Made by a program: the position numbers and the translations under genes
Assembly: GCF_003605195.1 (NCBI RefSeq)
Contig: NZ_QYOS01000020.1
Coordinates: 62,001 to 126,000, forward strand
DNA length: 64,000 nucleotides
Direction of reading: 5' to 3'
Source: Aurantiacibacter odishensis
GTDB taxonomy: Bacteria > Pseudomonadota > Alphaproteobacteria > Sphingomonadales > Sphingomonadaceae
Shown here: piece after piece, positions 1-64,000 of the stretch
How positions within the stretch are numbered: position 1 is the first letter of the stretch
Layout: each line of letters starts with the position of its first letter
The notes under the pieces: model-generated
Told to the model about the DNA's origin: nothing
The model's input: the letters and a program-made list of their open reading frames with translations, nothing else
Databases searched by the model: none

Positions 1-216
1 CAGACCGAGATCTACCGCGGTGCCGAGTACTCGGTGAACATGCTTCCCAAGGTGAAGCTCGAAATCGCTGTCAGCGACGAGCTCATGCCGAAGGTCGTCG
101 AGACCATCCAGGAAACCGCCAGCACGCAAAGCATCGGCGACGGGAAGATCTTCGTGCTCGAACTCGCTTCGACCACGCGCATCCGCACCGGCGAAACCGA
201 CGAAACCGCGTTGTGA
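1..216 (+). CDS. P-II nitrogen regulator, 3' part only (window edge)
   Basis: The frame is open from base 1 and ends at TGA 214-216, giving the last 71 residues of a P-II signal protein. It begins with [10 protein letters not shown], the T-loop, whose final Tyr (codon 28-30) is the equivalent of the uridylylated Tyr51. The C-terminal [10 protein letters not shown] and RIRTGE segments are also typical. It is very similar to the second P-II gene at 1785. amtB follows 17 bases after the stop, so the two are probably co-transcribed. P-II proteins sense 2-oxoglutarate and ATP/ADP and block AmtB when nitrogen is plentiful. The start lies outside the window. Confidence 0.93.
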   Translation, partial: QTEIYRGAEYSVNMLPKVKLEIAVSDELMPKVVETIQETASTQSIGDGKIFVLELASTTRIRTGETDETAL

Positions 217-233
217 TCAGGGGGTCAGACAAA

Positions 234-1571
234 ATGAAATCTGCAATTCTCAAGACTGGCGCCGTCGCTGTGACCGCGCTGCTTGCATCCAGCCCGGCCT
301 TCGCGGCCCCGGCTGCCGATGCCGCCGCCGAAGTGGCGGCCGACGCCGTGGGTGGAGGCACCGCCTACATTTTCAACACGCTGCTGTTCCTTATCGGCGG
401 CTTCCTGGTGATGTGGATGGCGGCGGGCTTCGCCATGCTCGAAGCGGGCCTCGTGCGCGCCAAGAACACCTCCACCCAGTGTCTCAAGAACATCGGCCTC
501 TATTCGATTGCCGGCCTGATGTTCTGGGTCATCGGCTATAACATTGCCTACCCGGGCGACTTCAACGGCTTCATTGGTGGTTTCAGCGGCCCTTACGGTA
601 CACAGGGCGTCGGTGAAGCCGATCTGGAGACGGGCTACTCGGTCGCTTCCGATTGGTTCTTCCAGATGGTCTTCTGCGCCACCACCGCCTCGATCGTTTC
701 GGGCACCTTGGCGGAGCGCATCAAGATCGTGCCATTCTTCATTTTCGTGACCATCCTCACCGGTGTGATCTACCCGGTCGTAGTCAGCTGGGAATGGGGT
801 GGTGGCTTCCTTGACCAGATGGACTTCTCCGACTTCGCCGGTTCGACCTTGGTGCACTCCACCGGTGGCTGGGCCGCCCTCGTCGGTGCGCTGATCCTGG
901 GCCCGCGCCTTGGCCGCTACACCGATGGCAAGGTCAACGTGTTCCCCGGTACCAACATTCCGCTGGCAACGCTGGGCACCTTCATCCTGTGGCTCGGCTG
1001 GTTCGGCTTCAACGGCGCATCGCAGCTGGCGATGGGCACCGTGGGTGACGTGTCGGACGTGTCGAAGATCTTCGTGAACACCAATATGGCTGCCTGCGGC
1101 GGCGTGGTTACCGCGATCATCCTGACGCAGCTTCGCTACAAGAAGGCGGATGTGACCATGGCGATGAACGGCGCGCTGGCTGGTCTCGTGTCGATCACCG
1201 CCGAGCCGCTGATGCCGAGTGTCGGCCAGTCGATCCTGATCGGCGCAATCGGTGGTGTCATCGTGGTCTTCACAGTTCCGCTGCTCGACAAGCTCAAGAT
1301 CGACGACGTCGTCGGCGCCATCCCCGTCCACCTGTTCGCAGGCATCTGGGGCACGCTGATCGTCTGCTGGAGCAATCCGGACGTGCCGCTCGGTGCGCAG
1401 ATTACCGGTGTCGCCGCAACAGCTGTCTGGGTGGGTGTCGCTTCGGCCATCGTGTGGTTCGCACTCAAGGCAACCATCGGCCTGCGCCCCTCCGCCGAGA
1501 TCGAGACCGCCGGCCTCGACATCCACGAAACCGGCGTGGAAGCCTATCCGGGTCTCGCCAACCAGGCGTAA
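234..1571 (+). CDS. amtB: Ammonium transporter AmtB
   Basis: 445-residue integral inner-membrane ammonium channel. The ATG at 234 is chosen because it begins a clear signal peptide (MKSAILKTG..ALLASSPAFA), as in other Amt proteins; an in-frame GTG at 213 would overlap the upstream P-II gene. Family signatures include GFAMLEAGLVRAKN early in the protein, STLVHSTGGWAALVGA around the first pore histidine and VGAIPVHLFAGIWG around the second. About eleven membrane helices follow the signal peptide. A P-II gene sits on each side, which fits direct gating of the channel by P-II. Confidence 0.96.
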   Translation: MKSAILKTGAVAVTALLASSPAFAAPAADAAAEVAADAVGGGTAYIFNTLLFLIGGFLVMWMAAGFAMLEAGLVRAKNTSTQCLKNIGLYSIAGLMFWVIGYNIAYPGDFNGFIGGFSGPYGTQGVGEADLETGYSVASDWFFQMVFCATTASIVSGTLAERIKIVPFFIFVTILTGVIYPVVVSWEWGGGFLDQMDFSDFAGSTLVHSTGGWAALVGALILGPRLGRYTDGKVNVFPGTNIPLATLGTFILWLGWFGFNGASQLAMGTVGDVSDVSKIFVNTNMAACGGVVTAIILTQLRYKKADVTMAMNGALAGLVSITAEPLMPSVGQSILIGAIGGVIVVFTVPLLDKLKIDDVVGAIPVHLFAGIWGTLIVCWSNPDVPLGAQITGVAATAVWVGVASAIVWFALKATIGLRPSAEIETAGLDIHETGVEAYPGLANQA

Positions 1572-2123
<552 letters not shown>

Positions 2124-2394
2124 TTCCAAAGGGATTGGTTGCCCTGTCATACGGTGGCGAAGCCCGAAAAATTTCGCCCTCGTGTAGACTTTTTACAACG
2201 CCGATCTTCCAGCCGGATTTAGTTGCGACTTAAGCCCCTGAAATACAACATGAATTCGAGGTGCGGGCGGGCGATCTCATCCGGTATTTGTGCAAATGCT
2301 TCAGTTTGCACGGCAGGATATTTTCGTTTGTTGCTGCATTGGCGCAATTCATGATTTAGTATTATCGGTCTTACAGCGAGAGGTAGATCAACCA

Positions 2395-3600
2395 ATGAAG
2401 AAGCTTCTAATCAGCGCCTCGGTGGTTGCGCTTGCCATTCCGGCAACCGCTAATGCCCAAGTCTATATCGGTGTTAGTGGTGGTGCCGCCGCTAATGAGA
2501 ACGCCGAGAACGAAGGTGAATTCACCGCGACTCTTCCGGCCCAGGGGCCGGTTGCGGCCGTTCCGTCCGGGACGGAGTATGAATTCGAAACCAATGTCGG
2601 TGTGGGCTGGACGGCCGGCGCGCAGCTTGGTTACGCTTTCGACAACGGCTTCCGTGTCGAGCTGGACGGCAACTACCAGGCGATGGATATCGAATACCAT
2701 CGCGGCCTGACCGTCGGCGGCACCAACATCGACGACAGCGATCTTGGCCGCGTGCTGCTTCGCCAGGAGCCCACCAACAGTTCGATCGGCGCGTTCCTTG
2801 CCAATGGCACGGGCGACGTGGAAACCTACGGCGTGTTCGCGAATGTCCTTTACGATATCCAGCTGGGCAGCATTGAGCCCTACTTCGGTGTCGGTGCCGG
2901 TCTCTACTGGGTTGATCTTGATTATGCGCCGAGCGGCGTGGAGCTGGTGAACGACAACGACACGACCTGGGCCTACCAGGGCATCGTCGGTGTCTCGGGC
3001 AACATCGCCGACAACGTGCAGATGTTTGCTGAGTACAAGTATCGTCGCATGTTCGCAGATTCCGACAGCTATGATGTGTCGGTGCTGCCGGTAACGCTGT
3101 CGACGGAATTTGCGCAGCACACCGGCACGATGGGCCTGCGGTTCATGTTCGGTGGCGAAGAAGCGGCCCCGCCGCCTCCGCCGCCGCCGCCCCCGCCGCC
3201 GCCCCCGCCGCCTCCGCCGCCGCCGCCGCCTCCGCCGCCGGCTCCGGTCTGCGAGCAGGGCCCCTACATCGTGTTCTTCGATTGGGACGAGTCCACCATC
3301 ACTCCGGAAGCAGCCACCGTGCTCAACTCCGCCATCACCGCCTATGGCGATTGCGGCACCGCGGCCATCATGCTGGCCGGTCACACCGACCGTTCCGGCT
3401 CGGTCGAGTACAACATGGGTCTGGCAGAGCGTCGTAACGCCTCGGTCCGCGAATACCTCACCGGTCGCGGCATTCCGGGCGGTCGCATCTCCAGCGAAGC
3501 CTTCGGCGAAAGCATGCCCCGCGTGCCCACCGCAGACGGCGTGCGCGAACTGCAGAACCGCCGCGTGGAAATCACTTACGGTCCGGGCTCGGGCATGTAA
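2395..3600 (+). CDS. OmpA-family outer membrane protein with poly-proline linker
   Basis: 401 residues. The N-terminus MKKLLISASVVALAIPATANAQ is a signal peptide with an AQ cleavage site. An eight-stranded-barrel-like domain (YIGVSGGAA, VGVGWTAGAQLGYAFDNGFR, TGTMGLRFMFGG) follows up to about residue 258. A run of 24 prolines (codons 3169-3240) links it to a C-terminal OmpA peptidoglycan-binding domain (VFFDWDESTITPEA, LAGHTDRSGSVEYNMGLAERRN, NRRVEI). The barrel probably sits in the outer membrane and the C-domain binds peptidoglycan. The ATG at 2395 gives the signal peptide; the frame is open upstream to 2290. A strong terminator follows. Confidence 0.93.
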   Translation: MKKLLISASVVALAIPATANAQVYIGVSGGAAANENAENEGEFTATLPAQGPVAAVPSGTEYEFETNVGVGWTAGAQLGYAFDNGFRVELDGNYQAMDIEYHRGLTVGGTNIDDSDLGRVLLRQEPTNSSIGAFLANGTGDVETYGVFANVLYDIQLGSIEPYFGVGAGLYWVDLDYAPSGVELVNDNDTTWAYQGIVGVSGNIADNVQMFAEYKYRRMFADSDSYDVSVLPVTLSTEFAQHTGTMGLRFMFGGEEAAPPPPPPPPPPPPPPPPPPPPPPPPAPVCEQGPYIVFFDWDESTITPEAATVLNSAITAYGDCGTAAIMLAGHTDRSGSVEYNMGLAERRNASVREYLTGRGIPGGRISSEAFGESMPRVPTADGVRELQNRRVEITYGPGSGM

Positions 3601-3621
3601 GTCCACTCGGACACAACAACG

Positions 3622-3652
3622 AAAAGGGCCGGGAGCAATCCCGGCCCTTTTT
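3622..3652 (+). terminator. Intrinsic terminator after the OmpA-family gene
   Basis: Perfect nine-base-pair stem GGGCCGGGA / TCCCGGCCC with a GCAA tetraloop, preceded by A4 and followed by T5. It begins 22 bases after the stop codon. The A-rich 5' side could also let it work for the convergent gene that ends at 3659. Confidence 0.93.
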
Positions 3653-3658
3653 GTTTGC

Positions 3659-4546
3659 CTATTGTTCGCCCCGGCTTTCCAGCCAGCGCCGCCGGATCAT
3701 GTCGGACGTTTCGCGGCTGCCGTCATGGCTCCAGCCGGGTTCTCGCCAAAGGTAGGAAAGTTTGTGCCGCCACGGTGCCTTCCACACGTCGCGCGCGATC
3801 CCGATCCATTCGTGAAATACGGCGTAGAAGAGGTTGAACGTGCCGAGCTGGCTGACGATGCCATAACGAATGCGGTCCTCGCCGTCTTCGGGAGCGAAGG
3901 TGCCGAACAGCCTGTCCCACACGATGAACGTGCCCGCATAATTCCGGTCGAGATAGCGGGCGTTCACGGCATGATGGACCCGATGGTGCGACGGGGTATT
4001 CATCACCGCTTCGAACCATCGCGGCAGTCGCTTCACCGTCTCGGTATGGATCCAGAACTGGTAGACGAGGTTCAATCCCGCACAGGCGAGGATCATGCCC
4101 GGCTCGAACCCGATCAGCGCGAGCGGCAGGCGGAAGATGAAGGACAGGGCAACGAAACCGGTCCAGCTTTGTCGCAGCGCGGTGGAGAGGTTGTAGTGCT
4201 GGCTGGAATGGTGATTGACGTGGCTCGCCCAGAACCAGCGCACGCGGTGCGCACTGCGATGGAAAACGTAGTAGGCAAGGTCGTCCAGCACGAAGCAGAG
4301 CGGCCAGGCCCACCATGCCCAGCCGATGGAGAGTGGCGCAAAACCGTGCACCCACACCAGCAAGGCAGCCGTCAATCCGCCGGTGATCGCGCCTGCAACG
4401 GTGCTGCCGAGGCCAATGGCGAGTGACGTGCCGGTATCGCGCCATTCATAAGCGTGGGCATCACCGGCAAAGCGCGTCCACAGCAGTTCGCCTAGGATAA
4501 GCGCCACGAAAACGGGAATCGCATAGGCCACGGGGTCGAAAGGCAT
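3659..4546 (-). CDS. Fatty acid hydroxylase / sterol desaturase family protein
   Basis: 295-residue membrane di-iron enzyme family member. Several hydrophobic helices precede the histidine boxes: HRSAH, HVNHH (in WASHVNHHSSQHYNLSTALRQS) and HHRVHH near the C-terminal third. These ligate the di-iron centre of integral-membrane hydroxylases and desaturases. The substrate cannot be read from sequence; bacterial members hydroxylate lipids or carotenoids. The start codon overlaps the upstream gene's stop by one base (TGATG), so it is the last gene of a three-gene operon. Confidence 0.88.
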   Translation of the reverse strand: MPFDPVAYAIPVFVALILGELLWTRFAGDAHAYEWRDTGTSLAIGLGSTVAGAITGGLTAALLVWVHGFAPLSIGWAWWAWPLCFVLDDLAYYVFHRSAHRVRWFWASHVNHHSSQHYNLSTALRQSWTGFVALSFIFRLPLALIGFEPGMILACAGLNLVYQFWIHTETVKRLPRWFEAVMNTPSHHRVHHAVNARYLDRNYAGTFIVWDRLFGTFAPEDGEDRIRYGIVSQLGTFNLFYAVFHEWIGIARDVWKAPWRHKLSYLWREPGWSHDGSRETSDMIRRRWLESRGEQ

Positions 4547-4950
4547 CAGCCGTTATTATCACCGCTGTCAGTATTGGCCCAGTCTCTTGCGCTTTCGCCG
4601 ATGGTGATTCGCAGGAAAGGCCGGTTTCCAGGGGTTACCGAATCGCCTTCCACCCGAATGGGTGTATCGGGCGGCACCAGCCGAAAAACGAACTGGTTGC
4701 CATGCGGCACCAACATGGCGAGCCGCCCGTCAGCATCGCGGGCGATGGCTGCTGCGCCTTCCGTATCGAGGGCGATCTCGACCGGTTCGAAACCTCCAGG
4801 GGCCAGCCTGAACAGTTCGCGCGCTTCCTCCTCATCGGAAAGGTTCGCGCTCTTCCGTGAGCCCAGCAACCAGGCGACCGTGACGATCGCCACGACGGCT
4901 GCAAGTGAACCGACGAACTGCAGCACCGCCGCTGGCACCGCGTCAGTCAC
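4546..4950 (-). CDS. Hypothetical membrane-anchored protein
   Basis: 134 residues of unknown function. One transmembrane segment lies near the N-terminus (VPAAVLQFVGSLAAVVAIVTVAWLLG), followed by an acidic stretch (LSDEEEARELF) and a soluble beta-rich domain (VRLAPGG-type turns, FVFRLVPPDTPIRVEGD, FLRITIGE). The soluble part is probably periplasmic or cytoplasmic depending on topology. It overlaps its upstream neighbour by 8 bases and its downstream neighbour by one, so all three are probably co-transcribed and coupled. I do not recognise a named family. Confidence 0.72.
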   Translation of the reverse strand: MTDAVPAAVLQFVGSLAAVVAIVTVAWLLGSRKSANLSDEEEARELFRLAPGGFEPVEIALDTEGAAAIARDADGRLAMLVPHGNQFVFRLVPPDTPIRVEGDSVTPGNRPFLRITIGESARDWANTDSGDNNG

Positions 4951-5383
4951 TATTCCTGACGGCCAGCATTTCCAGCGTCGGCCGGATGCCGCTGATGTCG
5001 TATCCGGCGGAAGCTGCTGCGCGCGTCAACGTATCCGCATTCTTGCCACGATGCGCTTCCGCCAATGCCCAAAGGTAGGTCGAACGGGTGCCGGAACGGC
5101 AATAAGCGAGGATCTTTCCATCCGCCTTTTCAAGCGCCCGCGCCATGGCATCCACCTGGGGCTGGCTGAAGCCGGAATGGCCAACCGGGATGGCGACATA
5201 GTCCATACCCTTGTCGCGCGCGGCATGCTCTATCGCTTCACCGCGGGGCTGGTCCTCGCTCTCCCCGTCCGGCCTGTTGTTGACGATCAGGCCGAATCCC
5301 TGCGCCGCCGCCTCGTTTATGTCGCTTTCGGTAAGCTGCGGACTGGCCCACACGGTATCGGTCAGTCGCTTGAAATCGGTCAT
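4943..5383 (-). CDS. TIGR01244-type phosphatase / sulfur transferase
   Basis: 146 residues when started at the ATG at 5383 (MTDFKRLTDTVWASPQL). The fold and motifs match the small TIGR01244 family related to dual-specificity phosphatases: DINEAAAQGFGLIVNNRPDGE in the N-terminal half and the active-site loop AYCRSGTRS with the nucleophilic Cys. Members often occur beside beta-lactamase-like hydrolases or sulfide enzymes; that partner is absent here. An in-frame TTG at 5431 is less likely. It is the first gene of the operon that ends with the hydroxylase. Confidence 0.85.
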   Translation of the reverse strand: MTDFKRLTDTVWASPQLTESDINEAAAQGFGLIVNNRPDGESEDQPRGEAIEHAARDKGMDYVAIPVGHSGFSQPQVDAMARALEKADGKILAYCRSGTRSTYLWALAEAHRGKNADTLTRAAASAGYDISGIRPTLEMLAVRNSD

Positions 5384-5646
5384 GGTCGGGTCCCTTGGTG
5401 CCTGGCGGCGGATGCCGCTATATGCCTGCAAAGGGAATGCGATATGCCGCGCTGAAGGGCAAGGGCAGGCCGTTGCAGCAGTGTCACAGGGGCGTAATCT
5501 TAAATCATTCGCGTCGGGACGCTTTCTCCGTTATACATGCACGCAGGTGCGACAGGGCAGGTCCGTCGTACCCGGTCGATGGGAGGTTCGCTCGCGCTAT
5601 CGACTGCTGTTTTCGACGAGGGCGGGATTGAAGGTTTTACGTATAC

Positions 5647-6432
5647 ATGGGTTATGATCGAGGGCGTCGCGGTCGGGGGCGCGACAAGCGGGACAATATC
5701 GGCGAAGAAGGTTTCGATCCCTTCATGGACGGACCTCCGCCCATGGAAGGCGGCGGCTGGCGCGATGGCGGGAATGACCGCTTTGGCGGCGGCGGCGGTC
5801 GCTTCAACGATGATCGTGGCGGCGGCTATGGCGGTGGAGATCGCGGTGGCTTCGGCGGCGGCAACCGGGGCGGTGGCTTCGGTGGCGGCGGCGGTGGCCG
5901 TGGCGGTCCGCGCGGTGGCGGCGGCGGTGGTGGCGGCATGCCCGCTCAGGTCGTTGGCACTGGCCAGGGCAAGGTAAAGTTCTTCAACGCCCAGAAAGGC
6001 TTCGGCTTCATCCAGCGCGATGAAGGCGGTGAAGACGTGTTCGTGCATATCAGCCAGGTGGAACGCGCCGGGCTGGAAGGCCTGGCCGAAGGGCAGGAAC
6101 TGCAGTTCAACCTCGTCGACCGTGGCGGCAAGATTTCCGCTGCCGACCTCCAGGTCGTTGGCGACGTGATTGAAGTGCAGTCCGCACCGAAGAGTCCGCA
6201 GCGCGAGCTGACCGGCGAAAAGGCCGTGGGCACGGTGAAGTTCTTCAACACCATGAAGGGCTTCGGCTTCATCACGCGCGACGATGGCAAGGAAGACGCT
6301 TTCGTGCACATCAGCGCTGTCGAGCGTTCGGGCCTTCCCGGCATTGCCGAAGGGGACCGATTCGAATTCGATCTCGAAGTCGACCGACGAGGCAAGTACT
6401 CGGCCGTCAATCTGGTGCCGGCGCAGGGCTGA
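5647..6432 (+). CDS. Cold-shock protein with two CSD domains and Gly/Arg-rich N-terminus
   Basis: 261 residues. Residues 1 to about 98 are a low-complexity RG/RGG tail (GGGYGGGDRGGFGGG-like). It is followed by two cold-shock domains, each with RNP1- and RNP2-like motifs: KVKFFNAQKGFGFIQRDEGG with DVFVHIS, and TVKFFNTMKGFGFITRDDGK with DAFVHIS. Double-CSD proteins are common in alphaproteobacteria, but the long RGG tail is unusual and recalls eukaryotic glycine-rich RNA-binding proteins. Likely role: single-stranded RNA or DNA binding or chaperoning. The 263 bases upstream hold a long untranslated leader candidate, as is usual for csp genes. Confidence 0.9.
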   Translation: MGYDRGRRGRGRDKRDNIGEEGFDPFMDGPPPMEGGGWRDGGNDRFGGGGGRFNDDRGGGYGGGDRGGFGGGNRGGGFGGGGGGRGGPRGGGGGGGGMPAQVVGTGQGKVKFFNAQKGFGFIQRDEGGEDVFVHISQVERAGLEGLAEGQELQFNLVDRGGKISAADLQVVGDVIEVQSAPKSPQRELTGEKAVGTVKFFNTMKGFGFITRDDGKEDAFVHISAVERSGLPGIAEGDRFEFDLEVDRRGKYSAVNLVPAQG

Positions 6433-6472
6433 GCCCGCACCCACCAGCCAAGGTAGTGGCGGCCGTGTATGT

Positions 6473-6501
6473 TTGACCGGCCGCCACCACCCTCCTAGAT
6501 G
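6473..6501 (+). promoter_or_regulatory. Candidate sigma-70 promoter for argD
   Basis: TTGACC (6473-6478), 17-base spacer, TAGATG (6496-6501). The -35 is near consensus and the -10 is weak. Expected start of transcription is near 6508, about 57 bases before the argD ATG. Confidence 0.4.
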
Positions 6502-6511
6502 AGAGCTATTG

Positions 6512-6535
6512 GCGGTCCGGCGAGACCGCTTTTTT
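6512..6535 (+). terminator. Intrinsic terminator after the cold-shock gene
   Basis: Stem GCGGTC / GACCGC with a CGGCGA loop, followed by six T (6530-6535). It ends only 29 bases before the argD start, so it overlaps the argD 5' leader. A longer hairpin without a T-tract (GTGGCGGCCG at 6456-6465 with CGGCCGCCAC at 6478-6487) lies just upstream. Confidence 0.75.
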
Positions 6536-6564
6536 GATTGCAAGCTTTCTCAAGGAAAATTCAA

Positions 6565-7755
6565 ATGTCCATCACTCCGCTGATGCCCGTCTATCCACGG
6601 TGCGGCGTCCGGCCCGTAGAGGGCGACAACTGCCACCTGATCGACGAGGACGGCACCCGCTACCTTGATTTCGCTGCCGGTATCGCGGTGAATCTACTCG
6701 GTCATTCGCACCCCGGCCTGATAGGGGCGATCCAGCAGCAGGCCGCCAAGCTGATGCATGTGTCGAACCTCTACGGCAGCCCGCAGGGTGAGGAGCTGGC
6801 GCAAAAGCTGGTCGACACGACCTTCGCCGATACGGTGTTCTTCACCAATTCCGGCGCCGAAGCTGTCGAGTGCGCGATCAAGACCGCACGTGCCTATCAC
6901 CAGCATGCCGGGAACGAAGAAAAGTACGAGCTGATCACGTTCAAGAACGCGTTCCACGGTCGCACGATGGCGACGATCAGCGCGTCGAACCAGGAGAAGA
7001 TGCACAAGGGCTTCAACCCGCTCCTGCCCGGCTTCAAGTACGTCGAGTTCAACGATCTGGAAGCTGCGAAGGCAGCCATCGGCCCGCACACGGCAGGTTT
7101 CCTTGTCGAGCCGATTCAAGGCGAGGGCGGCATTCGTCCGGCCACGCAGGAATTCATGACCGGCCTGCGCCAGCTATGCGACGAGCATGACCTGATGCTG
7201 GTGCTGGACGAAGTCCAGTGCGGCGTCGCGCGCACCGGCACTCTCTACGCCTACGAGCAGTACGGCATCGAGCCGGATGTAGTCGCCACGGCAAAGGGTA
7301 TTGGCGGCGGCTTCCCGCTGGGCGCGTGCCTTGCCACGGAAAAGGCCGCGCGCGGCATGGTGATCGGCACGCATGGGTCCACCTACGGCGGCAACCCGTT
7401 GGCGATGGCGGCAGGCAACGCCGTGATGGATACCGTCGCCAACGAGGAGTTCCTCGCCGAGGTGCGCGCCAAGGGCGAACGGCTGCGCAGCCGGCTGGAG
7501 CAGTTCATCGGCAACTATCCCGAGCTGTTCGAGAGCGTGCGCGGCATGGGTCTGATGCTGGGCATCAAGATGAAGGTCGAACCAAGACCGTTCATGGTGC
7601 ACCTGCGCGACAATCACCAGTTGCTCACCGTGGCCGCGGGCGATTCCACGTTACGGCTGCTGCCGCCTCTCGTGATCGAGGATGCCGAGATCGACGAGTT
7701 CTTCGAAAAGCTTTCGGCAGCCGCTGCAGATTTCGAGGTCCCGTCAGACTCATGA
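6565..7755 (+). CDS. argD: Acetylornithine aminotransferase
   Basis: 396-residue class III PLP aminotransferase. It catalyses the PLP-dependent step from N-acetylglutamate semialdehyde to acetylornithine in arginine synthesis, and homologues may also act on succinyl-diaminopimelate. Visible motifs: [10 protein letters not shown] (phosphate binding), [14 protein letters not shown] (cofactor Asp) and [14 protein letters not shown] with Schiff-base Lys244. The ATG at 6565 has an AAGGAAA ribosome site; an upstream in-frame TTG at 6538 lies at the T-tract end. The stop overlaps the argF start (ATGA). Confidence 0.95.
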
Positions 7756-8714
7756 CCGATACGCCCCCGCTCGACGTTGCGCCGGTGGTGCGCAATTTTC
7801 TCGACCTGTCGGATGCTGGTGGTCACGCCATCGCGGCGATGATCAACGACGCGCAGGATCGCAAGCGCGCCCGGCGAGGTTGGCCCAGGGGCATGGCCGA
7901 CACAGACCAGCCGCTGGCGGGCCACGTACTGGCCATGGTATTCGAGAAAAGCTCCACCCGCACTCGGGTTAGTTTCGATATCGCTATGCGCCAGCTTGGC
8001 GGTTCGGCGCTGATCCTCGATGCGGGAACGTCACAGCTCGGGCGGGGAGAATCGATTGCCGATACGGCACGCGTGCTGAGCCGGATGGCCGATGCCATTA
8101 TGGTGCGCACCGACGATCACGGCAAGATCGAGGAAATGGCGCAATATGCCCACGTGCCCGTCATCAACGGGCTCACCGATCGCTCGCACCCGTGCCAGAT
8201 CGTGGCTGACTTGCTGACCGTGATCGAGCATCGCAAGGCGCTGCCGGGTCTTGAGGTGGCGTGGTTCGGCGACGGCAACAACGTTCTGCAATCGATCCTC
8301 GAGGCAGCGGCGCTGATGAAGTTCAACGTGCGCGTGGCAACGCCCGCAGGTTTCGAACCCGAAGCGGAATTCGTGCAGATGGCTCGTTCCGCCGGCTCCA
8401 CCGTCATCCTGACGCAGGACGCCGCCGAGGCGGCTTCCGGCGCGGACGTCATCGTAACGGACACCTGGATTTCGATGGGTCAGGCCCATGCCGAAGAAAA
8501 GCTGGCAGCGATGGAGCCGTACCGCGTGAATGCTGCGCTGATGGCGCAGGCCAAGCGCGACGCTATCTTCCTGCACTGCCTGCCAGCCCACGTCGGCGAC
8601 GAAGTGAGCGCGGATGTATTCGAGGGTCCCCAGTCCGTCGTCTTCGACGAGGCGGAGAACCGGATTCACGCACAAAAATCCGTCTTGCTGTGGTGTTTCG
8701 GAAAGCTGGGCTGA
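7752..8714 (+). CDS. argF: Ornithine carbamoyltransferase
   Basis: 320 residues. Carbamoyl-phosphate site [13 protein letters not shown], the [11 protein letters not shown] motif, and the ornithine/catalytic motif [13 protein letters not shown] are all present. The enzyme makes citrulline from ornithine and carbamoyl phosphate in the cytoplasm. The start overlaps the argD stop by four bases (ATGA), so argD and argF are translationally coupled; hslO follows 40 bases later. This argD-argF-hslO order is a familiar alphaproteobacterial arrangement. Confidence 0.96.
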
Positions 8715-8754
8715 CCGCGCTTCAAAAAGCCGCGCTGCGCCCCATATGAGGCGC

Positions 8755-9651
8755 ATGAGCGATACCCAATCCGAGACATTTTCCGACGAACTGCTTGGCT
8801 TCTCCATTCCCTCGCGCGATTCGCGTGGGCGGGCCGTGCGGCTCGGCCCTGTGCTGGAAGACGTGCTGTCCGCACACGATTATGCGCCCGCACTCAAGCA
8901 CGCCCTGGCCGAGGCTCTCGTGCTGGTGACGCTGATGGGCGGTCTGCTGAAGGATGAAGGCGACCAGCTAACCATGCAGGCGCAGGGCGAGGGCGGTATC
9001 GTCAGCCTGCTGGTGTGCGATTACCGCGATGGGCAGATCCGCGGTTACGTGGAGCACGACGAGGAACAGATGGCAGCCGAAGGGGTCAACCCCTCGCTCG
9101 AAGCCCTGTTCGGCAAGGCGCACCTCGCTATCACGTTCGATATTGCCAAGATCGGCAAGCGCTACCAGGGCATCGTGCCGCTGGAAGGCAACTCGCTTTC
9201 GGCGGCCGTGGAGAGCTATTTCGCCCAGAGCGAGCAAATTCCCACCCTGATCCGCACGGCCATTACTTCCGGTTCAGGACGAACGACTGCGGCAGGATTG
9301 CTGGTCCAGCACCTGCCGGAGGGTGAGGAAGGACGCGAACGCCTCCATGTTCGCATGGACGATCCCGAGTGGGAGCACGTGTCCGTGATGGCGGAGAGCC
9401 TGCGGCACGAGGAACTGGTCGAGGCCGGTCTGTCGCTCGAGGAAATGATCTGGCGTCTCTATCACGAAGAGGAAAAGGTGTTGATCAGCCCGGGGGCGTC
9501 CCTTTCCAAGGGTTGTCGCTGTACCGTCGAGCATTTCGAAGATGTACTGTCGCGGTTCCCCAAGGAAGATCGCCGCGACATGGCCGACGAGGATGGGATA
9601 ATACTCGTCGATTGTGCGTTCTGCTCGAAAGTCTTCCCAATTCTGGACTAA
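8755..9651 (+). CDS. hslO: Redox-regulated chaperone Hsp33
   Basis: 298 residues from the ATG at 8755; an ATG three codons earlier (8746) is equally possible. The N-terminal substrate-binding domain is followed by the redox switch: GCRCTVEHF (CxC) and DCAFCSKVF (CxxC), the four zinc-binding cysteines of Hsp33. Zinc release and disulfide formation under oxidative stress switch on holdase activity. Its position directly after argF suggests co-transcription with the arginine genes. Confidence 0.94.
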   Translation: MSDTQSETFSDELLGFSIPSRDSRGRAVRLGPVLEDVLSAHDYAPALKHALAEALVLVTLMGGLLKDEGDQLTMQAQGEGGIVSLLVCDYRDGQIRGYVEHDEEQMAAEGVNPSLEALFGKAHLAITFDIAKIGKRYQGIVPLEGNSLSAAVESYFAQSEQIPTLIRTAITSGSGRTTAAGLLVQHLPEGEEGRERLHVRMDDPEWEHVSVMAESLRHEELVEAGLSLEEMIWRLYHEEEKVLISPGASLSKGCRCTVEHFEDVLSRFPKEDRRDMADEDGIILVDCAFCSKVFPILD

Positions 9652-9727
9652 CAGTTCGTCGTAACTGCAGTGCAATTGGTCGTTCATCTAATTCGTGCTA
9701 CACAGCCTGTTGAAGGAGCAGAATACC

Positions 9728-10132
9728 GTGTCAGGCATCAAGGGCAGGTTTGGTATTGCGAGCGCGGCAGTGGCGACTGCCATGGCGCTGACCCCTGCCT
9801 CTGCCCAGGCGCCCGAACTGGCGATGCTCAATTCCCTCGACAAGGGCACGTGGGAATTGCGTCTGCGTCCCGAAGGGACAACTCAGCGAATCTGCCTGCG
9901 CACTGGCCGGGAATTCATCCAGTTGCGCCATCGCCAGCCGAATTGCGATCGCTTCGTTGTTCAGGATGAGCGGAACGAAGTCACGGTACAGTACACATGT
10001 CGAGGCAACGGGTATGGCCGCACGACCATTCGCCGCGAAGGACCCGACGTGGTGCAGATACGCAGCCAGGGTATCCACGGCGGCGCGCCGTTTTCCATCG
10101 AAGGCGAGGCTCGGCACGTCGGCTCCTGTTGA
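9728..10132 (+). CDS. Small secreted protein (DUF3617-like)
   Basis: 134 residues from a GTG start supported by an AAGGAG site nine bases upstream. The N-terminus (FGIASAAVATAMALTPASAQA) is a signal peptide. The mature part contains GTWELRLRPEGTTQRICLRTG and four cysteines, a layout like the small periplasmic DUF3617 family found in sphingomonads; function unknown. A GTG at 9695 would add eleven residues ahead of the signal peptide and lacks a good ribosome site. Confidence 0.75.
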   Translation: MSGIKGRFGIASAAVATAMALTPASAQAPELAMLNSLDKGTWELRLRPEGTTQRICLRTGREFIQLRHRQPNCDRFVVQDERNEVTVQYTCRGNGYGRTTIRREGPDVVQIRSQGIHGGAPFSIEGEARHVGSC

Positions 10133-10181
10133 CAGGCGGCTTCCGCTTGCCCGCGGCAGCATGAATGCCTAGCGCGCAGAC

Positions 10182-10874
10182 ATGACTGCAAACGAAAAGA
10201 TCGCCGTCGTCCTTCTCTCGGGCGGGCTGGATTCCATGGTGACCGGCGCCCTGGCTCGCGAGCAGGGCTTTCGCCTGCATGCGCTTTCGATCGATTACGG
10301 TCAGAGGCACAGGCGCGAACTGGAGAGCGCTTCGATCATCGCGGGGAAACTGGGCGTGGAGCGGCACGTGCAGTTGCCACTCGACCTTCGCCAGTTCGGC
10401 GCCTCTGCACTTACTGACGACATCGACGTGCCCAAGAGCGGTGTGGGTGAGGACATTCCCGTCACCTACGTTCCGGCGCGCAACCTGCTGTTCCTTGCCC
10501 TGACGACGGCATTTGCCGAAAGTTCGGCGTCGAGCGACATTTTCATTGGCGTGAACGCGCTCGACTATTCGGGCTACCCGGACTGTCGCCCGGAATTCAT
10601 CGCCAGCTTCGCGGAAACCGCGCGCCTGGGGACGAAACAGGGTGTCGAAGGGCGACCCTTCGAAATCCACGCGCCCCTGCAGCATATGACCAAAGCGGAC
10701 ATCGCCTGCGAATGCGATCGGCTCGGCCTCGATCCCGCGTGGAGCTGGTCATGCTACGACCCCGCGCCGGACGGACAAGCCTGCGGTCTATGCGACAGTT
10801 GTCGCCTTCGCCTGAAAGGCTTTGCCGAAGCGGGGGTGGAGGACACCACCCGCTATGCGGCCAAGCCGGACTGA
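10182..10874 (+). CDS. queC: 7-cyano-7-deazaguanine synthase QueC
   Basis: 230 residues. PP-loop ATP pyrophosphatase motif SGGLDS (residues 13-18), then YGQRHRREL and the C-terminal zinc site CGLCDSCRLR with an upstream Cys (WSWSCYDPAP). It converts 7-carboxy-7-deazaguanine to preQ0 with ATP and ammonia, on the path to queuosine in tRNA. The other que genes are not in the window. It stands alone between a secreted-protein gene and the convergent sodC. Confidence 0.95.
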   Translation: MTANEKIAVVLLSGGLDSMVTGALAREQGFRLHALSIDYGQRHRRELESASIIAGKLGVERHVQLPLDLRQFGASALTDDIDVPKSGVGEDIPVTYVPARNLLFLALTTAFAESSASSDIFIGVNALDYSGYPDCRPEFIASFAETARLGTKQGVEGRPFEIHAPLQHMTKADIACECDRLGLDPAWSWSCYDPAPDGQACGLCDSCRLRLKGFAEAGVEDTTRYAAKPD

Positions 10875-10879
10875 TCGCG

Positions 10880-11410
10880 TCAGCTGCGGGAGAAGACGCC
10901 GCAAGCCACGCGGCTGCCCGCTGCGCCTGCCGGGTCGGTCATGTAGTCGTCAGCGCCTTCGTGAACCACGAGAGCCGTGCCATCGGCGTCGAAAATCTGC
11001 GGGATCACCGTGGCGCTGGAACCGCGCAGTGTCGTGCTGACCGTGCCGACGCCTGCGGCAGAGACTTCGGCGTTGGGCAGGTCACCAAGGTGCGCGCCCT
11101 GCGGGTTCTGCGTACCGTGCTGGTTGCCCATCGGGTTCAGGTGACCGCCGGCTGAGGTGAAGTCGCTGGCACTGCAATCGCCGGTCGTGTGCAGGTGGAC
11201 GGCGTGGGTGCCTTCGGAAAGGCCATCCAGAGACACCGACACCATCACTTCGTCGTTCTGCGAATAGAGCATGGCCGTGCCGACATCGTTGCCCGAACGG
11301 TCCTGAATCATGGCGCTGCCGATTTCCATGGCTTCCTGCTCGTAAGGCGTGGCGCAGGCAGCGGTGGCGAGAACGGCAAGTGCGGCGAGGGGAAGGGTGT
11401 GGCGGTGCAT
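10880..11410 (-). CDS. sodC: Cu/Zn superoxide dismutase family protein
   Basis: 176 residues from the ATG at 11410, which has an AAAGGAAA ribosome site. The N-terminal signal sequence ends in TAAC, a weak lipobox, so it may be a lipoprotein. Metal ligands and conserved segments are intact: HAVHLHTTGDC, GGHLNPMGNQHG, GAHLGDLPN, LVVHEGADDY and the C-terminal disulfide Cys in RVACGV. Expected to dismutate superoxide in the periplasm. An upstream in-frame start at 11431 would precede the signal peptide and is unlikely. The stop is five bases from the convergent queC stop. Confidence 0.93.
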   Translation of the reverse strand: MHRHTLPLAALAVLATAACATPYEQEAMEIGSAMIQDRSGNDVGTAMLYSQNDEVMVSVSLDGLSEGTHAVHLHTTGDCSASDFTSAGGHLNPMGNQHGTQNPQGAHLGDLPNAEVSAAGVGTVSTTLRGSSATVIPQIFDADGTALVVHEGADDYMTDPAGAAGSRVACGVFSRS

Positions 11411-11467
11411 GGCGTTTCCTTTGAACTGCATTCCCCTGTCTTACGCATCAGGCCGCCAAAGTTTCCG

Positions 11468-11926
11468 TCACGCGAGGGGCAGGATGCCCAGCGTCACCAT
11501 TTCCGAAATCAGATCCTCGATTGCAGCGCGCGCTTCCGCGTCGACGGTGCTGCCGCCATCGGGAACGGAAACAGGGGTTGCCCGATGCCAGCCCTCGGCG
11601 AAGCGCGCCATGCCGCCTGCTTCCTTGTCGAACAGCGTCATGCCTTCGACCGGGGTGAGAAACAGCCAGCTGCCACCTTGCCGGCAGGCGATGGTGCCTG
11701 CCTGCTCGGCCCAGTCGCCGGAGGGCTCTGCGCCGACGATCCAGCATTCGCCGTCGGAGGGAGTAACGGGCGGCACGCTGGCCTCGCCCTCGACGACGAT
11801 ATGCAGCAAGGCATCGAGGAGGGCGAAAGCCTCGTTCACGGTAAATTCCTTCTGCGCCTGCGCGGCAAAAAGGTTCGGCAGGCCGTGGCGCGGGGTAGAG
11901 GAGGTGAAAGCGAAGGGATCGGACAT
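11468..11926 (-). CDS. DUF2793 protein, end of the GTA cluster
   Basis: 152 residues. The N-terminus (TPRHGLPNLFAAQAQKEFTVNEAFALLDALLH) and WIVGAEPSGDWAEQAGTIA match the DUF2793 family found at the end of alphaproteobacterial GTA and prophage tail modules. It starts 10 bases after the gp15 stop and is the last gene of the operon. Phage members are thought to be tail-fibre or surface-attachment proteins; the role here is inferred from position. Confidence 0.85.
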   Translation of the reverse strand: MSDPFAFTSSTPRHGLPNLFAAQAQKEFTVNEAFALLDALLHIVVEGEASVPPVTPSDGECWIVGAEPSGDWAEQAGTIACRQGGSWLFLTPVEGMTLFDKEAGGMARFAEGWHRATPVSVPDGGSTVDAEARAAIEDLISEMVTLGILPLA

Positions 11927-11936
11927 AGAGTTAGCC

Positions 11937-14120
11937 TTAGTCGAGTGCGGTCAGGAAAAGGGGTTTGGATCGGGCGTGGGAGCCGACTTGCAACACCCAC
12001 AATGGCTTGCCGGGATGTTCTCCATGGAGCGCGGCAAGATCCGCAGCACCGATAGCCAGCCAAGGTTCTGAGGTTTCCCAGGTCACCACCGGCGCGTCGG
12101 GATTACCCAGACCCACTTCGTAGCGCTCGGCCTGCTCGTTCAGCGGCACGTCCACCGTGCCACTCCAGCCCCAGCTGCCACGCGAACGGCGGGTCCAGCG
12201 CAGCACAAGGCTGCCATCGCTATCGCGGACGGCGCGGCCGTGCACGGGCGTGAGTGGCTCGCGGCTTCGCCCTGCAGCCATGATCGGCGCGACCACGGCT
12301 TCGTTATCGGCAAGGCCGATCGCAGCAATCACACGACTGTCAGAGACTTCGCTCGGCTGCAATGCAATCGGCTTGCGGTCGAGCAGGATGAAACCCGCCC
12401 CGGCAGGCGTGCCACCAGCGGCGACGTGTTCCGTACCCCCGCGACCGCGAAGGAGTCCTGAGAGAAGCCATTGGCCTCCGCCTAGGTCCTCCGCATGACA
12501 GAACTGGATGATTTCCTCTCCGACCACCGCGCGGTTTGCGCCGCTCGCAAGGTCGTCCGGCGTGGCCGTTGGCAGGACGAGGTCCGTTGCGTCCAACAGA
12601 ACGTCCAGAGTCGCCTGCCGATCGATGAACAGGGCGCTGCCGGGCGCAAGGGCGGAGGACGTGGTACCGGTTATGCTGCGCCGCGTGCCAGTGCCGCCGA
12701 TAGGCACGAGGCTGCCGCCACGCTCGGCGTAGAGCGTAGCGCCGGTCCACCCGGACGTTGCCGAGCTGGGTGCGGCGAAGACCTGCCGCTGGTCCATGCT
12801 GCCTTCACCGTCCCAGGGCAATTCGACTGCGCGCAAGGTCGTGGGGCTTGCGACCGCGTCCTTGGGACTGGCGGGCGTGCCGGGGTCGGTCGGCGTCTCG
12901 GCGCCGCGCAGATAGGGCAGGCGGAGCAGTTCAAGCTCCAGCCCGTTCTCGCGCCATTCCCACGCCTCGATCCGCCACTTGCCGGACTTGCCCGGCACGG
13001 TGACGATCTGACCGGGGCCGATTGCCGGATCGAGCTGGGCCACGCGGTAGGCCATGCGCTCCTGCGACCAGCCAGCGCGTTCGGCGGCGTCGTCTGCCAG
13101 TTTGCGAGCTTTCGTCGCCGCAAGTGCTCCGGGAAATTCCACGATGCGGCTGCGACCGGCCTGTGCCCGCCCGCCCGCCCGTTGCAGACCTGCCTGGTAA
13201 TCGCGGTCGACGTCGTAATAACGCAGGCCGCCGGGCAACTGGACCGCGTCTGCCCGCCGCTGGCTGGCGCGTCCGGACACGGCACCGAAACTCTCGCGCG
13301 ACAGGTCCACCGCAGCTTCGGGCAACCGGGCGACGGGTTCGCCCGCCGGATGACCGTCGAAGAACGTCAGCCGCGTCCCGCTGGCATCGCAGGCGAGGGG
13401 ATAGACCCGGTCGACCGAATCGAGCACCGCCTGAAGCGGGCCGCCGGAGTCGGAATAGCCTTGCAGGCCTGGCAGCACGCGGTCCGCAGAGCCCGTCGCG
13501 ATGGCGGGCGAAACTATGGATTGCAGGCTCACCGCGCCATCGTCAGCCACGATCTCGAAGGTAAGAGCGGGAATGCGGTTGCCGAAGTCGCCCAATTGCA
13601 GGTCTTCGAACACGCAATAGGCCAAGCCCCGGAAGGCAGGGCAGGCCGCGCCCTTGTCGGCCGCGATCAGCGGGTCGGGCTGCTGGTCGCCGTGGCCGGA
13701 ATGGACGCGGAACGTGCCGCCCACCTTCAGGTCGCCCGCGCTTCCGCGCAGCAGGTTTCCGTCCGCCCAGATGCGCCGGACAGTGGCAACCGGGCGGCTC
13801 GCCAGAGCGACCGCGAACGAGGTGGAATAGCTGTAGGTGGTGACAGAGGGCTGACCTTTGCCGCCGCCTGCTTCCTCGCTGCTTTCGACGAGGTCGGTAG
13901 CCCAGATGATCGTTCCGGCAGCGCGCATGGTGCCGAAATGGCGCGGCACGGGTGTGCCGTAGCTGGAGGTGGTGACGCTGAGTTCCTGCAGGCGTGGGCC
14001 TTCGCGGTCTGCGGGGCCGAACAGCGCGCCGTCGATCTGGCTGCCGAGCAGCGAGCCCAGCGCACCGCCTAGCGGTCCGCCGATGGCCGTGCCGACGGCA
14101 GTCAATACGAGAGTAGCCAT
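11937..14120 (-). CDS. GTA gp15-like baseplate / host-specificity protein
   Basis: 727 residues. The N-terminus MATLVLTAVGTAIGGPLGGALGSLLGS and the segment GPADREGPRLQELSVTTSSYGTPVP match the start of GTA gp15 (phage-tail_3 type). The middle has the tail-protein signatures QLPGGLRYYDVDRDYQAG and MAYRVAQLDPAIGPGQIVTVPG. The gp15 of Rhodobacter capsulatus GTA is much longer (about 1,300 residues) and carries a TIM-barrel region that I do not see here. Likely part of the baseplate that contacts the recipient cell. Confidence 0.9.
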   Translation of the reverse strand: MATLVLTAVGTAIGGPLGGALGSLLGSQIDGALFGPADREGPRLQELSVTTSSYGTPVPRHFGTMRAAGTIIWATDLVESSEEAGGGKGQPSVTTYSYSTSFAVALASRPVATVRRIWADGNLLRGSAGDLKVGGTFRVHSGHGDQQPDPLIAADKGAACPAFRGLAYCVFEDLQLGDFGNRIPALTFEIVADDGAVSLQSIVSPAIATGSADRVLPGLQGYSDSGGPLQAVLDSVDRVYPLACDASGTRLTFFDGHPAGEPVARLPEAAVDLSRESFGAVSGRASQRRADAVQLPGGLRYYDVDRDYQAGLQRAGGRAQAGRSRIVEFPGALAATKARKLADDAAERAGWSQERMAYRVAQLDPAIGPGQIVTVPGKSGKWRIEAWEWRENGLELELLRLPYLRGAETPTDPGTPASPKDAVASPTTLRAVELPWDGEGSMDQRQVFAAPSSATSGWTGATLYAERGGSLVPIGGTGTRRSITGTTSSALAPGSALFIDRQATLDVLLDATDLVLPTATPDDLASGANRAVVGEEIIQFCHAEDLGGGQWLLSGLLRGRGGTEHVAAGGTPAGAGFILLDRKPIALQPSEVSDSRVIAAIGLADNEAVVAPIMAAGRSREPLTPVHGRAVRDSDGSLVLRWTRRSRGSWGWSGTVDVPLNEQAERYEVGLGNPDAPVVTWETSEPWLAIGAADLAALHGEHPGKPLWVLQVGSHARSKPLFLTALD

Positions 14121-14130
14121 GGAATATCCT

Positions 14131-14538
14131 TCAGTTGCCGGTCAGGCGCCAGCGGGCGACGACTGGCCAGGGCAAGGGCGCCGGGCTTTCCACCACGCGC
14201 CCCAAACCGGCATGGGCATGGATCAGCGACGATCGGGGGCCGACAATCGCGAGATGGAATTGCGCGGTCGAGGGGCGAAGCAGGACGACATCGCCGGGCC
14301 GCGTGCCACCTTCATGCGGAACCAGCCCGGCAGCGGGGAGCAGGCGGGCAAAGTGTGCAAGATCGAGGTTGCGCATCGCGTAGCGCGGCACCGCAGGCGG
14401 CGTTCGCCCGATCCGCGCCAATGCTGCGTAAACAAGTCCGATGCAGTCGACGCCGGTGCCGGGATCGCGGCCAAGCAGGCGGAAGGGCGCGCCGACCATC
14501 TGCTGCGCTGCTTCGGCGAGGGCTGTCGCATCGCTCAC
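14131..14538 (-). CDS. GTA gp14-like NlpC/P60 peptidase
   Basis: 135 residues. NlpC/P60 catalytic features: Cys32 in GVDCIGLVY, His95 in QFHLAIVG and a third polar residue in the following HAHAGLG. In GTAs and phages this protein sits in the tail tip and cuts peptidoglycan peptides to let DNA through the recipient's wall. Its start overlaps the gp13 stop by four bases, and gp15 follows 10 bases after its stop. Confidence 0.93.
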   Translation of the reverse strand: MSDATALAEAAQQMVGAPFRLLGRDPGTGVDCIGLVYAALARIGRTPPAVPRYAMRNLDLAHFARLLPAAGLVPHEGGTRPGDVVLLRPSTAQFHLAIVGPRSSLIHAHAGLGRVVESPAPLPWPVVARWRLTGN

Positions 14539-15353
14539 GAGGAACTCGTGGGATAGCGCGTGAGCAAGTCATTGCCGGGCAGGAACGGCTCCCCTTGGAA
14601 ATTGGCGGCGTTGCCGAAGCGATTGGCGCAGGTCTCGATGGTGTGATCGCAACCCTCGCGCAGGTAGGCGCGGTGGCCCGCTGCCAGGTCGGTTGCGATG
14701 GATTGGTCAAGCACCAGCAAGCCGCCCAGCACATCCACGACATGCATCGTGATCCCGGAATGCGGGCCGTCAATCCAGCGCACTTGCCCGTGGCGGTAGG
14801 CTTCGGCGGAAGGTCCGCCAAAGCCCACGGCGTTTCTATCTGCATCGATCAGCGAGGCATGGCCGATCCGCGTGAAGCGCGCGGGGTTCAGGCGGCACGC
14901 GGCATCGCAGAAGGCGGCACGGCACGTGGGGCTGGTGCGAGGAACGAAGTCTTCCTCCAGCGCCGCCTTGGCGGAGCGCAATTCGGCGGTGAAACCCTGA
15001 TCCTCCGCAGAGATGTTCCCCAGCGTGCCGTGAAAAAGGCTTGCGCGAGACAGGCTGGTCCAGTCGACAAGGCCGATGGCCACGCGTGCATCGGCGTAGC
15101 GCCCGCTTTCGAGGTCCGCCGCCGAAATGGTATCGTGCGCAAGGATTCCCTGCACTTCCACGCTGTCCCGCTCCAGCTTCGCGGTGCGGCGGATGGCGGA
15201 GGGCAACATGCCGGGCGCTGCAAGATGGGTAACGCCGTCGAACGTGAGCGGGCGATTGTGGCTGGTGAACGCCAGCGTCACCCCGTCCCGGCGCTCGATA
15301 CGCCACCACGTGGCAACGCCTTCCAGCTCGTTGCCGAAGAACACGGGCGTCAT
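14535..15353 (-). CDS. GTA gp13-like hub protein (DUF2163)
   Basis: 272 residues of the DUF2163 family. Five cysteines occur in the C-terminal half: Cys144, 149 and 153 (TCRAAFCDAACRLNP) and Cys235 and 242 (EGCDHTIETCANRFGN), followed by the family motif FLPGNDLLTRYP. In the R. capsulatus particle the hub protein binds an iron-sulfur cluster, and these cysteines fit that. It joins tail tube and baseplate. Starts and stops overlap both neighbours (ATGA). Confidence 0.93.
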   Translation of the reverse strand: MTPVFFGNELEGVATWWRIERRDGVTLAFTSHNRPLTFDGVTHLAAPGMLPSAIRRTAKLERDSVEVQGILAHDTISAADLESGRYADARVAIGLVDWTSLSRASLFHGTLGNISAEDQGFTAELRSAKAALEEDFVPRTSPTCRAAFCDAACRLNPARFTRIGHASLIDADRNAVGFGGPSAEAYRHGQVRWIDGPHSGITMHVVDVLGGLLVLDQSIATDLAAGHRAYLREGCDHTIETCANRFGNAANFQGEPFLPGNDLLTRYPTSSS

Positions 15354-17665
15354 ACGTCCTCGCGCACTTCGACAAGCGGCACCGAGGGGGCCTCACCTGC
15401 GGCAAAGGTAGAGCAGGAGATGTCGAGCCGGTCCTGTGCAAACCGTACGGGCACGTCGAACAGGAACCCTGCGCGCACTTCGGTTCCTTCGGGCGGGGCA
15501 TCGCTCAGCACGACGCGACCACCGGCGCCCAGCGTCCAGTCTGTTGTCTCCACGCCGCCTACGCTGACCCGAATCGTTTCCGCGCGGGGGCGAGTGATCT
15601 GGCGGACCTGTGGATCGTTGCCCGCACCGTAGGACTTCGACAGCCGGAAGGTTGCGGCAAGACCGTCGCCGGTGCCGATCAGCTGGTCTGTGGGCGTGGG
15701 GCTGCCGGTAAGGCCGTTGGAGCTGAAATCGAACGGGTCCGCCAGCCTGAACCCGCGGGCGGGGCCGCGGCGGGCACGGAAGAATTCCAGCAGCACGCCC
15801 AGCTCGGCCTCGGACCTGAGGCCGGGACCGACATCGTAATGCATCCGCGCGTCGCTCCACTGACTGTTGCGCCGTTCGAAACCCGACGCGGTGAGCGAGA
15901 TGGAGGTGGAGAATTCGGGGCTGGCGGCGGTATCGCGCCCCAGCGCCAGCGGGTAGAGCACATCGTCGAAAGCTTGCAATTCGTCCTCCTGGGATTGGGT
16001 CAGGCGCACGTATCCGTCGCGCAGGACCTGGGGCATGGCCCATACGAACTGGCGCGGAACGCCGCGTTCGATGGCTTCGTCCACGCCGTCGTCGATCAGC
16101 TGCCAGAATGCGTCCGCGTCGGCCGGGTCGAGCACGAAGCCGGATAGGTAATCCTGCACGGCCAGCGGGTAGCCGAGCCGTTGCTGCACTTCAGCGTAGG
16201 CCCTCAGGCGCCGGGCTTCGGCTCCCGTGGTCAGCCAGTCGTAATCCTCGAGCTGAAGCCGTTCGTAGGCGGGATAGGCCCAGTCTGTCGGCATGTTCGC
16301 GCGCCGCAATTCCGGCCATTTCGGGTCGAGCACGGTAGGTGTGAATAGCAGCAGATAGACCTGCGCCGCCTCTCCCGCCGTCGCCTTAACCGTGTCGCGG
16401 ATCGCCTTGGTGGCATTGGCAAGGCGCTTTCCGGCCCAGTCGAGGTGGTTGAGCTGCGCTTGGTCCAGCGTCGCGGTGAGGTCCGGAATGTCAGGCGCAT
16501 CGGGCACAAGCCGCCGGGCGTCCTCGTCATAGATGCACAGCTTGCCTTCGGGCGTGATCCACCACCACGGTTCGCCGATCTGGAAATGCACCGGCAGTCC
16601 TGCGTCCATCACCTGCCGGACAAGCGCCGTCGCGACCTTGTGAAGGAAGAACATGCCTTTCGAAAGCGGGGTGATAAGCGTGGAGGGCGGGTCCCACCCC
16701 GTCAGCGCCAATTCGCCGTCGTAGGTGCGCTGGCCCCATTCGGGCGGGCAATGCTCGGCAAACAGTTCAAACGAAAGCGAGACGACCGGCTCGAAACCGA
16801 ATTCCACGCAGCGGGCGAAGAAATCCTCGTGCCAGGCGATGAACGGCTGGCACAGCACTCCCGTCGGTTCTGCCTGCAACTTTCCCTGCTTTCGCGTGAG
16901 CCTGTAGTAATGGCTCATGCCGACGTAGTGGACCAGCGCATCGCGGTAGCCCAGTTGCATGATGCCGCGCATCATCCGGGCAGGCGTGAGGTTGTAGCTG
17001 TCGTCGTAGGCGGTGCACATATGCAGGCCGTGCGGCGGCACGATCACGTCGCCGATGGTCAGCATGGCGCGGTCGCCGTCGCAGTTGATCTCGGTCAGCT
17101 CCACCCATCCGTTGCTGCGGGCGAAGAGCAGTCCCGCGGCGTCGGGATCGTAGGTCGGGGCCACCAGAGAGATGAACATGCGGTCTATGTCGCCGGGCGC
17201 CACCGCGTCGCCGTCTGCCAACCATCCTTCGCGCAGGGCCGAGAACGGCAGGTTCACGCTCGCATCCTGCGGCGTTCCCTCGGCGTAGTTCCACAGCCGC
17301 ACATACCAGCTACGCGCGGTTCCCGAAGCATCGCGGCCTTCGATAGTCAGCGTTGGCCCGTGCACCGCATCCAGTGGCAGAACGCCGTCGGAACGCCAGC
17401 GGAAGCTGAGCGTGGTGCGCGAATAGTCGCGGTCGGTATCGTAGGAGAGCAGCGGGTGGTCGAACCGGTCCTCGCTCTCCCAGATCAGCCCGACCAGCCC
17501 GCCCGCAAGCTGCAGTTCGAGATCGACCCGCAGCGAATCGGGGCCGGTGGAGACCACGCTGGCCATGTCGCCGCGCGGGAAATCCACGGTCCAGAAGCGC
17601 GGGTCGAAGCGCTGGATGAAATCGGTGTCCTGCCCATTGCGTTCACGGGCGAGCCAATAGGCCAT
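15350..17665 (-). CDS. GTA gp12 (DUF2460) with long N-terminal TIM-barrel-like extension
   Basis: 771 residues. The C-terminal ~200 (from EFSTSISLTASGFERRNSQW through FFRARRGPARGFRLADPFDF) is the DUF2460 distal-tail domain, which on its own is the whole of gp12 in R. capsulatus GTA. About 555 residues are added in front: a beta-rich start (ERNGQDTDFIQRFDPRFWTV) and a region resembling a glycosidase-like TIM barrel (VHYVGMSHYYRLTR, VSLSFELFAEHCPPEWG, FQIGEPWWWITPEGKLCIYD). Database entries call such N-terminal regions non-contractile tail sheath domains; I recall this and cannot check it. Expected in the distal tail or tail decoration. Confidence 0.88.
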   Translation of the reverse strand: MAYWLARERNGQDTDFIQRFDPRFWTVDFPRGDMASVVSTGPDSLRVDLELQLAGGLVGLIWESEDRFDHPLLSYDTDRDYSRTTLSFRWRSDGVLPLDAVHGPTLTIEGRDASGTARSWYVRLWNYAEGTPQDASVNLPFSALREGWLADGDAVAPGDIDRMFISLVAPTYDPDAAGLLFARSNGWVELTEINCDGDRAMLTIGDVIVPPHGLHMCTAYDDSYNLTPARMMRGIMQLGYRDALVHYVGMSHYYRLTRKQGKLQAEPTGVLCQPFIAWHEDFFARCVEFGFEPVVSLSFELFAEHCPPEWGQRTYDGELALTGWDPPSTLITPLSKGMFFLHKVATALVRQVMDAGLPVHFQIGEPWWWITPEGKLCIYDEDARRLVPDAPDIPDLTATLDQAQLNHLDWAGKRLANATKAIRDTVKATAGEAAQVYLLLFTPTVLDPKWPELRRANMPTDWAYPAYERLQLEDYDWLTTGAEARRLRAYAEVQQRLGYPLAVQDYLSGFVLDPADADAFWQLIDDGVDEAIERGVPRQFVWAMPQVLRDGYVRLTQSQEDELQAFDDVLYPLALGRDTAASPEFSTSISLTASGFERRNSQWSDARMHYDVGPGLRSEAELGVLLEFFRARRGPARGFRLADPFDFSSNGLTGSPTPTDQLIGTGDGLAATFRLSKSYGAGNDPQVRQITRPRAETIRVSVGGVETTDWTLGAGGRVVLSDAPPEGTEVRAGFLFDVPVRFAQDRLDISCSTFAAGEAPSVPLVEVREDV

Positions 17666-17677
17666 TACCTGTCTCCC

Positions 17678-18262
17678 TCAGCCTTCTCTCATTGCGCGGG
17701 CAACGGCGCTTGCGACCTGGCGGGAGGAGCGTTGCAGCATCACCGGCGCATCGGTGCCGCGCGGAGCGGCGAGGTTGATCGAAACGCGCACATCGCGCCC
17801 GCCACCCGGTTGCGGAATGCCGGCCTCGACGCGGCCTGCACTGGTGGGCACGAACAGCTCCGGCCCGCGCTCGCCGACGAGATAGGCACTGCCAGGCGCG
17901 ACGGGACCGCCGGTGGCGCGGCCGGGCAGACCGAGGACCGAACCGACGAGGCCGTTCAGCAGCGAGCCCAGCCCGCCTGCGCCGCCGCCCTGCCCCTTTC
18001 CGAACAGGCTGCCGATGCCGGACTGCACCGCTTGCGCTGCGATCTGGTTCATCGCGTTGAAGGCCACGTCCTTCAACTCGTCGAAGCCCAGCTTGCCGCG
18101 CCGGATAGCGGACAGCAGGCCGCGCTCCAGGACGTTCCCGGCGCGGGAAAAGCCGTCGAGCAACGAGGTGTCGAGGCTGGTGCGCATCGATTCCACGTCG
18201 GCGCGAAAGCCGGCGGTGCTGGCGCGCACGTCCACCATCAGGGTTTCCACGGTGTCATCCAT
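17678..18262 (-). CDS. GTA gp11-like tape measure protein
   Basis: 194 residues, as short as other GTA tape measures, which fits a short tail. The helical N-terminus (ETLMVDVRASTAGFRADVESMR) is followed by a glycine-rich hydrophobic stretch (FGKGQGGGAGGLGSLL) and the typical C-terminal motif RATGGPVAPGSAYLVGERGP. It sets tail length and is probably ejected with DNA. It overlaps the gp10.1 gene by 8 bases. Confidence 0.9.
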   Translation of the reverse strand: MDDTVETLMVDVRASTAGFRADVESMRTSLDTSLLDGFSRAGNVLERGLLSAIRRGKLGFDELKDVAFNAMNQIAAQAVQSGIGSLFGKGQGGGAGGLGSLLNGLVGSVLGLPGRATGGPVAPGSAYLVGERGPELFVPTSAGRVEAGIPQPGGGRDVRVSINLAAPRGTDAPVMLQRSSRQVASAVARAMREG

Positions 18263-18449
18263 TGCTGTCTTGCTCCAGGAGACGGTCGAGGTCGGCGCGG
18301 CTCATGCCGTCCGCTTCGCCATCGGGGGTTTCGAAAATGCTGGCGAATTCGCGCGGCGTGGCTTGCCAGAACCAGTGCGGCGGCCAGCCGAAGAGGCGCG
18401 CGGCCACACCGGCAAGGCGCCGGGCATGGTCGCCGAACCGCTCGTTCAT
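18255..18449 (-). CDS. GTA gp10.1-like tail assembly chaperone
   Basis: 64 residues from the ATG at 18449, which overlaps the gp10 stop (ATGA). The segment RLAGVAARLFGWPPHWFWQATPREF matches the small rcc01693/TAC_2-type protein encoded between gp10 and the tape measure in GTAs. Likely helps load tail tube protein onto the tape measure. The frame is open further upstream but that part is inside gp10. Confidence 0.85.
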   Translation of the reverse strand: MNERFGDHARRLAGVAARLFGWPPHWFWQATPREFASIFETPDGEADGMSRADLDRLLEQDSNG

Positions 18450-18760
18450 GACCGGCCTTGCAGGATCTGCTTGAGCAGTTCGCGCAATGGGCCGGAGGCT
18501 GCGGCAAGGCCCATGGCCATCACCGCCTCGCCCATGACATTGCGCGAGATGCTTTCGCGCCCCTCGCAGCAATGCCAGAACAGCGCGGCGATTTCCGCCA
18601 GCCGCAACCGGCCCTCGCTGGCGCGTTCGACCAGGGCGAACAGCGGGCCGAGTTCGTCCTCTGCCGCCACCAGCGCGGCGAAGGTCGGGCGCAGGACGCG
18701 AACCTGCCCGGCGACGACCAGGGCAGCCTCGCCGCGTTCGGGATTGGCTGTCTGGCTCAT
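18446..18760 (-). CDS. GTA gp10-like tail assembly protein
   Basis: 104 residues of the GTA-gp10 family (LRPTFAALVAAEDELGPLFALVERASEGRLRLAEIAALFWHC). It lies between tail tube and gp10.1, the usual place of the first tail assembly chaperone. ATGA overlaps join it to both neighbours, so its translation is probably coupled to the tail tube gene. Confidence 0.88.
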   Translation of the reverse strand: MSQTANPERGEAALVVAGQVRVLRPTFAALVAAEDELGPLFALVERASEGRLRLAEIAALFWHCCEGRESISRNVMGEAVMAMGLAAASGPLRELLKQILQGRS

Positions 18761-19164
18761 GCGGGGATCACGGCTCCCGAGCTTTCCAGCTGCAGCGTGT
18801 AATTGCGCTCGCCGTTGAAATCGCCCGCGTAGTCGAGCCGCTGGACGAGGAAGCGACCGCGCAGCTTCGCGCCGTCCTCGAACGACAGTTCGAAATCCTC
18901 GATCGTGCCTGCCAGCGCATGGGCGCGGATCGCGGCTTCGGCATCGCTGCCGAGGAAAATGCCTGCCGCGCTGACGGAGACCGAGCGGGTGCCCGCGCCG
19001 GAGAGCAGGTCTCGCCAGCCGCCCGACTGCTTGTGCGTCACGACCACGGCATCGCCGTTGATCGACATCTGGGTGGTGCGGAGACCGGCGACGGTTTCAT
19101 AGGTGGGCGGCTGTGCGCCGTCCCCGATCTTGAGAAGGAAGGCGCTGCCTTTCTGGGCTGTCAT
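18757..19164 (-). CDS. GTA gp9-like major tail (tube) protein
   Basis: 135 residues of the TP901-1 type major tail family: start MTAQKGSAFLLKIGDG, then AGLRTTQMSINGDAVVVTHKQSGGWRDLLSGAG. It polymerises as the tail tube. The start lies 22 bases after the gp8 stop, one of the larger gaps of the operon, as expected for an abundantly translated structural gene with its own ribosome site. Confidence 0.92.
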   Translation of the reverse strand: MTAQKGSAFLLKIGDGAQPPTYETVAGLRTTQMSINGDAVVVTHKQSGGWRDLLSGAGTRSVSVSAAGIFLGSDAEAAIRAHALAGTIEDFELSFEDGAKLRGRFLVQRLDYAGDFNGERNYTLQLESSGAVIPA

Positions 19165-19186
19165 GGGTGTTTCTCCGGTGTTGGGG

Positions 19187-19576
19187 TCAGGCTTCGAGGA
19201 TGCGGAAGCGGTATTCGATCAGCACCGCACGCGTGTTGCGCGGGCGCTGTTCAGCGCGGGCGCGCAGGAAAGTGGTGCTGGCCAGTTCAAGGCCGGGATG
19301 CTGGCGAGGCAGACTCTCGATACGCTCCTCGACCTGCGAGGCGATGGCCGAGGTTTCCGCCGCTGCATCCCCGCGGGTCTGCAGCTCCAGCGCCACGCGA
19401 ACCTCGCGTCCGCGCCGGGTCTTCGTGCTCCAGTCGGTGCTGGCGCTGGCGGCGATGCCGAGCCATGGCAGGCTGGCGCGCGAGGGGGCTTCCTCGGCAA
19501 CGTCATTCAGCGTGGTGGAAAGGACCGGGTCGCTCGCCAGCCATTCGATCAGGATCGTGCGCAGCAGGCTTTCCAT
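19187..19576 (-). CDS. GTA gp8-like tail terminator (DUF3168)
   Basis: 129 residues: MESLLRTILIEWLASDPVLSTTLNDVAEEAPSRASLPWLGI matches the DUF3168 family. In the R. capsulatus particle this protein caps the tail tube at the head end. Its ATG directly follows the gp7 stop codon with no intervening base. Confidence 0.88.
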   Translation of the reverse strand: MESLLRTILIEWLASDPVLSTTLNDVAEEAPSRASLPWLGIAASASTDWSTKTRRGREVRVALELQTRGDAAAETSAIASQVEERIESLPRQHPGLELASTTFLRARAEQRPRNTRAVLIEYRFRILEA

Positions 19577-19750
19577 CTAGCGGGTGTCCTTCATCGTATC
19601 GGGCCAGAGAAGGCGCGCGTCGCGCCAGCGCCAGGGATCGCGCTGCTTTTCGCGCAGAGTATTTTCGGCGCGGGCTTCGGCCTTGATGCGGGCGCGGGCG
19701 GCAAGGCGCCGGGCGAGGGCGGCAAAGCCGTTCGTCGATGCCTCGATCAT
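19577..19750 (-). CDS. Small GTA gp7-position protein
   Basis: 57 residues from the ATG at 19750, which overlaps the gp6 stop (ATGA); its TAG abuts the gp8 ATG. Content is Ala/Arg-rich: STNGFAALARRLAARARIKA, then REKQRDPWRWRDARLLWPD. The position is that of GTA gp7 (head-tail adaptor, about twice as long in R. capsulatus). It may be a shortened gp7 or a replacement; homology is not evident by eye. An ATG 10 codons upstream (19780) would overlap gp6 more. Confidence 0.65.
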   Translation of the reverse strand: MIEASTNGFAALARRLAARARIKAEARAENTLREKQRDPWRWRDARLLWPDTMKDTR

Positions 19751-20295
19751 GCCAGCCGCATCCGGCGCCAGGGCTGCCAAAGGGCTGCGACCGCACGCGG
19801 TGGGGCGTGGTTCGCCTCCCCGGAATCGCGGTCGCGATACTGGTGCGCGGCGAGGCGGATGATGCCGTGGCGCAAACCTTCGGGAAGGCTTGCCCAGTCA
19901 GGCGCAAGCCCCGCATCGAAGCGCACCACGATGCGGCTTTCGGCAATTGCGCGCGTCAACCGGACCCGGCCACAACCTTCTGCGGTAATGTCGATCAGGT
20001 ATCCGTCCACCGGCAGCGGGAAGCGTGTTCCGTCGGACGCCAGGCGTTCGACACCGGTGATGGACACGACGGGCGCGGCGGCAATGCGCTGCCAGTCGTA
20101 ACGATCGGGCAGCACTTCCTCGCATCCCGCCTCCAGCGGAATCAGCCCGGTAAAGGCCTCGCAGGTGTCGAGCGCCGCGCGCAGCAGGGCCGTGAGGGTA
20201 TCGTCGTCGCGGGTGGTGGTAATCGCGAGCCAGTCTTTCAGCTCGGCAAGCGCCGCGTCCGCCAGCAGCGGCGGCACGATCATAGCTCGCTTCAT
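19747..20295 (-). CDS. GTA gp6-like head-tail connector
   Basis: 182 residues from the ATG at 20295, preceded by an AAAAGGAAAA ribosome site. The N-terminal part (ADAALAELKDWLAITTTRDDDTLTALLRAALDTCEAFTGL) is the gp6/HK97 connector family pattern. It forms the adaptor ring under the portal. The frame is open to 20499 but that part lies in the repeat-bearing gap after the capsid gene and has no homology. Confidence 0.88.
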   Translation of the reverse strand: MKRAMIVPPLLADAALAELKDWLAITTTRDDDTLTALLRAALDTCEAFTGLIPLEAGCEEVLPDRYDWQRIAAAPVVSITGVERLASDGTRFPLPVDGYLIDITAEGCGRVRLTRAIAESRIVVRFDAGLAPDWASLPEGLRHGIIRLAAHQYRDRDSGEANHAPPRAVAALWQPWRRMRLA

Positions 20296-20715
20296 TTGGT
20301 TTTCCTTTTGTGTTTCGATTGCGCCTCCGCGCAATCGTCCTCGGCGGATTCTTGTTTCATGCGCCCATCTCCGTGGGCGCGTCCTCGGTGCTATTCGCTC
20401 CGCTTCGCTGCGCGGCACCTGCGGGCTGCGCGGTCGCGCGCTGTCGGTCGCTGGTCGCGACCGAAATAAGTGCAGTGTCGACACGGAAGTGCGGGACACG
20501 GTCCGCGACTAGCGGACCGCAAGGACGAATGGCCGCCCGCAGCGGGCGCCGCTATGCTGCGCATCTAGCGAGGACGCTCCGACGGAGGTCGGAGCGAAAA
20601 ACAAAGATGCCCGCCTGCCGGAGTTGGGGAAGGGAGAAACTCAACGGCAGGCGGGCTAAACGGGCGGCGGCATGTTCCTCGCCGCCCGCTGGTCGAAGCG
20701 TCAGATGGCGCGCGC
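20296..20715. repeat. 420-base non-coding gap in the GTA operon with hairpin repeats
   Basis: No supported gene. It holds CTCC-loop hairpins at 20316-20337 (CGATTGCGC / GCGCAATCG) and 20361-20380 on the plus strand, and 20575-20596 (CGCTCCGAC / GTCGGAGCG) in the opposite orientation, each followed by a TCCTCG motif. Segment 20380-20432 resembles 53065-53117. Next to the capsid gene are two more inverted repeats: CGGGCGGCG at 20661-20669 with 20680-20688, and GCCCGCCTGCCG at 20609-20620 with 20645-20656. They lie directly downstream of the capsid stop. Confidence 0.75.
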
Positions 20716-21870
20716 TTACGCTTCGATTTTCAGCAGCTTGATCGCCGAGCTGTCGAGCACCTGGCCGCCCACGCGCTTCGTGGCGTAGAAGTGCACGAAG
20801 GGCTTGTTGGTGAACGGATCGCGCAGGATCTGCGTGGCGCTGCGTTCGGCGATGATGTAGCCGGCCTTGAAGTTGCCGAAGGCGATCGGGAAAGCGCCGC
20901 CTGCCACGTCCGGCATGTCTTCCGCTTCGATCACCGGGTAGCCCAGCAGGCGATCCGGCTGGCCTTCCACCAGGCCCGGCTGCCACAGGAATGCACCGTC
21001 GCTGGTCTTCAGCTTGCGCACTTCGGAAAGCGTGGCCGAGTTCATCACCCAGCTTGCACCTTGGCGATGCCCCGCCTTCATTGTGTGCACGAGGTCGATC
21101 AGGCGGCCCTCGGGATTGGCGTCGAAGCCGTCCGCATCGCCCGAACCGATGTACTGCACCGAGCCGAACGGACGCACGGCATCACCCGCCATCGAGGTCG
21201 GCGAGGCGAGGAAGCCGCGCGGCTGGTCCACGCCAGAGCCATTGACGAAAGCAGCACCTTCGGCGCGGGCGAATTCCATCGCCACTTCGCTGGCGAGCCA
21301 GCCTTCGAGGTCGAACGCGGCATCGTCCAGCATGGACTGGCTGGCGGCCGGGTTGGCGTAGAGCTCACCCGTCGGCGGCGCAATTTCGGCGAAGTTCGGG
21401 GCATCGGTTTCCGGGCGCGGGGCGCTCTCGCCGACCCAGCCCGACGCGGTGCCGCCGGTGGTGACGAGCTTGCGATAGCCCGCAGAGCCGACTTGCACCA
21501 CCTGCGCGATCTGGCGGATGGGGGAGATTTCCTTCAATTCGCTCGCGATCATCGCATCGATCTCGCGCGGGACGGCATAGCCGCCATCGGCGGGGCTGGA
21601 GCCGGACATCGACTTCAGTTCTGTCTCACGGCCACGGCGCAGGTAGCCATCGACGAAGCCTTTGACTTCGGCGCTCGGTTCGGTGGCACCAGCATTGCCG
21701 ATAGCCGGACGCGCGGCGGCCTTGCCGATCCTGTCGATCCGGGCTTTCACCTCGTCGACGTCCGAACGCAGCACCTTGATCGCTTCGTCGGCCTTGTCCT
21801 GGCGGGCGACGATGTCGAAGCTGTCGTTGAGCGTGTCGGTATTCAGAGGGGTTTCGATCTGGATATCCAT
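20716..21870 (-). CDS. GTA gp5-like major capsid protein (HK97 fold)
   Basis: 384 residues from the ATG at 21870 with a GAAAGGAAA ribosome site. The N-terminal ~95 residues form a helical delta-like region (LRSDVDEVKARIDRIGK); then SMSGSSPADGGYAVPREIDA and GWVGESAPRPETDAPNF, typical of HK97-type GTA capsids. Cleavage by the adjacent protease is expected near residue 100, after the linker. The gene is followed by the hairpin-rich gap, which may insulate capsid mRNA. Confidence 0.95.
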   Translation of the reverse strand: MDIQIETPLNTDTLNDSFDIVARQDKADEAIKVLRSDVDEVKARIDRIGKAAARPAIGNAGATEPSAEVKGFVDGYLRRGRETELKSMSGSSPADGGYAVPREIDAMIASELKEISPIRQIAQVVQVGSAGYRKLVTTGGTASGWVGESAPRPETDAPNFAEIAPPTGELYANPAASQSMLDDAAFDLEGWLASEVAMEFARAEGAAFVNGSGVDQPRGFLASPTSMAGDAVRPFGSVQYIGSGDADGFDANPEGRLIDLVHTMKAGHRQGASWVMNSATLSEVRKLKTSDGAFLWQPGLVEGQPDRLLGYPVIEAEDMPDVAGGAFPIAFGNFKAGYIIAERSATQILRDPFTNKPFVHFYATKRVGGQVLDSSAIKLLKIEA

Positions 21871-21988
21871 GTATTTCCTTTCGGTGGGGGAGAGTAATCT
21901 TCGGGCGCGAAGCGACCGCAAGCGCGAACGCGCGTCGGCCGGTCAGGCCGGAAGCCAAGGCTGCGGACGCAGCCGCCGGCGCTTGAGG

Positions 21989-22381
21989 CTAAACAAACAG
22001 GTGGACTCGCGCATTCGGTTGCAGGGGGTGGGTGACGAGGCTGACTTCGAACAGGTCGATATCCTCCAGCACGCGCCCGGCTGGCCCGCGGCGGTATCCG
22101 CGGGCGCGGTAACCGAAGCTAAGGCCGTTGGTGCGGCGCGAGAGGAGTTCCTGGCTGGCGCGGCTGTCAGGGTTGTCTATGCGGGCGATCACCCTCAGGC
22201 CGCGCGCGTCTTCCTGCGCCAGTTCGACGGTTCCGATCGGCTGGTCCGGGTTGTGCTGCCAGTAGAGCGGGAGCGGTTCCTTCCGCTCCGCCAGCGTGCG
22301 GGCGAAAGCGCCTTTCACGATCACGTCCTTCGCGCTGTCGGCAATGTCGAATAGGGCGGCGTAACCCGCGATACGGGTCAA
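21989..22381 (-). CDS. GTA gp4-like HK97 prohead protease
   Basis: 130 residues from a TTG start that overlaps the gp3.5 stop (TTGA). The protease signature is intact: His43 in LYWQHNPDQPIGTV and Ser88 in RRTNGLSFGYRARG. It should mature the capsid protein encoded next. No ATG or GTG occurs near the conserved start (TRIAGYAALFDIADSAKD); the frame runs open to 22726 inside the portal and gp3.5 genes, which is coincidental. Confidence 0.9.
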   Translation of the reverse strand: MTRIAGYAALFDIADSAKDVIVKGAFARTLAERKEPLPLYWQHNPDQPIGTVELAQEDARGLRVIARIDNPDSRASQELLSRRTNGLSFGYRARGYRRGPAGRVLEDIDLFEVSLVTHPLQPNARVHLFV

Positions 22382-22686
22382 CGCAGCAGCTCCGGCACGC
22401 CGATGCGCACGGCGATGCCGATCAGCAGCAGCGCCATCAGGCCGCGCACGCACCATTCTATCACCGCCTTGGATGCGCTGGCCTTCGCCGCGCGCCAGGC
22501 GCTCAGCAATTCGCGCAGTTCGTCGAGATCGTCGTGCGCGCCCTCGTCGTCGAGGCCCAGCTTGTCGAGCACGCGTTCCGCGCCCAGTTCGCTCGATTCC
22601 TCCACGATGGCGCGCAGCGTCACCAGGTCCGCGCCGGTATCGATCGCCTGGGCCACCAGCCCGGCGAGCATGTCTTGTCGGTTCAT
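22378..22686 (-). CDS. GTA gp3.5-like small protein (DUF6127 type)
   Basis: 102 residues. The first ~65 are acidic and helical (LVTLRAIVEESSELGAERVLDKLGLDDEGAHDDLDELRELLSAW). The end has a hydrophobic segment (VRGLMALLLIGIAVRIGV) that could span the membrane. It occupies the gp3.5 position between portal and protease and overlaps both (ATGA with the portal stop, TTGA with the protease start). I recall the DUF6127 family at this position in GTAs. Function unknown. Confidence 0.8.
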   Translation of the reverse strand: MNRQDMLAGLVAQAIDTGADLVTLRAIVEESSELGAERVLDKLGLDDEGAHDDLDELRELLSAWRAAKASASKAVIEWCVRGLMALLLIGIAVRIGVPELLR

Positions 22687-23858
22687 GTGTTGTCTCCAGC
22701 AGGCGCCGAAGCCGGGGCAAGACCAAGCATCGCGCGCTTCTCGTCAGCGGTAAGGAAGTCGGCCCCGCTCACCTGCGACCACAGCTTCTCGCGGTCCTCC
22801 GCCAGCGCGGGCACTCGGTCGAGATCGACCGACAGCGCGAGGTCCGGAAACCACGGCGAGAGGCCCTGCGAGAGGCCGTCGAGGATCTTGGCCGCCAACG
22901 GCAGCAGGGTGAGCCGCCACAGCGCGCGGTTGGCCTCGCGGTAATTGGAATAGGTGTTGTCGCCCGGCAGACCGAGCAGCATGGGCGGCACACCGAAAGC
23001 GAGCGCAATGTCGCGCGCAGCCGCCGCTTTCAGTTCGGCAAAGTCCATGTCGGCGGGCGAGAGGGACAGGCTCTGCCACTTGAGGCCCCCTTCCAGCAGC
23101 ATCGGACGGCCCGCGTTGCCGCCGCCCTGGTAGGCGCTGGAAAGCTCTGCCTTCAGCCGGTCGAACTGGTCGGCCGTGAGGCCAGCGGTGTCGCTGCCGT
23201 TGTCATAGACCAGTGCGCCACTGGGCCGCGCCGCGTTCTCCAGCAGCGCGAGGTTCCAGCGCGCGGCCTCGTTGTGGATCGCCACGGCCTGTTCGGCAGC
23301 AGAAAGGCAGCCCGCGCCGTAGTGATCGTCCGCCGGGTGGAAAGCCTTGAGGTGGATGAGGCAGGGCCAGCCGTCCTCGTCCTCCACCGGAATGTCGCGG
23401 GTCATGTCGCCCACGCGGTAGCGGTAGCCGACGGGCCAGCCATTCTCGCCCTGCACGACCGAGACCCGCTCGGGCCGCAATGCGAACAGCGAGGCGGGGC
23501 GATTGCCCACGCCTTTTCCGATCTGCACGAAGGCATTGCCGTGCAACAGCAGGTGCGCGGCAAGCGTTTCCATCAGCGATCCGCCATCCTGCGCGGCGCG
23601 CAGCATCACGGCGATCTCCGGAGCAGTGTGGGACAGGGGCGCATTGCCTACCCCCTCCGCCACGATCCGCACCGCCCGCTGGGCGACCGGATTGTCGAGA
23701 AACGCGTGGCGCACGGCGGAGCGATATTCGAACGGCTGGCGAGCACCGCCGCGCTCGTGCGTCCACCCCCAGGCGGAATGAAACCCGCGCCCGATAGGCA
23801 CGGCTGTAGCTCCGCCACCGCCCTTGAAGGCGGCGCGGAGGCTGTCGAAGAATGACAT
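22683..23858 (-). CDS. GTA gp3-like portal protein
   Basis: 391 residues of the HK97-type portal family: MSFFDSLRAAFKGG, YRSAVRHAFLDNPVAQRAVRIVAEGVGNAPL, HGNAFVQIGKGVGNRPASLFALRPERV, and IALAFGVPPMLLGLPGDNTYSNYREANRALW are all typical. It forms the dodecameric DNA entry ring and docks the terminase. It follows the terminase gene by 22 bases. Confidence 0.95.
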   Translation of the reverse strand: MSFFDSLRAAFKGGGGATAVPIGRGFHSAWGWTHERGGARQPFEYRSAVRHAFLDNPVAQRAVRIVAEGVGNAPLSHTAPEIAVMLRAAQDGGSLMETLAAHLLLHGNAFVQIGKGVGNRPASLFALRPERVSVVQGENGWPVGYRYRVGDMTRDIPVEDEDGWPCLIHLKAFHPADDHYGAGCLSAAEQAVAIHNEAARWNLALLENAARPSGALVYDNGSDTAGLTADQFDRLKAELSSAYQGGGNAGRPMLLEGGLKWQSLSLSPADMDFAELKAAAARDIALAFGVPPMLLGLPGDNTYSNYREANRALWRLTLLPLAAKILDGLSQGLSPWFPDLALSVDLDRVPALAEDREKLWSQVSGADFLTADEKRAMLGLAPASAPAGDNT

Positions 23859-23880
23859 CGTGTTTCCTTTGTCTAGTGGC

Positions 23881-25212
23881 CTAGAGTTGTCGGACAGCAG
23901 GCTCGCCCCGCTTGCCCAGCATCAGTTCCGTCATTGCCCACACCAGCGCATCGGCCCTGTCAGGCGAGCGCCCCGGTCCTTCGTAGCCGCCGCCGGCCAT
24001 CACGCCGCACAGTTCGTCTTCCAGGGGCGGGAAGGTGCCCACGTGGTTCACGCGGCCTGCTTCGTAGAGCGCGGCGACGGGTTCGGCGCGCGCGCTTTTG
24101 CCGGTCCTGGCGTGGACCAGTTTCAGCGGCATTTGGCAGTCGGCGGCGCGCAGCACGCTTTCCACCATCGCGCCACCCTGGTTGGCCTCGGCCACCACGC
24201 GGTCGGCTTTCCAGGCAATCGCGGCGGCGGCCACGGCGCGTGCCCAGCGTTCGGGGCTGGGGCGCTCCACGCTGGCATCGGCCAGCACCTTGGCCTGCCC
24301 GCTCTCTGTGACAGCGCAGACCACGATCCCGCAGGCATCGCCGCGCGCGCTGGCGGGCGGGTCCACGCCGATCACGGTGCGTACGCGCTGCTCCAGGCAC
24401 AAGGTCTCGCGGCACTGCTCCAGCATGGAGCGGGACCACAGCGCGCCCTCGACATCGGCCAGCAATTCGCCGTCCAGCTCCTGCCGACCCAGCGCGCTGC
24501 CACCGTATTGCCCGCGAATGGTCTGGATAAAGCCCGTGGGGAGGTGGTCAACATTGTCGTAAGTGCTGCCCCGCGTCACCACCACGCCGGGGTCCCGCTC
24601 CTGCTCGATCAGGCGGCGCATGATCGGCACCGCGCGCGGGGTGGTGGTGGCGAGGACTTGCGGGTTTTCACCCAGGCGCAGGCCCATTTGCAGGTTGTCC
24701 CACGTCTTCATCGCGCGCTCCGAAGAATTATCCCATTTGGCAATTTCATCACACCAGGCATAACCATGTTGCGGGCCGCGCAGGCTTTCCGGCTCGCTGG
24801 CGGAATAGAGTGTTGCCTGCGCGCCATTGGGCCAGGTCAGCCGCCGTAGAGAGGGTTCGAATTCCGGCCCGTCCGGGTAGAGGTGGCAGGCAAGGATGCC
24901 GCTCTCGCCTTCCACCATCACGGCGCGCGCTTCCGCGATGGAACGGGTGACGAGGGCGATGCGGGCATCGGGGTTGTCCTCCGCCACGTGGCGCACCCAT
25001 TCGGCCCCGGCGCGGGTCTTCCCAAAGCCGCGCCCGGCACAGATCAGCCACAGCCGCCAGTCCTGTGCAGGCGGCATCTGTTCGCGGCGCGCCCAAAGCG
25101 GCCAGTGGTATTCCAGCAGGTCGCGCTCTGCCGCGTTGAGTTCATCGAGGAAATCGTAGCGTTCCGGGTCCTCCGCCTTGGCGAGCGCCTTGCCGCGCTC
25201 AATCTCTTCCAT
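23881..25212 (-). CDS. GTA gp2-like large terminase (TerL)
   Basis: 443 residues. ATPase Walker A AGRGFGKT (residues 59-66), Walker B-like YAWCDEIAKW, coupling region LATTTPRAVPIMRRL, and a C-terminal RNase H-like nuclease domain starting VIGVDPPASARGDACGIVV. It powers headful packaging of host DNA into GTA heads. The start overlaps the small-terminase gene by 14 bases. Confidence 0.95.
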   Translation of the reverse strand: MEEIERGKALAKAEDPERYDFLDELNAAERDLLEYHWPLWARREQMPPAQDWRLWLICAGRGFGKTRAGAEWVRHVAEDNPDARIALVTRSIAEARAVMVEGESGILACHLYPDGPEFEPSLRRLTWPNGAQATLYSASEPESLRGPQHGYAWCDEIAKWDNSSERAMKTWDNLQMGLRLGENPQVLATTTPRAVPIMRRLIEQERDPGVVVTRGSTYDNVDHLPTGFIQTIRGQYGGSALGRQELDGELLADVEGALWSRSMLEQCRETLCLEQRVRTVIGVDPPASARGDACGIVVCAVTESGQAKVLADASVERPSPERWARAVAAAAIAWKADRVVAEANQGGAMVESVLRAADCQMPLKLVHARTGKSARAEPVAALYEAGRVNHVGTFPPLEDELCGVMAGGGYEGPGRSPDRADALVWAMTELMLGKRGEPAVRQL

Positions 25213-25690
25213 TGGCCCCGACTTCGCTAACGCCCTTTACGACGCCATCCTCCTTCAGCAGCTTCTCCGCCGCGGCGCGGCGCTCGCGCATCCGGTCCAG
25301 CTTGGCATTCAGGCCGGCGAGGACGGTGGCCTTGTCGCGGCTGCCCTGCCGGGCCTTTTCCTTGGCCGCTGCCTCGCGGTGCGCGGCCAGCAGGCGCAGG
25401 GCATTGGCAATGTCGAATTTCGTTTCGCCCGGCGGCGTTCCGAAGCGAAGCCGCTGCAGCGTTTCCATTTCCAGGTGCTCGTATCCTTCCAGCAGGGCCG
25501 CGCTCCACTGGGCGCGGAATTCGGGGTTTTCCCGTCGCCACTTGTAGACGTACGACGTCATGGCTCCGGCCTTCTCGGCGGCCTTGGTGACGTTCGAGGT
25601 TTCGGCCAGCTCTTCCAGAAAGACGTGCTTCCAGTTCTGTTTCAGGTTCTGGCCCCGCTGTTCCTTGCGCGGTTTTACGCGTTTCGACAT
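25199..25690 (-). CDS. GTA gp1-like small terminase
   Basis: 163 residues from the ATG at 25690. It has a helix-turn-helix-like N-terminal part (VFLEELAETSNVTKAAEKAGAMTSYVYKWRRENPEFRAQW) and a helical, basic C-terminal half, as in phage small terminases and GTA gp1. It is the first gene of the operon. The frame is open upstream to 25855 but that stretch holds the leader terminator and promoter, so it is not coding. Confidence 0.85.
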   Translation of the reverse strand: MSKRVKPRKEQRGQNLKQNWKHVFLEELAETSNVTKAAEKAGAMTSYVYKWRRENPEFRAQWSAALLEGYEHLEMETLQRLRFGTPPGETKFDIANALRLLAAHREAAAKEKARQGSRDKATVLAGLNAKLDRMRERRAAAEKLLKEDGVVKGVSEVGANGRD

Positions 25691-25740
25691 GTGATCCCGC
25701 CCTTGTCCTGAGCGATTGCCGAGCGCGCCGTGCGGGCACG

Positions 25741-25773
25741 AAAAAGGGCGGCTCCCGTAACGGGACCGCCCTT
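25741..25773 (-). terminator. Intrinsic terminator in the GTA operon leader
   Basis: On the minus strand: AAGGGCGG..CCGCCCTT stem with inner CCCGT/ACGGG pairing, followed by five T (25745-25741 read as A on plus). No T-run follows on the plus strand, so it works only toward the GTA genes. It lies about 50 bases upstream of the gp1 ATG and about 50 bases downstream of the predicted start of transcription. Confidence 0.85.
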
Positions 25774-25826
25774 GAAGCGCCTCCTCGATGGGGCGGCGCC
25801 GACTCGGTTTATCGCGATGTTCCGTT

Positions 25827-25855
25827 TCTCTAACCAAACAGTGTGACGATGTCAA
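25827..25855 (-). promoter_or_regulatory. Candidate promoter of the GTA operon
   Basis: Minus strand TTGACA (25855-25850), 17-base spacer, TAGAGA (25832-25827). The -35 is a perfect consensus. Predicted start near 25820, giving a leader of about 130 bases that contains the terminator at 25773-25741. GGTTAG on the plus strand at 25873-25878 and its complement CTAACC at 25830-25835 flank the -35. Confidence 0.6.
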
Positions 25856-25953
25856 CGTGAAAGTGCCATATGGGTTAGTTTGTTGGACTCGCCCTCACAC
25901 TTGCGGGGCCGGTGAACCTGCCGTAGATGCCGCAAAACCTTCAGGGACTTTCC

Positions 25954-26598
25954 ATGCTTCGCGGACTTTACAACTGGACGATGGCCAAGGCCGCGCATCC
26001 CCATGCGCAGTGGTGGCTGGCGTTCTTCTCGTTCATCGAATCGAGTTTCTTCCCCATCCCGCCGCACCCGCTGCTGGGTCTGATGTGCCTGGCGGAGCCG
26101 AAGCGGGCGATCCGCTTTGCCCTGATCTGCACGCTGGCATCGGTGCTGGGCGGCCTGTTTGGGTACCTCATCGGTTATTTCCTCTACGAAGCCGTGGGCG
26201 AATGGCTGATCGGAATGCTGGGCCTGACGGACAGCTTCCCCAAGGCCGCCTGCTACATCCGCGAACAGGGCGCGGCAGCGGTGTTCCTTGCCGCGGGTAC
26301 GCCGATCCCATTCAAGCTGATGACCATCACCGCCGGGTTCATCGAGATGAACCTCGTGACCTTCATCCTCGCCGCGATCGCGGGCCGGGCGCTGATCTTC
26401 ATGGTGGTGGGCGTGCTGTTCCAGTTCTTCGGCGCGCCGATCAAGGCGATCATCGACAAGTACCTGGGCACCGTCACCACGATCTTCGTTGTCCTGGTGG
26501 TGGCCGGTTTCATCGCCATCACCCAGCTTGGCGGCCACGAGGGCGAGGCCGACGCGAGCGACCCTTGCGCCAACGTCACTTCGATGGAGCAGCTTTAA
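25954..26598 (+). CDS. YqaA / DedA-family membrane protein
   Basis: 214 residues from the ATG at 25954, matching the usual MLR.LYNWT start of YqaA proteins; an in-frame ATG at 25927 is possible. Four to five membrane helices and the SNARE-associated/VTT motifs are present: FIESSFFPIPPHPLLGLMCL, VLGGLFGYLIGYFL and AAGTPIPFKLMTITAGFIEM. DedA relatives act in lipid scrambling or transport and membrane homeostasis. It is divergent from the GTA operon and precedes the ars genes by 59 bases. Confidence 0.9.
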   Translation: MLRGLYNWTMAKAAHPHAQWWLAFFSFIESSFFPIPPHPLLGLMCLAEPKRAIRFALICTLASVLGGLFGYLIGYFLYEAVGEWLIGMLGLTDSFPKAACYIREQGAAAVFLAAGTPIPFKLMTITAGFIEMNLVTFILAAIAGRALIFMVVGVLFQFFGAPIKAIIDKYLGTVTTIFVVLVVAGFIAITQLGGHEGEADASDPCANVTSMEQL

Positions 26599-26614
26599 TT
26601 CGACAGTTGTCGAA
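26599..26614. promoter_or_regulatory. ArsR operator candidate 1
   Basis: Palindrome TTCGACAGTTGTCGAA: seven-base arms TTCGACA / TGTCGAA around GT, starting at the stop codon of the YqaA gene and 43 bases before the arsR ATG. Confidence 0.65.
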
Positions 26615-26640
26615 ATAACGCTTGCGCTGGCGGGCGGATA

Positions 26641-26658
26641 TTTCGATAAGTGTCGAAA
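26641..26658. promoter_or_regulatory. ArsR operator candidate 2
   Basis: TTTCGATAAGTGTCGAAA, a second copy of the same operator with one mismatch between arms. Its last base is the A of the arsR ATG. Spacing between the two sites is about four helical turns. Confidence 0.6.
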
Positions 26659-26987
26659 TGAAGCAGCAAGACGTTATCGCCGCGCTCGGAGCGCTCGCGC
26701 AGGATTCGCGGCTGGAGGTGTTCCGCCTGCTCGTTCGCACCGGCAAGGAAGGGCTGGCCGCAGGCGATATCGCGCAGCGGCTGGGCATCCCTGCATCCTC
26801 GCTATCGTTCCACCTGTCGCAGTTGCACGAGGCCGGGCTAGTGTCCCAGCGGCGAGAGGGCCGCTCGCTGATCTACAGCGCCGACTATGCCAGCATGAAC
26901 GCGCTGATGGCCTTCCTCACCGAGAACTGCTGCGAGGGGGAGGGTTGCGAAGCGACTGCCGCCCCGCGTACTGCCGGAGCCTGCTGA
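26658..26987 (+). CDS. arsR: ArsR-family arsenic-responsive repressor
   Basis: 109 residues from the ATG at 26658. Winged helix with recognition region GDIAQRLGIPASSLSFHLSQLHEAGLVSQRREGRSLIY. The likely As(III) ligands are C-terminal cysteines (ENCCEGEGC and GAC), an arrangement unlike the E. coli alpha-3 site. Two palindromic operators lie just upstream, so it probably autoregulates arsR-arsC-acr3. The arsC start is three bases after its stop. Confidence 0.93.
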   Translation: MKQQDVIAALGALAQDSRLEVFRLLVRTGKEGLAAGDIAQRLGIPASSLSFHLSQLHEAGLVSQRREGRSLIYSADYASMNALMAFLTENCCEGEGCEATAAPRTAGAC

Positions 26988-26990
26988 GCC

Positions 26991-27497
26991 ATGCGCAACG
27001 TGCTGTTCCTGTGCACCGCCAACTCGGCCCGCTCGATCCTTGCCGAGGCGATCCTTCGCGATGCCGCGCCGGGCCGCTTCGCCGCATTCTCCGCCGGCAG
27101 CACGCCGCGCGGTGTGCCCAATCCGCTGGCGCTTGAACTGCTGGCGGCGAAGGGGCACGCGGTGGACGGCCTTTCCTCCAAGAGCTGGGACGTCTTCGCG
27201 GGAGAGGGCGGGCCGACCATCCACGCCGTCATCACAGTGTGCGACAATGCCAAGGGTGAAAGTTGTCCGATATGGCCCGGCCATCCGGTGCAGGCCCACT
27301 GGGGCATTCCCGATCCCGCGAGCGTGGCAGCCGACGGCACCCACATCGATGGGGAACTGGCGGGCTTCGAAACCGCCTACGCGCGCCTTAGCCAGCGGAT
27401 CGAGGCGATGCTGGCGCTGGACGATGATTCGATGACAGCGCGCGAATGGCGCGATGCGCTCATTGCCATTGGCAAACAAAGCGAGGGAGCAAGCTGA
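26991..27497 (+). CDS. arsC: Arsenate reductase, low-molecular-weight phosphatase type
   Basis: 168 residues. The nucleophile loop LCTANSARS close to the N-terminus is a CX5R P-loop, and the C-terminal IPDPA motif supplies the acid Asp. The second cysteine region [15 protein letters not shown] matches thioredoxin-linked ArsC. It reduces arsenate to arsenite for export by the next gene, whose start overlaps its stop (TGATG). Confidence 0.93.
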
Positions 27498-28522
27498 TGG
27501 CATCGTTCGAACGCTACCTGTCGGTCTGGGTGGCACTCGCCATCGCTGCGGGCGTGACGTTCGGCCTGATTGCCCCCGGTGTGGCGGCGGGCCTGGCGGG
27601 GCTGGAATACGCCTCGGTCAATCTCGTGGTCGCGGTGCTGATCTGGGCGATGATCTACCCGATGATGGTCGCCGTCGATTTCGGTGCGATCCGCGATGTC
27701 GGCACGAAGCCCAAGGGGCTCATCATCACCGTGGTGGTGAACTGGCTGGTGAAGCCTTTCACTATGGCAGCCCTCGCGGTGCTGTTCTTCGATTATCTCT
27801 ATTCGGGCCTGATCGCACGGGACGATGCGCAGCAATACATTGCCGGGCTGATCCTGCTGGGGGCGGCGCCGTGCACCGCGATGGTATTCGTTTGGTCGCA
27901 ACTGACGAAGGGCGATCCGGCCTACACGCTGGTTCAGGTGTCGGTGAACGACCTGATCATGATCGTCGCTTTCGCTCCCATCGTTGCCCTGCTGCTGGGC
28001 GTTACCGATATCGTGGTGCCGTGGGACACGCTGCTGCTGTCCGTCGTGCTTTACGTTGCCATTCCGCTGCTTGCCGGATGGCTGACGCGCCGGGCGATTA
28101 CCGGAAGTGCGAAAGGCAACCACAACGCTGTCGGGGCCTTCACGGCCCGCCTGAAACCATTCTCGATCCTCGGCCTGCTCGCCACCGTCGTCCTGCTGTT
28201 CGCCTTCCAGGCAGAGACTATCGTCGGCCAGCCAATGCTGATCGTGCTGATCGCCATCCCGATCATCATCCAGTCCTACGGGATCTTTGCCGTGGCATAC
28301 GCCGCCGCATGGGCGTGGCGCGTGCCACATGCCATCGCGGCACCCTGCGCGCTGATCGGCACGTCGAATTTCTTCGAACTGGCCGTGGCGGTGGCTATCG
28401 GCCTCTTCGGCCTTTCCAGCGGCGCTGCGCTGACCACGGTGGTCGGCGTGCTGGTGGAAGTTCCGGTGATGCTGTCGCTGGTGGCGCTTGCCAACCGGTC
28501 GCGGGAGAAATTTTCCGGCTGA
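27497..28522 (+). CDS. acr3: Arsenite efflux permease Acr3
   Basis: 341 residues with about ten membrane helices (BASS superfamily). Family markers: [19 protein letters not shown] and the [21 protein letters not shown] segment with the conserved Cys needed for arsenite transport, and [14 protein letters not shown]. It exports arsenite across the inner membrane. The ATG at 27497 overlaps the arsC stop; it is the last gene of the operon and converges with the OsmC gene. Confidence 0.95.
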
Positions 28523-28540
28523 CCGGTTGGCAAAGAGCGA

Positions 28541-28972
28541 TCAGCCCTCGAACTTCGTTTCGAGAGTGATCTCGGTATCGAGAAGGCGAGAGATCGGGCA
28601 GCCTTCCTTGGCGTCCTTCGCCAGTTCCTCGAACTTCGCCTGGTCCATGCCGGGCACCTTGCCCTTTGTGCTGAGTGCCGACTTCGTCACCTTGAAGCCG
28701 GCATCGTCCTTCTCCAGCGTGACTTCGGCGTGGGTGACGACGGAGCCGTCGGTATGCCCGGCCTCGGCCAGCTTGAAACTCAATGCCATGGTGAAACAGC
28801 TGGCATGGGCCGCCGCGATCAGCTCTTCCGGATTGGTGCCGGGCTCGTCCTCGAACCGGGTCTGGAAACCGTAGGGCTGCGCGGCGAGCGCGCCCGAGCC
28901 GGTGGACACGTGACCCTTGCCGCCTTTGCCAAGGCCCTCGTACGTCGCGCTGCCGGTGTTGGTCGTCTTCAT
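28541..28972 (-). CDS. OsmC-family peroxiredoxin
   Basis: 143 residues from the ATG at 28972, with an AAAGGAG site. Two conserved cysteines are present in AAHASCFTMALSFKLAEAG and EGCPISRLLDTEITLE, the peroxidatic and resolving residues of OsmC/Ohr enzymes; the N-terminus (MKTTNTGSATYEGLGKGGKG) is of the OsmC branch. It reduces organic hydroperoxides. It is convergent with acr3. Confidence 0.93.
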   Translation of the reverse strand: MKTTNTGSATYEGLGKGGKGHVSTGSGALAAQPYGFQTRFEDEPGTNPEELIAAAHASCFTMALSFKLAEAGHTDGSVVTHAEVTLEKDDAGFKVTKSALSTKGKVPGMDQAKFEELAKDAKEGCPISRLLDTEITLETKFEG

Positions 28973-29024
28973 GGGGAAATCTCCTTTCCACATGAAGACG
29001 AGCAGCAGGCGGCGCTGTTCCGGA

Positions 29025-30275
29025 TCAGATAATACCCACGGCCTTTCCGGCGCGTTCGAACATGCCGAGGATGGTTTCCACCTCCTCGTCGGAATGCACG
29101 GCGCACAGCGAACAGCGAAGCAGCGTCATGTTGGCAGGTGTTGCCGGCGGGCGGGCGAGGTTGACGTAAAGCCCCTCGGTCAGCAGCGCGCTCCACATGG
29201 CGGCGCCCTTTTCCAGGTCCGGCATGATCACCGCGACGATGGCGCTCTGTGGCTCGTCGGTGCCCAGCTTGAAGCCGAGCTGCGTCAGGCCCGAGTGCAG
29301 GCGCTGCGAGTTCTTCCACAGGTGCTCGCGCTTGTCCTTCGCCGTCATCAGCTTGCGGATCGACGTTGCCGCCGTGGCTACCACGCTGGGCGGCAGGCTG
29401 GCGGTGAAGACGTACGGGCGGCACACCAGGCGCATGATCTCGAACTTGGGATGGTTGGAGACGCAGAAGCCGCCAACCGTGCCCACGCTCTTCGAGAAAG
29501 TGCCGATGATGAAATCGACATCGTCGATGACGCCTGCCTGTTCCACCACGCCGCGGCCATGTTCGCCGATGAAGCCCATCGAGTGCGCCTCGTCCACCAG
29601 CACCATCGCGCCGTTGTCCTTGGCGATCTTCACCATTTCCTTGAGCGGGGCGATGTCGCCCAGCATCGAGTAGACGCCTTCCAGCACCACCAGCTTGCCC
29701 GCGCCTTCGGGAATGCGCTTCAGGCGCTTTTCCATTGCGGTAATGTCGTTGTGCTTGAACGGCACAATCTCGGCGTTGCCCATCGCGCAGCCATCCCAGA
29801 TTGAGGCGTGGCTATCGATGTCGAGCACGACGTAGTCGCCCTTGCCCGCGATCGTGGAAATGATGCCGAGATTAGCCTGGTAGCCGGTGGAGAAGACCAT
29901 TGCGTGGTCCATGTCGTAGAACTCGCGCAGCGCGTCCTCGCACTCCTTGTGGCCCTGGTAGGTGCCGTTGAGCACGCGGCTGCCGGTGGTGCCGGAGCCG
30001 AAATCGGCCAGCGCCTTCTGCCCGGCGGCCACCACGTCCGGGTCGAACGTCATGCCCATGTAGTTGTAGGTGCCCAGCAGGATCGTGTCGCGCCCGTTGC
30101 AGATCGCGCGGGTGGGGGAGAGCACGCGCTCCATAACCAGTGAGAACGGATCTTCCACGCCGCTGGCGAGCAGGTTCTCGCGCAGCTTGATGGTGTCGTC
30201 GAACTTGCTGAACAGGTCGGGCGTGTCGCCGGTGAGTTCAGGCGGCTGGTCCGCCTGCATGATGCCTTCGCTCAT
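29025..30275 (-). CDS. spt: Serine palmitoyltransferase
   Basis: 416 residues, close to the length of the soluble Sphingomonas enzyme. Alpha-oxoamine synthase features: GSGTTGSRVLNGTYQGHKE, cofactor-stacking His156 (DIDSHASIW), Asp228 and His231 (VDEAHSMGF) and Schiff-base Lys262 (GTFSKSVGTVGGF). It condenses serine with a fatty acyl thioester to 3-ketodihydrosphinganine, the first step of sphingolipid synthesis. It follows the ACP gene by 7 bases. The start could also be the ATG five codons in (30260). Confidence 0.95.
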   Translation of the reverse strand: MSEGIMQADQPPELTGDTPDLFSKFDDTIKLRENLLASGVEDPFSLVMERVLSPTRAICNGRDTILLGTYNYMGMTFDPDVVAAGQKALADFGSGTTGSRVLNGTYQGHKECEDALREFYDMDHAMVFSTGYQANLGIISTIAGKGDYVVLDIDSHASIWDGCAMGNAEIVPFKHNDITAMEKRLKRIPEGAGKLVVLEGVYSMLGDIAPLKEMVKIAKDNGAMVLVDEAHSMGFIGEHGRGVVEQAGVIDDVDFIIGTFSKSVGTVGGFCVSNHPKFEIMRLVCRPYVFTASLPPSVVATAATSIRKLMTAKDKREHLWKNSQRLHSGLTQLGFKLGTDEPQSAIVAVIMPDLEKGAAMWSALLTEGLYVNLARPPATPANMTLLRCSLCAVHSDEEVETILGMFERAGKAVGII

Positions 30276-30282
30276 AGCGTCC

Positions 30283-30525
30283 TCAGCTGCTCACCAGGTC
30301 GTGCACGGCATCGACGAGCTGGCCGTACTTCTCGATCTCGGCCTGCTGGTTCATCGAGATGATGATGTCGAATTCGTCCTCGATCTCGGCGACGAAATCC
30401 ATCACCGTCAGGCTGTCGAATTCCAGGTCGCCGGCGAAGGTCGTGTCCTCGGTGATGGCGATGCCCTTCTTGTTGAAGGGCTCTATGATCTTGCGAATGC
30501 GGGAATCGACTTCGGCGCGGTCCAT
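30283..30525 (-). CDS. Acyl carrier protein for sphingolipid synthesis
   Basis: 80 residues from the ATG at 30525. The phosphopantetheine site is Ser38 in LEFDSLTVMDF. An ACP gene directly upstream of spt is the known Sphingomonas arrangement, and the ACP probably delivers the acyl chain to SPT. The N-terminal extension possible in this frame (to 30615) lies across the promoter and is not coding. Confidence 0.92.
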   Translation of the reverse strand: MDRAEVDSRIRKIIEPFNKKGIAITEDTTFAGDLEFDSLTVMDFVAEIEDEFDIIISMNQQAEIEKYGQLVDAVHDLVSS

Positions 30526-30562
30526 GCAGGAAATGTCCTCAAAGGCTACTGTGGCTGCTCCC

Positions 30563-30591
30563 CCTATAGGGGAGGCGAACGCCCGCGGCAA
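30563..30591 (-). promoter_or_regulatory. Candidate promoter of acp-spt
   Basis: Minus strand TTGCCG (30591-30586), 17-base spacer, TATAGG (30568-30563). The -10 lies in the perfect palindrome CCCCTATAGGGG (30561-30572). A separate consensus TTGACA occurs upstream at 30615-30610 but has no good partner. Confidence 0.5.
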
Positions 30592-30681
30592 AGCTTTCGC
30601 GCCGCTGCTTGTCAAGCCGTTTGGCTCTTGGCAGGTTCACGAGAAGCGCCGCAGGTGGGCGGCCGCAATGGCGGGGGCACG

Positions 30682-31212
30682 ATGAACGAAACGAAAACCG
30701 GGGAGCCGCGCAAGTTCGCCACCAATTCGGTGCAGATGCTGCGCACGGTGCAATCGAACACGCTGGCGCTGTCGCAGATGGCGGACCAGAAGGCCTCGAT
30801 CCTGATGGGTGCGACCTTCGTGGTGTTCTCCATTGCGATAGGCCGCGCGCTGGAAGGAGAGATGCCATGGTCGCTGACGGTGCTGGCCGTGTTCGCCTTC
30901 CTCAGTTCGCTGTCGGCGGCGTGGGCCGTGATGCCTTCCATCCTGAGGCCGCCGCAGGTGCCGAACGGGCAGCAGAACCCGCTGTTCTTCGGTCATTTCA
31001 CCTATCGCGACGAGAAGGAGTGGGCGGATGAATTCCTAGGGCAGATGCAGGACGAGGAAACGATGTTCCGCATGATGCTGCGCGATCTCTACCAGAACGG
31101 ACTGGTGCTGCAGCGGCGCAAGTATCGCTACCTGACCTATGCCTACAGGCTGTTCATTGCAGGAATGGTGCTGACGCTGGCGGTGGCCGCCATCGAGTAT
31201 TCGCTCGTCTGA
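30682..31212 (+). CDS. Pycsar-effector-like (PycTM) membrane protein
   Basis: 176 residues. Two adjacent membrane helices (residues about 40-55 and 64-82; entered by ALSQMADQKASILMGATFVV) are followed by a helical cytoplasmic segment (FTYRDEKEWADEFLGQMQDE) and a third helix near the end after RRKYRYLTYAYRLFIAG. This layout and the ADQKASILMG and RKYRYL patterns resemble the PycTM/DUF5706 effector domain of Pycsar anti-phage systems. No cyclase gene is adjacent; the neighbours are acp-spt (divergent) and divK. It may be a housekeeping relative. Confidence 0.65.
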   Translation: MNETKTGEPRKFATNSVQMLRTVQSNTLALSQMADQKASILMGATFVVFSIAIGRALEGEMPWSLTVLAVFAFLSSLSAAWAVMPSILRPPQVPNGQQNPLFFGHFTYRDEKEWADEFLGQMQDEETMFRMMLRDLYQNGLVLQRRKYRYLTYAYRLFIAGMVLTLAVAAIEYSLV

Positions 31213-31225
31213 CTGGCTGGTCTGA

Positions 31226-31615
31226 CTAGCTGGCAACCGCCTTGGGCGCGCCGTCGACGAGGCCCCTTACCGCCGCCATGAACGGGCCGATGGAAACGGG
31301 CTTTGCAAGGTAGCCTTCGGCGCCGGATTCGCGGATGCGCTGCTCATCACCCTTTCCGGCATAGGCGGTCACCGCCAGCACCGGCACTTCGCACAGGTCT
31401 GCATCGTGCTTGAGGATGGAGATGAGATCGAGGCCGGAGACGTCCTGCAACTGGATATCCATGACGACCAGGTTGGGCGTGAAAGCGCGGGCGGCTTCGA
31501 TGGCGAGATTGCCGTCGGCCACCGGCTCGACAGAAAAGCCACCTGCCTGCAGCACGTCGCAGAAAAGTTTCCGGTTTAGATCGTTGTCCTCGACAACGAG
31601 GATACGCTTCGTCAT
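31226..31615 (-). CDS. divK: Single-domain response regulator DivK
   Basis: 129 residues, a receiver domain only. Phosphorylation site Asp53 (VVMDIQLQD), acidic pocket in VVEDND, switch Thr in TAYAGKGDEQRIRESGAEG and Lys105 (YLAKP). These closely match DivK of the CckA-CtrA cell-cycle phosphorelay. ctrA itself is also in the window (52191-52892). The C-terminal tail is slightly longer than in Caulobacter DivK. Confidence 0.88.
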   Translation of the reverse strand: MTKRILVVEDNDLNRKLFCDVLQAGGFSVEPVADGNLAIEAARAFTPNLVVMDIQLQDVSGLDLISILKHDADLCEVPVLAVTAYAGKGDEQRIRESGAEGYLAKPVSIGPFMAAVRGLVDGAPKAVAS

Positions 31616-31640
31616 TTAGCCCCCGAACCCCTCCGACCCG

Positions 31641-31961
31641 ATGGAGGGACAACCAAACACTTATATTTATTACGGACTGCCAACCATTCTTAACACAGGT
31701 GAAGATTACGTAAAGGATGCTTCCGCATTAGCCCTTGCCGCCCTCGGCTGGGTGCTGGCGGACGAGCGGCGGGCGCACCGTTTTCTCGACCTGACCGGCC
31801 TATCGCCCGATGGCCTGCGCGAATCGATTGACGAAGTCTCCACGCACCGCGCCGTCCTCGATTTCCTCAGCCAGCACGAGCCGGACCTGCTGGGCGCGGC
31901 AGAGGCGCTGGACGTGCCGCCTGAAACGCTGGTTGCCGCTCGAAAGGACCTGCGCCGATGA
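31641..31961 (+). CDS. DUF3572 family protein
   Basis: 106 residues. The segment ALALAALGWVLADERRAHRFLDLTGLSPDGLR is the DUF3572 signature of small alphaproteobacterial proteins. The N-terminal ~25 residues from ATG 31641 are not typical, so the true start may be later on a non-ATG codon. Function unknown. Its stop overlaps the next gene (ATGA). Confidence 0.82.
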   Translation: MEGQPNTYIYYGLPTILNTGEDYVKDASALALAALGWVLADERRAHRFLDLTGLSPDGLRESIDEVSTHRAVLDFLSQHEPDLLGAAEALDVPPETLVAARKDLRR

Positions 31962-32605
31962 CCCCACTTTCCAACACTGGTCGCCCACTCGTCGTCACCG
32001 ATTGCGATGAAGTGCTGCTGCACATGGTCCGCCATTTCCGCGACTGGCTGGATAGAGAGCACGACATCGAGTTCCAGCTGGAAGGCGATCCCTTCGTCCA
32101 GTCCATGCGCCGCCGCAGTGGCGAGCAGCCGCTGGAGGAGAAGGAGGTCTGGTCCCTGCTGGGCGGGTTCTTCGACACGCAGATGGACCGGCAGGAGCCG
32201 ATCGACGGCTCGATAAGCGCGATCCGCGAATTGCAGCGCGAGGCCGACGTGGTGGTGCTCACCAATCTCGTCGACGAGCGCAACGAGGCGCGCCGCCGCC
32301 AGCTGGAATCGCTCGGCATCACCGCGCCGGTGTATACCAACCAGGGGCCGAAAGGCGGCGCGCTGTCGCGCATCGTGGAGGAGCACGGATCGCAGCGGAT
32401 CGTTTTCGTGGACGATATCGCCAAGCATCACGAATCGGCGATGGAGACGATCCCGCACGTCCATCGCCTGCATTTCGTGGGCGAGCCGGCCATTGCCCCG
32501 CACGTCCCCTGCGCGCACAAGGCGGGCCACGCCCATGCGCGGATAGACACGTGGGCGGATGCCCTGCCATGGATCATGGAAACCCTGCACGGAGAGAAAC
32601 AATGA
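31958..32605 (+). CDS. HAD-superfamily hydrolase
   Basis: 215 residues. HAD motif I appears as VVTDCDEVLL (nucleophile Asp), motif II Thr in VVVLTNL and motif IV in RIVFVDDIAKHHES. Probably a small-molecule phosphatase; the substrate is unknown. It overlaps the DUF3572 gene and the RidA gene by four bases each, so the three are coupled. Confidence 0.85.
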   Translation: MTPLSNTGRPLVVTDCDEVLLHMVRHFRDWLDREHDIEFQLEGDPFVQSMRRRSGEQPLEEKEVWSLLGGFFDTQMDRQEPIDGSISAIRELQREADVVVLTNLVDERNEARRRQLESLGITAPVYTNQGPKGGALSRIVEEHGSQRIVFVDDIAKHHESAMETIPHVHRLHFVGEPAIAPHVPCAHKAGHAHARIDTWADALPWIMETLHGEKQ

Positions 32606-33063
32606 GCATCGAGGCACGCCTTCAGGAACTCGGCATTGCACTGCCGGAAGTCTCGCCCCCGCTGGCCAGCTACGTGCCGGTGATGGTGCAGGGCGATCTC
32701 GCTTTCGTGTCGGGGCAGTTGCCGTTCATCGACGGCGAAGTGGTGACAGGCACTTTGGGCAAGGATGTCGACCTCGATAAGGCAATCGCCGCCGCGCGTG
32801 CCTGCGGGCTGATGATCCTGGCGCAGCTTCGCCACGAGATCGGCTCGCTCGACCGGGTGGAACGGATCGTCAAGCTGGGCGGCTTCGTCGCCTGCACCCC
32901 CGATTTCACGGACCAGCACAAGGTGGTGAACGGCGCGTCCGACCTGATGGCCGAGGTGTTCGGCGACATGGGCCGCCACGCCCGCGCTGCCGTGGGCGTG
33001 CCCAGCCTGCCGGTGGGGGCTGCGGTGGAAGTGGATGCGGTGATCGCCATTGGGCCTCGCTGA
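32602..33063 (+). CDS. RidA-family enamine/imine deaminase-like protein
   Basis: 153 residues of the YjgF/RidA branch with long N-terminus: MSIEARLQELGIALPEVSPP, GDLAFVSGQLPFIDGEV and the end VGVPSLPVGAAVEVDAVIAI. This branch (YjgH-like) often lacks or alters the catalytic arginine, so activity is uncertain. The ATG at 32602 overlaps the upstream stop. Confidence 0.9.
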   Translation: MSIEARLQELGIALPEVSPPLASYVPVMVQGDLAFVSGQLPFIDGEVVTGTLGKDVDLDKAIAAARACGLMILAQLRHEIGSLDRVERIVKLGGFVACTPDFTDQHKVVNGASDLMAEVFGDMGRHARAAVGVPSLPVGAAVEVDAVIAIGPR

Positions 33064-33811
33064 CCTCGAGCGATCCGGGAAACTCGCCGCGCTGCATTCG
33101 CGCGCCTACGCCCATCGCGGGCTGCACGATACCGGTGTGCCGGAAAACTCGCTGGCGGCGTTCAAGGCGGCCATCGCGGCGGGACTTGGCATCGAATGCG
33201 ATATTCGCAAAAGCAGCGACGGGCGGGCGATCGTGTTTCACGATGCGGACCTGGCGCGGCTGACAGGCCGGGAAGGGGCCATGGGTGCCTTCCCCGTCGG
33301 CGACCTCACCGCCATGACCCTGACCGGCAGCGAGGACACCATTCCAACGCTGCGAGACGTGCTGGACCTCGTCGATGGCCAGGTGCCGTTGCTGGTGGAA
33401 CTCAAGAGTGACGATCGCCGCCCCGTCGGTGCGCTGTGCCGCGCGGTCCGCCGGGACCTGGAGGGTTACACGGGTGCGGTAGGCGTAATGAGCTTCGACC
33501 CGCGAATCCCGCGCTGGTTCGCCGGCAAGGAGCCGGAAGTGCTGCGGGGGCTGGTGGTGACGGAGCAGAATGCGCGCACCTTGATCGACAGCATCAAGCG
33601 CCGCCTGTCGGTGTCCCATGCGAAGCCCGATTTCCTCGCCCTCGACATCCGCGACCTGCCCAGCTCGCTTGCCAGATCGCAAGCGCGCAAGGGCCGCGCG
33701 CTGTTCACCTGGACGGTACGCAGCGCGGCGCAGGTGGAAACCGCCTTGCAGGCAGAGGCCGTGCCCATAGCCGAAGGTCCGGGGGTGGCAGCATGTGAGG
33801 CGGGTGCCTAG
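33050..33811 (+). CDS. Glycerophosphodiester phosphodiesterase family protein
   Basis: 253 residues from a TTG start overlapping the RidA gene by 14 bases. GDPD motif HRGLHDTGVPENSLAAF supplies the first catalytic His; GIECDIRKSSDG and VFHDADLARLTGR give the metal ligands and second His; VELKSD follows. It hydrolyses glycerophosphodiesters to glycerol-3-phosphate and an alcohol. No signal peptide is visible, so it is probably cytoplasmic. Confidence 0.9.
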   Translation: MGLADLERSGKLAALHSRAYAHRGLHDTGVPENSLAAFKAAIAAGLGIECDIRKSSDGRAIVFHDADLARLTGREGAMGAFPVGDLTAMTLTGSEDTIPTLRDVLDLVDGQVPLLVELKSDDRRPVGALCRAVRRDLEGYTGAVGVMSFDPRIPRWFAGKEPEVLRGLVVTEQNARTLIDSIKRRLSVSHAKPDFLALDIRDLPSSLARSQARKGRALFTWTVRSAAQVETALQAEAVPIAEGPGVAACEAGA

Positions 33812-33821
33812 ATTGAGGCCG

Positions 33822-34958
33822 ATGGCCGAATCCTCTTTCACCGCCAGAGTAGCCCCGGCAGTCGGCGACATTCCCGCCGCCCAGTGGGATGCGCTGGCGG
33901 GCAAGGACAATCCCTTCACCAGCCACGCCTTCCTGACCTTGCTTGAGGAATCGGGCAGCGTCGGTCCCGGCACGGGCTGGCAGGCCGCGCCCCTGCTGCT
34001 GGAGGATGCCTCGGGCACGCTGGTGGGCGCACTGCCCAGCTACCTGAAGGGGCACAGCCAGGGCGAATACGTGTTCGACCAGGCCTGGGCCGATGCCTGG
34101 CACCGCGCGGGCGGAGAGTACTACCCGAAACTTCAGGTCAGCGTGCCTTTCACGCCCGCCACCGGCCCACGCCTGCTGCTGGCGGACGAGGGCTACGCCC
34201 CGCTGCTGCTAAGCGCGGCGGAGCAACTGGTGCAGCAGAACGGCTGGTCGAGCGCGCACGCGACATTCATCGAACCTGCCCAGCAGAAGCTGTTCGAGGA
34301 CGCCGGCTGGCTGCGGCGCGAGGATATCCAGTTCCACTGGTACAACCGCGATTACGATAGCTTCGACGGGTTCCTCGCCGATCTCACCAGCCGCAAGCGC
34401 AAGGACCTGCGCAAGGAACGGCGCGCGGCGAACGAGGGGCTGGAGGTAAAGGCGCTGACGGGCGACGACATCCGGCCAGAGCACTGGGACGCCTTCTGGC
34501 TGTTCTACCAGGATACCGGCGCGCGCAAGTGGGGCACGCCCTACCTGACGCGCGCGGCGTTCGACCTGATGGGAGAGCGCATGGCGGACCGCGTGCTGCT
34601 GCTGCTGGCCTACGAAGACGGCAGGCCTATTGCGGGCGCGCTCAATTTCATCGGCGGGCAGGCGCTATACGGCCGTTACTGGGGCTGCCTGTCGGACAGG
34701 CGCTTCCTGCATTTCGAGCTGTGCTATTATCGCGCCATCGATGCGGCGATAGAGCTGGAGCTGGACCGCGTCGAAGCGGGCGCGCAGGGTGGGCACAAGC
34801 TGGCCCGTGGTTATGAGCCCGTGGCGACAGTGTCGATGCACTACCTCGCCGATCCGGGTTTTCGCGACGCGGTGGAGGATTTTCTCTCCCGCGAGCGGAT
34901 GGGCGTGGGCATGGACCAGCTACATCTGGCCCAGCGTACGCCCTTCAGGAAGGGTTAG
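33822..34958 (+). CDS. GNAT-type acyltransferase (COG3146/DUF482)
   Basis: 378 residues from ATG 33822, preceded by a GAGG site; a GTG at 33795 is in frame. Signatures: NPFTSHAFLTLLEESGSVG, YYPKLQVSVPFTPATGPRLL and FHWYNRDYDSFDGFLADLTSRKRK, as in peptidogalycan-biosynthesis-like COG3146 proteins. The FemAB/GNAT-like fold suggests acyl transfer; the substrate is unknown. It overlaps the convergent Sel1 gene by four bases. Confidence 0.9.
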   Translation: MAESSFTARVAPAVGDIPAAQWDALAGKDNPFTSHAFLTLLEESGSVGPGTGWQAAPLLLEDASGTLVGALPSYLKGHSQGEYVFDQAWADAWHRAGGEYYPKLQVSVPFTPATGPRLLLADEGYAPLLLSAAEQLVQQNGWSSAHATFIEPAQQKLFEDAGWLRREDIQFHWYNRDYDSFDGFLADLTSRKRKDLRKERRAANEGLEVKALTGDDIRPEHWDAFWLFYQDTGARKWGTPYLTRAAFDLMGERMADRVLLLLAYEDGRPIAGALNFIGGQALYGRYWGCLSDRRFLHFELCYYRAIDAAIELELDRVEAGAQGGHKLARGYEPVATVSMHYLADPGFRDAVEDFLSRERMGVGMDQLHLAQRTPFRKG

Positions 34959-35284
34959 GCAGCGTCGGCCTCGCCGCGCAGCCATTCGCGCGCACGGCGC
35001 TGGGCTTCGGCGATTTCACGGGCGGTCATCTCGTCCGACACGTCGGCGCGGCACCAGCAGGCGGCTTCGTGCCCCTGTGCGGCGGCGAGGTTGAACCACT
35101 TGTGCGCCTCGATCAGGTCGCAATCCACGCCGTGGCTGCCGGTGGAATAGGCCACGCCCAGGTCGTAGTAGGCATTGGTATCGCCTTCCGCGGCGGCGGC
35201 CAGGCAGCGCGCCACCAGCATGTCGGCCCCCGACACGTCGGCAGGTTCGATCTTTGCAAAAGTCTCGATCTTGGCAAGTTCCAT
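34955..35284 (-). CDS. Sel1-repeat protein
   Basis: 109 residues from ATG 35284. It contains one clear Sel1-like repeat (AYYDLGVAYSTGSHGVDCDLIEAHKWFNLAAAQGHEAACW), with a helical tail MTAREIAEAQRRAREWL. Such repeats mediate protein contacts. No signal peptide, so probably cytoplasmic. The same frame is open upstream to 35503 but that part crosses the dksA promoter region. Confidence 0.85.
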   Translation of the reverse strand: MELAKIETFAKIEPADVSGADMLVARCLAAAAEGDTNAYYDLGVAYSTGSHGVDCDLIEAHKWFNLAAAQGHEAACWCRADVSDEMTAREIAEAQRRAREWLRGEADAA

Positions 35285-35426
35285 GATCGCTCGTCCCCAT
35301 GTTGCTCCGCCGGACCAATGTGTGTCCGGACAGGGCGATGTTTTGATGAACGTGGTCAAGAAATGGTTAACGCGGCGGGAGAATTGTTGATTCCGCCCTT
35401 GACGGTGGGCTTCTCGAGATTGCCGC

Positions 35427-35455
35427 TTGTGCCGACTTTGCGTGAGCCCTATAGG
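35427..35455 (+). promoter_or_regulatory. Candidate promoter of dksA
   Basis: TTGTGC (35427-35432), 17-base spacer, TATAGG (35450-35455) in the palindrome GCCCTATAGGGC. The GC-rich bases after the -10 would make it sensitive to ppGpp/DksA. Distance to the dksA ATG is about 105 bases. Confidence 0.45.
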
Positions 35456-35567
35456 GCCGCCGGACGACGGCTTCAGCAGCCGGGGGGATAGATCCCGATT
35501 CAAGGACGGGACGGTCGCCGGGTGCAGCAGGGGAAGCTTTCACGGATCCGTTTTTCGGAGTGACTGA

Positions 35568-36026
35568 ATGGCCACCGCCACCCATGACGATATCGACATC
35601 CTAGCCAAGGCGAAGCGCGCCCTGCCCGCGGATTACTCGCCAAGCGAAGATGAAGAATACATGTCGGAGAAGCAGCTGAACTACTTCCGCGTCCTGTTGC
35701 TGGAGTGGAAGCGCAGCATCGTCCAGGCATCGGAGGGCACCCTGCAAAGCCTGCAGGACGGCCCCATACGCGAACCCGACCTCAACGATCGCGCCTCCAG
35801 CGAAACCGACTGGGGCATCGAACTGCGTACCCGTGATCGCCAGCGCAAGCTGATCTCCAAGATCGACGCGGCGCTGCGCCGCATCGACGAGGGCGAATAC
35901 GGCTGGTGCGACAAGTCCGGCGAGCCCATCGGCATCAACCGCCTGATCGCGCGCCCGATCGCCACCATGACCGTGGAAGCGCAGCAGGCGCACGAGCGGC
36001 GCGAAAAGGTTTCCCGCGACAGCTGA
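35568..36026 (+). CDS. dksA: RNA polymerase-binding transcription factor DksA
   Basis: 152 residues. Coiled-coil with the tip DLNDRAS (Asp74, Ala76), matching the functional DxxxA tip. The zinc-finger region YGWCDKSGEPIGINRLIARPIATMTVEAQ keeps only Cys114 of the four cysteines, a known feature of alphaproteobacterial DksA, so it probably does not bind zinc. It works with ppGpp at RNA polymerase. Confidence 0.95.
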   Translation: MATATHDDIDILAKAKRALPADYSPSEDEEYMSEKQLNYFRVLLLEWKRSIVQASEGTLQSLQDGPIREPDLNDRASSETDWGIELRTRDRQRKLISKIDAALRRIDEGEYGWCDKSGEPIGINRLIARPIATMTVEAQQAHERREKVSRDS

Positions 36027-36074
36027 TCGCTTCCATGACCCGGAATGGGACAGGTGCAACGCTGATCGCAGGTC

Positions 36075-36089
36075 TTAACAACTCGTTAG
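36075..36089 (+). promoter_or_regulatory. CtrA-like binding site before the PilZ gene
   Basis: TTAA-CAACTCG-TTAG matches TTAA-N7-TTAA with one mismatch, 81 bases before the start of the PilZ gene at 36170. Inferred only from the consensus. Confidence 0.35.
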
Positions 36090-36169
36090 GCAATTGGGCC
36101 CAATTCCGTGCGCGTCATTCGCGTGCAAGCTGATGACCGTGTCGCAACGGAAACGAAGAGCAAGCAGCC

Positions 36170-36529
36170 ATGAGCAATGTCGATACCCGCCAGGTCGATC
36201 GCGACAGCCTGTTCCTGCTCGCGCAGCTGCGCGTCGACGGGCGCGACGAGACCTACCGCGTCAAGGTGCGCAACCTTTCCGCAGGCGGGATGATGGCCGA
36301 AGGCGACGTGAAAGTGCTGCGCGGCGCGCTGGTGGAAGTGGAACTGCGCAACATCGGCTGGGTCGATGGCACCGTCGCCTGGAAGCAGGACAACCGTTTC
36401 GGCATCGCTTTCGTGGACGAGATCGACCCAAGGCGCGCCCGCGCCTCGGTCAGCGGGTCCACCGTCAACCACGGAGCCGGCCCGAAGCAGGTGTTTGGCT
36501 CCGACGGCAAGCGCATGCTCAAGCTCTAG
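36170..36529 (+). CDS. PilZ-domain protein
   Basis: 119 residues. The c-di-GMP motifs are RxxxR as RQVDR (residues 7-11) and NxSxxG as RNLSAGGMMAEG; the barrel continues LRNIGWVDGTVAWKQDNRFGIAF. A stand-alone PilZ receptor; the target is unknown. It is the first of four PilZ genes in this window; the other three are clustered at 59-60.6 kb. Confidence 0.92.
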   Translation: MSNVDTRQVDRDSLFLLAQLRVDGRDETYRVKVRNLSAGGMMAEGDVKVLRGALVEVELRNIGWVDGTVAWKQDNRFGIAFVDEIDPRRARASVSGSTVNHGAGPKQVFGSDGKRMLKL

Positions 36530-36583
36530 GCCGGTTAGCAAGCCCGGTTGAAGCCGCCCGCGACCGCGCCTATCGCAGCGGGC

Positions 36584-38065
36584 ATGGTCGCCCGGCGATT
36601 CCTCCCTCTCGCAGCACTTTGCGCCGCCCTTGCCGCCTGCGGCTCGGCGGACGATGGCGCTGTTGACGTGGCGCTCATCGGCTCACCCGAAAGCGTTCTG
36701 ACCACCAGCCTGCGCCTCTCCGCTCCCGCCCAGCACGTGCGCGCGGCCACCCAATCGGGCCTTGTCGCGCTCAACGCGCAAGGGGAAACCGTCCCTGCGC
36801 TGGCAGAACGCTGGATCGTGACCGACGACGGGCGCAGCTTCATCTTCCGCCTGCGCGAGGGCACCTGGCCCGACGGCTCCGAACTCACCGCCGCCAGCGC
36901 GCGCGATGCGCTGGAAGACGCTATTGATGGGCTGCAAGGCACGTCGCTGGGGCAGGACCTTGCCCCGGTGGAGGAAGTGCGAGCGATGGCCGGAAGGGTG
37001 ATCGAGTTGCGGCTTTCCACGCCCGAGCCCTACCTGCTGCAGATCCTCGCCCAGCCGGAACTGGCGCTGCGCCAGCCCGGCGGCGAAACCGGGCCGATGA
37101 CCCTGCAGCGCGAGGGCGAAGCGATCTCTCTGATGTTCAAGCCGCCGCTGGAACGCGGCCTGCCCGACGACGAGGAATGGCAGGAGGACGTGCGCGAAAT
37201 CCGCCTGCATCCGCTGTCGGCCGAGGAGGCCATCGCCATGTTCGACAGCGGCGAGGCGGAAACGGTGATCGGCGGCACGCTGGGCAATTTCCCGCTCGTG
37301 GAAACCGGACCGTTGTCTTCCGGCACCCTGCGGCTGGACACGACCTACGGCCTGTTCGGCCTGCAGGTGCGCGCCGACGGCGGCCTGCTGTCCAACACCG
37401 GCGTGCGCGAGGGTCTGGCAATGGCGATAGACCGGCCTGCGCTTCTAGCGCGCTACAACATCAGCGGCTGGGTGCCCACGACGCGGCCCGTTTCTCCGGG
37501 CCTTCCGGGCGACCCGGGGCTGGTGAACGAACGCTGGGTGGACCAACCCATCGAGGAATTGCGCGAGGAGGCCGCCGCGCGCATTTCCGCATGGCGCGCC
37601 CAGTTCGATGAGGGCGACCTGTCGCAGCCCGCGCGCGTCACGCTTGCCATCGGCGATGCGCGTGGCTGGGAGCTGCTCTACCGCGATCTTGCCGCCCAGT
37701 TCGCCACCGTCGGCCTCAGGCTGGAGCGGGCGGAGGATGCGCGCGATGCGGACCTGGTGCTGGTGGACCGCGTGGCCCGCTATCCGGCGCCGCGCTGGTT
37801 CCTCAACCAGTTTCATTGCAGCCTCGACCGCGGCCTGTGCGATGAAAACGTGGATGCGCTGGTGGAGATCGCGCTGGCCGAAACCGATCCCGTGGCCCGC
37901 GCCCGCACTATGGCACAGGCGGAGGCGGAGCTGACGCTGGCCAATGTCTACATCCCCATCGGCGCGCCGCTGCGCTGGTCGCTGGTGCGCGGCAGCGTGG
38001 ATGGCTTCCTGGCGAACCCCTATGCCTTCCATCCCTTGCCGGAGATGGCGCAGATACCCAGATAG
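36584..38065 (+). CDS. Extracellular solute-binding lipoprotein (peptide/nickel family)
   Basis: 493 residues from ATG 36584; a TTG at 36548 is possible. Lipoprotein signal MVARRFLPLAALCAALAAC with the lipidated Cys. Family 5 solute-binding signatures: ALAERWIVTDDGRSFIFRLREGTWPDGSELTAA and VREGLAMAIDRPALLARYN. No permease or ATPase gene is adjacent, so it is either an orphan binding protein serving a distant transporter or a moonlighting family member. Confidence 0.9.
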   Translation: MVARRFLPLAALCAALAACGSADDGAVDVALIGSPESVLTTSLRLSAPAQHVRAATQSGLVALNAQGETVPALAERWIVTDDGRSFIFRLREGTWPDGSELTAASARDALEDAIDGLQGTSLGQDLAPVEEVRAMAGRVIELRLSTPEPYLLQILAQPELALRQPGGETGPMTLQREGEAISLMFKPPLERGLPDDEEWQEDVREIRLHPLSAEEAIAMFDSGEAETVIGGTLGNFPLVETGPLSSGTLRLDTTYGLFGLQVRADGGLLSNTGVREGLAMAIDRPALLARYNISGWVPTTRPVSPGLPGDPGLVNERWVDQPIEELREEAAARISAWRAQFDEGDLSQPARVTLAIGDARGWELLYRDLAAQFATVGLRLERAEDARDADLVLVDRVARYPAPRWFLNQFHCSLDRGLCDENVDALVEIALAETDPVARARTMAQAEAELTLANVYIPIGAPLRWSLVRGSVDGFLANPYAFHPLPEMAQIPR

Positions 38066-38086
38066 TGGCCAAGGAGATACCGCTTC

Positions 38087-38569
38087 ATGGCCGATAAGCC
38101 GGAAACGAAACTGACAGTGCTGGAACCCGAACCGCAGGACGGGGCTGGTACCCAAGCCGGGCGTGCGCGTCGCATGAACACCATGCAGGACCTGCCCATC
38201 GGCAACGATCCCGCCTCCATCCGCCGCCGGATAGAGGCGATGGAAATGGTGCTGGAGCGCAGCTTCGTCGTGCCCGGCATCAATCGCCCGGTGGGCCTCG
38301 ATGCGATCATCGGCCTGGTGCCGGTAGTGGGCGATATCATCGCCATGGGGCTGGGCGCGTGGATCGTGTGGGAAGCGCGCAACCTTGGCCTGCCCAAGTG
38401 GAAGCTGTGGCGCATGGCCGGCAATGTCGCGTTCGACAGCGCGGTGGGCGCGGTGCCGGTGGCGGGTGACCTGTTCGACTTCATGTTCCGTTCCAACACG
38501 CGCAACCTGAAGATCGTGAAGAAGCACCTCGACAAGCACCACCCTGCCAGCAAGGTGATCGACCAGTAG
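38087..38569 (+). CDS. DUF4112 membrane protein
   Basis: 160 residues. The DUF4112 core is VPGINRPVGLDAIIGLVPVVGDIIAMGLGAWIVWEARNLGLPKWKLWRMAGNVAFDSAVGAVPVAGDLFDFMFRSN, here described by its two repeated GxVPVxGD motifs (GLVPVVGD and GAVPVAGD). Hydrophobic segments around them are probably membrane-embedded. Function unknown. It lies 21 bases after the binding-protein gene. Confidence 0.9.
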   Translation: MADKPETKLTVLEPEPQDGAGTQAGRARRMNTMQDLPIGNDPASIRRRIEAMEMVLERSFVVPGINRPVGLDAIIGLVPVVGDIIAMGLGAWIVWEARNLGLPKWKLWRMAGNVAFDSAVGAVPVAGDLFDFMFRSNTRNLKIVKKHLDKHHPASKVIDQ

Positions 38570-38604
38570 TTTCCTTCGTGACCGGTTTGGCGTAGGCGGA
38601 AAGC

Positions 38605-39399
38605 ATGGCCAAGCGCGACGTCACCTATTCATCCTACCTCGATCTCGAGCGTATCCTGTCGGCGCAGCACCCTGCGTCCGATGCGCACGACGAATTCCTG
38701 TTCATCATCGTCCACCAGGCCAGCGAGCTGTGGCTGAAGCTGTGCCTGCACGAACTCGAAGCCGCGCGCGAACTGGTGATCGCGGACAACCTTGGTCCCG
38801 CCTTCAAGATGCTGGCCCGCGTGGCGCAGGCGCAGCGGCAGCTGATCTCCAGCTGGGACGTGCTTTCCACCATGACGCCGCACGACTATTCGCTCGTGCG
38901 CCCGCACCTCGGCAATTCCAGCGGCTTCCAGTCGGCGCAGTACCGGCTGATGGAATTCATCCTAGGCGGCCGCAATCCCGACATGGTGACGATGCACGAG
39001 GCGACGCCCGAAGTGGCGGACAAGCTGAAGGCCGAACTGGCGCGGCCCAGCCTCTACGGCGAAGTGCTGCGCCTGCTGCAGCGGCGCGGTTTCGACCTGC
39101 CGGACGATATTTTCGACCGTGACCTTACAGCTCCGCACGAACCGCTGGACGTGGTGACCGAAGCCTGGGCGCAGGTCTACCGCGAACCGCAGAAATACTG
39201 GGACCTCTACGAACTGGCGGAAAAGCTGGTGGACCTCGAATACCACTTCCAGCGCTGGCGTTTCGGCCACCTGAAAACGGTGGAGCGGGTGATCGGCTTC
39301 AAGCGCGGCACCGGCGGCACGGCCGGGGTTCCTTACCTCGAAAGTGTGCTGAAGCTGGGCTTCTTCCCCGAACTGCTGGCCGTGAGGACGCAGATTTGA
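38605..39399 (+). CDS. kynA: Tryptophan 2,3-dioxygenase
   Basis: 264 residues, heme-dependent. DEFLFIIVHQASELWLKLC contains the distal His-type motif, and LGNSSGFQSAQYRLMEFILG plus RFGHLKTVERVIGFKRGTGGTAGVPYL (proximal His and substrate loop) match the family. It opens tryptophan to N-formylkynurenine. Its stop overlaps the kynureninase start (TTGA). A kynurenine formamidase gene is not in the window. Confidence 0.95.
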   Translation: MAKRDVTYSSYLDLERILSAQHPASDAHDEFLFIIVHQASELWLKLCLHELEAARELVIADNLGPAFKMLARVAQAQRQLISSWDVLSTMTPHDYSLVRPHLGNSSGFQSAQYRLMEFILGGRNPDMVTMHEATPEVADKLKAELARPSLYGEVLRLLQRRGFDLPDDIFDRDLTAPHEPLDVVTEAWAQVYREPQKYWDLYELAEKLVDLEYHFQRWRFGHLKTVERVIGFKRGTGGTAGVPYLESVLKLGFFPELLAVRTQI

Positions 39400-40622
39400 C
39401 CCGCTGGCAGGACGAAGCCGCGCGCCTTGATGCCGCCGATCCGCTGGCGGATGCCCGCGCGCAGTTCCTGATCGACGACGATCTTGCCTACCTCGACGGC
39501 AACTCGCTGGGCGCCTTGCCCAAGGCGACGCCGGAGCGGGTTGCCGAGGTGGTGCGCGAAGAATGGGGCGACGGGCTGATTTCCAGCTGGAACGCGGCGA
39601 ACTGGATAGACCTGCCGCAGCGTATCGGCGCAAAGATCGCGCCGCTGGTGGGTGCGCAGCCGCACGAGGTGGTGGTGGCGGATTCGGTTTCGGTGAACCT
39701 GTTCAAGCTCATCAGCGCGGCTCTGGCCATGCGACCGGGGCGCAAGGTGGTGCTGAGCGAACCCGGCAATTTTCCCACCGATCTCTACATGATCGAGGGG
39801 TTGGAGAAGCAAGGCCTTGCCGAGCGGCGGCTGGCGAAGCGGGGGAGCATCGAAAGCGCGCTGGATGGCGACGTTGCGCTGCTGCTGCTGACCCATGTGC
39901 ACTACAAGACCGGCGAAATGTTCGACATGGCGCGGCTGACGAAAGCGGCGCACGATGCGGGCGCGCTGGTGCTTTGGGACCTGTCGCATTCCGTTGGCGC
40001 GGTGCCGGTGGACCTGAGCGGCGCAGGGGCGGACTTCGCAGTGGGCTGCGGCTACAAGTACCTGAACGGCGGCCCCGGCGCCCCGGCCTTCGCCTTCGTG
40101 GCGGAGCGGCACCATAAACAGTTGCAGCAGCCGTTGAGCGGCTGGATGGGGCACGCGAAGCCGTTCGAATTCTCCGACGATTACGAACCCGCGCCTGGCG
40201 TCGACCAGCTGCTGTGCGGCACGCCGCCGATCGTGTCGATGAGCGCGCTGGAAGTGGGTGTGGACCTGATGGCGGACATCGGCATCGAAGCGCTGGTGGC
40301 AAAATCGCGCAGGCTTTCCGAATTCACCCGCGCGGCCATGGCGGACCTGGTGCCGGAACTGCCCTGCATTTCGCCCGAGGACCCGGAGGTGCGCGGCAGC
40401 CAGCTCTCCTTCCGGCAGCAGCACGCTTACGAACTGTGCCAGGCCCTGATCGCGCGCCGAGTGGTGGGCGATTTCCGCGCGCCAGACGTGCTGCGCCTCG
40501 GTTTCGCGCCAGCCTACGTGCGCTTTGCCGACTGCTGGCGTGCGGTGCGCACACTTCGCGATATTCTCGACAGCGGGGAATGGCGAAAGGCTGAATACGC
40601 CGAGCGTTTGGCGGTCACCTGA
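39396..40622 (+). CDS. kynU: Kynureninase
   Basis: 408 residues from a TTG start overlapping the kynA stop. PLP enzyme: YLDGNSLGALPKATPERV, ISSWNAANWIDLPQRIG, SVSVNLFKLI and GCGYKYLNGGPGAPAF with the Schiff-base Lys. It cleaves kynurenine to anthranilate and alanine. The conserved N-terminus begins at the TTG, so no later ATG is suitable. Confidence 0.95.
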   Translation: MTRWQDEAARLDAADPLADARAQFLIDDDLAYLDGNSLGALPKATPERVAEVVREEWGDGLISSWNAANWIDLPQRIGAKIAPLVGAQPHEVVVADSVSVNLFKLISAALAMRPGRKVVLSEPGNFPTDLYMIEGLEKQGLAERRLAKRGSIESALDGDVALLLLTHVHYKTGEMFDMARLTKAAHDAGALVLWDLSHSVGAVPVDLSGAGADFAVGCGYKYLNGGPGAPAFAFVAERHHKQLQQPLSGWMGHAKPFEFSDDYEPAPGVDQLLCGTPPIVSMSALEVGVDLMADIGIEALVAKSRRLSEFTRAAMADLVPELPCISPEDPEVRGSQLSFRQQHAYELCQALIARRVVGDFRAPDVLRLGFAPAYVRFADCWRAVRTLRDILDSGEWRKAEYAERLAVT

Positions 40623-40626
40623 AGTC

Positions 40627-40833
40627 TCAGATATCGAAGCCCGGTTGCGGTGTGACTTTGGCCAGGTCGATGCGGACGAGGGCGGCGCTTTCGGGTTTGA
40701 GCTCGCGCGTCAGGAACGCACCCAGCACCGCGGCGCTCGCCACCATCACCAGCAGCATCAGCGCGCACCATGCCCGTCCGGCCATGCCCAGCTTTTCGCG
40801 CTCTGGCGCTTCGATGGCGTCTCGCTCGCCCAT
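40627..40833 (-). CDS. Small membrane protein, unknown
   Basis: 68 residues. Basic/acidic N-terminus (MGERDAIEAPEREKL), one transmembrane helix (WCALMLLVMVASAAVLGAFL) and a short tail. Stop lies 4 bases from the convergent kynU stop. The gap after its start (40834-41065) holds no supported gene. Recognisable family: none. Confidence 0.6.
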   Translation of the reverse strand: MGERDAIEAPEREKLGMAGRAWCALMLLVMVASAAVLGAFLTRELKPESAALVRIDLAKVTPQPGFDI

Positions 40834-41065
40834 GGGTGAAGCCTACGGATGACGGGTTTAGGAGCCGTTAAAGCTGTTCGGCACCTTTCCTACGCTCACA
40901 ACCGCGCTCCACGTTGCGCGAATGATCGAGAAAGCGCGGACAATACCGGGAAACGAAAGGTTACAGGCCCAACGCGGAATGCATGTGCAAACTGCTGCTT
41001 TCACTCGGGAAATACTGCGGAGGAAGTTTTCCAAAACGCCCCTGTCGGCGTTCCACGTTACCGCC

Positions 41066-41674
41066 TCACTCCTCCAGCTCGATGTCCCAGTACAGCCAGT
41101 CGCGCCAGGTTTCGTGCAGGTAGTTGGGCGGAAATGCCTTGCCGTGCTGCTGCAATTGCCAGCTCGTCGGCCGGATGGGCTTCACGTAAAGCTGCATCCC
41201 CGCCTCTTTCGGCGTGCGCCCGCCCTTCTTCATGTTGCACGGCGCGCAGGCGGTGGCGATGTTCTCCCACGTAGTCTTGCCGCCCTGCCTGCGCGGGATC
41301 ACGTGGTCGTAGGTCAGGTGCTGCTGGCTGCCGCAGTACTGGCAGGTGAACTTGTCGCGCAGGAACAGGTTGAAGCGGGTGAAGGCGGGAAACTCGCTGG
41401 TCTTCACATATTGCCGAAGCGCGATGACGCTGGGCACCTTCATGTCCAGCGATTGCGAGTGCACCGCCCTGTCGTAGCTGGCGACGATATCGACGCGCTC
41501 TAGGAACACCGCCTTGATCGCGGTCTGCCAGGGCCAGAGGCTGAGCGGGTAGTAGGACAGCGGAGTGTAATCCGCATTGAGCACGAGTGCCGGGCAGCTC
41601 TCCAGCGTCCGGGTCGGGTCTTCTGCCGCGCTCCGGAATCTCGCGGCCCGTTCGATCAGTTCGGCTTTGAACAC
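41066..41674 (-). CDS. HNH endonuclease family protein
   Basis: 202 residues from a GTG at 41674 that has a strong AGGGAGG site; a TTG at 41719 is less likely. LVLNADYTPLSYYPLSLWPWQTAIKAVFL is the typical start of this widespread alphaproteobacterial family. The HNH nuclease with zinc knuckles follows: CQYCGS, TYDHVIPRRQGGKTTWENI and CAPCNMKKG. DNA target and role unknown; the high conservation suggests a housekeeping function. Confidence 0.92.
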   Translation of the reverse strand: MFKAELIERAARFRSAAEDPTRTLESCPALVLNADYTPLSYYPLSLWPWQTAIKAVFLERVDIVASYDRAVHSQSLDMKVPSVIALRQYVKTSEFPAFTRFNLFLRDKFTCQYCGSQQHLTYDHVIPRRQGGKTTWENIATACAPCNMKKGGRTPKEAGMQLYVKPIRPTSWQLQQHGKAFPPNYLHETWRDWLYWDIELEE

Positions 41675-41796
41675 GCCTGTGTCCTCCCTGATACGTCTAG
41701 AAATGCACTTGCACGGCAAAGCGTCAACCCTGTTACAGACAGGCTATCCACAGTGATATTCACAAGGCGCCGCCTAATGTCCTATGCGGGTCGCGC

Positions 41797-42654
41797 ATGA
41801 TCGTTACCCGTTTCGCCCCCAGTCCAAACGGCCCGCTGCACCTCGGCCACGCCTGGTCCGCCGTGGTGGCGCACGATCTGGCGCGCGAGAGGGGCGGGCG
41901 TTTCCTGCTCAGGATCGAGGATATCGACGGTGCCCGGTCCCGCCCCGAACTGGCGGACGATTTTCGCCGCGACCTGGAATGGCTGGGGCTGGAATGGGAC
42001 GAAGTGCCCGCGCAGTCGACCCGGCTGGATAGCTACGAAGCGGCGGCGCGGCGCCTGATGGACGAGGGCCTGCTGTACCGTTGCACCTGCACGCGGACGG
42101 AGATCCAGGCGCTGGAACCGCGCATGGGGCCGGAAGGGCTGGTCTACCCCGGCACCTGCAAGGGGCTTCATCGCGATCTTGACCGCCCAAGCGCCCTGCG
42201 GCTGGACGTGGATGCGGCCATGGCCCGTGCCGGTGAGCTGTTCTGGAAAGACGAGACTGCCGGGCGCATCGCCGCCGATCCGCGCGAACTGGGCGATGTC
42301 GTGCTGGTAAGGAAGGATGCGCCCGCCAGCTATCACCTTGCCGCCACGCTGGACGATGCGGCGGACGGTGTCACGCTGGTAACGAGAGGGGCGGACCTGT
42401 TCTTCGCCAGCCACATCCACCGCCTATTGCAGGAACTGCTCCGCCTGCCAGTGCCCACGTGGCACCACCACGCGCTGCTGCTGGAGGAAGACGGGAAGAA
42501 ACTGGCAAAAAGCCGCCGGTCGGGCGAGCGCGGACTGGGCCTGACGGAGATGCGCGAGGCGGGGAAAGATGGCCGTGCGCTTGCCGAAAACCTGCGCATG
42601 GGCCAAATGCCGTGTGGCATTGCCCTGTCACGCTTCCCACATGGTGAAACATGA
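41797..42654 (+). CDS. gluQ: Glutamyl-Q tRNA(Asp) synthetase
   Basis: 285 residues, a truncated glutamyl-tRNA synthetase catalytic core. HIGH-like motif HLGH in FAPSPNGPLHLGHAWSA, KMSKS-like KLAKS, and zinc ligands in YRCTCTRTEIQ..YPGTCKG. It glutamylates queuosine in tRNA(Asp), consistent with queC in the same window. The stop overlaps the next start (ATGA). Confidence 0.93.
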   Translation: MIVTRFAPSPNGPLHLGHAWSAVVAHDLARERGGRFLLRIEDIDGARSRPELADDFRRDLEWLGLEWDEVPAQSTRLDSYEAAARRLMDEGLLYRCTCTRTEIQALEPRMGPEGLVYPGTCKGLHRDLDRPSALRLDVDAAMARAGELFWKDETAGRIAADPRELGDVVLVRKDAPASYHLAATLDDAADGVTLVTRGADLFFASHIHRLLQELLRLPVPTWHHHALLLEEDGKKLAKSRRSGERGLGLTEMREAGKDGRALAENLRMGQMPCGIALSRFPHGET

Positions 42655-42878
42655 ATACATTCCTCATCATCCTCCTCGCCATCTTTGCCATCATGGCCGC
42701 CGTCTCGCTGGTTCGCGGCATCGTCGCCTTCCTGCAGACCACCAAGCTGGACCTCGAAAGCGGGGGCGAGAACTCCAAGGAACTGATGGAGCGTCAGAAC
42801 AAGGCGATGTTCGCTCGTATCAAGTACCAGGCGCTGGCGATCGTTGTCGTCGCCGTGCTGCTGATGGTAAACAGCTGA
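42651..42878 (+). CDS. Twin-transmembrane HIG1-like protein
   Basis: 75 residues. Two membrane helices (TFLIILLAIFAIMAAVSLV and YQALAIVVVAVLLMV) separated by a loop with NSKELMERQNKAMFARIKYQ, the HIG_1_N pattern shared with cytochrome oxidase assembly factors. The overlap with gluQ suggests coupling; the adenosyltransferase start follows one base after its stop. Confidence 0.88.
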   Translation: MNTFLIILLAIFAIMAAVSLVRGIVAFLQTTKLDLESGGENSKELMERQNKAMFARIKYQALAIVVVAVLLMVNS

Positions 42879-42879
42879 C

Positions 42880-43461
42880 TTGGTCAAGCTCAACAAAATA
42901 TACACCCGGACCGGGGATGACGGAACGACCGGACTGGTCGACGGCTCTCGCCTGCCCAAGCATTCGCCGCGATTGCAGGCGGTGGGCGAAGTGGACGAGG
43001 CGAATGCCGCGCTCGGCCTCGCTGCCGTGGTCGCTGACGGTTACATCAAGTCCGATCTCGTGCGCTTTCAGAACGCGCTGTTCGATCTCGGTGCCGATCT
43101 GGCGACGCCGCTGGGAGAGGTCGGGGGCAATGATTTCGAGCCTTCGGAAATGGTCCTGCGCATCGTCGCCTCGCAGGTCGAACACGTGGAAAACCGCATC
43201 GACGGGCTCAACACGGGCCTTCCGCCCCTGACCAGCTTCGTGCTTCCCGGCGGCAGCGAACTTGCCGCGCGGCTGCACCTGGCGCGAACCGTCGCGAGGC
43301 GCGCCGAACGGGCGATGACGGCGCTGGCCGAAACCGAACCGGTCAACCCCGCCGCGCTCGCCTTCATCAACCGGCTGTCGGATTACCTCTTCGTGGCGGC
43401 GCGTATCGCCAATCACAGCGGCAGGGGCGATGTCCACTGGGTGCCCGGCGCAAATCGCTAG
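42880..43461 (+). CDS. Cob(I)alamin adenosyltransferase, PduO type
   Basis: 193 residues from a TTG start. IYTRTGDDGTTGLVDGSRLPKHSPRLQAVGEVDEANAALG is the PduO N-terminal signature; FVLPGGSELAARLHLARTVARRAER and NRLSDYLFVAARIAN follow. It adds the 5'-deoxyadenosyl group from ATP to cob(I)alamin. Co-transcribed with gluQ and the HIG1-like gene. Confidence 0.93.
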   Translation: MVKLNKIYTRTGDDGTTGLVDGSRLPKHSPRLQAVGEVDEANAALGLAAVVADGYIKSDLVRFQNALFDLGADLATPLGEVGGNDFEPSEMVLRIVASQVEHVENRIDGLNTGLPPLTSFVLPGGSELAARLHLARTVARRAERAMTALAETEPVNPAALAFINRLSDYLFVAARIANHSGRGDVHWVPGANR

Positions 43462-43517
43462 CCACGGTTCGGAACCTGCCGCCTTTGCCGCCCGTTATGA
43501 TGGCAAAGGAGATTTCC

Positions 43518-43862
43518 ATGACCGACAAGAATTCCGAATCCAAGGAACAGCGCATGGCCGACCTCGCGCCGGAAATGCACAACGACGAGCAGGACGACCA
43601 TCGCATGCAGGCGCAGGAAGTGTCCGAGGAAGCCCGTCGCACCACGGTGACGACGCGCATGCCCACGGAAAGTGAGCGCGATCCAAACGGAACCGGCATT
43701 TTCGGCAATCCGACGCAGGATACGGTGGACCGGATGCGCGACATGGAAAGCAGCGGCCGGATCGACATGAACGCTTTCGCCGGCGAAGCAAACCACGACG
43801 ATAATGTCGAGAAGTTCGGCAAGGACGCAAAGCCTGACGGCCTGCGCGGCGACGGTACCTAA
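43518..43862 (+). CDS. Hypothetical hydrophilic acidic protein
   Basis: 114 residues from ATG 43518 with an AAAGGAG site. Very hydrophilic, no membrane segment and no cysteines: HNDEQDDHRMQAQEVSEEAR, RMPTESERDPNGTGIFGNPTQ and a C-terminal GLRGDGT. It looks intrinsically disordered. Four bases overlap the convergent DUF202 gene. No family recognised. Confidence 0.7.
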   Translation: MTDKNSESKEQRMADLAPEMHNDEQDDHRMQAQEVSEEARRTTVTTRMPTESERDPNGTGIFGNPTQDTVDRMRDMESSGRIDMNAFAGEANHDDNVEKFGKDAKPDGLRGDGT

Positions 43863-44272
43863 ACGCTGGAGATCGTACCGTCGTTGAGGATCCACAGCGC
43901 AGCAATCAGCAGGCCAGCCCCCGCAGCAATCGAATAGGCCACCAGCTTGATATTCGGCAAGCGGGGCGAATCGACAGCATGAGATGACAAGCGTTCGAAC
44001 GCCTTACAAGCGCGCCGCTCGGCACTGATGGCAAAGACGATGGCAAGCGCGATGAAACCGGTGGCGATCGCCTTGGCCAGCCACGGCGGTTCGAACTCGC
44101 CGAACAGGGCGCGAAAGCCGATCCCGATGGCAATGGCGGCAAAGGCCGTACGCATCCACCCGGCGAAAGTGCGCTCAAGCGCCATGATGGTGCGATCCTC
44201 GGCCCAGTCGGTGCGGTTCTCCGCCCACTGGGTGTTCTTGTCTTCATCATTGTCGGGATCATGCACAGCCAT
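43859..44272 (-). CDS. YidH/DUF202 family membrane protein
   Basis: 137 residues. Acidic N-terminus with DRTIMALERTFAGWMRTAFAAIAIGIGFRALF, the DUF202 hallmark, and three membrane helices. Function unknown. Convergent with the hydrophilic protein gene; 36 bases separate its start from the mutS stop. Confidence 0.9.
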   Translation of the reverse strand: MAVHDPDNDEDKNTQWAENRTDWAEDRTIMALERTFAGWMRTAFAAIAIGIGFRALFGEFEPPWLAKAIATGFIALAIVFAISAERRACKAFERLSSHAVDSPRLPNIKLVAYSIAAGAGLLIAALWILNDGTISSV

Positions 44273-44308
44273 GGCGGCAGGCTACTGCAAGGACGTGCAA
44301 ATGCAACG

Positions 44309-46927
44309 CTACGAGTCGCCTGCCTCGCGCTTCAATCGGTAGAGCAGGTCCAGAGCATCGCGCGGCGAGAGCGCATCGACGTCGGTCTCGCGCAGCTTCT
44401 CTCTCAGGGTGTCACACTGCTCCTCTTCGGCGGCGATGCTGGCGGCAAACAGGGGCAAGTCGCCAAGACCTGCCGCCAGACCGCCGGTTTCGGCGCGTCC
44501 CTTCTCCAGCTTGTCGAGCACGCTGCGCGCACGTTTCACAACAGGCGCGGGCACGCCTGCCAGCTTTGCCACGGCGAGACCGTAGGACCGGTCCGCCGCA
44601 CCTTCCGCCAGTTCGTGCAGGAGGACGAGATCGCCTTTCCATTCCTTCGCGCGGACGTGGTGGAGGGACAGCGCCTCGCAAGTTTCGGCGAGGCGCGCCA
44701 TCTCGTGATAGTGGGTCGCAAATAGGCAGCGGCTGCGGTTCGTCTCGTGAATAGCTTCGGCCACGGCCCAGGCCAGCGCCAGTCCGTCATAGGTGCTGGT
44801 GCCGCGGCCAACTTCGTCAAGAATCACGAAACTGCGCTCCGTCGCCTGGCTGAGAATCGCCGCAGTCTCGACCATTTCGACCATGAAAGTGGAGCGCCCG
44901 CGGGCAAGGTTGTCGGACGCGCCGACGCGGCTGAAAAGCTGGTCTACCAAGCCGATCCGGGCGAACCGCGCGGGCACGAAACCGCCAGCCTGCGCCATCA
45001 GCACGATCAGCGCGTTCTGTCGCAGGAAGGTGGATTTGCCGCCCATGTTCGGGCCGCCCACCAGCCACAGCCTATCGTCTTCGCCGAGGGCACAGTCGTT
45101 GGCGACGAACCGCTCGCCGTTCGCGGCCAGCGCAGCTTCCACCACCGGGTGGCGGCCCGCTTCGATCGCCAACATCGGTTCGTCGGAAATGGCCGGACGA
45201 CACCATTCGCCATCACTCGCCCGTTCGGCCTGCCCAGCCGCTACGTCCAGCCGTGCCAGCGCGGCGGCGGTTGCGGCAATGGCTTCGCGCCGGGCGGCGA
45301 CGCGCTCGCTCAGTTCCTCGAAGTGGGCTTCCTCGGCTGCAAGCGCGCGGCCGCCGGCTTCGGCAATCCGGTTGGCTTCCTCGTGCAGGGTGAGCGAGTT
45401 GAAACGCACGGCATTGGCCATCGTCTGGCGGTGGGTAAAACCACTTTCGGGTGCCATCAGCTTGTCGGCGTGCTTGCTCGGCACCTCGATGAAATAGCCG
45501 AGTACGCCGTTGTGCCGGATCTTGAGCGACGGCGTGCCGGTTTCTTCGCGATAGCGCGCTTCCATTGCCGCGATCGCGCGCCGGGCATTGCCCGAGACTT
45601 CGCGCAGATCGTCGAGCGCGGCGTCGTAGCCTTCGGCAACATAACCGCCCGATTGCCGCTCGGTCGGCGGGGAGGGGACCAGCGCGCGGGATAGCAGATC
45701 GGTCAGTTCACCGTGGCCCCTAAAGTGCGGCAGCAGGGTATCGAGCAGGGGCGGTCGGTCGGGCTTGCCCTGCAACAGGTCATGAATGCGGCGCGCTTCG
45801 GAAAGGCCGTCGCGAATCTGCCCGAGGTCACGCGGTGACCCGCGCCCAGCGACCAGTCGGCCCAGCGCGCGGCCGATGTCGGGCAGGCTGCGCAGCATGT
45901 CGCGAAGGTCCGATCGCAGCAGCGGATCTTGCAGGATGTAGTCGACCAGCGCCAGCCGCCCCTCGATAGCCTGCCGGTCGGCCAGCGGCGCGGAAAGGTC
46001 CTCGGCAAGTTGTCGCGCGCCAGCGCCTGTCACGCAGCGATCGATCGCAGCGATCAGGCTACCGCTGCGCCCGCCCTGCTGGCTGGCGAGGATTTCCAGC
46101 GAGGCGCGCGTTGCCTCGTCCATGGCCATGTGCTCCCCGCTCGCGCGTGCTGTGGGAGGCAAGAGGAGAGGCAAGGTTCCGCGCCCTGCGTGTTCGAGAT
46201 AGGCCACCATCCCGCCCGCTGCGGCCAGCATGGCGCGGCTGAACTGGCCGAACCCGTCCAGCGTGGCAACGCCGTGGACTTTCTTCAGCCGCGCCTCCCC
46301 CGGATCGCTGGCGAAATCGCCGCGCGGGCGCATCACGGCATCGAACGGGGCATCGTCCCAGCCTTCCGGCGCGACGACCTCGCTCGCGCCGATACGTGCC
46401 AGCACGGCGGGCAGGCGTTCGGGAACGCATTCCTCCAGCGTCATCGAACCTGTCGAGATGTCGCACGCCGCCACGCCGCATGTGCCGCGTACATCGCACA
46501 CCGCAGCCAGCATGTTGGCACGGCGCGGCTCCAGCAGCGCTTCCTCGGTCAGCGTGCCGGCCGTCACGAAACGCACGATGTCGCGCTTCACCAGCGCCTT
46601 GGACACGGGCGCGCCTTCGCGCTTGGCGCGTTCCTTCGCCTCGTCCGGTGTCTCCACCTGCTCGGCAATCGCCACGCGGCATCCGGCGCGGATCAGGCGG
46701 GCGAGATAGTTCTCCGCCGAATGGACAGGCACTCCGCACATCGGCACAGGATCGCCGCCGTGTTCCCCGCGCGTGGTGAGCGCGATATCGAGCACGCTCG
46801 CAGCCGTTTTCGCATCGTCGAAGAACAGCTCGAAGAAGTCGCCCATGCGGTAGAACAGCAGGCAGTCTCCGGCCTCTGACTTGAGGTCGAAATACTGCTG
46901 CATCATCGGGGTTGCTGCGTTGGCCAT
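44309..46927 (-). CDS. mutS: DNA mismatch repair protein MutS
   Basis: 872 residues. N-terminal mismatch-reading domain with the Phe-X-Glu motif in YRMGDFFELFFDDA, connector and clamp domains, then the ABC-type ATPase with GGPNMGGKSTFLRQNAL, the STFMVEMVETAAIL signature and FVILDEVGRGTSTYDG, and the DALSPRDALDLLYRLK dimer/C-terminal helix. It recognises mismatches and recruits MutL. Divergent from the malic enzyme gene; no neighbouring repair genes. Confidence 0.97.
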   Translation of the reverse strand: MANAATPMMQQYFDLKSEAGDCLLFYRMGDFFELFFDDAKTAASVLDIALTTRGEHGGDPVPMCGVPVHSAENYLARLIRAGCRVAIAEQVETPDEAKERAKREGAPVSKALVKRDIVRFVTAGTLTEEALLEPRRANMLAAVCDVRGTCGVAACDISTGSMTLEECVPERLPAVLARIGASEVVAPEGWDDAPFDAVMRPRGDFASDPGEARLKKVHGVATLDGFGQFSRAMLAAAGGMVAYLEHAGRGTLPLLLPPTARASGEHMAMDEATRASLEILASQQGGRSGSLIAAIDRCVTGAGARQLAEDLSAPLADRQAIEGRLALVDYILQDPLLRSDLRDMLRSLPDIGRALGRLVAGRGSPRDLGQIRDGLSEARRIHDLLQGKPDRPPLLDTLLPHFRGHGELTDLLSRALVPSPPTERQSGGYVAEGYDAALDDLREVSGNARRAIAAMEARYREETGTPSLKIRHNGVLGYFIEVPSKHADKLMAPESGFTHRQTMANAVRFNSLTLHEEANRIAEAGGRALAAEEAHFEELSERVAARREAIAATAAALARLDVAAGQAERASDGEWCRPAISDEPMLAIEAGRHPVVEAALAANGERFVANDCALGEDDRLWLVGGPNMGGKSTFLRQNALIVLMAQAGGFVPARFARIGLVDQLFSRVGASDNLARGRSTFMVEMVETAAILSQATERSFVILDEVGRGTSTYDGLALAWAVAEAIHETNRSRCLFATHYHEMARLAETCEALSLHHVRAKEWKGDLVLLHELAEGAADRSYGLAVAKLAGVPAPVVKRARSVLDKLEKGRAETGGLAAGLGDLPLFAASIAAEEEQCDTLREKLRETDVDALSPRDALDLLYRLKREAGDS

Positions 46928-47040
46928 GAAGCCGCGGGGTTACAGCCACGCGCGCCGATTCGGGAAGAGCGGGCGTGCCGCTTTCCCCTATCGCGGCTGG
47001 CAATCGGCCTCTATGGCGGGGGCCAATAGGGAGAAATCGC

Positions 47041-49305
47041 TTGGCCGACGAAACGAATACCAGCTTCACCGCCCGAGAGGCGCTGTTCTATCACGAGACG
47101 ATCCGCCCCGGTAAGATCGAGATCATCGCCTCCAAGCCGATGACGACGCAGCGCGACCTGAGCCTCGCCTATTCGCCCGGCGTCGCCGTTCCGGTGGAGG
47201 AAATTGCCCGCGATCCCGCGCTGGCAGCGCGCTACACCGCCCGCTCCAACCTCGTCGCCGTCATTTCCAACGGCACCGCCATCCTTGGCCTGGGCAACCT
47301 AGGCGCGCTGGCATCGAAGCCGGTGATGGAGGGCAAGGCCGTGCTGTTCAAGCGCTTCGCCGATGTCGATTCCATCGATATCGAACTCGATACCGAAGAC
47401 CCTGATGCCTTCATCGAGGCGGTCGCGCTGATGGAGCCGAGCTTCGGCGGGATCAACCTCGAAGACATCAAGGCGCCGGAATGTTTCATCATCGAGCAGG
47501 CCCTGCGCGAACGCATGAACATCCCGATCATGCACGACGACCAGCACGGCACCGCGATCATCGCGGCTGCCGGCCTGATCAACGCCTGCCACCTGACGGG
47601 ACGTGACCTGAAGGACGTGAAGATGGTGGTGAACGGCGCGGGCGCATCGGCGCTGGCCTGCACCGCGCTGATCAAGTCCGTTGGCGTGCCGCACCAGAAC
47701 GTGATCGTGTGCGACCGCTCCGGCCCGATCTATCCCGGCCGCGCTGATGTCGACCAGTGGAAGAGCGCCCATGCCGTGCCCACCGATGCGCGCAGCCTGG
47801 AAGAGGCGCTGGATGGCGCCGACATTTTCCTCGGCCTCTCTGCCGCAGGTGCACTGAAGCCCGAATGGGTGGAGAAGATGGCCGACAGCCCGATCATCTT
47901 CGCAATGGCCAATCCCGTCCCCGAGATCATGCCGGACGAGGCGAAAAAGGTCCGGCCCGATGCGATCATTGCCACCGGGCGCAGCGATTTCCCCAACCAG
48001 GTCAACAACGTGCTGGGCTTCCCCTTCATCTTCCGCGGTGCGCTGGACGTGCGAGCAACCGCGATCAACGAGGAGATGAAAGTCGCCGCCGCCCGCGCCA
48101 TCGCGGAACTGGCGCGCGAACGCGTGCCCGAAGAAGTGGCTGCGGCCTACGGCATGAACCACCAGTTCGGCCGCGAGTACATCATTCCCGCGCCGTTCGA
48201 TCCGCGCCTGATGGAGCGGGTTTCCTGCGCAGTTGCGAAGGCCGCGATGGACTCGGGCGTTGCGCAGGACATGATCGAGGATTTCGACGAATACACCCTG
48301 CGCCTGCGCAGTCGCCTGAACCCGACCACCGCCGCGCTCACCCGCGTGTACGAGGATGCCAAGGCCAATCCCAAGCGGATGGTCTTTGCAGAAGGCGAGG
48401 AAGACGTATCGCTGCGCGCTGCCATCCAGTTCCGTGATTTCGGCTACGGCACGCCGATCCTGGTGGGCCGCACCGAGCGGGTGCTGGAGAAGCTGCGCGA
48501 ACTGAAGGTCGACGATCCCGAGAGCTACGAGATCGCCAACTCGGCAAACTACGACGAGATCGAGCCGATGGTGGACTATCTCTACAAGCGGCTTCAGCGG
48601 CGCGGCTATACCGAGCGCGACGTTCGCCGGATGGTGAACCAGGAGCGCAACGTGTTCGCCGCCCTGCTCGTGGCGCTGGGCAAGGGCGATGGCATGATCA
48701 CCGGTCTTACCCGCCCGTTCAGCCAGTCCGCGCGCGACATCGCCAAGGTGCTCGATGCCAAGGAAGGTGCGACGCCTTTCGGCATTCACATGGTGCTGGG
48801 CAAGAACCACACCACGTTCCTCGCCGATACGACGATCAACGAACGTCCGACTTCGGAGCAACTGGCGCACATCGCCAAGGAAACCGCTGCCGTTGCCCGG
48901 CGCATGGGGCACGAACCGCGCGTTGCCTTCCTGTCCTATTCCACCTTCGGCAACCCGTCGGGGCAATGGCTGGGCAACATCCGTGACGCCGTGGCCATCC
49001 TCGATGCCGACGAAAGCGTGAACTTCGAATACGAGGGCGAGATGGCACCCGATGCCGCGCTGAACCCCAAGGTGATGGCGCTCTATCCCTTCAGCCGCCT
49101 GTCCGGCCCCGCCAACGTGCTGATCATGCCGGGGCTGCAATCGGCCAACCTCTCGGCAAAGCTGCTGCGCGAGCTTTCCGGCGATGCGGTGATCGGGCCG
49201 ATGATGATCGGTTCGGAAAAGCCGGTGCAGATCGCCCCGATGACTTCGCTTGCGCCCGACGTCCTGACGCTGGCCGTGCTGGCAAGCGCGGGCATCGTCG
49301 GCTGA
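47041..49305 (+). CDS. maeB: NADP-dependent malic enzyme (MaeB, hybrid)
   Basis: 754 residues from a TTG start with an AGGGAG site seven bases upstream. The malic enzyme half (ALFYHETIRPGKIEIIASKP, FGGINLEDIKAPECF, HDDQHGTAII) is followed by a phosphotransacetylase-like half (RMVFAEGEEDVSLRAAIQF, VLIMPGLQSANLSAKLL). This two-domain form is typical of proteobacterial MaeB; the C-half is regulatory. It decarboxylates malate to pyruvate with NADPH. Confidence 0.95.
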   Translation: MADETNTSFTAREALFYHETIRPGKIEIIASKPMTTQRDLSLAYSPGVAVPVEEIARDPALAARYTARSNLVAVISNGTAILGLGNLGALASKPVMEGKAVLFKRFADVDSIDIELDTEDPDAFIEAVALMEPSFGGINLEDIKAPECFIIEQALRERMNIPIMHDDQHGTAIIAAAGLINACHLTGRDLKDVKMVVNGAGASALACTALIKSVGVPHQNVIVCDRSGPIYPGRADVDQWKSAHAVPTDARSLEEALDGADIFLGLSAAGALKPEWVEKMADSPIIFAMANPVPEIMPDEAKKVRPDAIIATGRSDFPNQVNNVLGFPFIFRGALDVRATAINEEMKVAAARAIAELARERVPEEVAAAYGMNHQFGREYIIPAPFDPRLMERVSCAVAKAAMDSGVAQDMIEDFDEYTLRLRSRLNPTTAALTRVYEDAKANPKRMVFAEGEEDVSLRAAIQFRDFGYGTPILVGRTERVLEKLRELKVDDPESYEIANSANYDEIEPMVDYLYKRLQRRGYTERDVRRMVNQERNVFAALLVALGKGDGMITGLTRPFSQSARDIAKVLDAKEGATPFGIHMVLGKNHTTFLADTTINERPTSEQLAHIAKETAAVARRMGHEPRVAFLSYSTFGNPSGQWLGNIRDAVAILDADESVNFEYEGEMAPDAALNPKVMALYPFSRLSGPANVLIMPGLQSANLSAKLLRELSGDAVIGPMMIGSEKPVQIAPMTSLAPDVLTLAVLASAGIVG

Positions 49306-49469
49306 TTGCCAAGGTGGGCCATTCGTTGCCCTGCCTGCCCCTCGTCCGGTGGAACAGGCAGAGCGGCCTGTCGCACATTCGCTCGCCTGTCTTCAGCGGT
49401 TCACTGGTGGGCAAGTGATACCGCCGGATCTGCCTTCGCGTGCTCGGATTGCACGTGAAAGGAATATCA

Positions 49470-50078
49470 ATGAGAAAGACAGTCGCAGTGGTCGCAATCG
49501 TAGCGTGTATGGCAGCAACGCCTGCCATGGCGCAGGATGGCAACGCCGCTTCCGGCGGGCTTTATGTCGGCGCGATCGGTGGGTACGAAGGGCTCAATGT
49601 GGATTCCGGGGATGGCACAGTGTCGGCCGATGCCGATTCCGTCGTCTACGGCCTTAACGCGAGTTACGACCTGGCTCTCGGCAACGCCTTCGTGGGTATC
49701 GAAGGGGAAATCTCGACCAGTAACGGCTCGACCGAGTTTCCAGGCAGTTTCGCCGGGGCTCGCGACGGCTTGGAAGCCAATGGCCAATACTATCTCGGTG
49801 CCCGTGCCGGTGTGGCGCTGACCCCGGGTATCTCCGCCTACGGCAAGGTCGGATACACCGCGCTCGACACCCGAGCGTTCACCACGGCTGGCTCGCTGTC
49901 GGAGCTTGACGAAAACGCCGATGGCCTGCGCTTCGGTGGCGGCCTGCAAGTGCAATTGCCCGGACCGCTCGAAGCGCGTCTGGAATACCGTCGTTCGCAA
50001 TACAACCATGTCGCCGACAGCGACTTCGGTGACGCGACGACCGATCAGGTGGTCGCGGGGGTAGGCGTCCGCTTCTAG
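49470..50078 (+). CDS. Outer membrane beta-barrel protein
   Basis: 202 residues from ATG 49470 with an AAAGGA site. Signal peptide MRKTVAVVAIVACMAATPAMAQ, then a small OmpA-like/porin_OMP barrel with aromatic-ended beta strands (LYVGAIGGYEGLN, QYYLGARAGVALTPGISAYGKVGYTAL, DQVVAGVGVRF) ending in a C-terminal Phe. Function unknown beyond the barrel class. An imperfect hairpin lies in the gap before the convergent trmB. Confidence 0.9.
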   Translation: MRKTVAVVAIVACMAATPAMAQDGNAASGGLYVGAIGGYEGLNVDSGDGTVSADADSVVYGLNASYDLALGNAFVGIEGEISTSNGSTEFPGSFAGARDGLEANGQYYLGARAGVALTPGISAYGKVGYTALDTRAFTTAGSLSELDENADGLRFGGGLQVQLPGPLEARLEYRRSQYNHVADSDFGDATTDQVVAGVGVRF

Positions 50079-50124
50079 TTACCGAACATACGTCGGGAGC
50101 TGCCTCACAGGAAGCGGCTCCCTC

Positions 50125-50826
50125 CTATTTCCGCCGGTATCGGAAGTACCAGACCTCGTGCCCCATCTTGGTGCGGGCCTTGTGCTCGTAGCGGGTTTCG
50201 CACCAGCCGGAAGGGCGATTGCGGAAGTCGTCCGGGCCCTCTGCCACCCACTCGAACAGGTGCGTGAAGCGGCGCATCACCATCAGCGCGTGGCGCACGT
50301 AGACCGGGTGGTCGGTGCCGAAGCGGAACTCACCGCCCGGCGTCAGCTTGTCGGCGATCATCTGCACCGGCCCGTCGTTCATCATGCGCCGCTTTGCGTG
50401 CTTCGCCTTTGGCCACGGATCGGGATGGAGCAGGTAGGTCATGGTCAGCGCGCCGTCGGGAATGCGGGCCAGCACCTGCAACGCATCGCCGTTATGCAGC
50501 CGGACGTTCGCCAGCGTGCCATCGCGTACGTGGGTAAGCGCCTGCGCCACACCGTTGAGGAAAGGCTCAGCGCCGATGAAGCCGTGGTCCGGCAACAGGT
50601 CCGCGCGATAGGCAAGGTGCTCCCCGCCGCCGAAGCCGATCTCGAAATGCAGCGGGCGATCGTCGCCGAACAGGCGCTCCGCCGTGACGGGGCCTTCTTC
50701 CGGCACCGCGATGCGCGGCAGCAGGGTGTCGACCAGTTCCTGCTGGGCCGCGCGCAGCGGCTTGCCGACAGAGCGGCCGTACAGCCTGTTGAGTGTGGTG
50801 GGATCGCCGTCCTTGTATGCCGTCAT
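50125..50826 (-). CDS. trmB: tRNA (guanine-N7-)-methyltransferase
   Basis: 233 residues from ATG 50826 (MTAYKDGDPTTLNRLYGRS). SAM-binding LHFEIGFGGGEHLAYRA and the TrmB motifs DPWPKAKHAKRRM and HPVYVRH are clear. It methylates G46 of tRNAs. The frame is open upstream to 51210 but that part lies opposite the MscS gene. Confidence 0.95.
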   Translation of the reverse strand: MTAYKDGDPTTLNRLYGRSVGKPLRAAQQELVDTLLPRIAVPEEGPVTAERLFGDDRPLHFEIGFGGGEHLAYRADLLPDHGFIGAEPFLNGVAQALTHVRDGTLANVRLHNGDALQVLARIPDGALTMTYLLHPDPWPKAKHAKRRMMNDGPVQMIADKLTPGGEFRFGTDHPVYVRHALMVMRRFTHLFEWVAEGPDDFRNRPSGWCETRYEHKARTKMGHEVWYFRYRRK

Positions 50827-50893
50827 GGCGCGCTCGCTAGAGCGGCAGGGGGCGGGTTGTCCAGCACCAGCTTTGCGTTTAGGCGCACCGGCC

Positions 50894-52105
50894 ATGGAAC
50901 AGGCACTCGCTCTTTTCGAAGCGCAGCCGGCGTGGGCACAGGCCGCGATCGGCCTTGCCGCGCTGGCGCTGGTGGCGCTGCTGGTCAATTTCCTGCTCAA
51001 GAAGGTGATCCTGCGGCTCGCCGCCCCATTCCTGGATACCCGCACGAAGACTGCCGACAAGGCTGCCGCGCGCCTCGCTACGGTGGCCCCGCTGCTGATC
51101 GTTGCCAACGGAATCGAACTGGTGCCCAACCTGCCCGAGACGGTGTGGCTGCTGATCCAGAACATCGCCCAGGCCAGCATCGTGCTGAGCGTGGCCATGG
51201 CGATAAGCAAGGCGCTCGATTACGTGGAGGAACTCTACCGCCGGCGTCCCGACGCGCACATGCGCCCGATCAAGGGCTATGTGCAGGTGCTCAAGATCCT
51301 CGTCTATTGCGGCGCGGTCATCCTCGGCATTTCGGCACTGATAGAGCAATCGCCGCTGCTCCTGCTGTCCGGCCTCGGCGCAATGGCCGCGGTGCTGCTG
51401 CTGGTGTTCAAGGACACCATCCTCTCGCTCGTCGCCTCGGTCCAGCTCACCAGCAACGACATGCTGCGCGTGGGCGACTGGATCGAGATGCCCAGCATGG
51501 ATGCCGACGGCGACGTGATCGACATCGCCCTGCACACGGTGAAGGTGCAGAACTTCGACAAGACCATCACCACCATCCCTACGCACAAGCTGATCGCCGA
51601 AAGCTATCGCAACTGGCGCGGCATGAACGATGCCGGGGGGCGGCGGATCAAGCGGGCTTTGCCACTGGACCAGAACTCGGTGCGGTTCCTGTCGAAAGAG
51701 GAAGTCGACGACCTGCGCCGCTTCCGGTTGCTGACCGACTACCTTGTAGGCAAGGACGAAGAGCTTTCCGAATGGAACGCGCGCGAGCTGGCCGGCGATG
51801 CAAACCCGGTGAACGCGCGACGGATCACCAACATCGGCACCTTCCGCGCCTACGTGATCGCCTATCTGAAGGCCCATCCGGAACTGACCGACAAGGGCTT
51901 CACCCTGCTGGTGCGGCAACTAGAGCCGACTCCGCAGGGGTTGCCACTGGAGGTCTACACTTTCACCAACACCACGGTGTGGGCGGAGTACGAGCGTATC
52001 CAGGCCGACGTGTTCGATCACCTGATCGCCATCCTGCCAGAGTTCGGCCTGCGCCTGTTCCAGGAGCCGAGCGGGCTCGACCTGCAGGGCCTCAAGACCG
52101 GCTGA
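50894..52105 (+). CDS. Mechanosensitive channel, MscS family (YbdG-like)
   Basis: 403 residues. Several N-terminal helices, then the MscS pore/beta region: SGLGAMAAVLLLVFKDTILSLVASVQLTSNDMLRVGDWIEMPS and IDIALHTVKVQNFDKTITTIPTHKLI. The large C-terminal part (VNARRITNIGTFRAYVIAYL) fits the YbdG/YnaI branch. It releases solutes on membrane tension. A GC-rich perfect hairpin follows the stop. Confidence 0.92.
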   Translation: MEQALALFEAQPAWAQAAIGLAALALVALLVNFLLKKVILRLAAPFLDTRTKTADKAAARLATVAPLLIVANGIELVPNLPETVWLLIQNIAQASIVLSVAMAISKALDYVEELYRRRPDAHMRPIKGYVQVLKILVYCGAVILGISALIEQSPLLLLSGLGAMAAVLLLVFKDTILSLVASVQLTSNDMLRVGDWIEMPSMDADGDVIDIALHTVKVQNFDKTITTIPTHKLIAESYRNWRGMNDAGGRRIKRALPLDQNSVRFLSKEEVDDLRRFRLLTDYLVGKDEELSEWNARELAGDANPVNARRITNIGTFRAYVIAYLKAHPELTDKGFTLLVRQLEPTPQGLPLEVYTFTNTTVWAEYERIQADVFDHLIAILPEFGLRLFQEPSGLDLQGLKTG

Positions 52106-52116
52106 AGAGACGACAA

Positions 52117-52148
52117 CGCCCCGGCAGGCGATCCATCCTGCCGGGGCG
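52117..52148. terminator. Strong hairpin between the MscS and ctrA genes
   Basis: Perfect 12-base-pair stem CGCCCCGGCAGG / CCTGCCGGGGCG with an eight-base loop, 12 bases after the MscS stop and 43 bases from the ctrA stop. There is no clear T-run on either strand, so termination would be weak or would rely on convergent transcription. Confidence 0.55.
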
Positions 52149-52190
52149 CTGGTCCCCCCGCTATTGGCGGGTGCGTTTCTTATTCGTCCA

Positions 52191-52892
52191 TCACGCGGCT
52201 TCCGTTTCCTCGACGGCATCGGGATCGCGCAGCACGTAGCCGCGGCCCCATACGGTCTCGATGTAGTTGTCACCACCGCAGGCGCTGGAAAGCTTCTTGC
52301 GCAGCTTGCAGATGAACACGTCGATGATCTTGAGTTCGGGCTCGTCCATGCCGCCGTAAAGGTGGTTGAGGAACATTTCCTTGGTCAGCGTGGTGCCCTT
52401 GCGCAGCGAGAGCAGCTCCAGCATCGCGTATTCCTTGCCGGTGAGGTGGACACGCGCGCCGTCGACTTCCACGGTCTTGGCATCGAGGTTCACCGCCAGC
52501 TTGCCGGTGCGGATGATCGACTGGCTGTGGCCCTTCGAACGGCGCACCACGGCGTGGATGCGGGCCACCAGCTCGTCGCGGTGGAAGGGCTTGGTCACGT
52601 AGTCGTCGGCACCGAAGCCGAAGGAGCGGATCTTGCTATCCATCTCGGCAATGCCGGAAAGGATCAGTACCGGCGTCTGCACCTTGGCGACGCGCAGCTT
52701 CTTCAGCACGTCGTAGCCGTGCATGTCCGGCAGGTTCAGGTCGAGCAGGATGATGTCGTAGTCATACAGCTTGCCCAGATCGAGGCCTTCCTCGCCCAGG
52801 TCTGTCTGATAGACGTTGAACCCCTCCGTCGTGAGCATCAGCTCGATCGCCTTGGCGGTTGTCGGCTCGTCTTCGATAAGCAGAACGCGCAT
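52191..52892 (-). CDS. ctrA: Cell cycle response regulator CtrA
   Basis: 233 residues from ATG 52892 with an AAGGGG site. Receiver with Asp51 ([16 protein letters not shown]), Lys in [17 protein letters not shown], and an OmpR-type winged helix ([54 protein letters not shown]). It is the master cell-cycle regulator in alphaproteobacteria and often controls motility and GTA genes. The upstream region holds several TTAA half-sites. Confidence 0.96.
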
Positions 52893-53492
52893 CGTATTAC
52901 CCCTTCGTGTGTCCCCGCAGGCCTGCCCCGCTCGGAGATATGACCCGGTATTAACCACGCAATTTCTCACCGAAAAAGGTTAACAAAGCGTTTCGGGCGT
53001 TAAGACTTTCTGGGTGAGACCTTTGGGTTACAGTGTTTTTCTTGGCTTTCGGCCTCCGCCGAAACGTCCTCGGTCCTATTCCCTTGCGCTCTGCTGAGGG
53101 GCACCTGCGGGCGGGCGTTCGCCCTTGCGCTTCGCTTCGCTAGCGTTTGGTCGAGGGCGTTAAGATGTCTTGCTGCAGGTCTTAACAGCGATATTCCAAC
53201 TAACCTGGAACACATGGAACACTGTCCAGGGGCAAAAAGCGTGATTGTGTCGCCCTTGCTGGTGGACGCGTCACTTTTGGGCGAAAAGTGTGACCTTGCA
53301 GGCGGAGAGGTGGCATTTTCACTGGGATCGAATTGTGGGTTGTTGGCAGGCTGGGTCATGACGGAGTGAGAGGCACGGAACGGAGCTTGTAGGAAAGGGA
53401 GAGAGCCTCGACGCGCGGCAAGTTGCCACTAATCACCACGTCCGCTCAGCCTGAGCTTGTCGAAGGCCACGCGCTGACGCTAGCCGAACCCG
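52893..53492. repeat. 600-base intergenic region upstream of ctrA with repeats
   Basis: No supported gene. The ctrA-proximal part has TTAA half-sites TTAACC (52951-52956), GTTAAC (52979-52984) and GTTAAG (52999-53004). A CTCC-loop hairpin (TTTCGGC / GCCGAAA, 53047-53064) is followed by a 53-base segment resembling 20380-20432. Inverted GTTAAGA / TCTTAAC occur at 53159-53165 and 53180-53186. The left copy of the 33-base inverted repeat lies at 53442-53474. A minus-strand frame at 53000-53359 is not credible as a gene. Confidence 0.7.
53442..53474 (-). repeat. Left 33-base inverted repeat beside the GIY-YIG gene
   Basis: Reads CCGCTCAGCCTGAGC.. on the plus strand; its reverse complement matches 53800-53832 at 32 of 33 bases. 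It contains the small palindrome CTCAGcCTGAG. Ends 18 bases before the GIY-YIG start codon. Confidence 0.9.
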
Positions 53493-53777
53493 ATGGACTT
53501 CCGCGCCTACCTCCTGCGCTGCAACGACGGCAGCTACTACGCAGGCCACACCGACAACCTCGAATTTCGTCTAGTTCAGCACGCTAGCGGCGCACTGGGC
53601 GGTTATACCGCGCAGCGTTTGCCCGTCACTCTGGTTTGGTCCGAACGCTTCCCCACCCGCGACGAGGCTTTCGCCGCCGAACGCCGGATCAAGGGCTGGA
53701 GCCGGGCGAAGAAGGAAGCTTTGATTGCGGGCGACTGGGAGCTGGTATCGCGGTTGGCGCGCAATCGGCAAAGGTAA
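53493..53777 (+). CDS. GIY-YIG nuclease family protein
   Basis: 94 residues, the small YhbQ/UPF0213-like class. GIY-YIG elements: AYLLRCNDGSYYAGHTDNLEFRLVQH (catalytic Tyr and the Arg region), YTAQRLPVTLVWSERF and RDEAFAAERRIKGWSRAKKEALI (Glu metal ligand). Flanked by a pair of 33-base inverted repeats at 53442-53474 and 53800-53832. It resembles a self-contained cassette; whether the nuclease acts on the repeats is unknown. Confidence 0.92.
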   Translation: MDFRAYLLRCNDGSYYAGHTDNLEFRLVQHASGALGGYTAQRLPVTLVWSERFPTRDEAFAAERRIKGWSRAKKEALIAGDWELVSRLARNRQR

Positions 53778-53799
53778 AGGGTGATTTTGGCTGGTGGAG

Positions 53800-53832
53800 G
53801 CGCGTGGCCTTCGACAGGCTCAGGCTGAGCGG
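53800..53832 (+). repeat. Right 33-base inverted repeat beside the GIY-YIG gene
   Basis: Inverted partner of 53442-53474, differing at one base. Core GGCCTTCGACAGGCTCAGG; antisense translation gives AQPEPVEG, a tell-tale of this widespread repeat. It begins 22 bases after the GIY-YIG stop. Confidence 0.9.
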
Positions 53833-53950
53833 GGTTGGGCAATTGCTGCGGGCTGGGATGGGTCACATACGAGCACTTGGCGCAAGGCAATCCGGCTTGG
53901 CAAGTCGATGGGTGGTGGAATGCGAATGAACCCTCGGCTAGCTTTTCACT

Positions 53951-54100
53951 ATGAGTACCGCTTGGATCGTCTTTTTTGTTCTTGTCTTTCTAGCCGTAAT
54001 CCCATTCGTGATTCGCAATTGGATACGGCAATGGAATAGCATCAAAACAAGGGCTTCAGAGGAAGCTGTCAGGCGAGATCGAAAAGATCGCCAAAGCTAG
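53951..54100 (+). CDS. Small single-span membrane protein (49 residues)
   Basis: ATG 53951 to TAG 54098-54100. A hydrophobic helix (WIVFFVLVFLAVIPFVI) is followed by a strongly basic tail ending in RRDRKDRQS. Only weak ribosome-site support (AATGAACCC lies upstream) and base composition is lower in GC than the neighbours. The membrane-then-basic layout argues against chance. No family recognised. Confidence 0.5.
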   Translation: MSTAWIVFFVLVFLAVIPFVIRNWIRQWNSIKTRASEEAVRRDRKDRQS

Positions 54101-54114
54101 TTCAGTTGAGTGGA

Positions 54115-54132
54115 CGCAATCGGGTCGTTAGC
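54115..54132 (+). repeat. 18-base direct repeat, copy 1
   Basis: CGCAATCGGGTCGTTAGC, identical to 54414-54431. Lies 14 bases after the small membrane gene. Confidence 0.85.
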
Positions 54133-54174
54133 AGAATGTCCGCTTTCTGCGGATGGAGAGGCAAAAGCGCCCCA

Positions 54175-54357
54175 TCATCCTCTCTTCTTCGACAGTTTCT
54201 CCGAATGCAGCCGAAGAACGTATGCAATGCCCAATATCAGCTGCCCTAGGTAGGCTACGATTTCGAAGTCTCCCAGCTCGATCCAGTTGTTTAATGAAGC
54301 AAGCACGAGCATCGCGGATGCGATCCAAGCAACACCGATTACAAGTGTTAATCTCAC
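54175..54357 (-). CDS. Small two-span membrane protein (60 residues)
   Basis: From GTG 54357 with a GAGGAGG site eight bases upstream. Two hydrophobic helices (LTLVIGVAWIASAMLVLASL and FEIVAYLGQLILGIAYVL) and a basic tail LHSEKLSKKRG. An ATG at 54364 opens a different frame but would have no spacing from the ribosome site. Flanked by the 18-base direct repeats. Unknown function; its GC content is low for the window. Confidence 0.6.
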   Translation of the reverse strand: MRLTLVIGVAWIASAMLVLASLNNWIELGDFEIVAYLGQLILGIAYVLRLHSEKLSKKRG

Positions 54358-54413
54358 TGATCATTCCTCCTCAACCGAGATGAACATTGCAGGTCGCACC
54401 TACAGCCGGCGTC

Positions 54414-54431
54414 CGCAATCGGGTCGTTAGC
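54414..54431 (+). repeat. 18-base direct repeat, copy 2
   Basis: Second copy of CGCAATCGGGTCGTTAGC; the 281 bases between the copies contain the two-span membrane gene and nothing else recognisable. Confidence 0.85.
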
Positions 54432-54478
54432 GGACGGGCCCTTTTCGGTCGGCAATCCGCATAAACGGACCCTCCGCC

Positions 54479-55927
54479 TCACCCCATAGCCGCCAGCTTC
54501 TTCGCCCGCCGCCGCTGCACGCTCGAGCCGATCCCGATAGCCTCGCGGTATTTCGCCACCGTTCGCCGGGCGAGGTCGAAACCCTCGGCTTTCAGCAGTT
54601 CCACCAGCTTGTCGTCCGAGAGGATCTTTTTCGGGTCCTCGGCATCGCACAGCGCCTTGATGCGGGCCTTCACCGCTTCCGCGCTCGCGCCTTCGCCGTC
54701 CGTGCCGCCGCCCACGCCGCTGGTGAAGAAGTACTTCAGCTCGAACGTACCGCGTTCGCAGTGAAGGAACTTGTTCGATGTGACGCGCGATACCGTCGAC
54801 TCGTGCATATCGATCGCCTCGGCCACGGTCTTCAGCGTCAGCGGGCGTAATTCGCTCACGCCCCTTCTGAAAAAACCGTCCTGCTGTTTCACGATCTCGG
54901 CGGCGACCTTGAGGATGGTCTTCTGCCGCTGGTCCAGCGCCTTGATCAGCCAGTTGGCATCGGCCAGCTTCTCGCTCAGCCAGCCCTTCGCGTCCTTGCT
55001 GGTCGCGCCTGCGCGCAGTTCGACATAGTAGCTGCGGTTCACCACCAGGCGGGGCAGGGTGTCCTCGTTAAGCTGGATATCCCAGCCATCGTCCTTCGCG
55101 CGCAGCAGCACGTCGGGCACCACCGCGCCGCTGGGGGAGCCGCCGAATTTGAGGCCCGGTTTCGGATCGTAGCCGCGCAGTTCGGACAGCATCTCGGCAA
55201 AGTCCTCGTCGTCGACGCGGCAGATGCGCTTCAGGTGCGCGACCGCGCCCTTGGCGACGAGTTCGAGATTGTCGATCAGCACTTCCATACACGGGTCGTA
55301 GCGATCGGCTTCCTTCGCCTGCAGCGCTAGGCATTCGGAAAGGGATCGCGCGCCCACACCCGTCGGGTCGAGCGACTGGACCACGCCCAGCGCCTCCTCC
55401 ACCCGCGCCAGCGGCACGTCGAGGCTGACGGCAATGTCGCGCAGGTCCGTGCCGAGGTAGCCCGCCTCGTCGAGCAGGCCGATGATGTGGCGGGCGATGA
55501 ACTCGGCAACGGCATCGGGGGAGGCCGGACCGACCTGCGCCTCGAGGTGATCGGCCAGCGAGAGGTCTTCGTTGCTGCGGTTTTCCAGGTCCGGCGCGTC
55601 GCCCGCCGCGCCCGCGCCCGAATGTTCCGCGGACCAGTCCCCCGTATCGCGGTCGGTATCGAGCGAGCCGGGATCGATATCGAGCGCCTCGTCCCCCTGT
55701 CCCGGTGTTGCGTCGTGGATTTCCGGCTGGTCGCTTTCGGCTGGCGGGTCGCGATCCTCGGCTCGCACTTCGCCCGCTTCCAGCAGCGGGTTGGCTTCCA
55801 GCGCCTCGCCCACGAAGGTCTCGATCTCGAGGTTTGACAGCGCCAGCAGCTTGATCGCCTGCTGCAGCTGCGGCGTCATCACCAGCGATTGCGATTGCCT
55901 GAGGTCTAGTCTTGGCCCCAGAGCCAT
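54479..55927 (-). CDS. rpoN: RNA polymerase sigma-54 factor
   Basis: 482 residues. Gln/Leu-rich region I (RLDLRQSQSLVMTPQLQQAIKLLALSN), acidic region II, core-binding and DNA-binding domains, and the RpoN box ARRTVAKYREAIGIGSSVQRR near the C-terminus. It directs transcription from -24/-12 promoters such as nitrogen genes. It follows lptB by 54 bases on the same strand. Genes usual after rpoN (hpf, ptsN) are absent; a repeat island follows instead. Confidence 0.96.
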   Translation of the reverse strand: MALGPRLDLRQSQSLVMTPQLQQAIKLLALSNLEIETFVGEALEANPLLEAGEVRAEDRDPPAESDQPEIHDATPGQGDEALDIDPGSLDTDRDTGDWSAEHSGAGAAGDAPDLENRSNEDLSLADHLEAQVGPASPDAVAEFIARHIIGLLDEAGYLGTDLRDIAVSLDVPLARVEEALGVVQSLDPTGVGARSLSECLALQAKEADRYDPCMEVLIDNLELVAKGAVAHLKRICRVDDEDFAEMLSELRGYDPKPGLKFGGSPSGAVVPDVLLRAKDDGWDIQLNEDTLPRLVVNRSYYVELRAGATSKDAKGWLSEKLADANWLIKALDQRQKTILKVAAEIVKQQDGFFRRGVSELRPLTLKTVAEAIDMHESTVSRVTSNKFLHCERGTFELKYFFTSGVGGGTDGEGASAEAVKARIKALCDAEDPKKILSDDKLVELLKAEGFDLARRTVAKYREAIGIGSSVQRRRAKKLAAMG

Positions 55928-55981
55928 ATCAGACCTCCCGATACGAATTCCCCCTCCCGCAAAATCATTGTCGGAAAGGCA

Positions 55982-56797
55982 TCACAGTTCGAAACCCTCG
56001 CCAAGGTAGAGGCGGCGCACGTTCTCGTCCGCCACCAGTTCCTGCGGGGAGCCTGCAAACAGCACCTGTCCGCCGTAGATGATGCAGGCGCGGTCGACGA
56101 TATCCAGCGTCTCGCGGACATTGTGATCGGTTATCAGCACGCCGATGCCGCGTCGCTTCAGGTCTTTTACGAGGTCGCGGATGTCGCTGATCGAGAGCGG
56201 GTCGATCCCGGCGAAGGGTTCGTCCAGCAGCATGATGCTGGGTTTCGCGGCCAGCGCGCGGGCGATCTCGCAGCGGCGCCGTTCACCACCGGACAGCGCC
56301 ATTGCCGGGCTGTCGCGCAGGCGGGTGATGTGGAATTCCTCCAGCAGCCGCTCCAGCTCCTGCTGGCGGACTTCCTTGTTCGGCTCGACCATCTCCAGCA
56401 CGCAGTTGATGTTCTGCTCCACCGTCATGCCGCGAAAGATGCTGGTTTCCTGCGGCAGGTAGCCAAGACCCAGGATCGCGCGGCGATACATCGGCAGCTT
56501 GGTGACATCGACGCCGTCCATCAGGATGCGGCCGCTGTCGGGCTTCACCAGCCCCATGATGGAATAGAAGCACGTGGTCTTGCCCGCGCCGTTGGGGCCG
56601 AGCAGGCCCAGCACTTCGCCCTTGGCGACGGTGAGGGAGATATCGCTCAGCACCGCGCGCTTGTCGTAGCTCTTGGCGATGGAGACCACTTCCAGCCCGC
56701 CGCTTTCCGGCAGGTCGGGTGCGGCGTTGCTGGGCGCATCCGCCAGTGCCTCGGTCAGGGCCTCCTCGTCGAGGAATTCGTCGTCCAGCGCGCTCAT
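55982..56797 (-). CDS. lptB: LPS export ABC transporter ATPase LptB
   Basis: 271 residues from ATG 56797 with an AAGGA site. Walker A GLLGPNGAGKTT, signature LSGGERRRCEIARALAAKP, Walker B IMLLDEPFAGIDPLSI, and H-loop LITDHNVRETL. It energises LPS transport with LptFG. The N-terminal ~30 residues form an acidic extension (DDEFLDEEALTEALADAPSN). lptA and lptC, which often precede it, are not adjacent. Confidence 0.95.
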   Translation of the reverse strand: MSALDDEFLDEEALTEALADAPSNAAPDLPESGGLEVVSIAKSYDKRAVLSDISLTVAKGEVLGLLGPNGAGKTTCFYSIMGLVKPDSGRILMDGVDVTKLPMYRRAILGLGYLPQETSIFRGMTVEQNINCVLEMVEPNKEVRQQELERLLEEFHITRLRDSPAMALSGGERRRCEIARALAAKPSIMLLDEPFAGIDPLSISDIRDLVKDLKRRGIGVLITDHNVRETLDIVDRACIIYGGQVLFAGSPQELVADENVRRLYLGEGFEL

Positions 56798-56986
56798 GCC
56801 TGATCCTTCGTCATGCAGGCCATCTAGCACGAAAGTGCGTGGATTGAAGGGTGCTTGGCAAGATTCGTGCATGTGCCGCCAAGGAACGGCATCGTCCGGG
56901 CGATGGCGCACTGTTCGCATCGGCTTGCATCCAGCCTCGCGAAGTGGAATACTTCGAATCGGGACTGGAACAGAGAGGGAAGCCTG

Positions 56987-57364
56987 ATGAACAAGGCACT
57001 CGAACAGACAGAGCAGGCTCGCGAAGAGACTGCGCGCAAGGTCGACTGGCGCCGCCGCATCAGCGATCACGTCGCCTATGGCCTGCTGATCTACACTGGC
57101 CTGCATATCTTCCTCACCATGACGCAGCTCAAGTCCGGCAACGGTTCGCTGCTGCCCTATCTCGCGCTGGTCGTGCTGGTGGCCGCGATCATTCCCGCCT
57201 GCCGCTGGTTCGAAATGCGCTGGAGCGACCTGCCCGATGCCAAGGCCCATGACCCGGCACTGGCGCCTGTTTTCCGGCGCGAAGTGGCGCTGATGTGGCT
57301 GGCCGTCTTCGGACTGCCGGTGCTGCTGACACTCGGCTTCAAGGCCGCCGCTCCGCTTTTCTGA
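56987..57364 (+). CDS. Hypothetical three-helix membrane protein
   Basis: 125 residues from ATG 56987 with a GAGGGA site. Charged N-terminus (ALEQTEQAREETARKVDWRRR), then three hydrophobic segments (YGLLIYTGLHIFLTM, YLALVVLVAAIIPACRW, LMWLAVFGLPVLLTLGF). The stop overlaps the presumed CTG start of the MscS gene. Unknown function; probably co-transcribed with that channel. Confidence 0.75.
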   Translation: MNKALEQTEQAREETARKVDWRRRISDHVAYGLLIYTGLHIFLTMTQLKSGNGSLLPYLALVVLVAAIIPACRWFEMRWSDLPDAKAHDPALAPVFRREVALMWLAVFGLPVLLTLGFKAAAPLF

Positions 57365-58773
57365 CAACTGTTATACGCCTGTTCGCCGCGCTGTCGCTGG
57401 CCTTGCTGCCAGTCTCTGCGCATGCGAGCGTGCTGCTGCCTGAAGCCGCGCCTGCCGAACAGGCACCCGCCACGCCTGCACCGACCGCAGGCTCCATAGA
57501 GATCGACCAGGTCGCCGGGCAGGACGACCGCATCGCCGCGCGCCTGTCCGATATCTTCGCCAATGTGCCTAGCCTCTCGCAGGTCGAGGTTTCCGTGCGC
57601 CAGGGCGTCGTAACGCTCACCGGCACCGCGCCCGACGATGCCGCGCTGGCACGGGCGGAGGCGATTGCGGGCGGTGTTGAAGGCGTCGCCACGGTCGAGA
57701 ACGACATAGAGCGCGACGTGTCCGTCGACATCGGGGAGGGCATCGGGGGGCTCGGCGACCGGGTCGAGCAGATTACCCGGATGCTGCCGCTGGTGGGCCT
57801 TGCGCTGCTGGTGGCGCTGGCGATTTCCGCGATTGGCTACCTGCTCGCCTCGTTCACGGGGTTGTGGCGGCGGGTGGCGACAAACACTTTCCTGGCAGAG
57901 CTGATTGCCAGTGCCCTGCGCTTCGTTTTCGTGATCGCGGGTATCGTGATCGCGCTCGACATGATCGGGGCGGGCGCGCTGATGGGCGCGGTGCTGGGCG
58001 GCGCGGGCGTGATCGGCATCGCGCTGGGTTTTGCCATGCGCGACACGGTGGAGAACTACGTCGCCAGCCTGATGCTGAGCTTGCGCCAGCCGTTCCGCGC
58101 GAACGATCACGTGGTGATCGACCAGCACGAGGGCCGGGTGATCCGCCTCACCAGCCGCGCGACCGTGCTGATGACGCTGGAGGGCAATCACCTGCGTATT
58201 CCCAATTCCACGGTCTTCAAGGCGGTGATCGTCAATTACACGCGCAATCCGCAGCGCCGCTTCGATTTCGAGCTGGGCGTGGACGCGGACGACGATGCCG
58301 AGGCCGCCCGCCAGCTGGGCCGCGATACGCTGGCATCGCTGGACTTCGTGCTGGACGATCCCGCGCCCGAAGTGCGGATAGACCGGGTGGGCGATTCCAA
58401 CGTGGTGCTGGTGTTCCTTGGCTGGATCGACCAGCGCGAGGCCGATTTCTTCAAGGCCCGCAGCCGCGCCATCGCCGCCAGCAAGCGCGCGCTGGAGGAC
58501 GGCGGCTTTGCCTTGCCCGAGCCGATATACCGCCTGCGTTTCGACCAGCGGACCGTGCCGCTGCCGTTCGAGAACGTGGGGGAAGGCCGCGCCGCTCCTG
58601 CGCAGGCTGTGCCACCTGCACCGCCGCGACCTCCGCAGAAACCGGTTCCCGCAGCCACGGACACGCACGATATCGCCCCCGAGGACGAGATCGCGAAGAT
58701 GGTGGACGAGGAGCGTGCGAACACGCCGGGGCAGGAAAAGGACCTGCTGGATAGCGGGCGCCCCGTGGAATAG
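57361..58773 (+). CDS. MscS-family channel with BON domain
   Basis: 470 residues if started at CTG 57361, which overlaps the upstream stop (CTGA); a GTG at 57295 in frame is the conventional choice but runs through the neighbour. A signal peptide (LFAALSLALLPVSAHA) leads to a periplasmic BON domain (IAARLSDIFANVPSLSQVEVSVRQGVVTLTGTA), membrane helices and the MscS pore/beta region (GALMGAVLGGAGVIGIALGFAMRDTVENYVASLMLSLRQPF). C-terminal Pro-rich tail. It should gate on membrane tension. Confidence 0.85.
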   Translation: MTTVIRLFAALSLALLPVSAHASVLLPEAAPAEQAPATPAPTAGSIEIDQVAGQDDRIAARLSDIFANVPSLSQVEVSVRQGVVTLTGTAPDDAALARAEAIAGGVEGVATVENDIERDVSVDIGEGIGGLGDRVEQITRMLPLVGLALLVALAISAIGYLLASFTGLWRRVATNTFLAELIASALRFVFVIAGIVIALDMIGAGALMGAVLGGAGVIGIALGFAMRDTVENYVASLMLSLRQPFRANDHVVIDQHEGRVIRLTSRATVLMTLEGNHLRIPNSTVFKAVIVNYTRNPQRRFDFELGVDADDDAEAARQLGRDTLASLDFVLDDPAPEVRIDRVGDSNVVLVFLGWIDQREADFFKARSRAIAASKRALEDGGFALPEPIYRLRFDQRTVPLPFENVGEGRAAPAQAVPPAPPRPPQKPVPAATDTHDIAPEDEIAKMVDEERANTPGQEKDLLDSGRPVE

Positions 58774-58802
58774 GGCCACAAAACGCGGGGCATTGCCCCT
58801 TC

Positions 58803-58955
58803 TTAGGCTGGATCTATCCGTTCGGACTTGCGGCGATCGCTCCCTGATCGCCTGTCGGCCACGCGCCGTTCCACACCATCGTACGCCGCAGACTTGCCGC
58901 TTCGCTGATCGCTATGCCTGCGATCACTGCCCGAACGGCGGGTTTCCGTATCCAT
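58803..58955 (-). CDS. Arg-rich 50-residue protein
   Basis: ATG 58955 has a strong GAGGAG site with seven-base spacing; TAA at 58803-58805. Sequence is hydrophilic with tandem DRR motifs: RRSGSDRRH, then VERRVADRRSGSDRRKSER. It starts 15 bases after the stop of the PilZ gene at 58971 on the same strand, so both are probably one transcript. Shorter than usual gene-finder limits. Function unknown; Arg-rich motifs resemble the leading part of some PilZ proteins. Confidence 0.65.
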   Translation of the reverse strand: MDTETRRSGSDRRHSDQRSGKSAAYDGVERRVADRRSGSDRRKSERIDPA

Positions 58956-58970
58956 TGGTCTTCTCCTCGC

Positions 58971-59387
58971 TCAGTTGCGGAACGCGCGCAGCCCGTGAAT
59001 TGGAGGCAGTTCCCGCCCGAACCGATCGCGCGGCACGAAGTCATCCATGCTGACCGCGACGGGCTTGAAGCCCATTTGCAGGACGACCGCGGGATGCAGC
59101 TCGCTTGCGAACTTGATGCCCGCGTACTGGTCGCTCTTCCAGACCACGGCTCCTTCGGCGCCGACGCCATTGGGGAACTTCAAGTATAGCTTTTCGCCCG
59201 GCGCAACGCGCGAAGTGCCGGTGTCGATGCAGCAGCCGTCGACGCAGATATCGTAGATAGTAAGGTTGATGCATTCGTCCTCGACGAAGCATTCCACCTG
59301 TACTTCCACTACGTGCCTTTCGTGGCGTCGCTTCTGGCGCTGGTTGTCAGCATCGTAATCCATGACGAAAACTTGCCAGCGAGTCAT
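58971..59387 (-). CDS. PilZ-domain protein
   Basis: 138 residues from ATG 59387; ATG 59363 is an alternative. RxxxR as RRHER in QRQKRRHERHVVEV, then DICVDGCCIDTGTS, where the usual Ser of the DxSxxG motif is Cys. The barrel continues LKFPNGVGAEGAVVWKSDQYAGIKF. c-di-GMP binding is likely but the Ser-to-Cys change makes it uncertain. Cluster with two more PilZ genes and the Arg-rich protein. Confidence 0.88.
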   Translation of the reverse strand: MTRWQVFVMDYDADNQRQKRRHERHVVEVQVECFVEDECINLTIYDICVDGCCIDTGTSRVAPGEKLYLKFPNGVGAEGAVVWKSDQYAGIKFASELHPAVVLQMGFKPVAVSMDDFVPRDRFGRELPPIHGLRAFRN

Positions 59388-59477
59388 GAAAATATACTAA
59401 AACGCGAGCCTGATTCTTCTTGAGGAAAATGAGCTATAACCAAGAGGGGCAAGTTGCCGAAAGAGGAAATGCAGTCG

Positions 59478-59879
59478 TTACAGGCCGTTGTTCCAGTCGG
59501 ACCTTGCGCGAATCATGTCCGGACTTAGGCCAAGCTTCCTTGCTTCTTCCGCAACTTGCCTGAACTCGGCAACCTCTGCATCGCTCATGCGGTGGTCGAA
59601 CGCCAGGCCGCATTCGTTGCCCTCGCGCCAGACCACGGAGGCAAACATCTTCGAGCCGCCTATGGTCAGTTGTACGAATTCTCCGACGGGGGGCAGGTTG
59701 GTACCGGACACGCGTGCCCCTGCGGCCGAAATGTCCTCGAACACGACGGACTGCCTGTCGAACGGTGTAACGAGGTTTCCGGGCAGGGATACATGAGAAC
59801 GCGGCCTGCCGCGCTTTCCTGTCCGGATGCGCTGGCCATCTCGCTTGCTTGCGGCAAAACTTTTCACTGTGCCCTCCAT
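59478..59879 (-). CDS. PilZ-domain protein
   Basis: 133 residues. RxxxR as RGRPR in GKRGRPRSHVSLPG and DxSxxG as FEDISAAGARVSG, so c-di-GMP binding is expected. The barrel is followed by a helical tail (DAEVAEFRQVAEEARKLGL). It lies 90 bases upstream of the next PilZ gene on the same strand. Confidence 0.88.
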   Translation of the reverse strand: MEGTVKSFAASKRDGQRIRTGKRGRPRSHVSLPGNLVTPFDRQSVVFEDISAAGARVSGTNLPPVGEFVQLTIGGSKMFASVVWREGNECGLAFDHRMSDAEVAEFRQVAEEARKLGLSPDMIRARSDWNNGL

Positions 59880-59924
59880 TGGCTCTGCAATAGATGTATC
59901 AGCAAATACTGAACACGTGGTTTA

Positions 59925-59940
59925 GTCGTGCAGGCACGAC
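59925..59940. promoter_or_regulatory. Inverted repeat in the promoter gap of the PilZ cluster
   Basis: GTCGTGC-AG-GCACGAC, perfect seven-base arms. It lies between the divergent gene starts (PilZ at 59879 minus, small protein at 60048 plus). Could be an operator; no T-run, so not a terminator. Confidence 0.4.
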
Positions 59941-60047
59941 TTGTTAGGTTCTTGTGAACCCTGATATGAAACAGGTCTTCCAAGAGACTTGTTATCGTTC
60001 GTTATTTGCTGGACCCCTCCGCTATTGGTTTCAAGGGGAGAGAGCCG

Positions 60048-60233
60048 ATGGAATTCGTTCAGCACTCGCGAGACAAGGCCGCCATGCTGCGCGCCCAGGC
60101 AGACCTTGCGCCGGCAGAGGCGGACCGGATCTCGAAACTCGTCGCCGCGCGCAAGCTCGAGGCGAGAGCCAGGGAAGTCGAAATCGTAATCGGGCCGAGC
60201 GGCGAGTCCGCTATCGCCGACTGGCTCGACTAG
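60048..60233 (+). CDS. Small hydrophilic protein in the PilZ cluster
   Basis: 61 residues from ATG 60048 with an AGGGGAGAG site. Mostly helical and charged (HSRDKAAMLRAQADLAPAEA, VAARKLEARAREVEIVIG), ending in IADWLD. Located 26 bases before a PilZ gene on the same strand. No family recognised. Confidence 0.7.
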   Translation: MEFVQHSRDKAAMLRAQADLAPAEADRISKLVAARKLEARAREVEIVIGPSGESAIADWLD

Positions 60234-60259
60234 GGGCCGTGCCAGAGGGGGCGACAGGC

Positions 60260-60589
60260 ATGGAGCGGCGACACTTCAAGCGCCACGACGCAAGGGCATA
60301 CGTGGATGTCCTCGTGCGCGGCGGAAAGGTGAGAGCCGAGATGGACAACCTGTCCGTCAGCGGGTGCAGGGTCGACTATTCCCAGTGCTGGCTCGCGAGG
60401 GGGGAGCCGGTGACCTTGCGCATGATCGGGGAGGAATCCGGCAACATTGAAGTCAACGGGAAGGTCGCCTGGATCGTGCGGGAGCGCGTGGGGGTGCGCT
60501 TTGCACAGCCGCTGTCCCCTGCCCTTGTGCTGGACGCCGGCAAGGCAAGCACTGCGCGCGGATTGCGAAGGGGTCGGCGAAGGGCGTGA
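60260..60589 (+). CDS. PilZ-domain protein
   Basis: 109 residues from ATG 60260 with a GAGGGGG site. RxxxR as RHFKR (MERRHFKRHDARAYV), NxSxxG as DNLSVSGCRVD; the barrel ends KVAWIVRERVGVRFAQ. Arg-rich C-terminus (RGLRRGRRRA). c-di-GMP binding expected. The third PilZ gene of this cluster. Confidence 0.88.
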   Translation: MERRHFKRHDARAYVDVLVRGGKVRAEMDNLSVSGCRVDYSQCWLARGEPVTLRMIGEESGNIEVNGKVAWIVRERVGVRFAQPLSPALVLDAGKASTARGLRRGRRRA

Positions 60590-60613
60590 CCGTGTCGGGC
60601 CACGCCCGTCACC

Positions 60614-61150
60614 TTACTTCTTGTTGCCTTCGTAGCGCTCGATCGCTTCCAGCGTGATGCGCTTGGCTTCCGCCGCATCGCCCCAGGCGCCGATACGCAC
60701 CCACTTTTCCTTTTCCAGGTCCTTGTAGTGGGTGAAGAAGTGCTCGATCTGCTGGAAGATGATCGAGGGCAGGTCCTTCGTTTCGCCCACGTCGGAGTAG
60801 TAGGGGAAAGTGGTGTCCACCGGAACGCAGACCAGCTTCTCGTCGCCGCCGTGTTCGTCTTCAAGGTTCAGCACGCCGATCGGGCGCGCACGCACCACGC
60901 AGCCCGCGATGAAGGGCGAGCGTGCGATCACCAGCGCATCCAGCGGGTCGCCGTCGGGCGACAGCGTGTGCGGCACGAAGCCGTAGTTCGCCGGGTAACG
61001 CATGGGCGTGTGCAGGATGCGGTCGACGAACAGCGCGCCGCTTTCCTTGTCGAACTCGTACTTCACCGGCTCTCCGCCGGTGGGCACTTCGATGATAACG
61101 TTCAGACTGTCCGGCGGATTATCACCCGTCGGGATGTGTTCGATACGCAT
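60614..61150 (-). CDS. ppa: Inorganic pyrophosphatase
   Basis: 178 residues from ATG 61150. Family I soluble PPase: ESGALFVDRILHTPMRYPANYGFVPHTLSPDGDPLDALV contains the metal and substrate residues, then EDEHGGDEKLVCVP and QQIEHFFTHYKDLE. It hydrolyses pyrophosphate to drive biosynthesis. The frame upstream to 61192 has no homology. Confidence 0.96.
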   Translation of the reverse strand: MRIEHIPTGDNPPDSLNVIIEVPTGGEPVKYEFDKESGALFVDRILHTPMRYPANYGFVPHTLSPDGDPLDALVIARSPFIAGCVVRARPIGVLNLEDEHGGDEKLVCVPVDTTFPYYSDVGETKDLPSIIFQQIEHFFTHYKDLEKEKWVRIGAWGDAAEAKRITLEAIERYEGNKK

Positions 61151-61322
61151 GGATGCTTTATCCTCTTGCGGGTTTGACGCACCCTCTCCCAAAACTCAGC
61201 GGGGCGCCTAGCGCACGAGGGCGCGCTTGCCCAGACCAATTGTCCGTGTTTCTCCATAGTGGGCTCGTACTATCGCCGCGAAGCCTTTGCGAAAGCCATC
61301 CATGCGGCTAAACGCCCGCTCC

Positions 61323-62564
61323 ATGAGCAAGACCAAGACCCCTCAGGCCATCAGAGGCACGCAGGACATTTTCGGACCCGACGCGGAAGCCTTCGCTTTC
61401 GTCGTCGAGACGTTCGAGCGCGTGCGCAAGCTCTATCGCTTCCGCCGGGTGGAAATGCCCGTGTTCGAGAAGACCGAGGTGTTCAGCCGCGCCATCGGCG
61501 AGACGACCGACGTGGTCTCGAAGGAAATGTACTCGTTCGAGGATCGCGGCGGGGAAAGTCTGACCTTGCGCCCGGAATTCACTGCCGGAATCGCGCGCGC
61601 TTTCCTGACGAACGGCTGGCAGCAACACGCTCCGTTGAAGGTTGCGACGCACGGGCCACTATTTCGTTACGAGCGTCCGCAGAAGGGCCGCTATCGCCAG
61701 TTCCACCAGATCGACGCCGAGATCATCGGTGCGGCCGAACCGCAGGCGGACGTGGAACTGCTGGCCATGGCCGACCAGGTGATCCGCGAGCTGGGCATCG
61801 AGGACGTGACCCTCCACCTCAACACGCTGGGCGACGGCGACAGCCGCGAGGCGTGGCGCGCGGCGCTGATCGAATACTTCGGTGCGGTGCGCGGGGAACT
61901 GTCCGAGGACTCGCAGGAGCGGCTGGAGAAGAACCCGCTGCGCATCCTGGACTCGAAAGACCCGCGCGACCGCAAGTTCGTGGGCGAAGCGCCGAAGATC
62001 GACGCTTTTCTGTCGGACGATGCACGCGCCTTTTTTGATGCTGTCACCACCGGTCTGGACGCGGCCGGCGTGAAATGGACCCGCGCCGAGAGCCTCGTGC
62101 GCGGGCTGGACTATTATCGTCACACAGCGTTCGAATTCATTCCGGACGAAGGCTCCGCAGCGGCAGGCGCGCTGGGTTCGCAAAGCACGATCCTTGGCGG
62201 CGGGCGCTACGATGGCCTGATGGATTCGCTCGGCGGCGCGCCGACGCCTGCCGTGGGCTGGGCGGCTGGTATCGAGCGGCTCGCAATGCTGGTGGGAGAG
62301 AGGCGCGAAGTGCCGGCAGACGCCATTGTCGTGGTCGAGGATGACAGTCTGATTGCGCGGGGTGTTACGGCGCTGGGCAAACTGCGTGCCGCAGGAATGT
62401 CGGCCGAGATGATTGCCAGCGGCAGCCCGCGCAAGCGCTTCGACAAGGCTGTGAAAGCGGGCGCGCTTGCCATTGTCGGCCTGTCACTTCGCGATGGTGC
62501 AGAGAACGTGCGGATCAAGGCAGACGATGATGTGACCGCCCGTGTCGAGGCAGTTCTCAATTGA
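61323..62564 (+). CDS. hisS: Histidyl-tRNA synthetase
   Basis: 413 residues from ATG 61323. Class II synthetase: [17 protein letters not shown], motif 2 in [14 protein letters not shown] and [22 protein letters not shown], His-specific [12 protein letters not shown] and motif 3 in [12 protein letters not shown]. Its stop overlaps the prfA TTG start (TTGA). Confidence 0.96.
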
Positions 62565-63628
62565 CCATCCCAGCCGAACGCCTCCGCCAGATCGCCAACC
62601 GTTTCGCCGAACTGGAGGCGAGGATGGCGTCGGGCCAGCTGGAGGGCGAGGAGTTTGTCCAGGCCAGCCGCGACTATGCCGAGCTGGAGCCGGTGGCGAA
62701 GATCGCTGCCGAAGTCTCCGCCATGCGCGACGAGATCGCGGGGCTGGGCGACATGCTCTCCGACCCCGAAATGCGCGCCATGGCCGAGGAGGAACTCGCC
62801 AGCCTCAAGAAGCAGTTGCCCGAAGCCGAGCGCAAGCTGGCGCTCGCCATGCTGCCGAAAGATAGCGCCGACCAGCGCCCCGCCATGCTGGAAATCCGCG
62901 CCGGAACAGGCGGTGATGAGGCGGCGCTGTTCGCGGGCGACCTCTATCGCATGTACGAGAAATACGCCGCCGAGCAGGGCTGGAAAGTGGAGCCGGTCTC
63001 CATCGCCGCTGCAGACGTCGGCGGCTACAAGGAAGTGGTCGCCAACGTCACCGGCACCGGCGTGTTCGCCAAGCTGAAGTTCGAGAGCGGCGTCCACCGC
63101 GTGCAGCGCGTGCCCGTGACCGAGAGTGGCGGGCGTATCCACACCAGCGCGGCGACCGTGGCGGTGCTGCCGGAGCCGACCGAAGTCGACGTCTCACTCG
63201 ACGAGAACGACTTGCGCATCGACATCTACCGTTCCAGCGGGGCGGGTGGGCAGCACGTCAACACCACCGATTCCGCCGTGCGCATCACCCACGTGCCCAC
63301 CGGTATCGTGGTGGCGATGCAGGACGAGCGCAGCCAGCACAAGAACCGCGACAAGGCGATGAAAGTGCTGCGCGCGCGCCTTTATGAAAAGCGCCGCGAG
63401 GAAGCCCACGGGGCAGAGGCCGAGGCGCGCAAGGCGATGGTGGGCAGCGGCGACCGCTCCGAACGCATCCGCACCTACAACTTCCCGCAAGGCCGCGTCA
63501 CCGATCACCGCATCGGCCTGACCCTGCACAAGTTGCCCGAAGTGCTGGAAGGCACCGGCCTTGGCGAACTGATCGACGCACTGATTGCCGAGGACGAGGC
63601 GAAGCGCCTCGCGGCGATGGATGCGTGA
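62561..63628 (+). CDS. prfA: Peptide chain release factor 1
   Basis: 355 residues from a TTG start overlapping the hisS stop. GGQ tripeptide at residues 229-231 ([17 protein letters not shown]) and the stop-codon reading loop PVT (185-187 in [18 protein letters not shown]), as in RF1. It releases nascent chains at UAA and UAG. Its stop overlaps the prmC start (GTGA), the methyltransferase that modifies its GGQ Gln. Confidence 0.96.
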
Positions 63629-64000
63629 CAGTAGCTGAAGCCATCCGCGAGGCGGCGCAGCGCCTTGCCACCACCAGCGATACCGCGCGGCTGGATGCCG
63701 AATTGCTGATGGCCCACGCGCTGGGCTGCTCGCGCTCCGACGTGCTGCTGCGCCACATGCAGGCAGGCGCGCCCGAAGCCTTTGCCGCGCTGGTCGATCG
63801 CCGGGCCGCGCGCGAGCCTGTCGCCTACATTCTCGGCAACCAGGAGTTCTACGGCCTCGATCTCGCCGTTTCGCCTGCCGTCCTGATCCCGCGCGGGGAC
63901 AGCGAGGCCATCGTGCGCGCCGCTTTGGCGGCCGCGCCGGATGCGAAGCGCGTGCTGGACCTCGGCACCGGTTCGGGCGCGTTGCTGCTTGCGGTGCTCA
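63625..64000 (+). CDS. prmC: Release factor glutamine methyltransferase PrmC, 5' part (window edge)
   Basis: GTG start at 63625 overlaps the prfA stop. The 125 codons in the window cover the N-terminal helical domain ([22 protein letters not shown]) and the start of the SAM domain ([40 protein letters not shown]). The catalytic NPPY lies beyond the edge. It methylates the Gln of RF1's GGQ. Confidence 0.93.

Follow-up and report, generated by a model that had tools for sequence, protein, structure and literature searches.

In the window analyzed here, a 64,000-nucleotide stretch of the Aurantiacibacter odishensis genome, seven minus-strand genes form an RcGTA-like set that encodes, in order, terminase, portal, protease, capsid, NCTSP, and Rcc01698-type tail proteins (Table 1). 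TerS, the product of the first of these genes, is matched weakly (Pfam Sf6_terminase, E = 1.2e−4, below the cut-off, with the query cut to 154 aa). The gene order agrees with the first-pass annotation of this DNA, in which the leader had been attributed to a GTA operon.

Table 1 Features of the GTA operon and its upstream region in the window
Feature	Position	Strand	Basis and remarks
Rcc01698-like tail protein	11937..14120	−	PF23666, PF13550
NCTSP/DUF2460 tail protein	15350..17665	−	PF23845, PF23844, PF09343
GTA major capsid protein	20716..21921	−	PF05065
GTA prohead protease	21989..22726	−	PF04586; listed start TTG; overlaps portal gene
GTA portal protein	22683..23858	−	PF04860
GTA large terminase	23881..25212	−	PF03237, PF17289
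Small terminase-like TerS (gp1), first GTA gene, 163 aa	25199..25690 (ATG at 25690)	−	Pfam, weak
Intrinsic terminator, hairpin of −22.6 kcal/mol plus T5	25741..25773	−	Sequence, conservation, covariation
GAGTC, CcrM-type GANTC site	25801..25805	−	About +17 to +21
Predicted start (~25821/25820) and conserved initially transcribed element AACATCGCGATAAACCGAGTCG	25800..25821	−	84% identity
−10 element TAGAGA	25827..25832	−	79% identity; TACATA in many relatives
17-nt spacer TCGTCACACTGTTTGGT, candidate anti-terminator (GafZ) element	25833..25849	−	82% mean identity; role by analogy with PMC11150451 (excerpts)
−35 element TTGACA	25850..25855	−	Matches consensus 6/6
Operator-like TAACCCATATGGCAC (AACC-N5-GG; right half degenerate)	25863..25877	−	Center at about −50 from predicted start
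Divergent VTT-domain gene bounding the intergenic region	25927..26598	+	PF09335

Upstream of the TerS gene, a sequence check places the promoter TTGACA-17-TAGAGA at 25855-25827 on the minus strand, where the first-pass annotation had it. Its description there as consensus-like is right for the −35 element and wrong for the −10 element, which agrees with TATAAT at 3 of 6 bases. The transcription start is predicted from the position of the −10 element, and the pattern running from the operator to the −35 element has a single occurrence in the genome.

Between this start and TerS lies the hairpin AAGGGCGGTCCCGTTACGGGAGCCGCCCTT (25773-25744, minus strand) with its T-run (25745-25741), the same in coordinates and sequence as the five-T terminator previously noted ahead of the first GTA gene. 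RNA ending here is predicted to be ~81 nt long and to stop before any gene. The terminator had also been called strong, and it is the best minus-strand hairpin-plus-T site within 8.0-25.95 kb (the runner-up has −17.6 kcal/mol); under the hairpin-plus-T filters, seven sites over the 64 kb pass −18 kcal/mol, both strands counted. Taken whole, the 138-nt leader has no unusual stability (34 of 200 shuffles match or exceed it; z = −0.86), and the case for a terminator is therefore made by the hairpin, the T-run, and their conservation. A built-in promoter and terminator scan listed neither the TTGACA-TAGAGA promoter nor the leader terminator, presumably because it demands a T at the end of the −10 element and an unbulged stem. 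No Rfam family exceeded its gathering score in 25000-27000; a full-length match to suhB at 25731-25800 on the minus strand (16.4 bits, E = 3, gathering score 41) was taken as chance.

Conservation of the promoter in relatives

Loci were sampled in two ways: a TerL scan of genome contigs gave 80 named loci (the best 80 of 291 relatives), and a TerS family search, with a match in 152 of 199 genomes, contributed 30 loci, the source locus included. The pooled set with the source leader locus comprises 111 loci, or 103 distinct ones once 8 copies are removed; TerS was matched in all 111 and TerL in all 103. Alignment around the promoter was obtained for 88 of the 103 loci; the others were lost to insertions, short contigs, or variants that broke the pattern, or had too little flanking sequence.

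We found the promoter block in 102 of the 103 distinct loci, a count that is partly circular because the profile was built from 80 of those loci. Six of the 102 match in the downstream half only, owing to insertions, and the sole miss (L029) has just 88 bases preceding its TerS. Across the 88 aligned leaders, column identity is 84% in the first 23 transcribed bases, 82% in the spacer, and 76% in the upstream operator, against a background of 40%. The −35 element has a mean of 99.7%, which mostly reflects the alignment anchor TTG(A/G)C, and its sixth base is A in 99% of leaders. The distance from TTGAC to AACATCG is constant in 88 of 88 aligned leaders, and also in 92 under a looser flank rule. 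In 337 genomes of the class, a 29-base promoter pattern with at most 3 mismatches matched 4 of 5 family members and 0 of 332 genomes of other families. Judged by its sequence, the block serves an RcGTA-like operon as its late-type promoter and leader, and the promoter is family-wide, unlike the clade-limited terminator. Because promoter spacers vary as a rule, the conservation of this one suggests that something probably reads it.

IS1595-family transposons lie exactly in the −10 and start region of the GTA promoter in six loci (L002, L010, L024, L048, L055, and L107) and are present whole in L154-L158. The two transposases that were checked are DDE_Tnp_IS1595; the elements are ~2.9-3.9 kb long, differ in their passenger genes, and have 8-bp target duplications in 4 of 4 insertions read at both ends. 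A terminal-repeat match was found in 34 of 397 family genomes: 11 at the GTA promoter (10 placed by flank, 1 by TerS distance), 20 elsewhere, and 3 left out of the placement. We regard the GTA promoter as a striking, not exclusive, insertion hotspot, and an insertion should cut the operon off from its promoter. By eye, the insertions of L048, L002, L107, and L055 contain T(T/G)TCCTACAGCG ~50-200 bp before their right end, a sequence that resembles the gafZ promoter box described below; in two of them (L048 and L002) it is also like the GTA spacer, and the insertion of L048 further holds a TAACC-N5-GGTTA operator and CGAGTCGG. The inserted element may have acquired a copy of the GTA control logic.

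The leader terminator in relatives

A strict hairpin-plus-T terminator is present in 27 of the 102 leaders, the source leader included, where 10 dinucleotide shuffles of each leader predict 1.4. Twelve of the 102 pass on the reverse strand, which we put down to A-runs before some of the hairpins. A hairpin with a poor T-run, chosen by eye, occurs in 11 of the 102, and 64 have no hairpin terminator under the set rules, with the same promoter present. Within the first ~1.1 kb from the TerS start, 10 of these 64 carry a second terGTA-like terminator, mostly ~500-900 nt downstream of the start of the TerS match.

Conservation of the stem-loop in relatives had been named in the first-pass annotation as a check on its reading, and the stem-loop is kept within a clade. 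The terminator is present in all 13 loci of the nearest TerL clade, which has a support of 81 (96 for its inner clade of ten), and in all 10 loci with TerL identity of ≥70%, the source locus counted in both. Because it is missing from 26 of 26 named Novosphingobium, we consider it a clade feature. Mapped onto a 96-row TerL tree, the terminator label requires 12 changes versus 22.3 after shuffling (0 of 500 as low), a kind of clustering that near-copies among the rows favor.

In 23 of the 27 strict hairpins, neither the 14 double-changed cells nor the covariation score of the stem was equaled in any of 500 shuffles, and double changes fall in 4 of 9 stem pairs (40 of 500 shuffles as high), with the caveat that related rows can beat shuffles without structure. 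Among the 13 near relatives alone, the leader is nearly invariant, and a double change is seen in 1 of 16 predicted pairs. The linker from the start region to the hairpin varies from 0 to ~27 nt and cannot be aligned; both flanking ends are conserved. Twenty-three of the 27 terminated leaders have no ATG, and some ATG, GTG, or TTG occurs in 16 of 27; the leader of the source genome has no such codon at all. Given such a short, variable linker and the scarcity of ATG, there is little room for an RNA switch or a leader peptide. The predicted terminated RNAs are short and similar in length across relatives (~55-83 nt).

A GANTC site in the start region

The conserved start region holds a CcrM-type site (Table 1), and CGAGTCG at 25806-25800 (minus strand) matches the GcrA motif YGAKTCK. 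GANTC was counted in 99 of the 103 leaders (L020, L029, L067, and L068 were left out): it falls within the first 40 transcribed bases in 90 of them and at one fixed place in 84, with 77 of the 99 matching YGAKTCK there. The N position over the 90 leaders is G in 47, T in 36, A in 6, and C in 1, and the background per kb is 1.0 GANTC within TerS and 2.4 far upstream. Six of the nine leaders that lack the site share one tree group with Citromicrobium. The first-pass annotation had seen the promoter, the stem, and the T-run of the leader and had missed both this site and the operator. Over the window (1-64000), GANTC is rarer than expected under a first-order model (81 vs 268), and CTNAG likewise (53 vs 166); the under-representation of GANTC fits a CcrM host.

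YGAKTCK is the extended GcrA motif quoted in excerpts of PMC7987155, in which GcrA sites downstream of promoters are also reported as activating. Because the same excerpts give no preference past a slight C around the GcrA site in Brevundimonas, the extension is not a strict rule. The predicted site resembles the GcrA/CcrM promoters of PMC7987155 and PMC3667746 in having YGAKTCK within the promoter region; the targets named in the excerpts of these papers include no GTA operon. GANTC was surveyed along chromosomes and GTA regions in PMC9836097, the excerpts of which do not mention a site at the GTA promoter.

A putative operator at the gafZ and GTA promoters

In 89 of 102 leaders, ACC-N5-GG sits 19-21 nt before the −35 TTGAC; the right half of the operator is a perfect GGTT in 34 of the 102 and GGCA in 47. 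The source genome has one match to gafZ (DUF6456, E = 6.8e−39), the homologue for which the first-pass annotation had proposed a search, and matches are present in 176 of 199 family genomes, the source included. In the excerpts of PMC9765227, gafA is listed as a DUF6456 protein, and GafA homologues are annotated DUF6456. The gene divergent from gafZ in the source genome encodes an XRE-type helix-turn-helix protein of 190 aa, whose C-terminal half is, by eye, S24-like and without catalytic residues; phmmer searches of PDB with the XRE and GafZ queries gave weak helix-turn-helix or chance matches only.

The gafZ region was compared in 50 loci, consisting of the source, the 30 best-scoring family loci, and 19 picked for kinship; one stretch (L172, with guessed coordinates and no gafZ) had been removed from an original 51. 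All 50 loci encode a relative of the XRE protein divergently from gafZ, and a perfect AACC-N5-GGTT lies between the two genes in 37 of 50, compared with an expectation of ~0.6% per locus from base count. The box T(T/G)TCC(T/A)ACA is present in all 50 gafZ promoters (L112:1314-1413 and 49 relatives) and is followed by TTTGGCAAG-like sequence; the exact pattern occurs once in the source genome. In 40 of the 50 loci, the operator stands 20-22 nt before the CC(T/A)ACA of this box. Given that operator geometry is similar at the gafZ and GTA promoters, a common regulator is suggested, with one protein acting on both. The TTAACC-like half sites also raised the possibility of a CtrA-type box; the XRE reading is preferred because the element is an inverted AACC-N5-GGTT repeat common to the gafZ-XRE region. 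In some family members (G007, G017, G040, and G094), gafZ is found on the TerS strand at most ~1 kb ahead of that gene, which puts it within the GTA operon or next to it.

The excerpts of PMC9632790 record that gafY often adjoins gafZ (494 of 759 GafZ homologues) and that Caulobacter RogA, which is S24-like and has a helix-turn-helix, represses gafYZ; according to those of PMC11150451, GafY contacts RpoD. The predicted role of the XRE regulator may be modeled on either the repressor RogA or GafY.

Comparison with known GTA regulation

In the excerpted literature, direct GTA regulators have been worked out in Caulobacter and Rhodobacter. The Caulobacter crescentus GTA is controlled by GafY, GafZ, and IHF, and GafZ bypasses terminators there and also E. 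coli rrnB T1 (PMC11150451, excerpts); the first-pass annotation had cited GafYZ anti-termination as part of the switch for this cluster. The locus described here resembles it in combining an RcGTA-like operon with a gafZ-family (DUF6456) gene, in having a terminator between the promoter and most structural genes, early in the operon, and in having a conserved or functional element between −35 and −10 together with an untranslated leader. The likeness in mechanism is partial, because the terminator tested in Caulobacter, made of three 150-bp repeats, follows gene 1, whereas the hairpin and T-run here precede it, and because the Caulobacter −35 is a degenerate AATCAT, in contrast to TTGACA here (PMC11150451, excerpts). 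The spacer here is conserved but unlike the Caulobacter GafZ element GCGCCCG-CTGGCGC, a palindrome between −35 and −10 (same excerpts). Also unlike Caulobacter, gafZ here is beside an XRE gene, with an operator common to the gafZ and GTA promoters, and the start region holds a GANTC site. One Pfam search (PF08299) found no DnaA-type GafY; its single match in the genome, a 490-aa frame, is presumably DnaA, and a diverged GafY could be missed. RcGTA of Rhodobacter capsulatus is of the same operon family (PMC6363796 and PMC9638019, excerpts). Rhodobacter GafA is a single protein whose N-terminal domain is DnaA-like, whereas gafZ here is separate, beside the divergent XRE gene.

The late promoter PR′ of phage lambda has a spacer element, an early intrinsic terminator (tR′) that gives a short RNA, and the protein Q. 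The present leader is like it in its spacer element and in an early intrinsic terminator yielding a short RNA, and unlike it in its shorter distances and the extra methylation site. A comparison with control of this promoter by Q is drawn in the excerpts of PMC11150451 as well. As far as excerpts of the open-licence PMC literature extend, no GTA-leader terminator, promoter of this kind, GANTC site, or XRE operator is described in this family.

Models for control of the operon

Because GTA production kills the producer cell (PMC9632790 and PMC11150451, excerpts), how GTA stays off is a central question. Given a promoter with a stop signal immediately after it, particle production probably needs a polymerase that is helped past the stop. 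An anti-termination gate at the leader terminator, which the first-pass annotation had raised, is plausible, and we rate its chances as about even. A real, clade-conserved terminator, a gafZ homologue, and a conserved spacer favor it; the spacer, the −35 element, and the placement of the terminator, all unlike those of Caulobacter, count against it, as do the many leaders that have this promoter and no terminator, and the right half of the operator, which is imperfect here and in most leaders. Under such a gate, transcripts from ~25821/25820 would end at 25741 in nonproducing cells; where particles are produced, GafZ would load at the conserved spacer and travel with RNA polymerase through the stop, like Q proteins at phage late promoters. 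The XRE regulator divergent from gafZ would bind AACC-N5-GGTT at the gafZ and GTA promoters, replacing GafY or RogA, and GcrA at the CcrM-methylated GANTC would add a methylation (replication-state) input.

Several alternatives do without a modified polymerase. The main rival casts the terminator as constitutive: it would lower basal expression, and induction through control of initiation (XRE, GcrA, or GafZ as an activator) would swamp it. The patchiness of the terminator under a family-wide promoter fits this explanation, as do two observations in the excerpts of PMC11150451. A near-consensus −35 in Caulobacter was active without GafYZ at a level about sixfold lower, so TTGACA here could leak, and GafZ passed terGTA partly, with an approximately eightfold loss remaining. 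Since GafZ is an anti-terminator in Caulobacter, acting also at E. coli rrnB T1 (same excerpts), and a homologue is present here, we judge this rival unlikely, if worth serious weight. A strong T-run on the GTA strand could alternatively insulate the operon from stray upstream transcription. The upstream VTT-domain gene is divergent, however, and hence no gene reads in; the hairpin, lying downstream of the GTA promoter, would stop GTA transcripts too, and it stays just past the conserved start region despite the variable linker. We rejected insulation as quite improbable.

The remaining alternatives assign the function to the leader RNA. A regulatory small RNA would agree with the short and similar terminated lengths and with the very weak suhB match (25731-25800; 16.4 bits, E = 3), but that match does not rise above chance, the linker cannot be aligned, and 64 of 102 leaders carry the promoter without a hairpin terminator; as the main role of the leader, it was rejected as very improbable. 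In the source genome, CCGCCC near 25795 could pair, by eye, with the 5′ arm of the terminator, a point in favor of an RNA switch or attenuator. Some relatives (e.g., L005, L011, and L012) have practically no linker, the general lack of ATG in terminated leaders argues against a leader-peptide attenuator, and the Rfam search of 25000-27000 gave no family above its gathering score. We rejected a switch or attenuator as scarcely credible. Because the linker leaves so little room and 23 of 27 terminated leaders lack an ATG, the decision, if any, would be made by a modified polymerase, as the anti-termination gate has it.

The absence of the terminator from 64 of 102 leaders and from 26 of 26 Novosphingobium implies that the promoter can work without the stop. 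In Novosphingobium, with a promoter and no stop, GafZ should therefore have another job, either as an activator or against downstream terminators. Tentatively, we propose that the Sphingomonadaceae GTA operon may be under three stacked locks over ~140 bases: an XRE operator shared with gafZ, a CcrM-methylated GcrA site within the first 21 transcribed bases, and, in the clade of the Aurantiacibacter type, a leader terminator passed only by GafZ-modified polymerase. We consider this combination possible but rather doubtful.

The promoter block is a marker with which GTA promoters can be found across the family. It adds a third lineage, with cis-regulatory elements conserved strongly enough for each to be mutated and tested, and through it one can ask directly whether gene transfer is licensed by DNA methylation. 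If the proposal of three locks is true, the GcrA site would tie suicidal particle production to the methylation, and hence replication, state of the chromosome.
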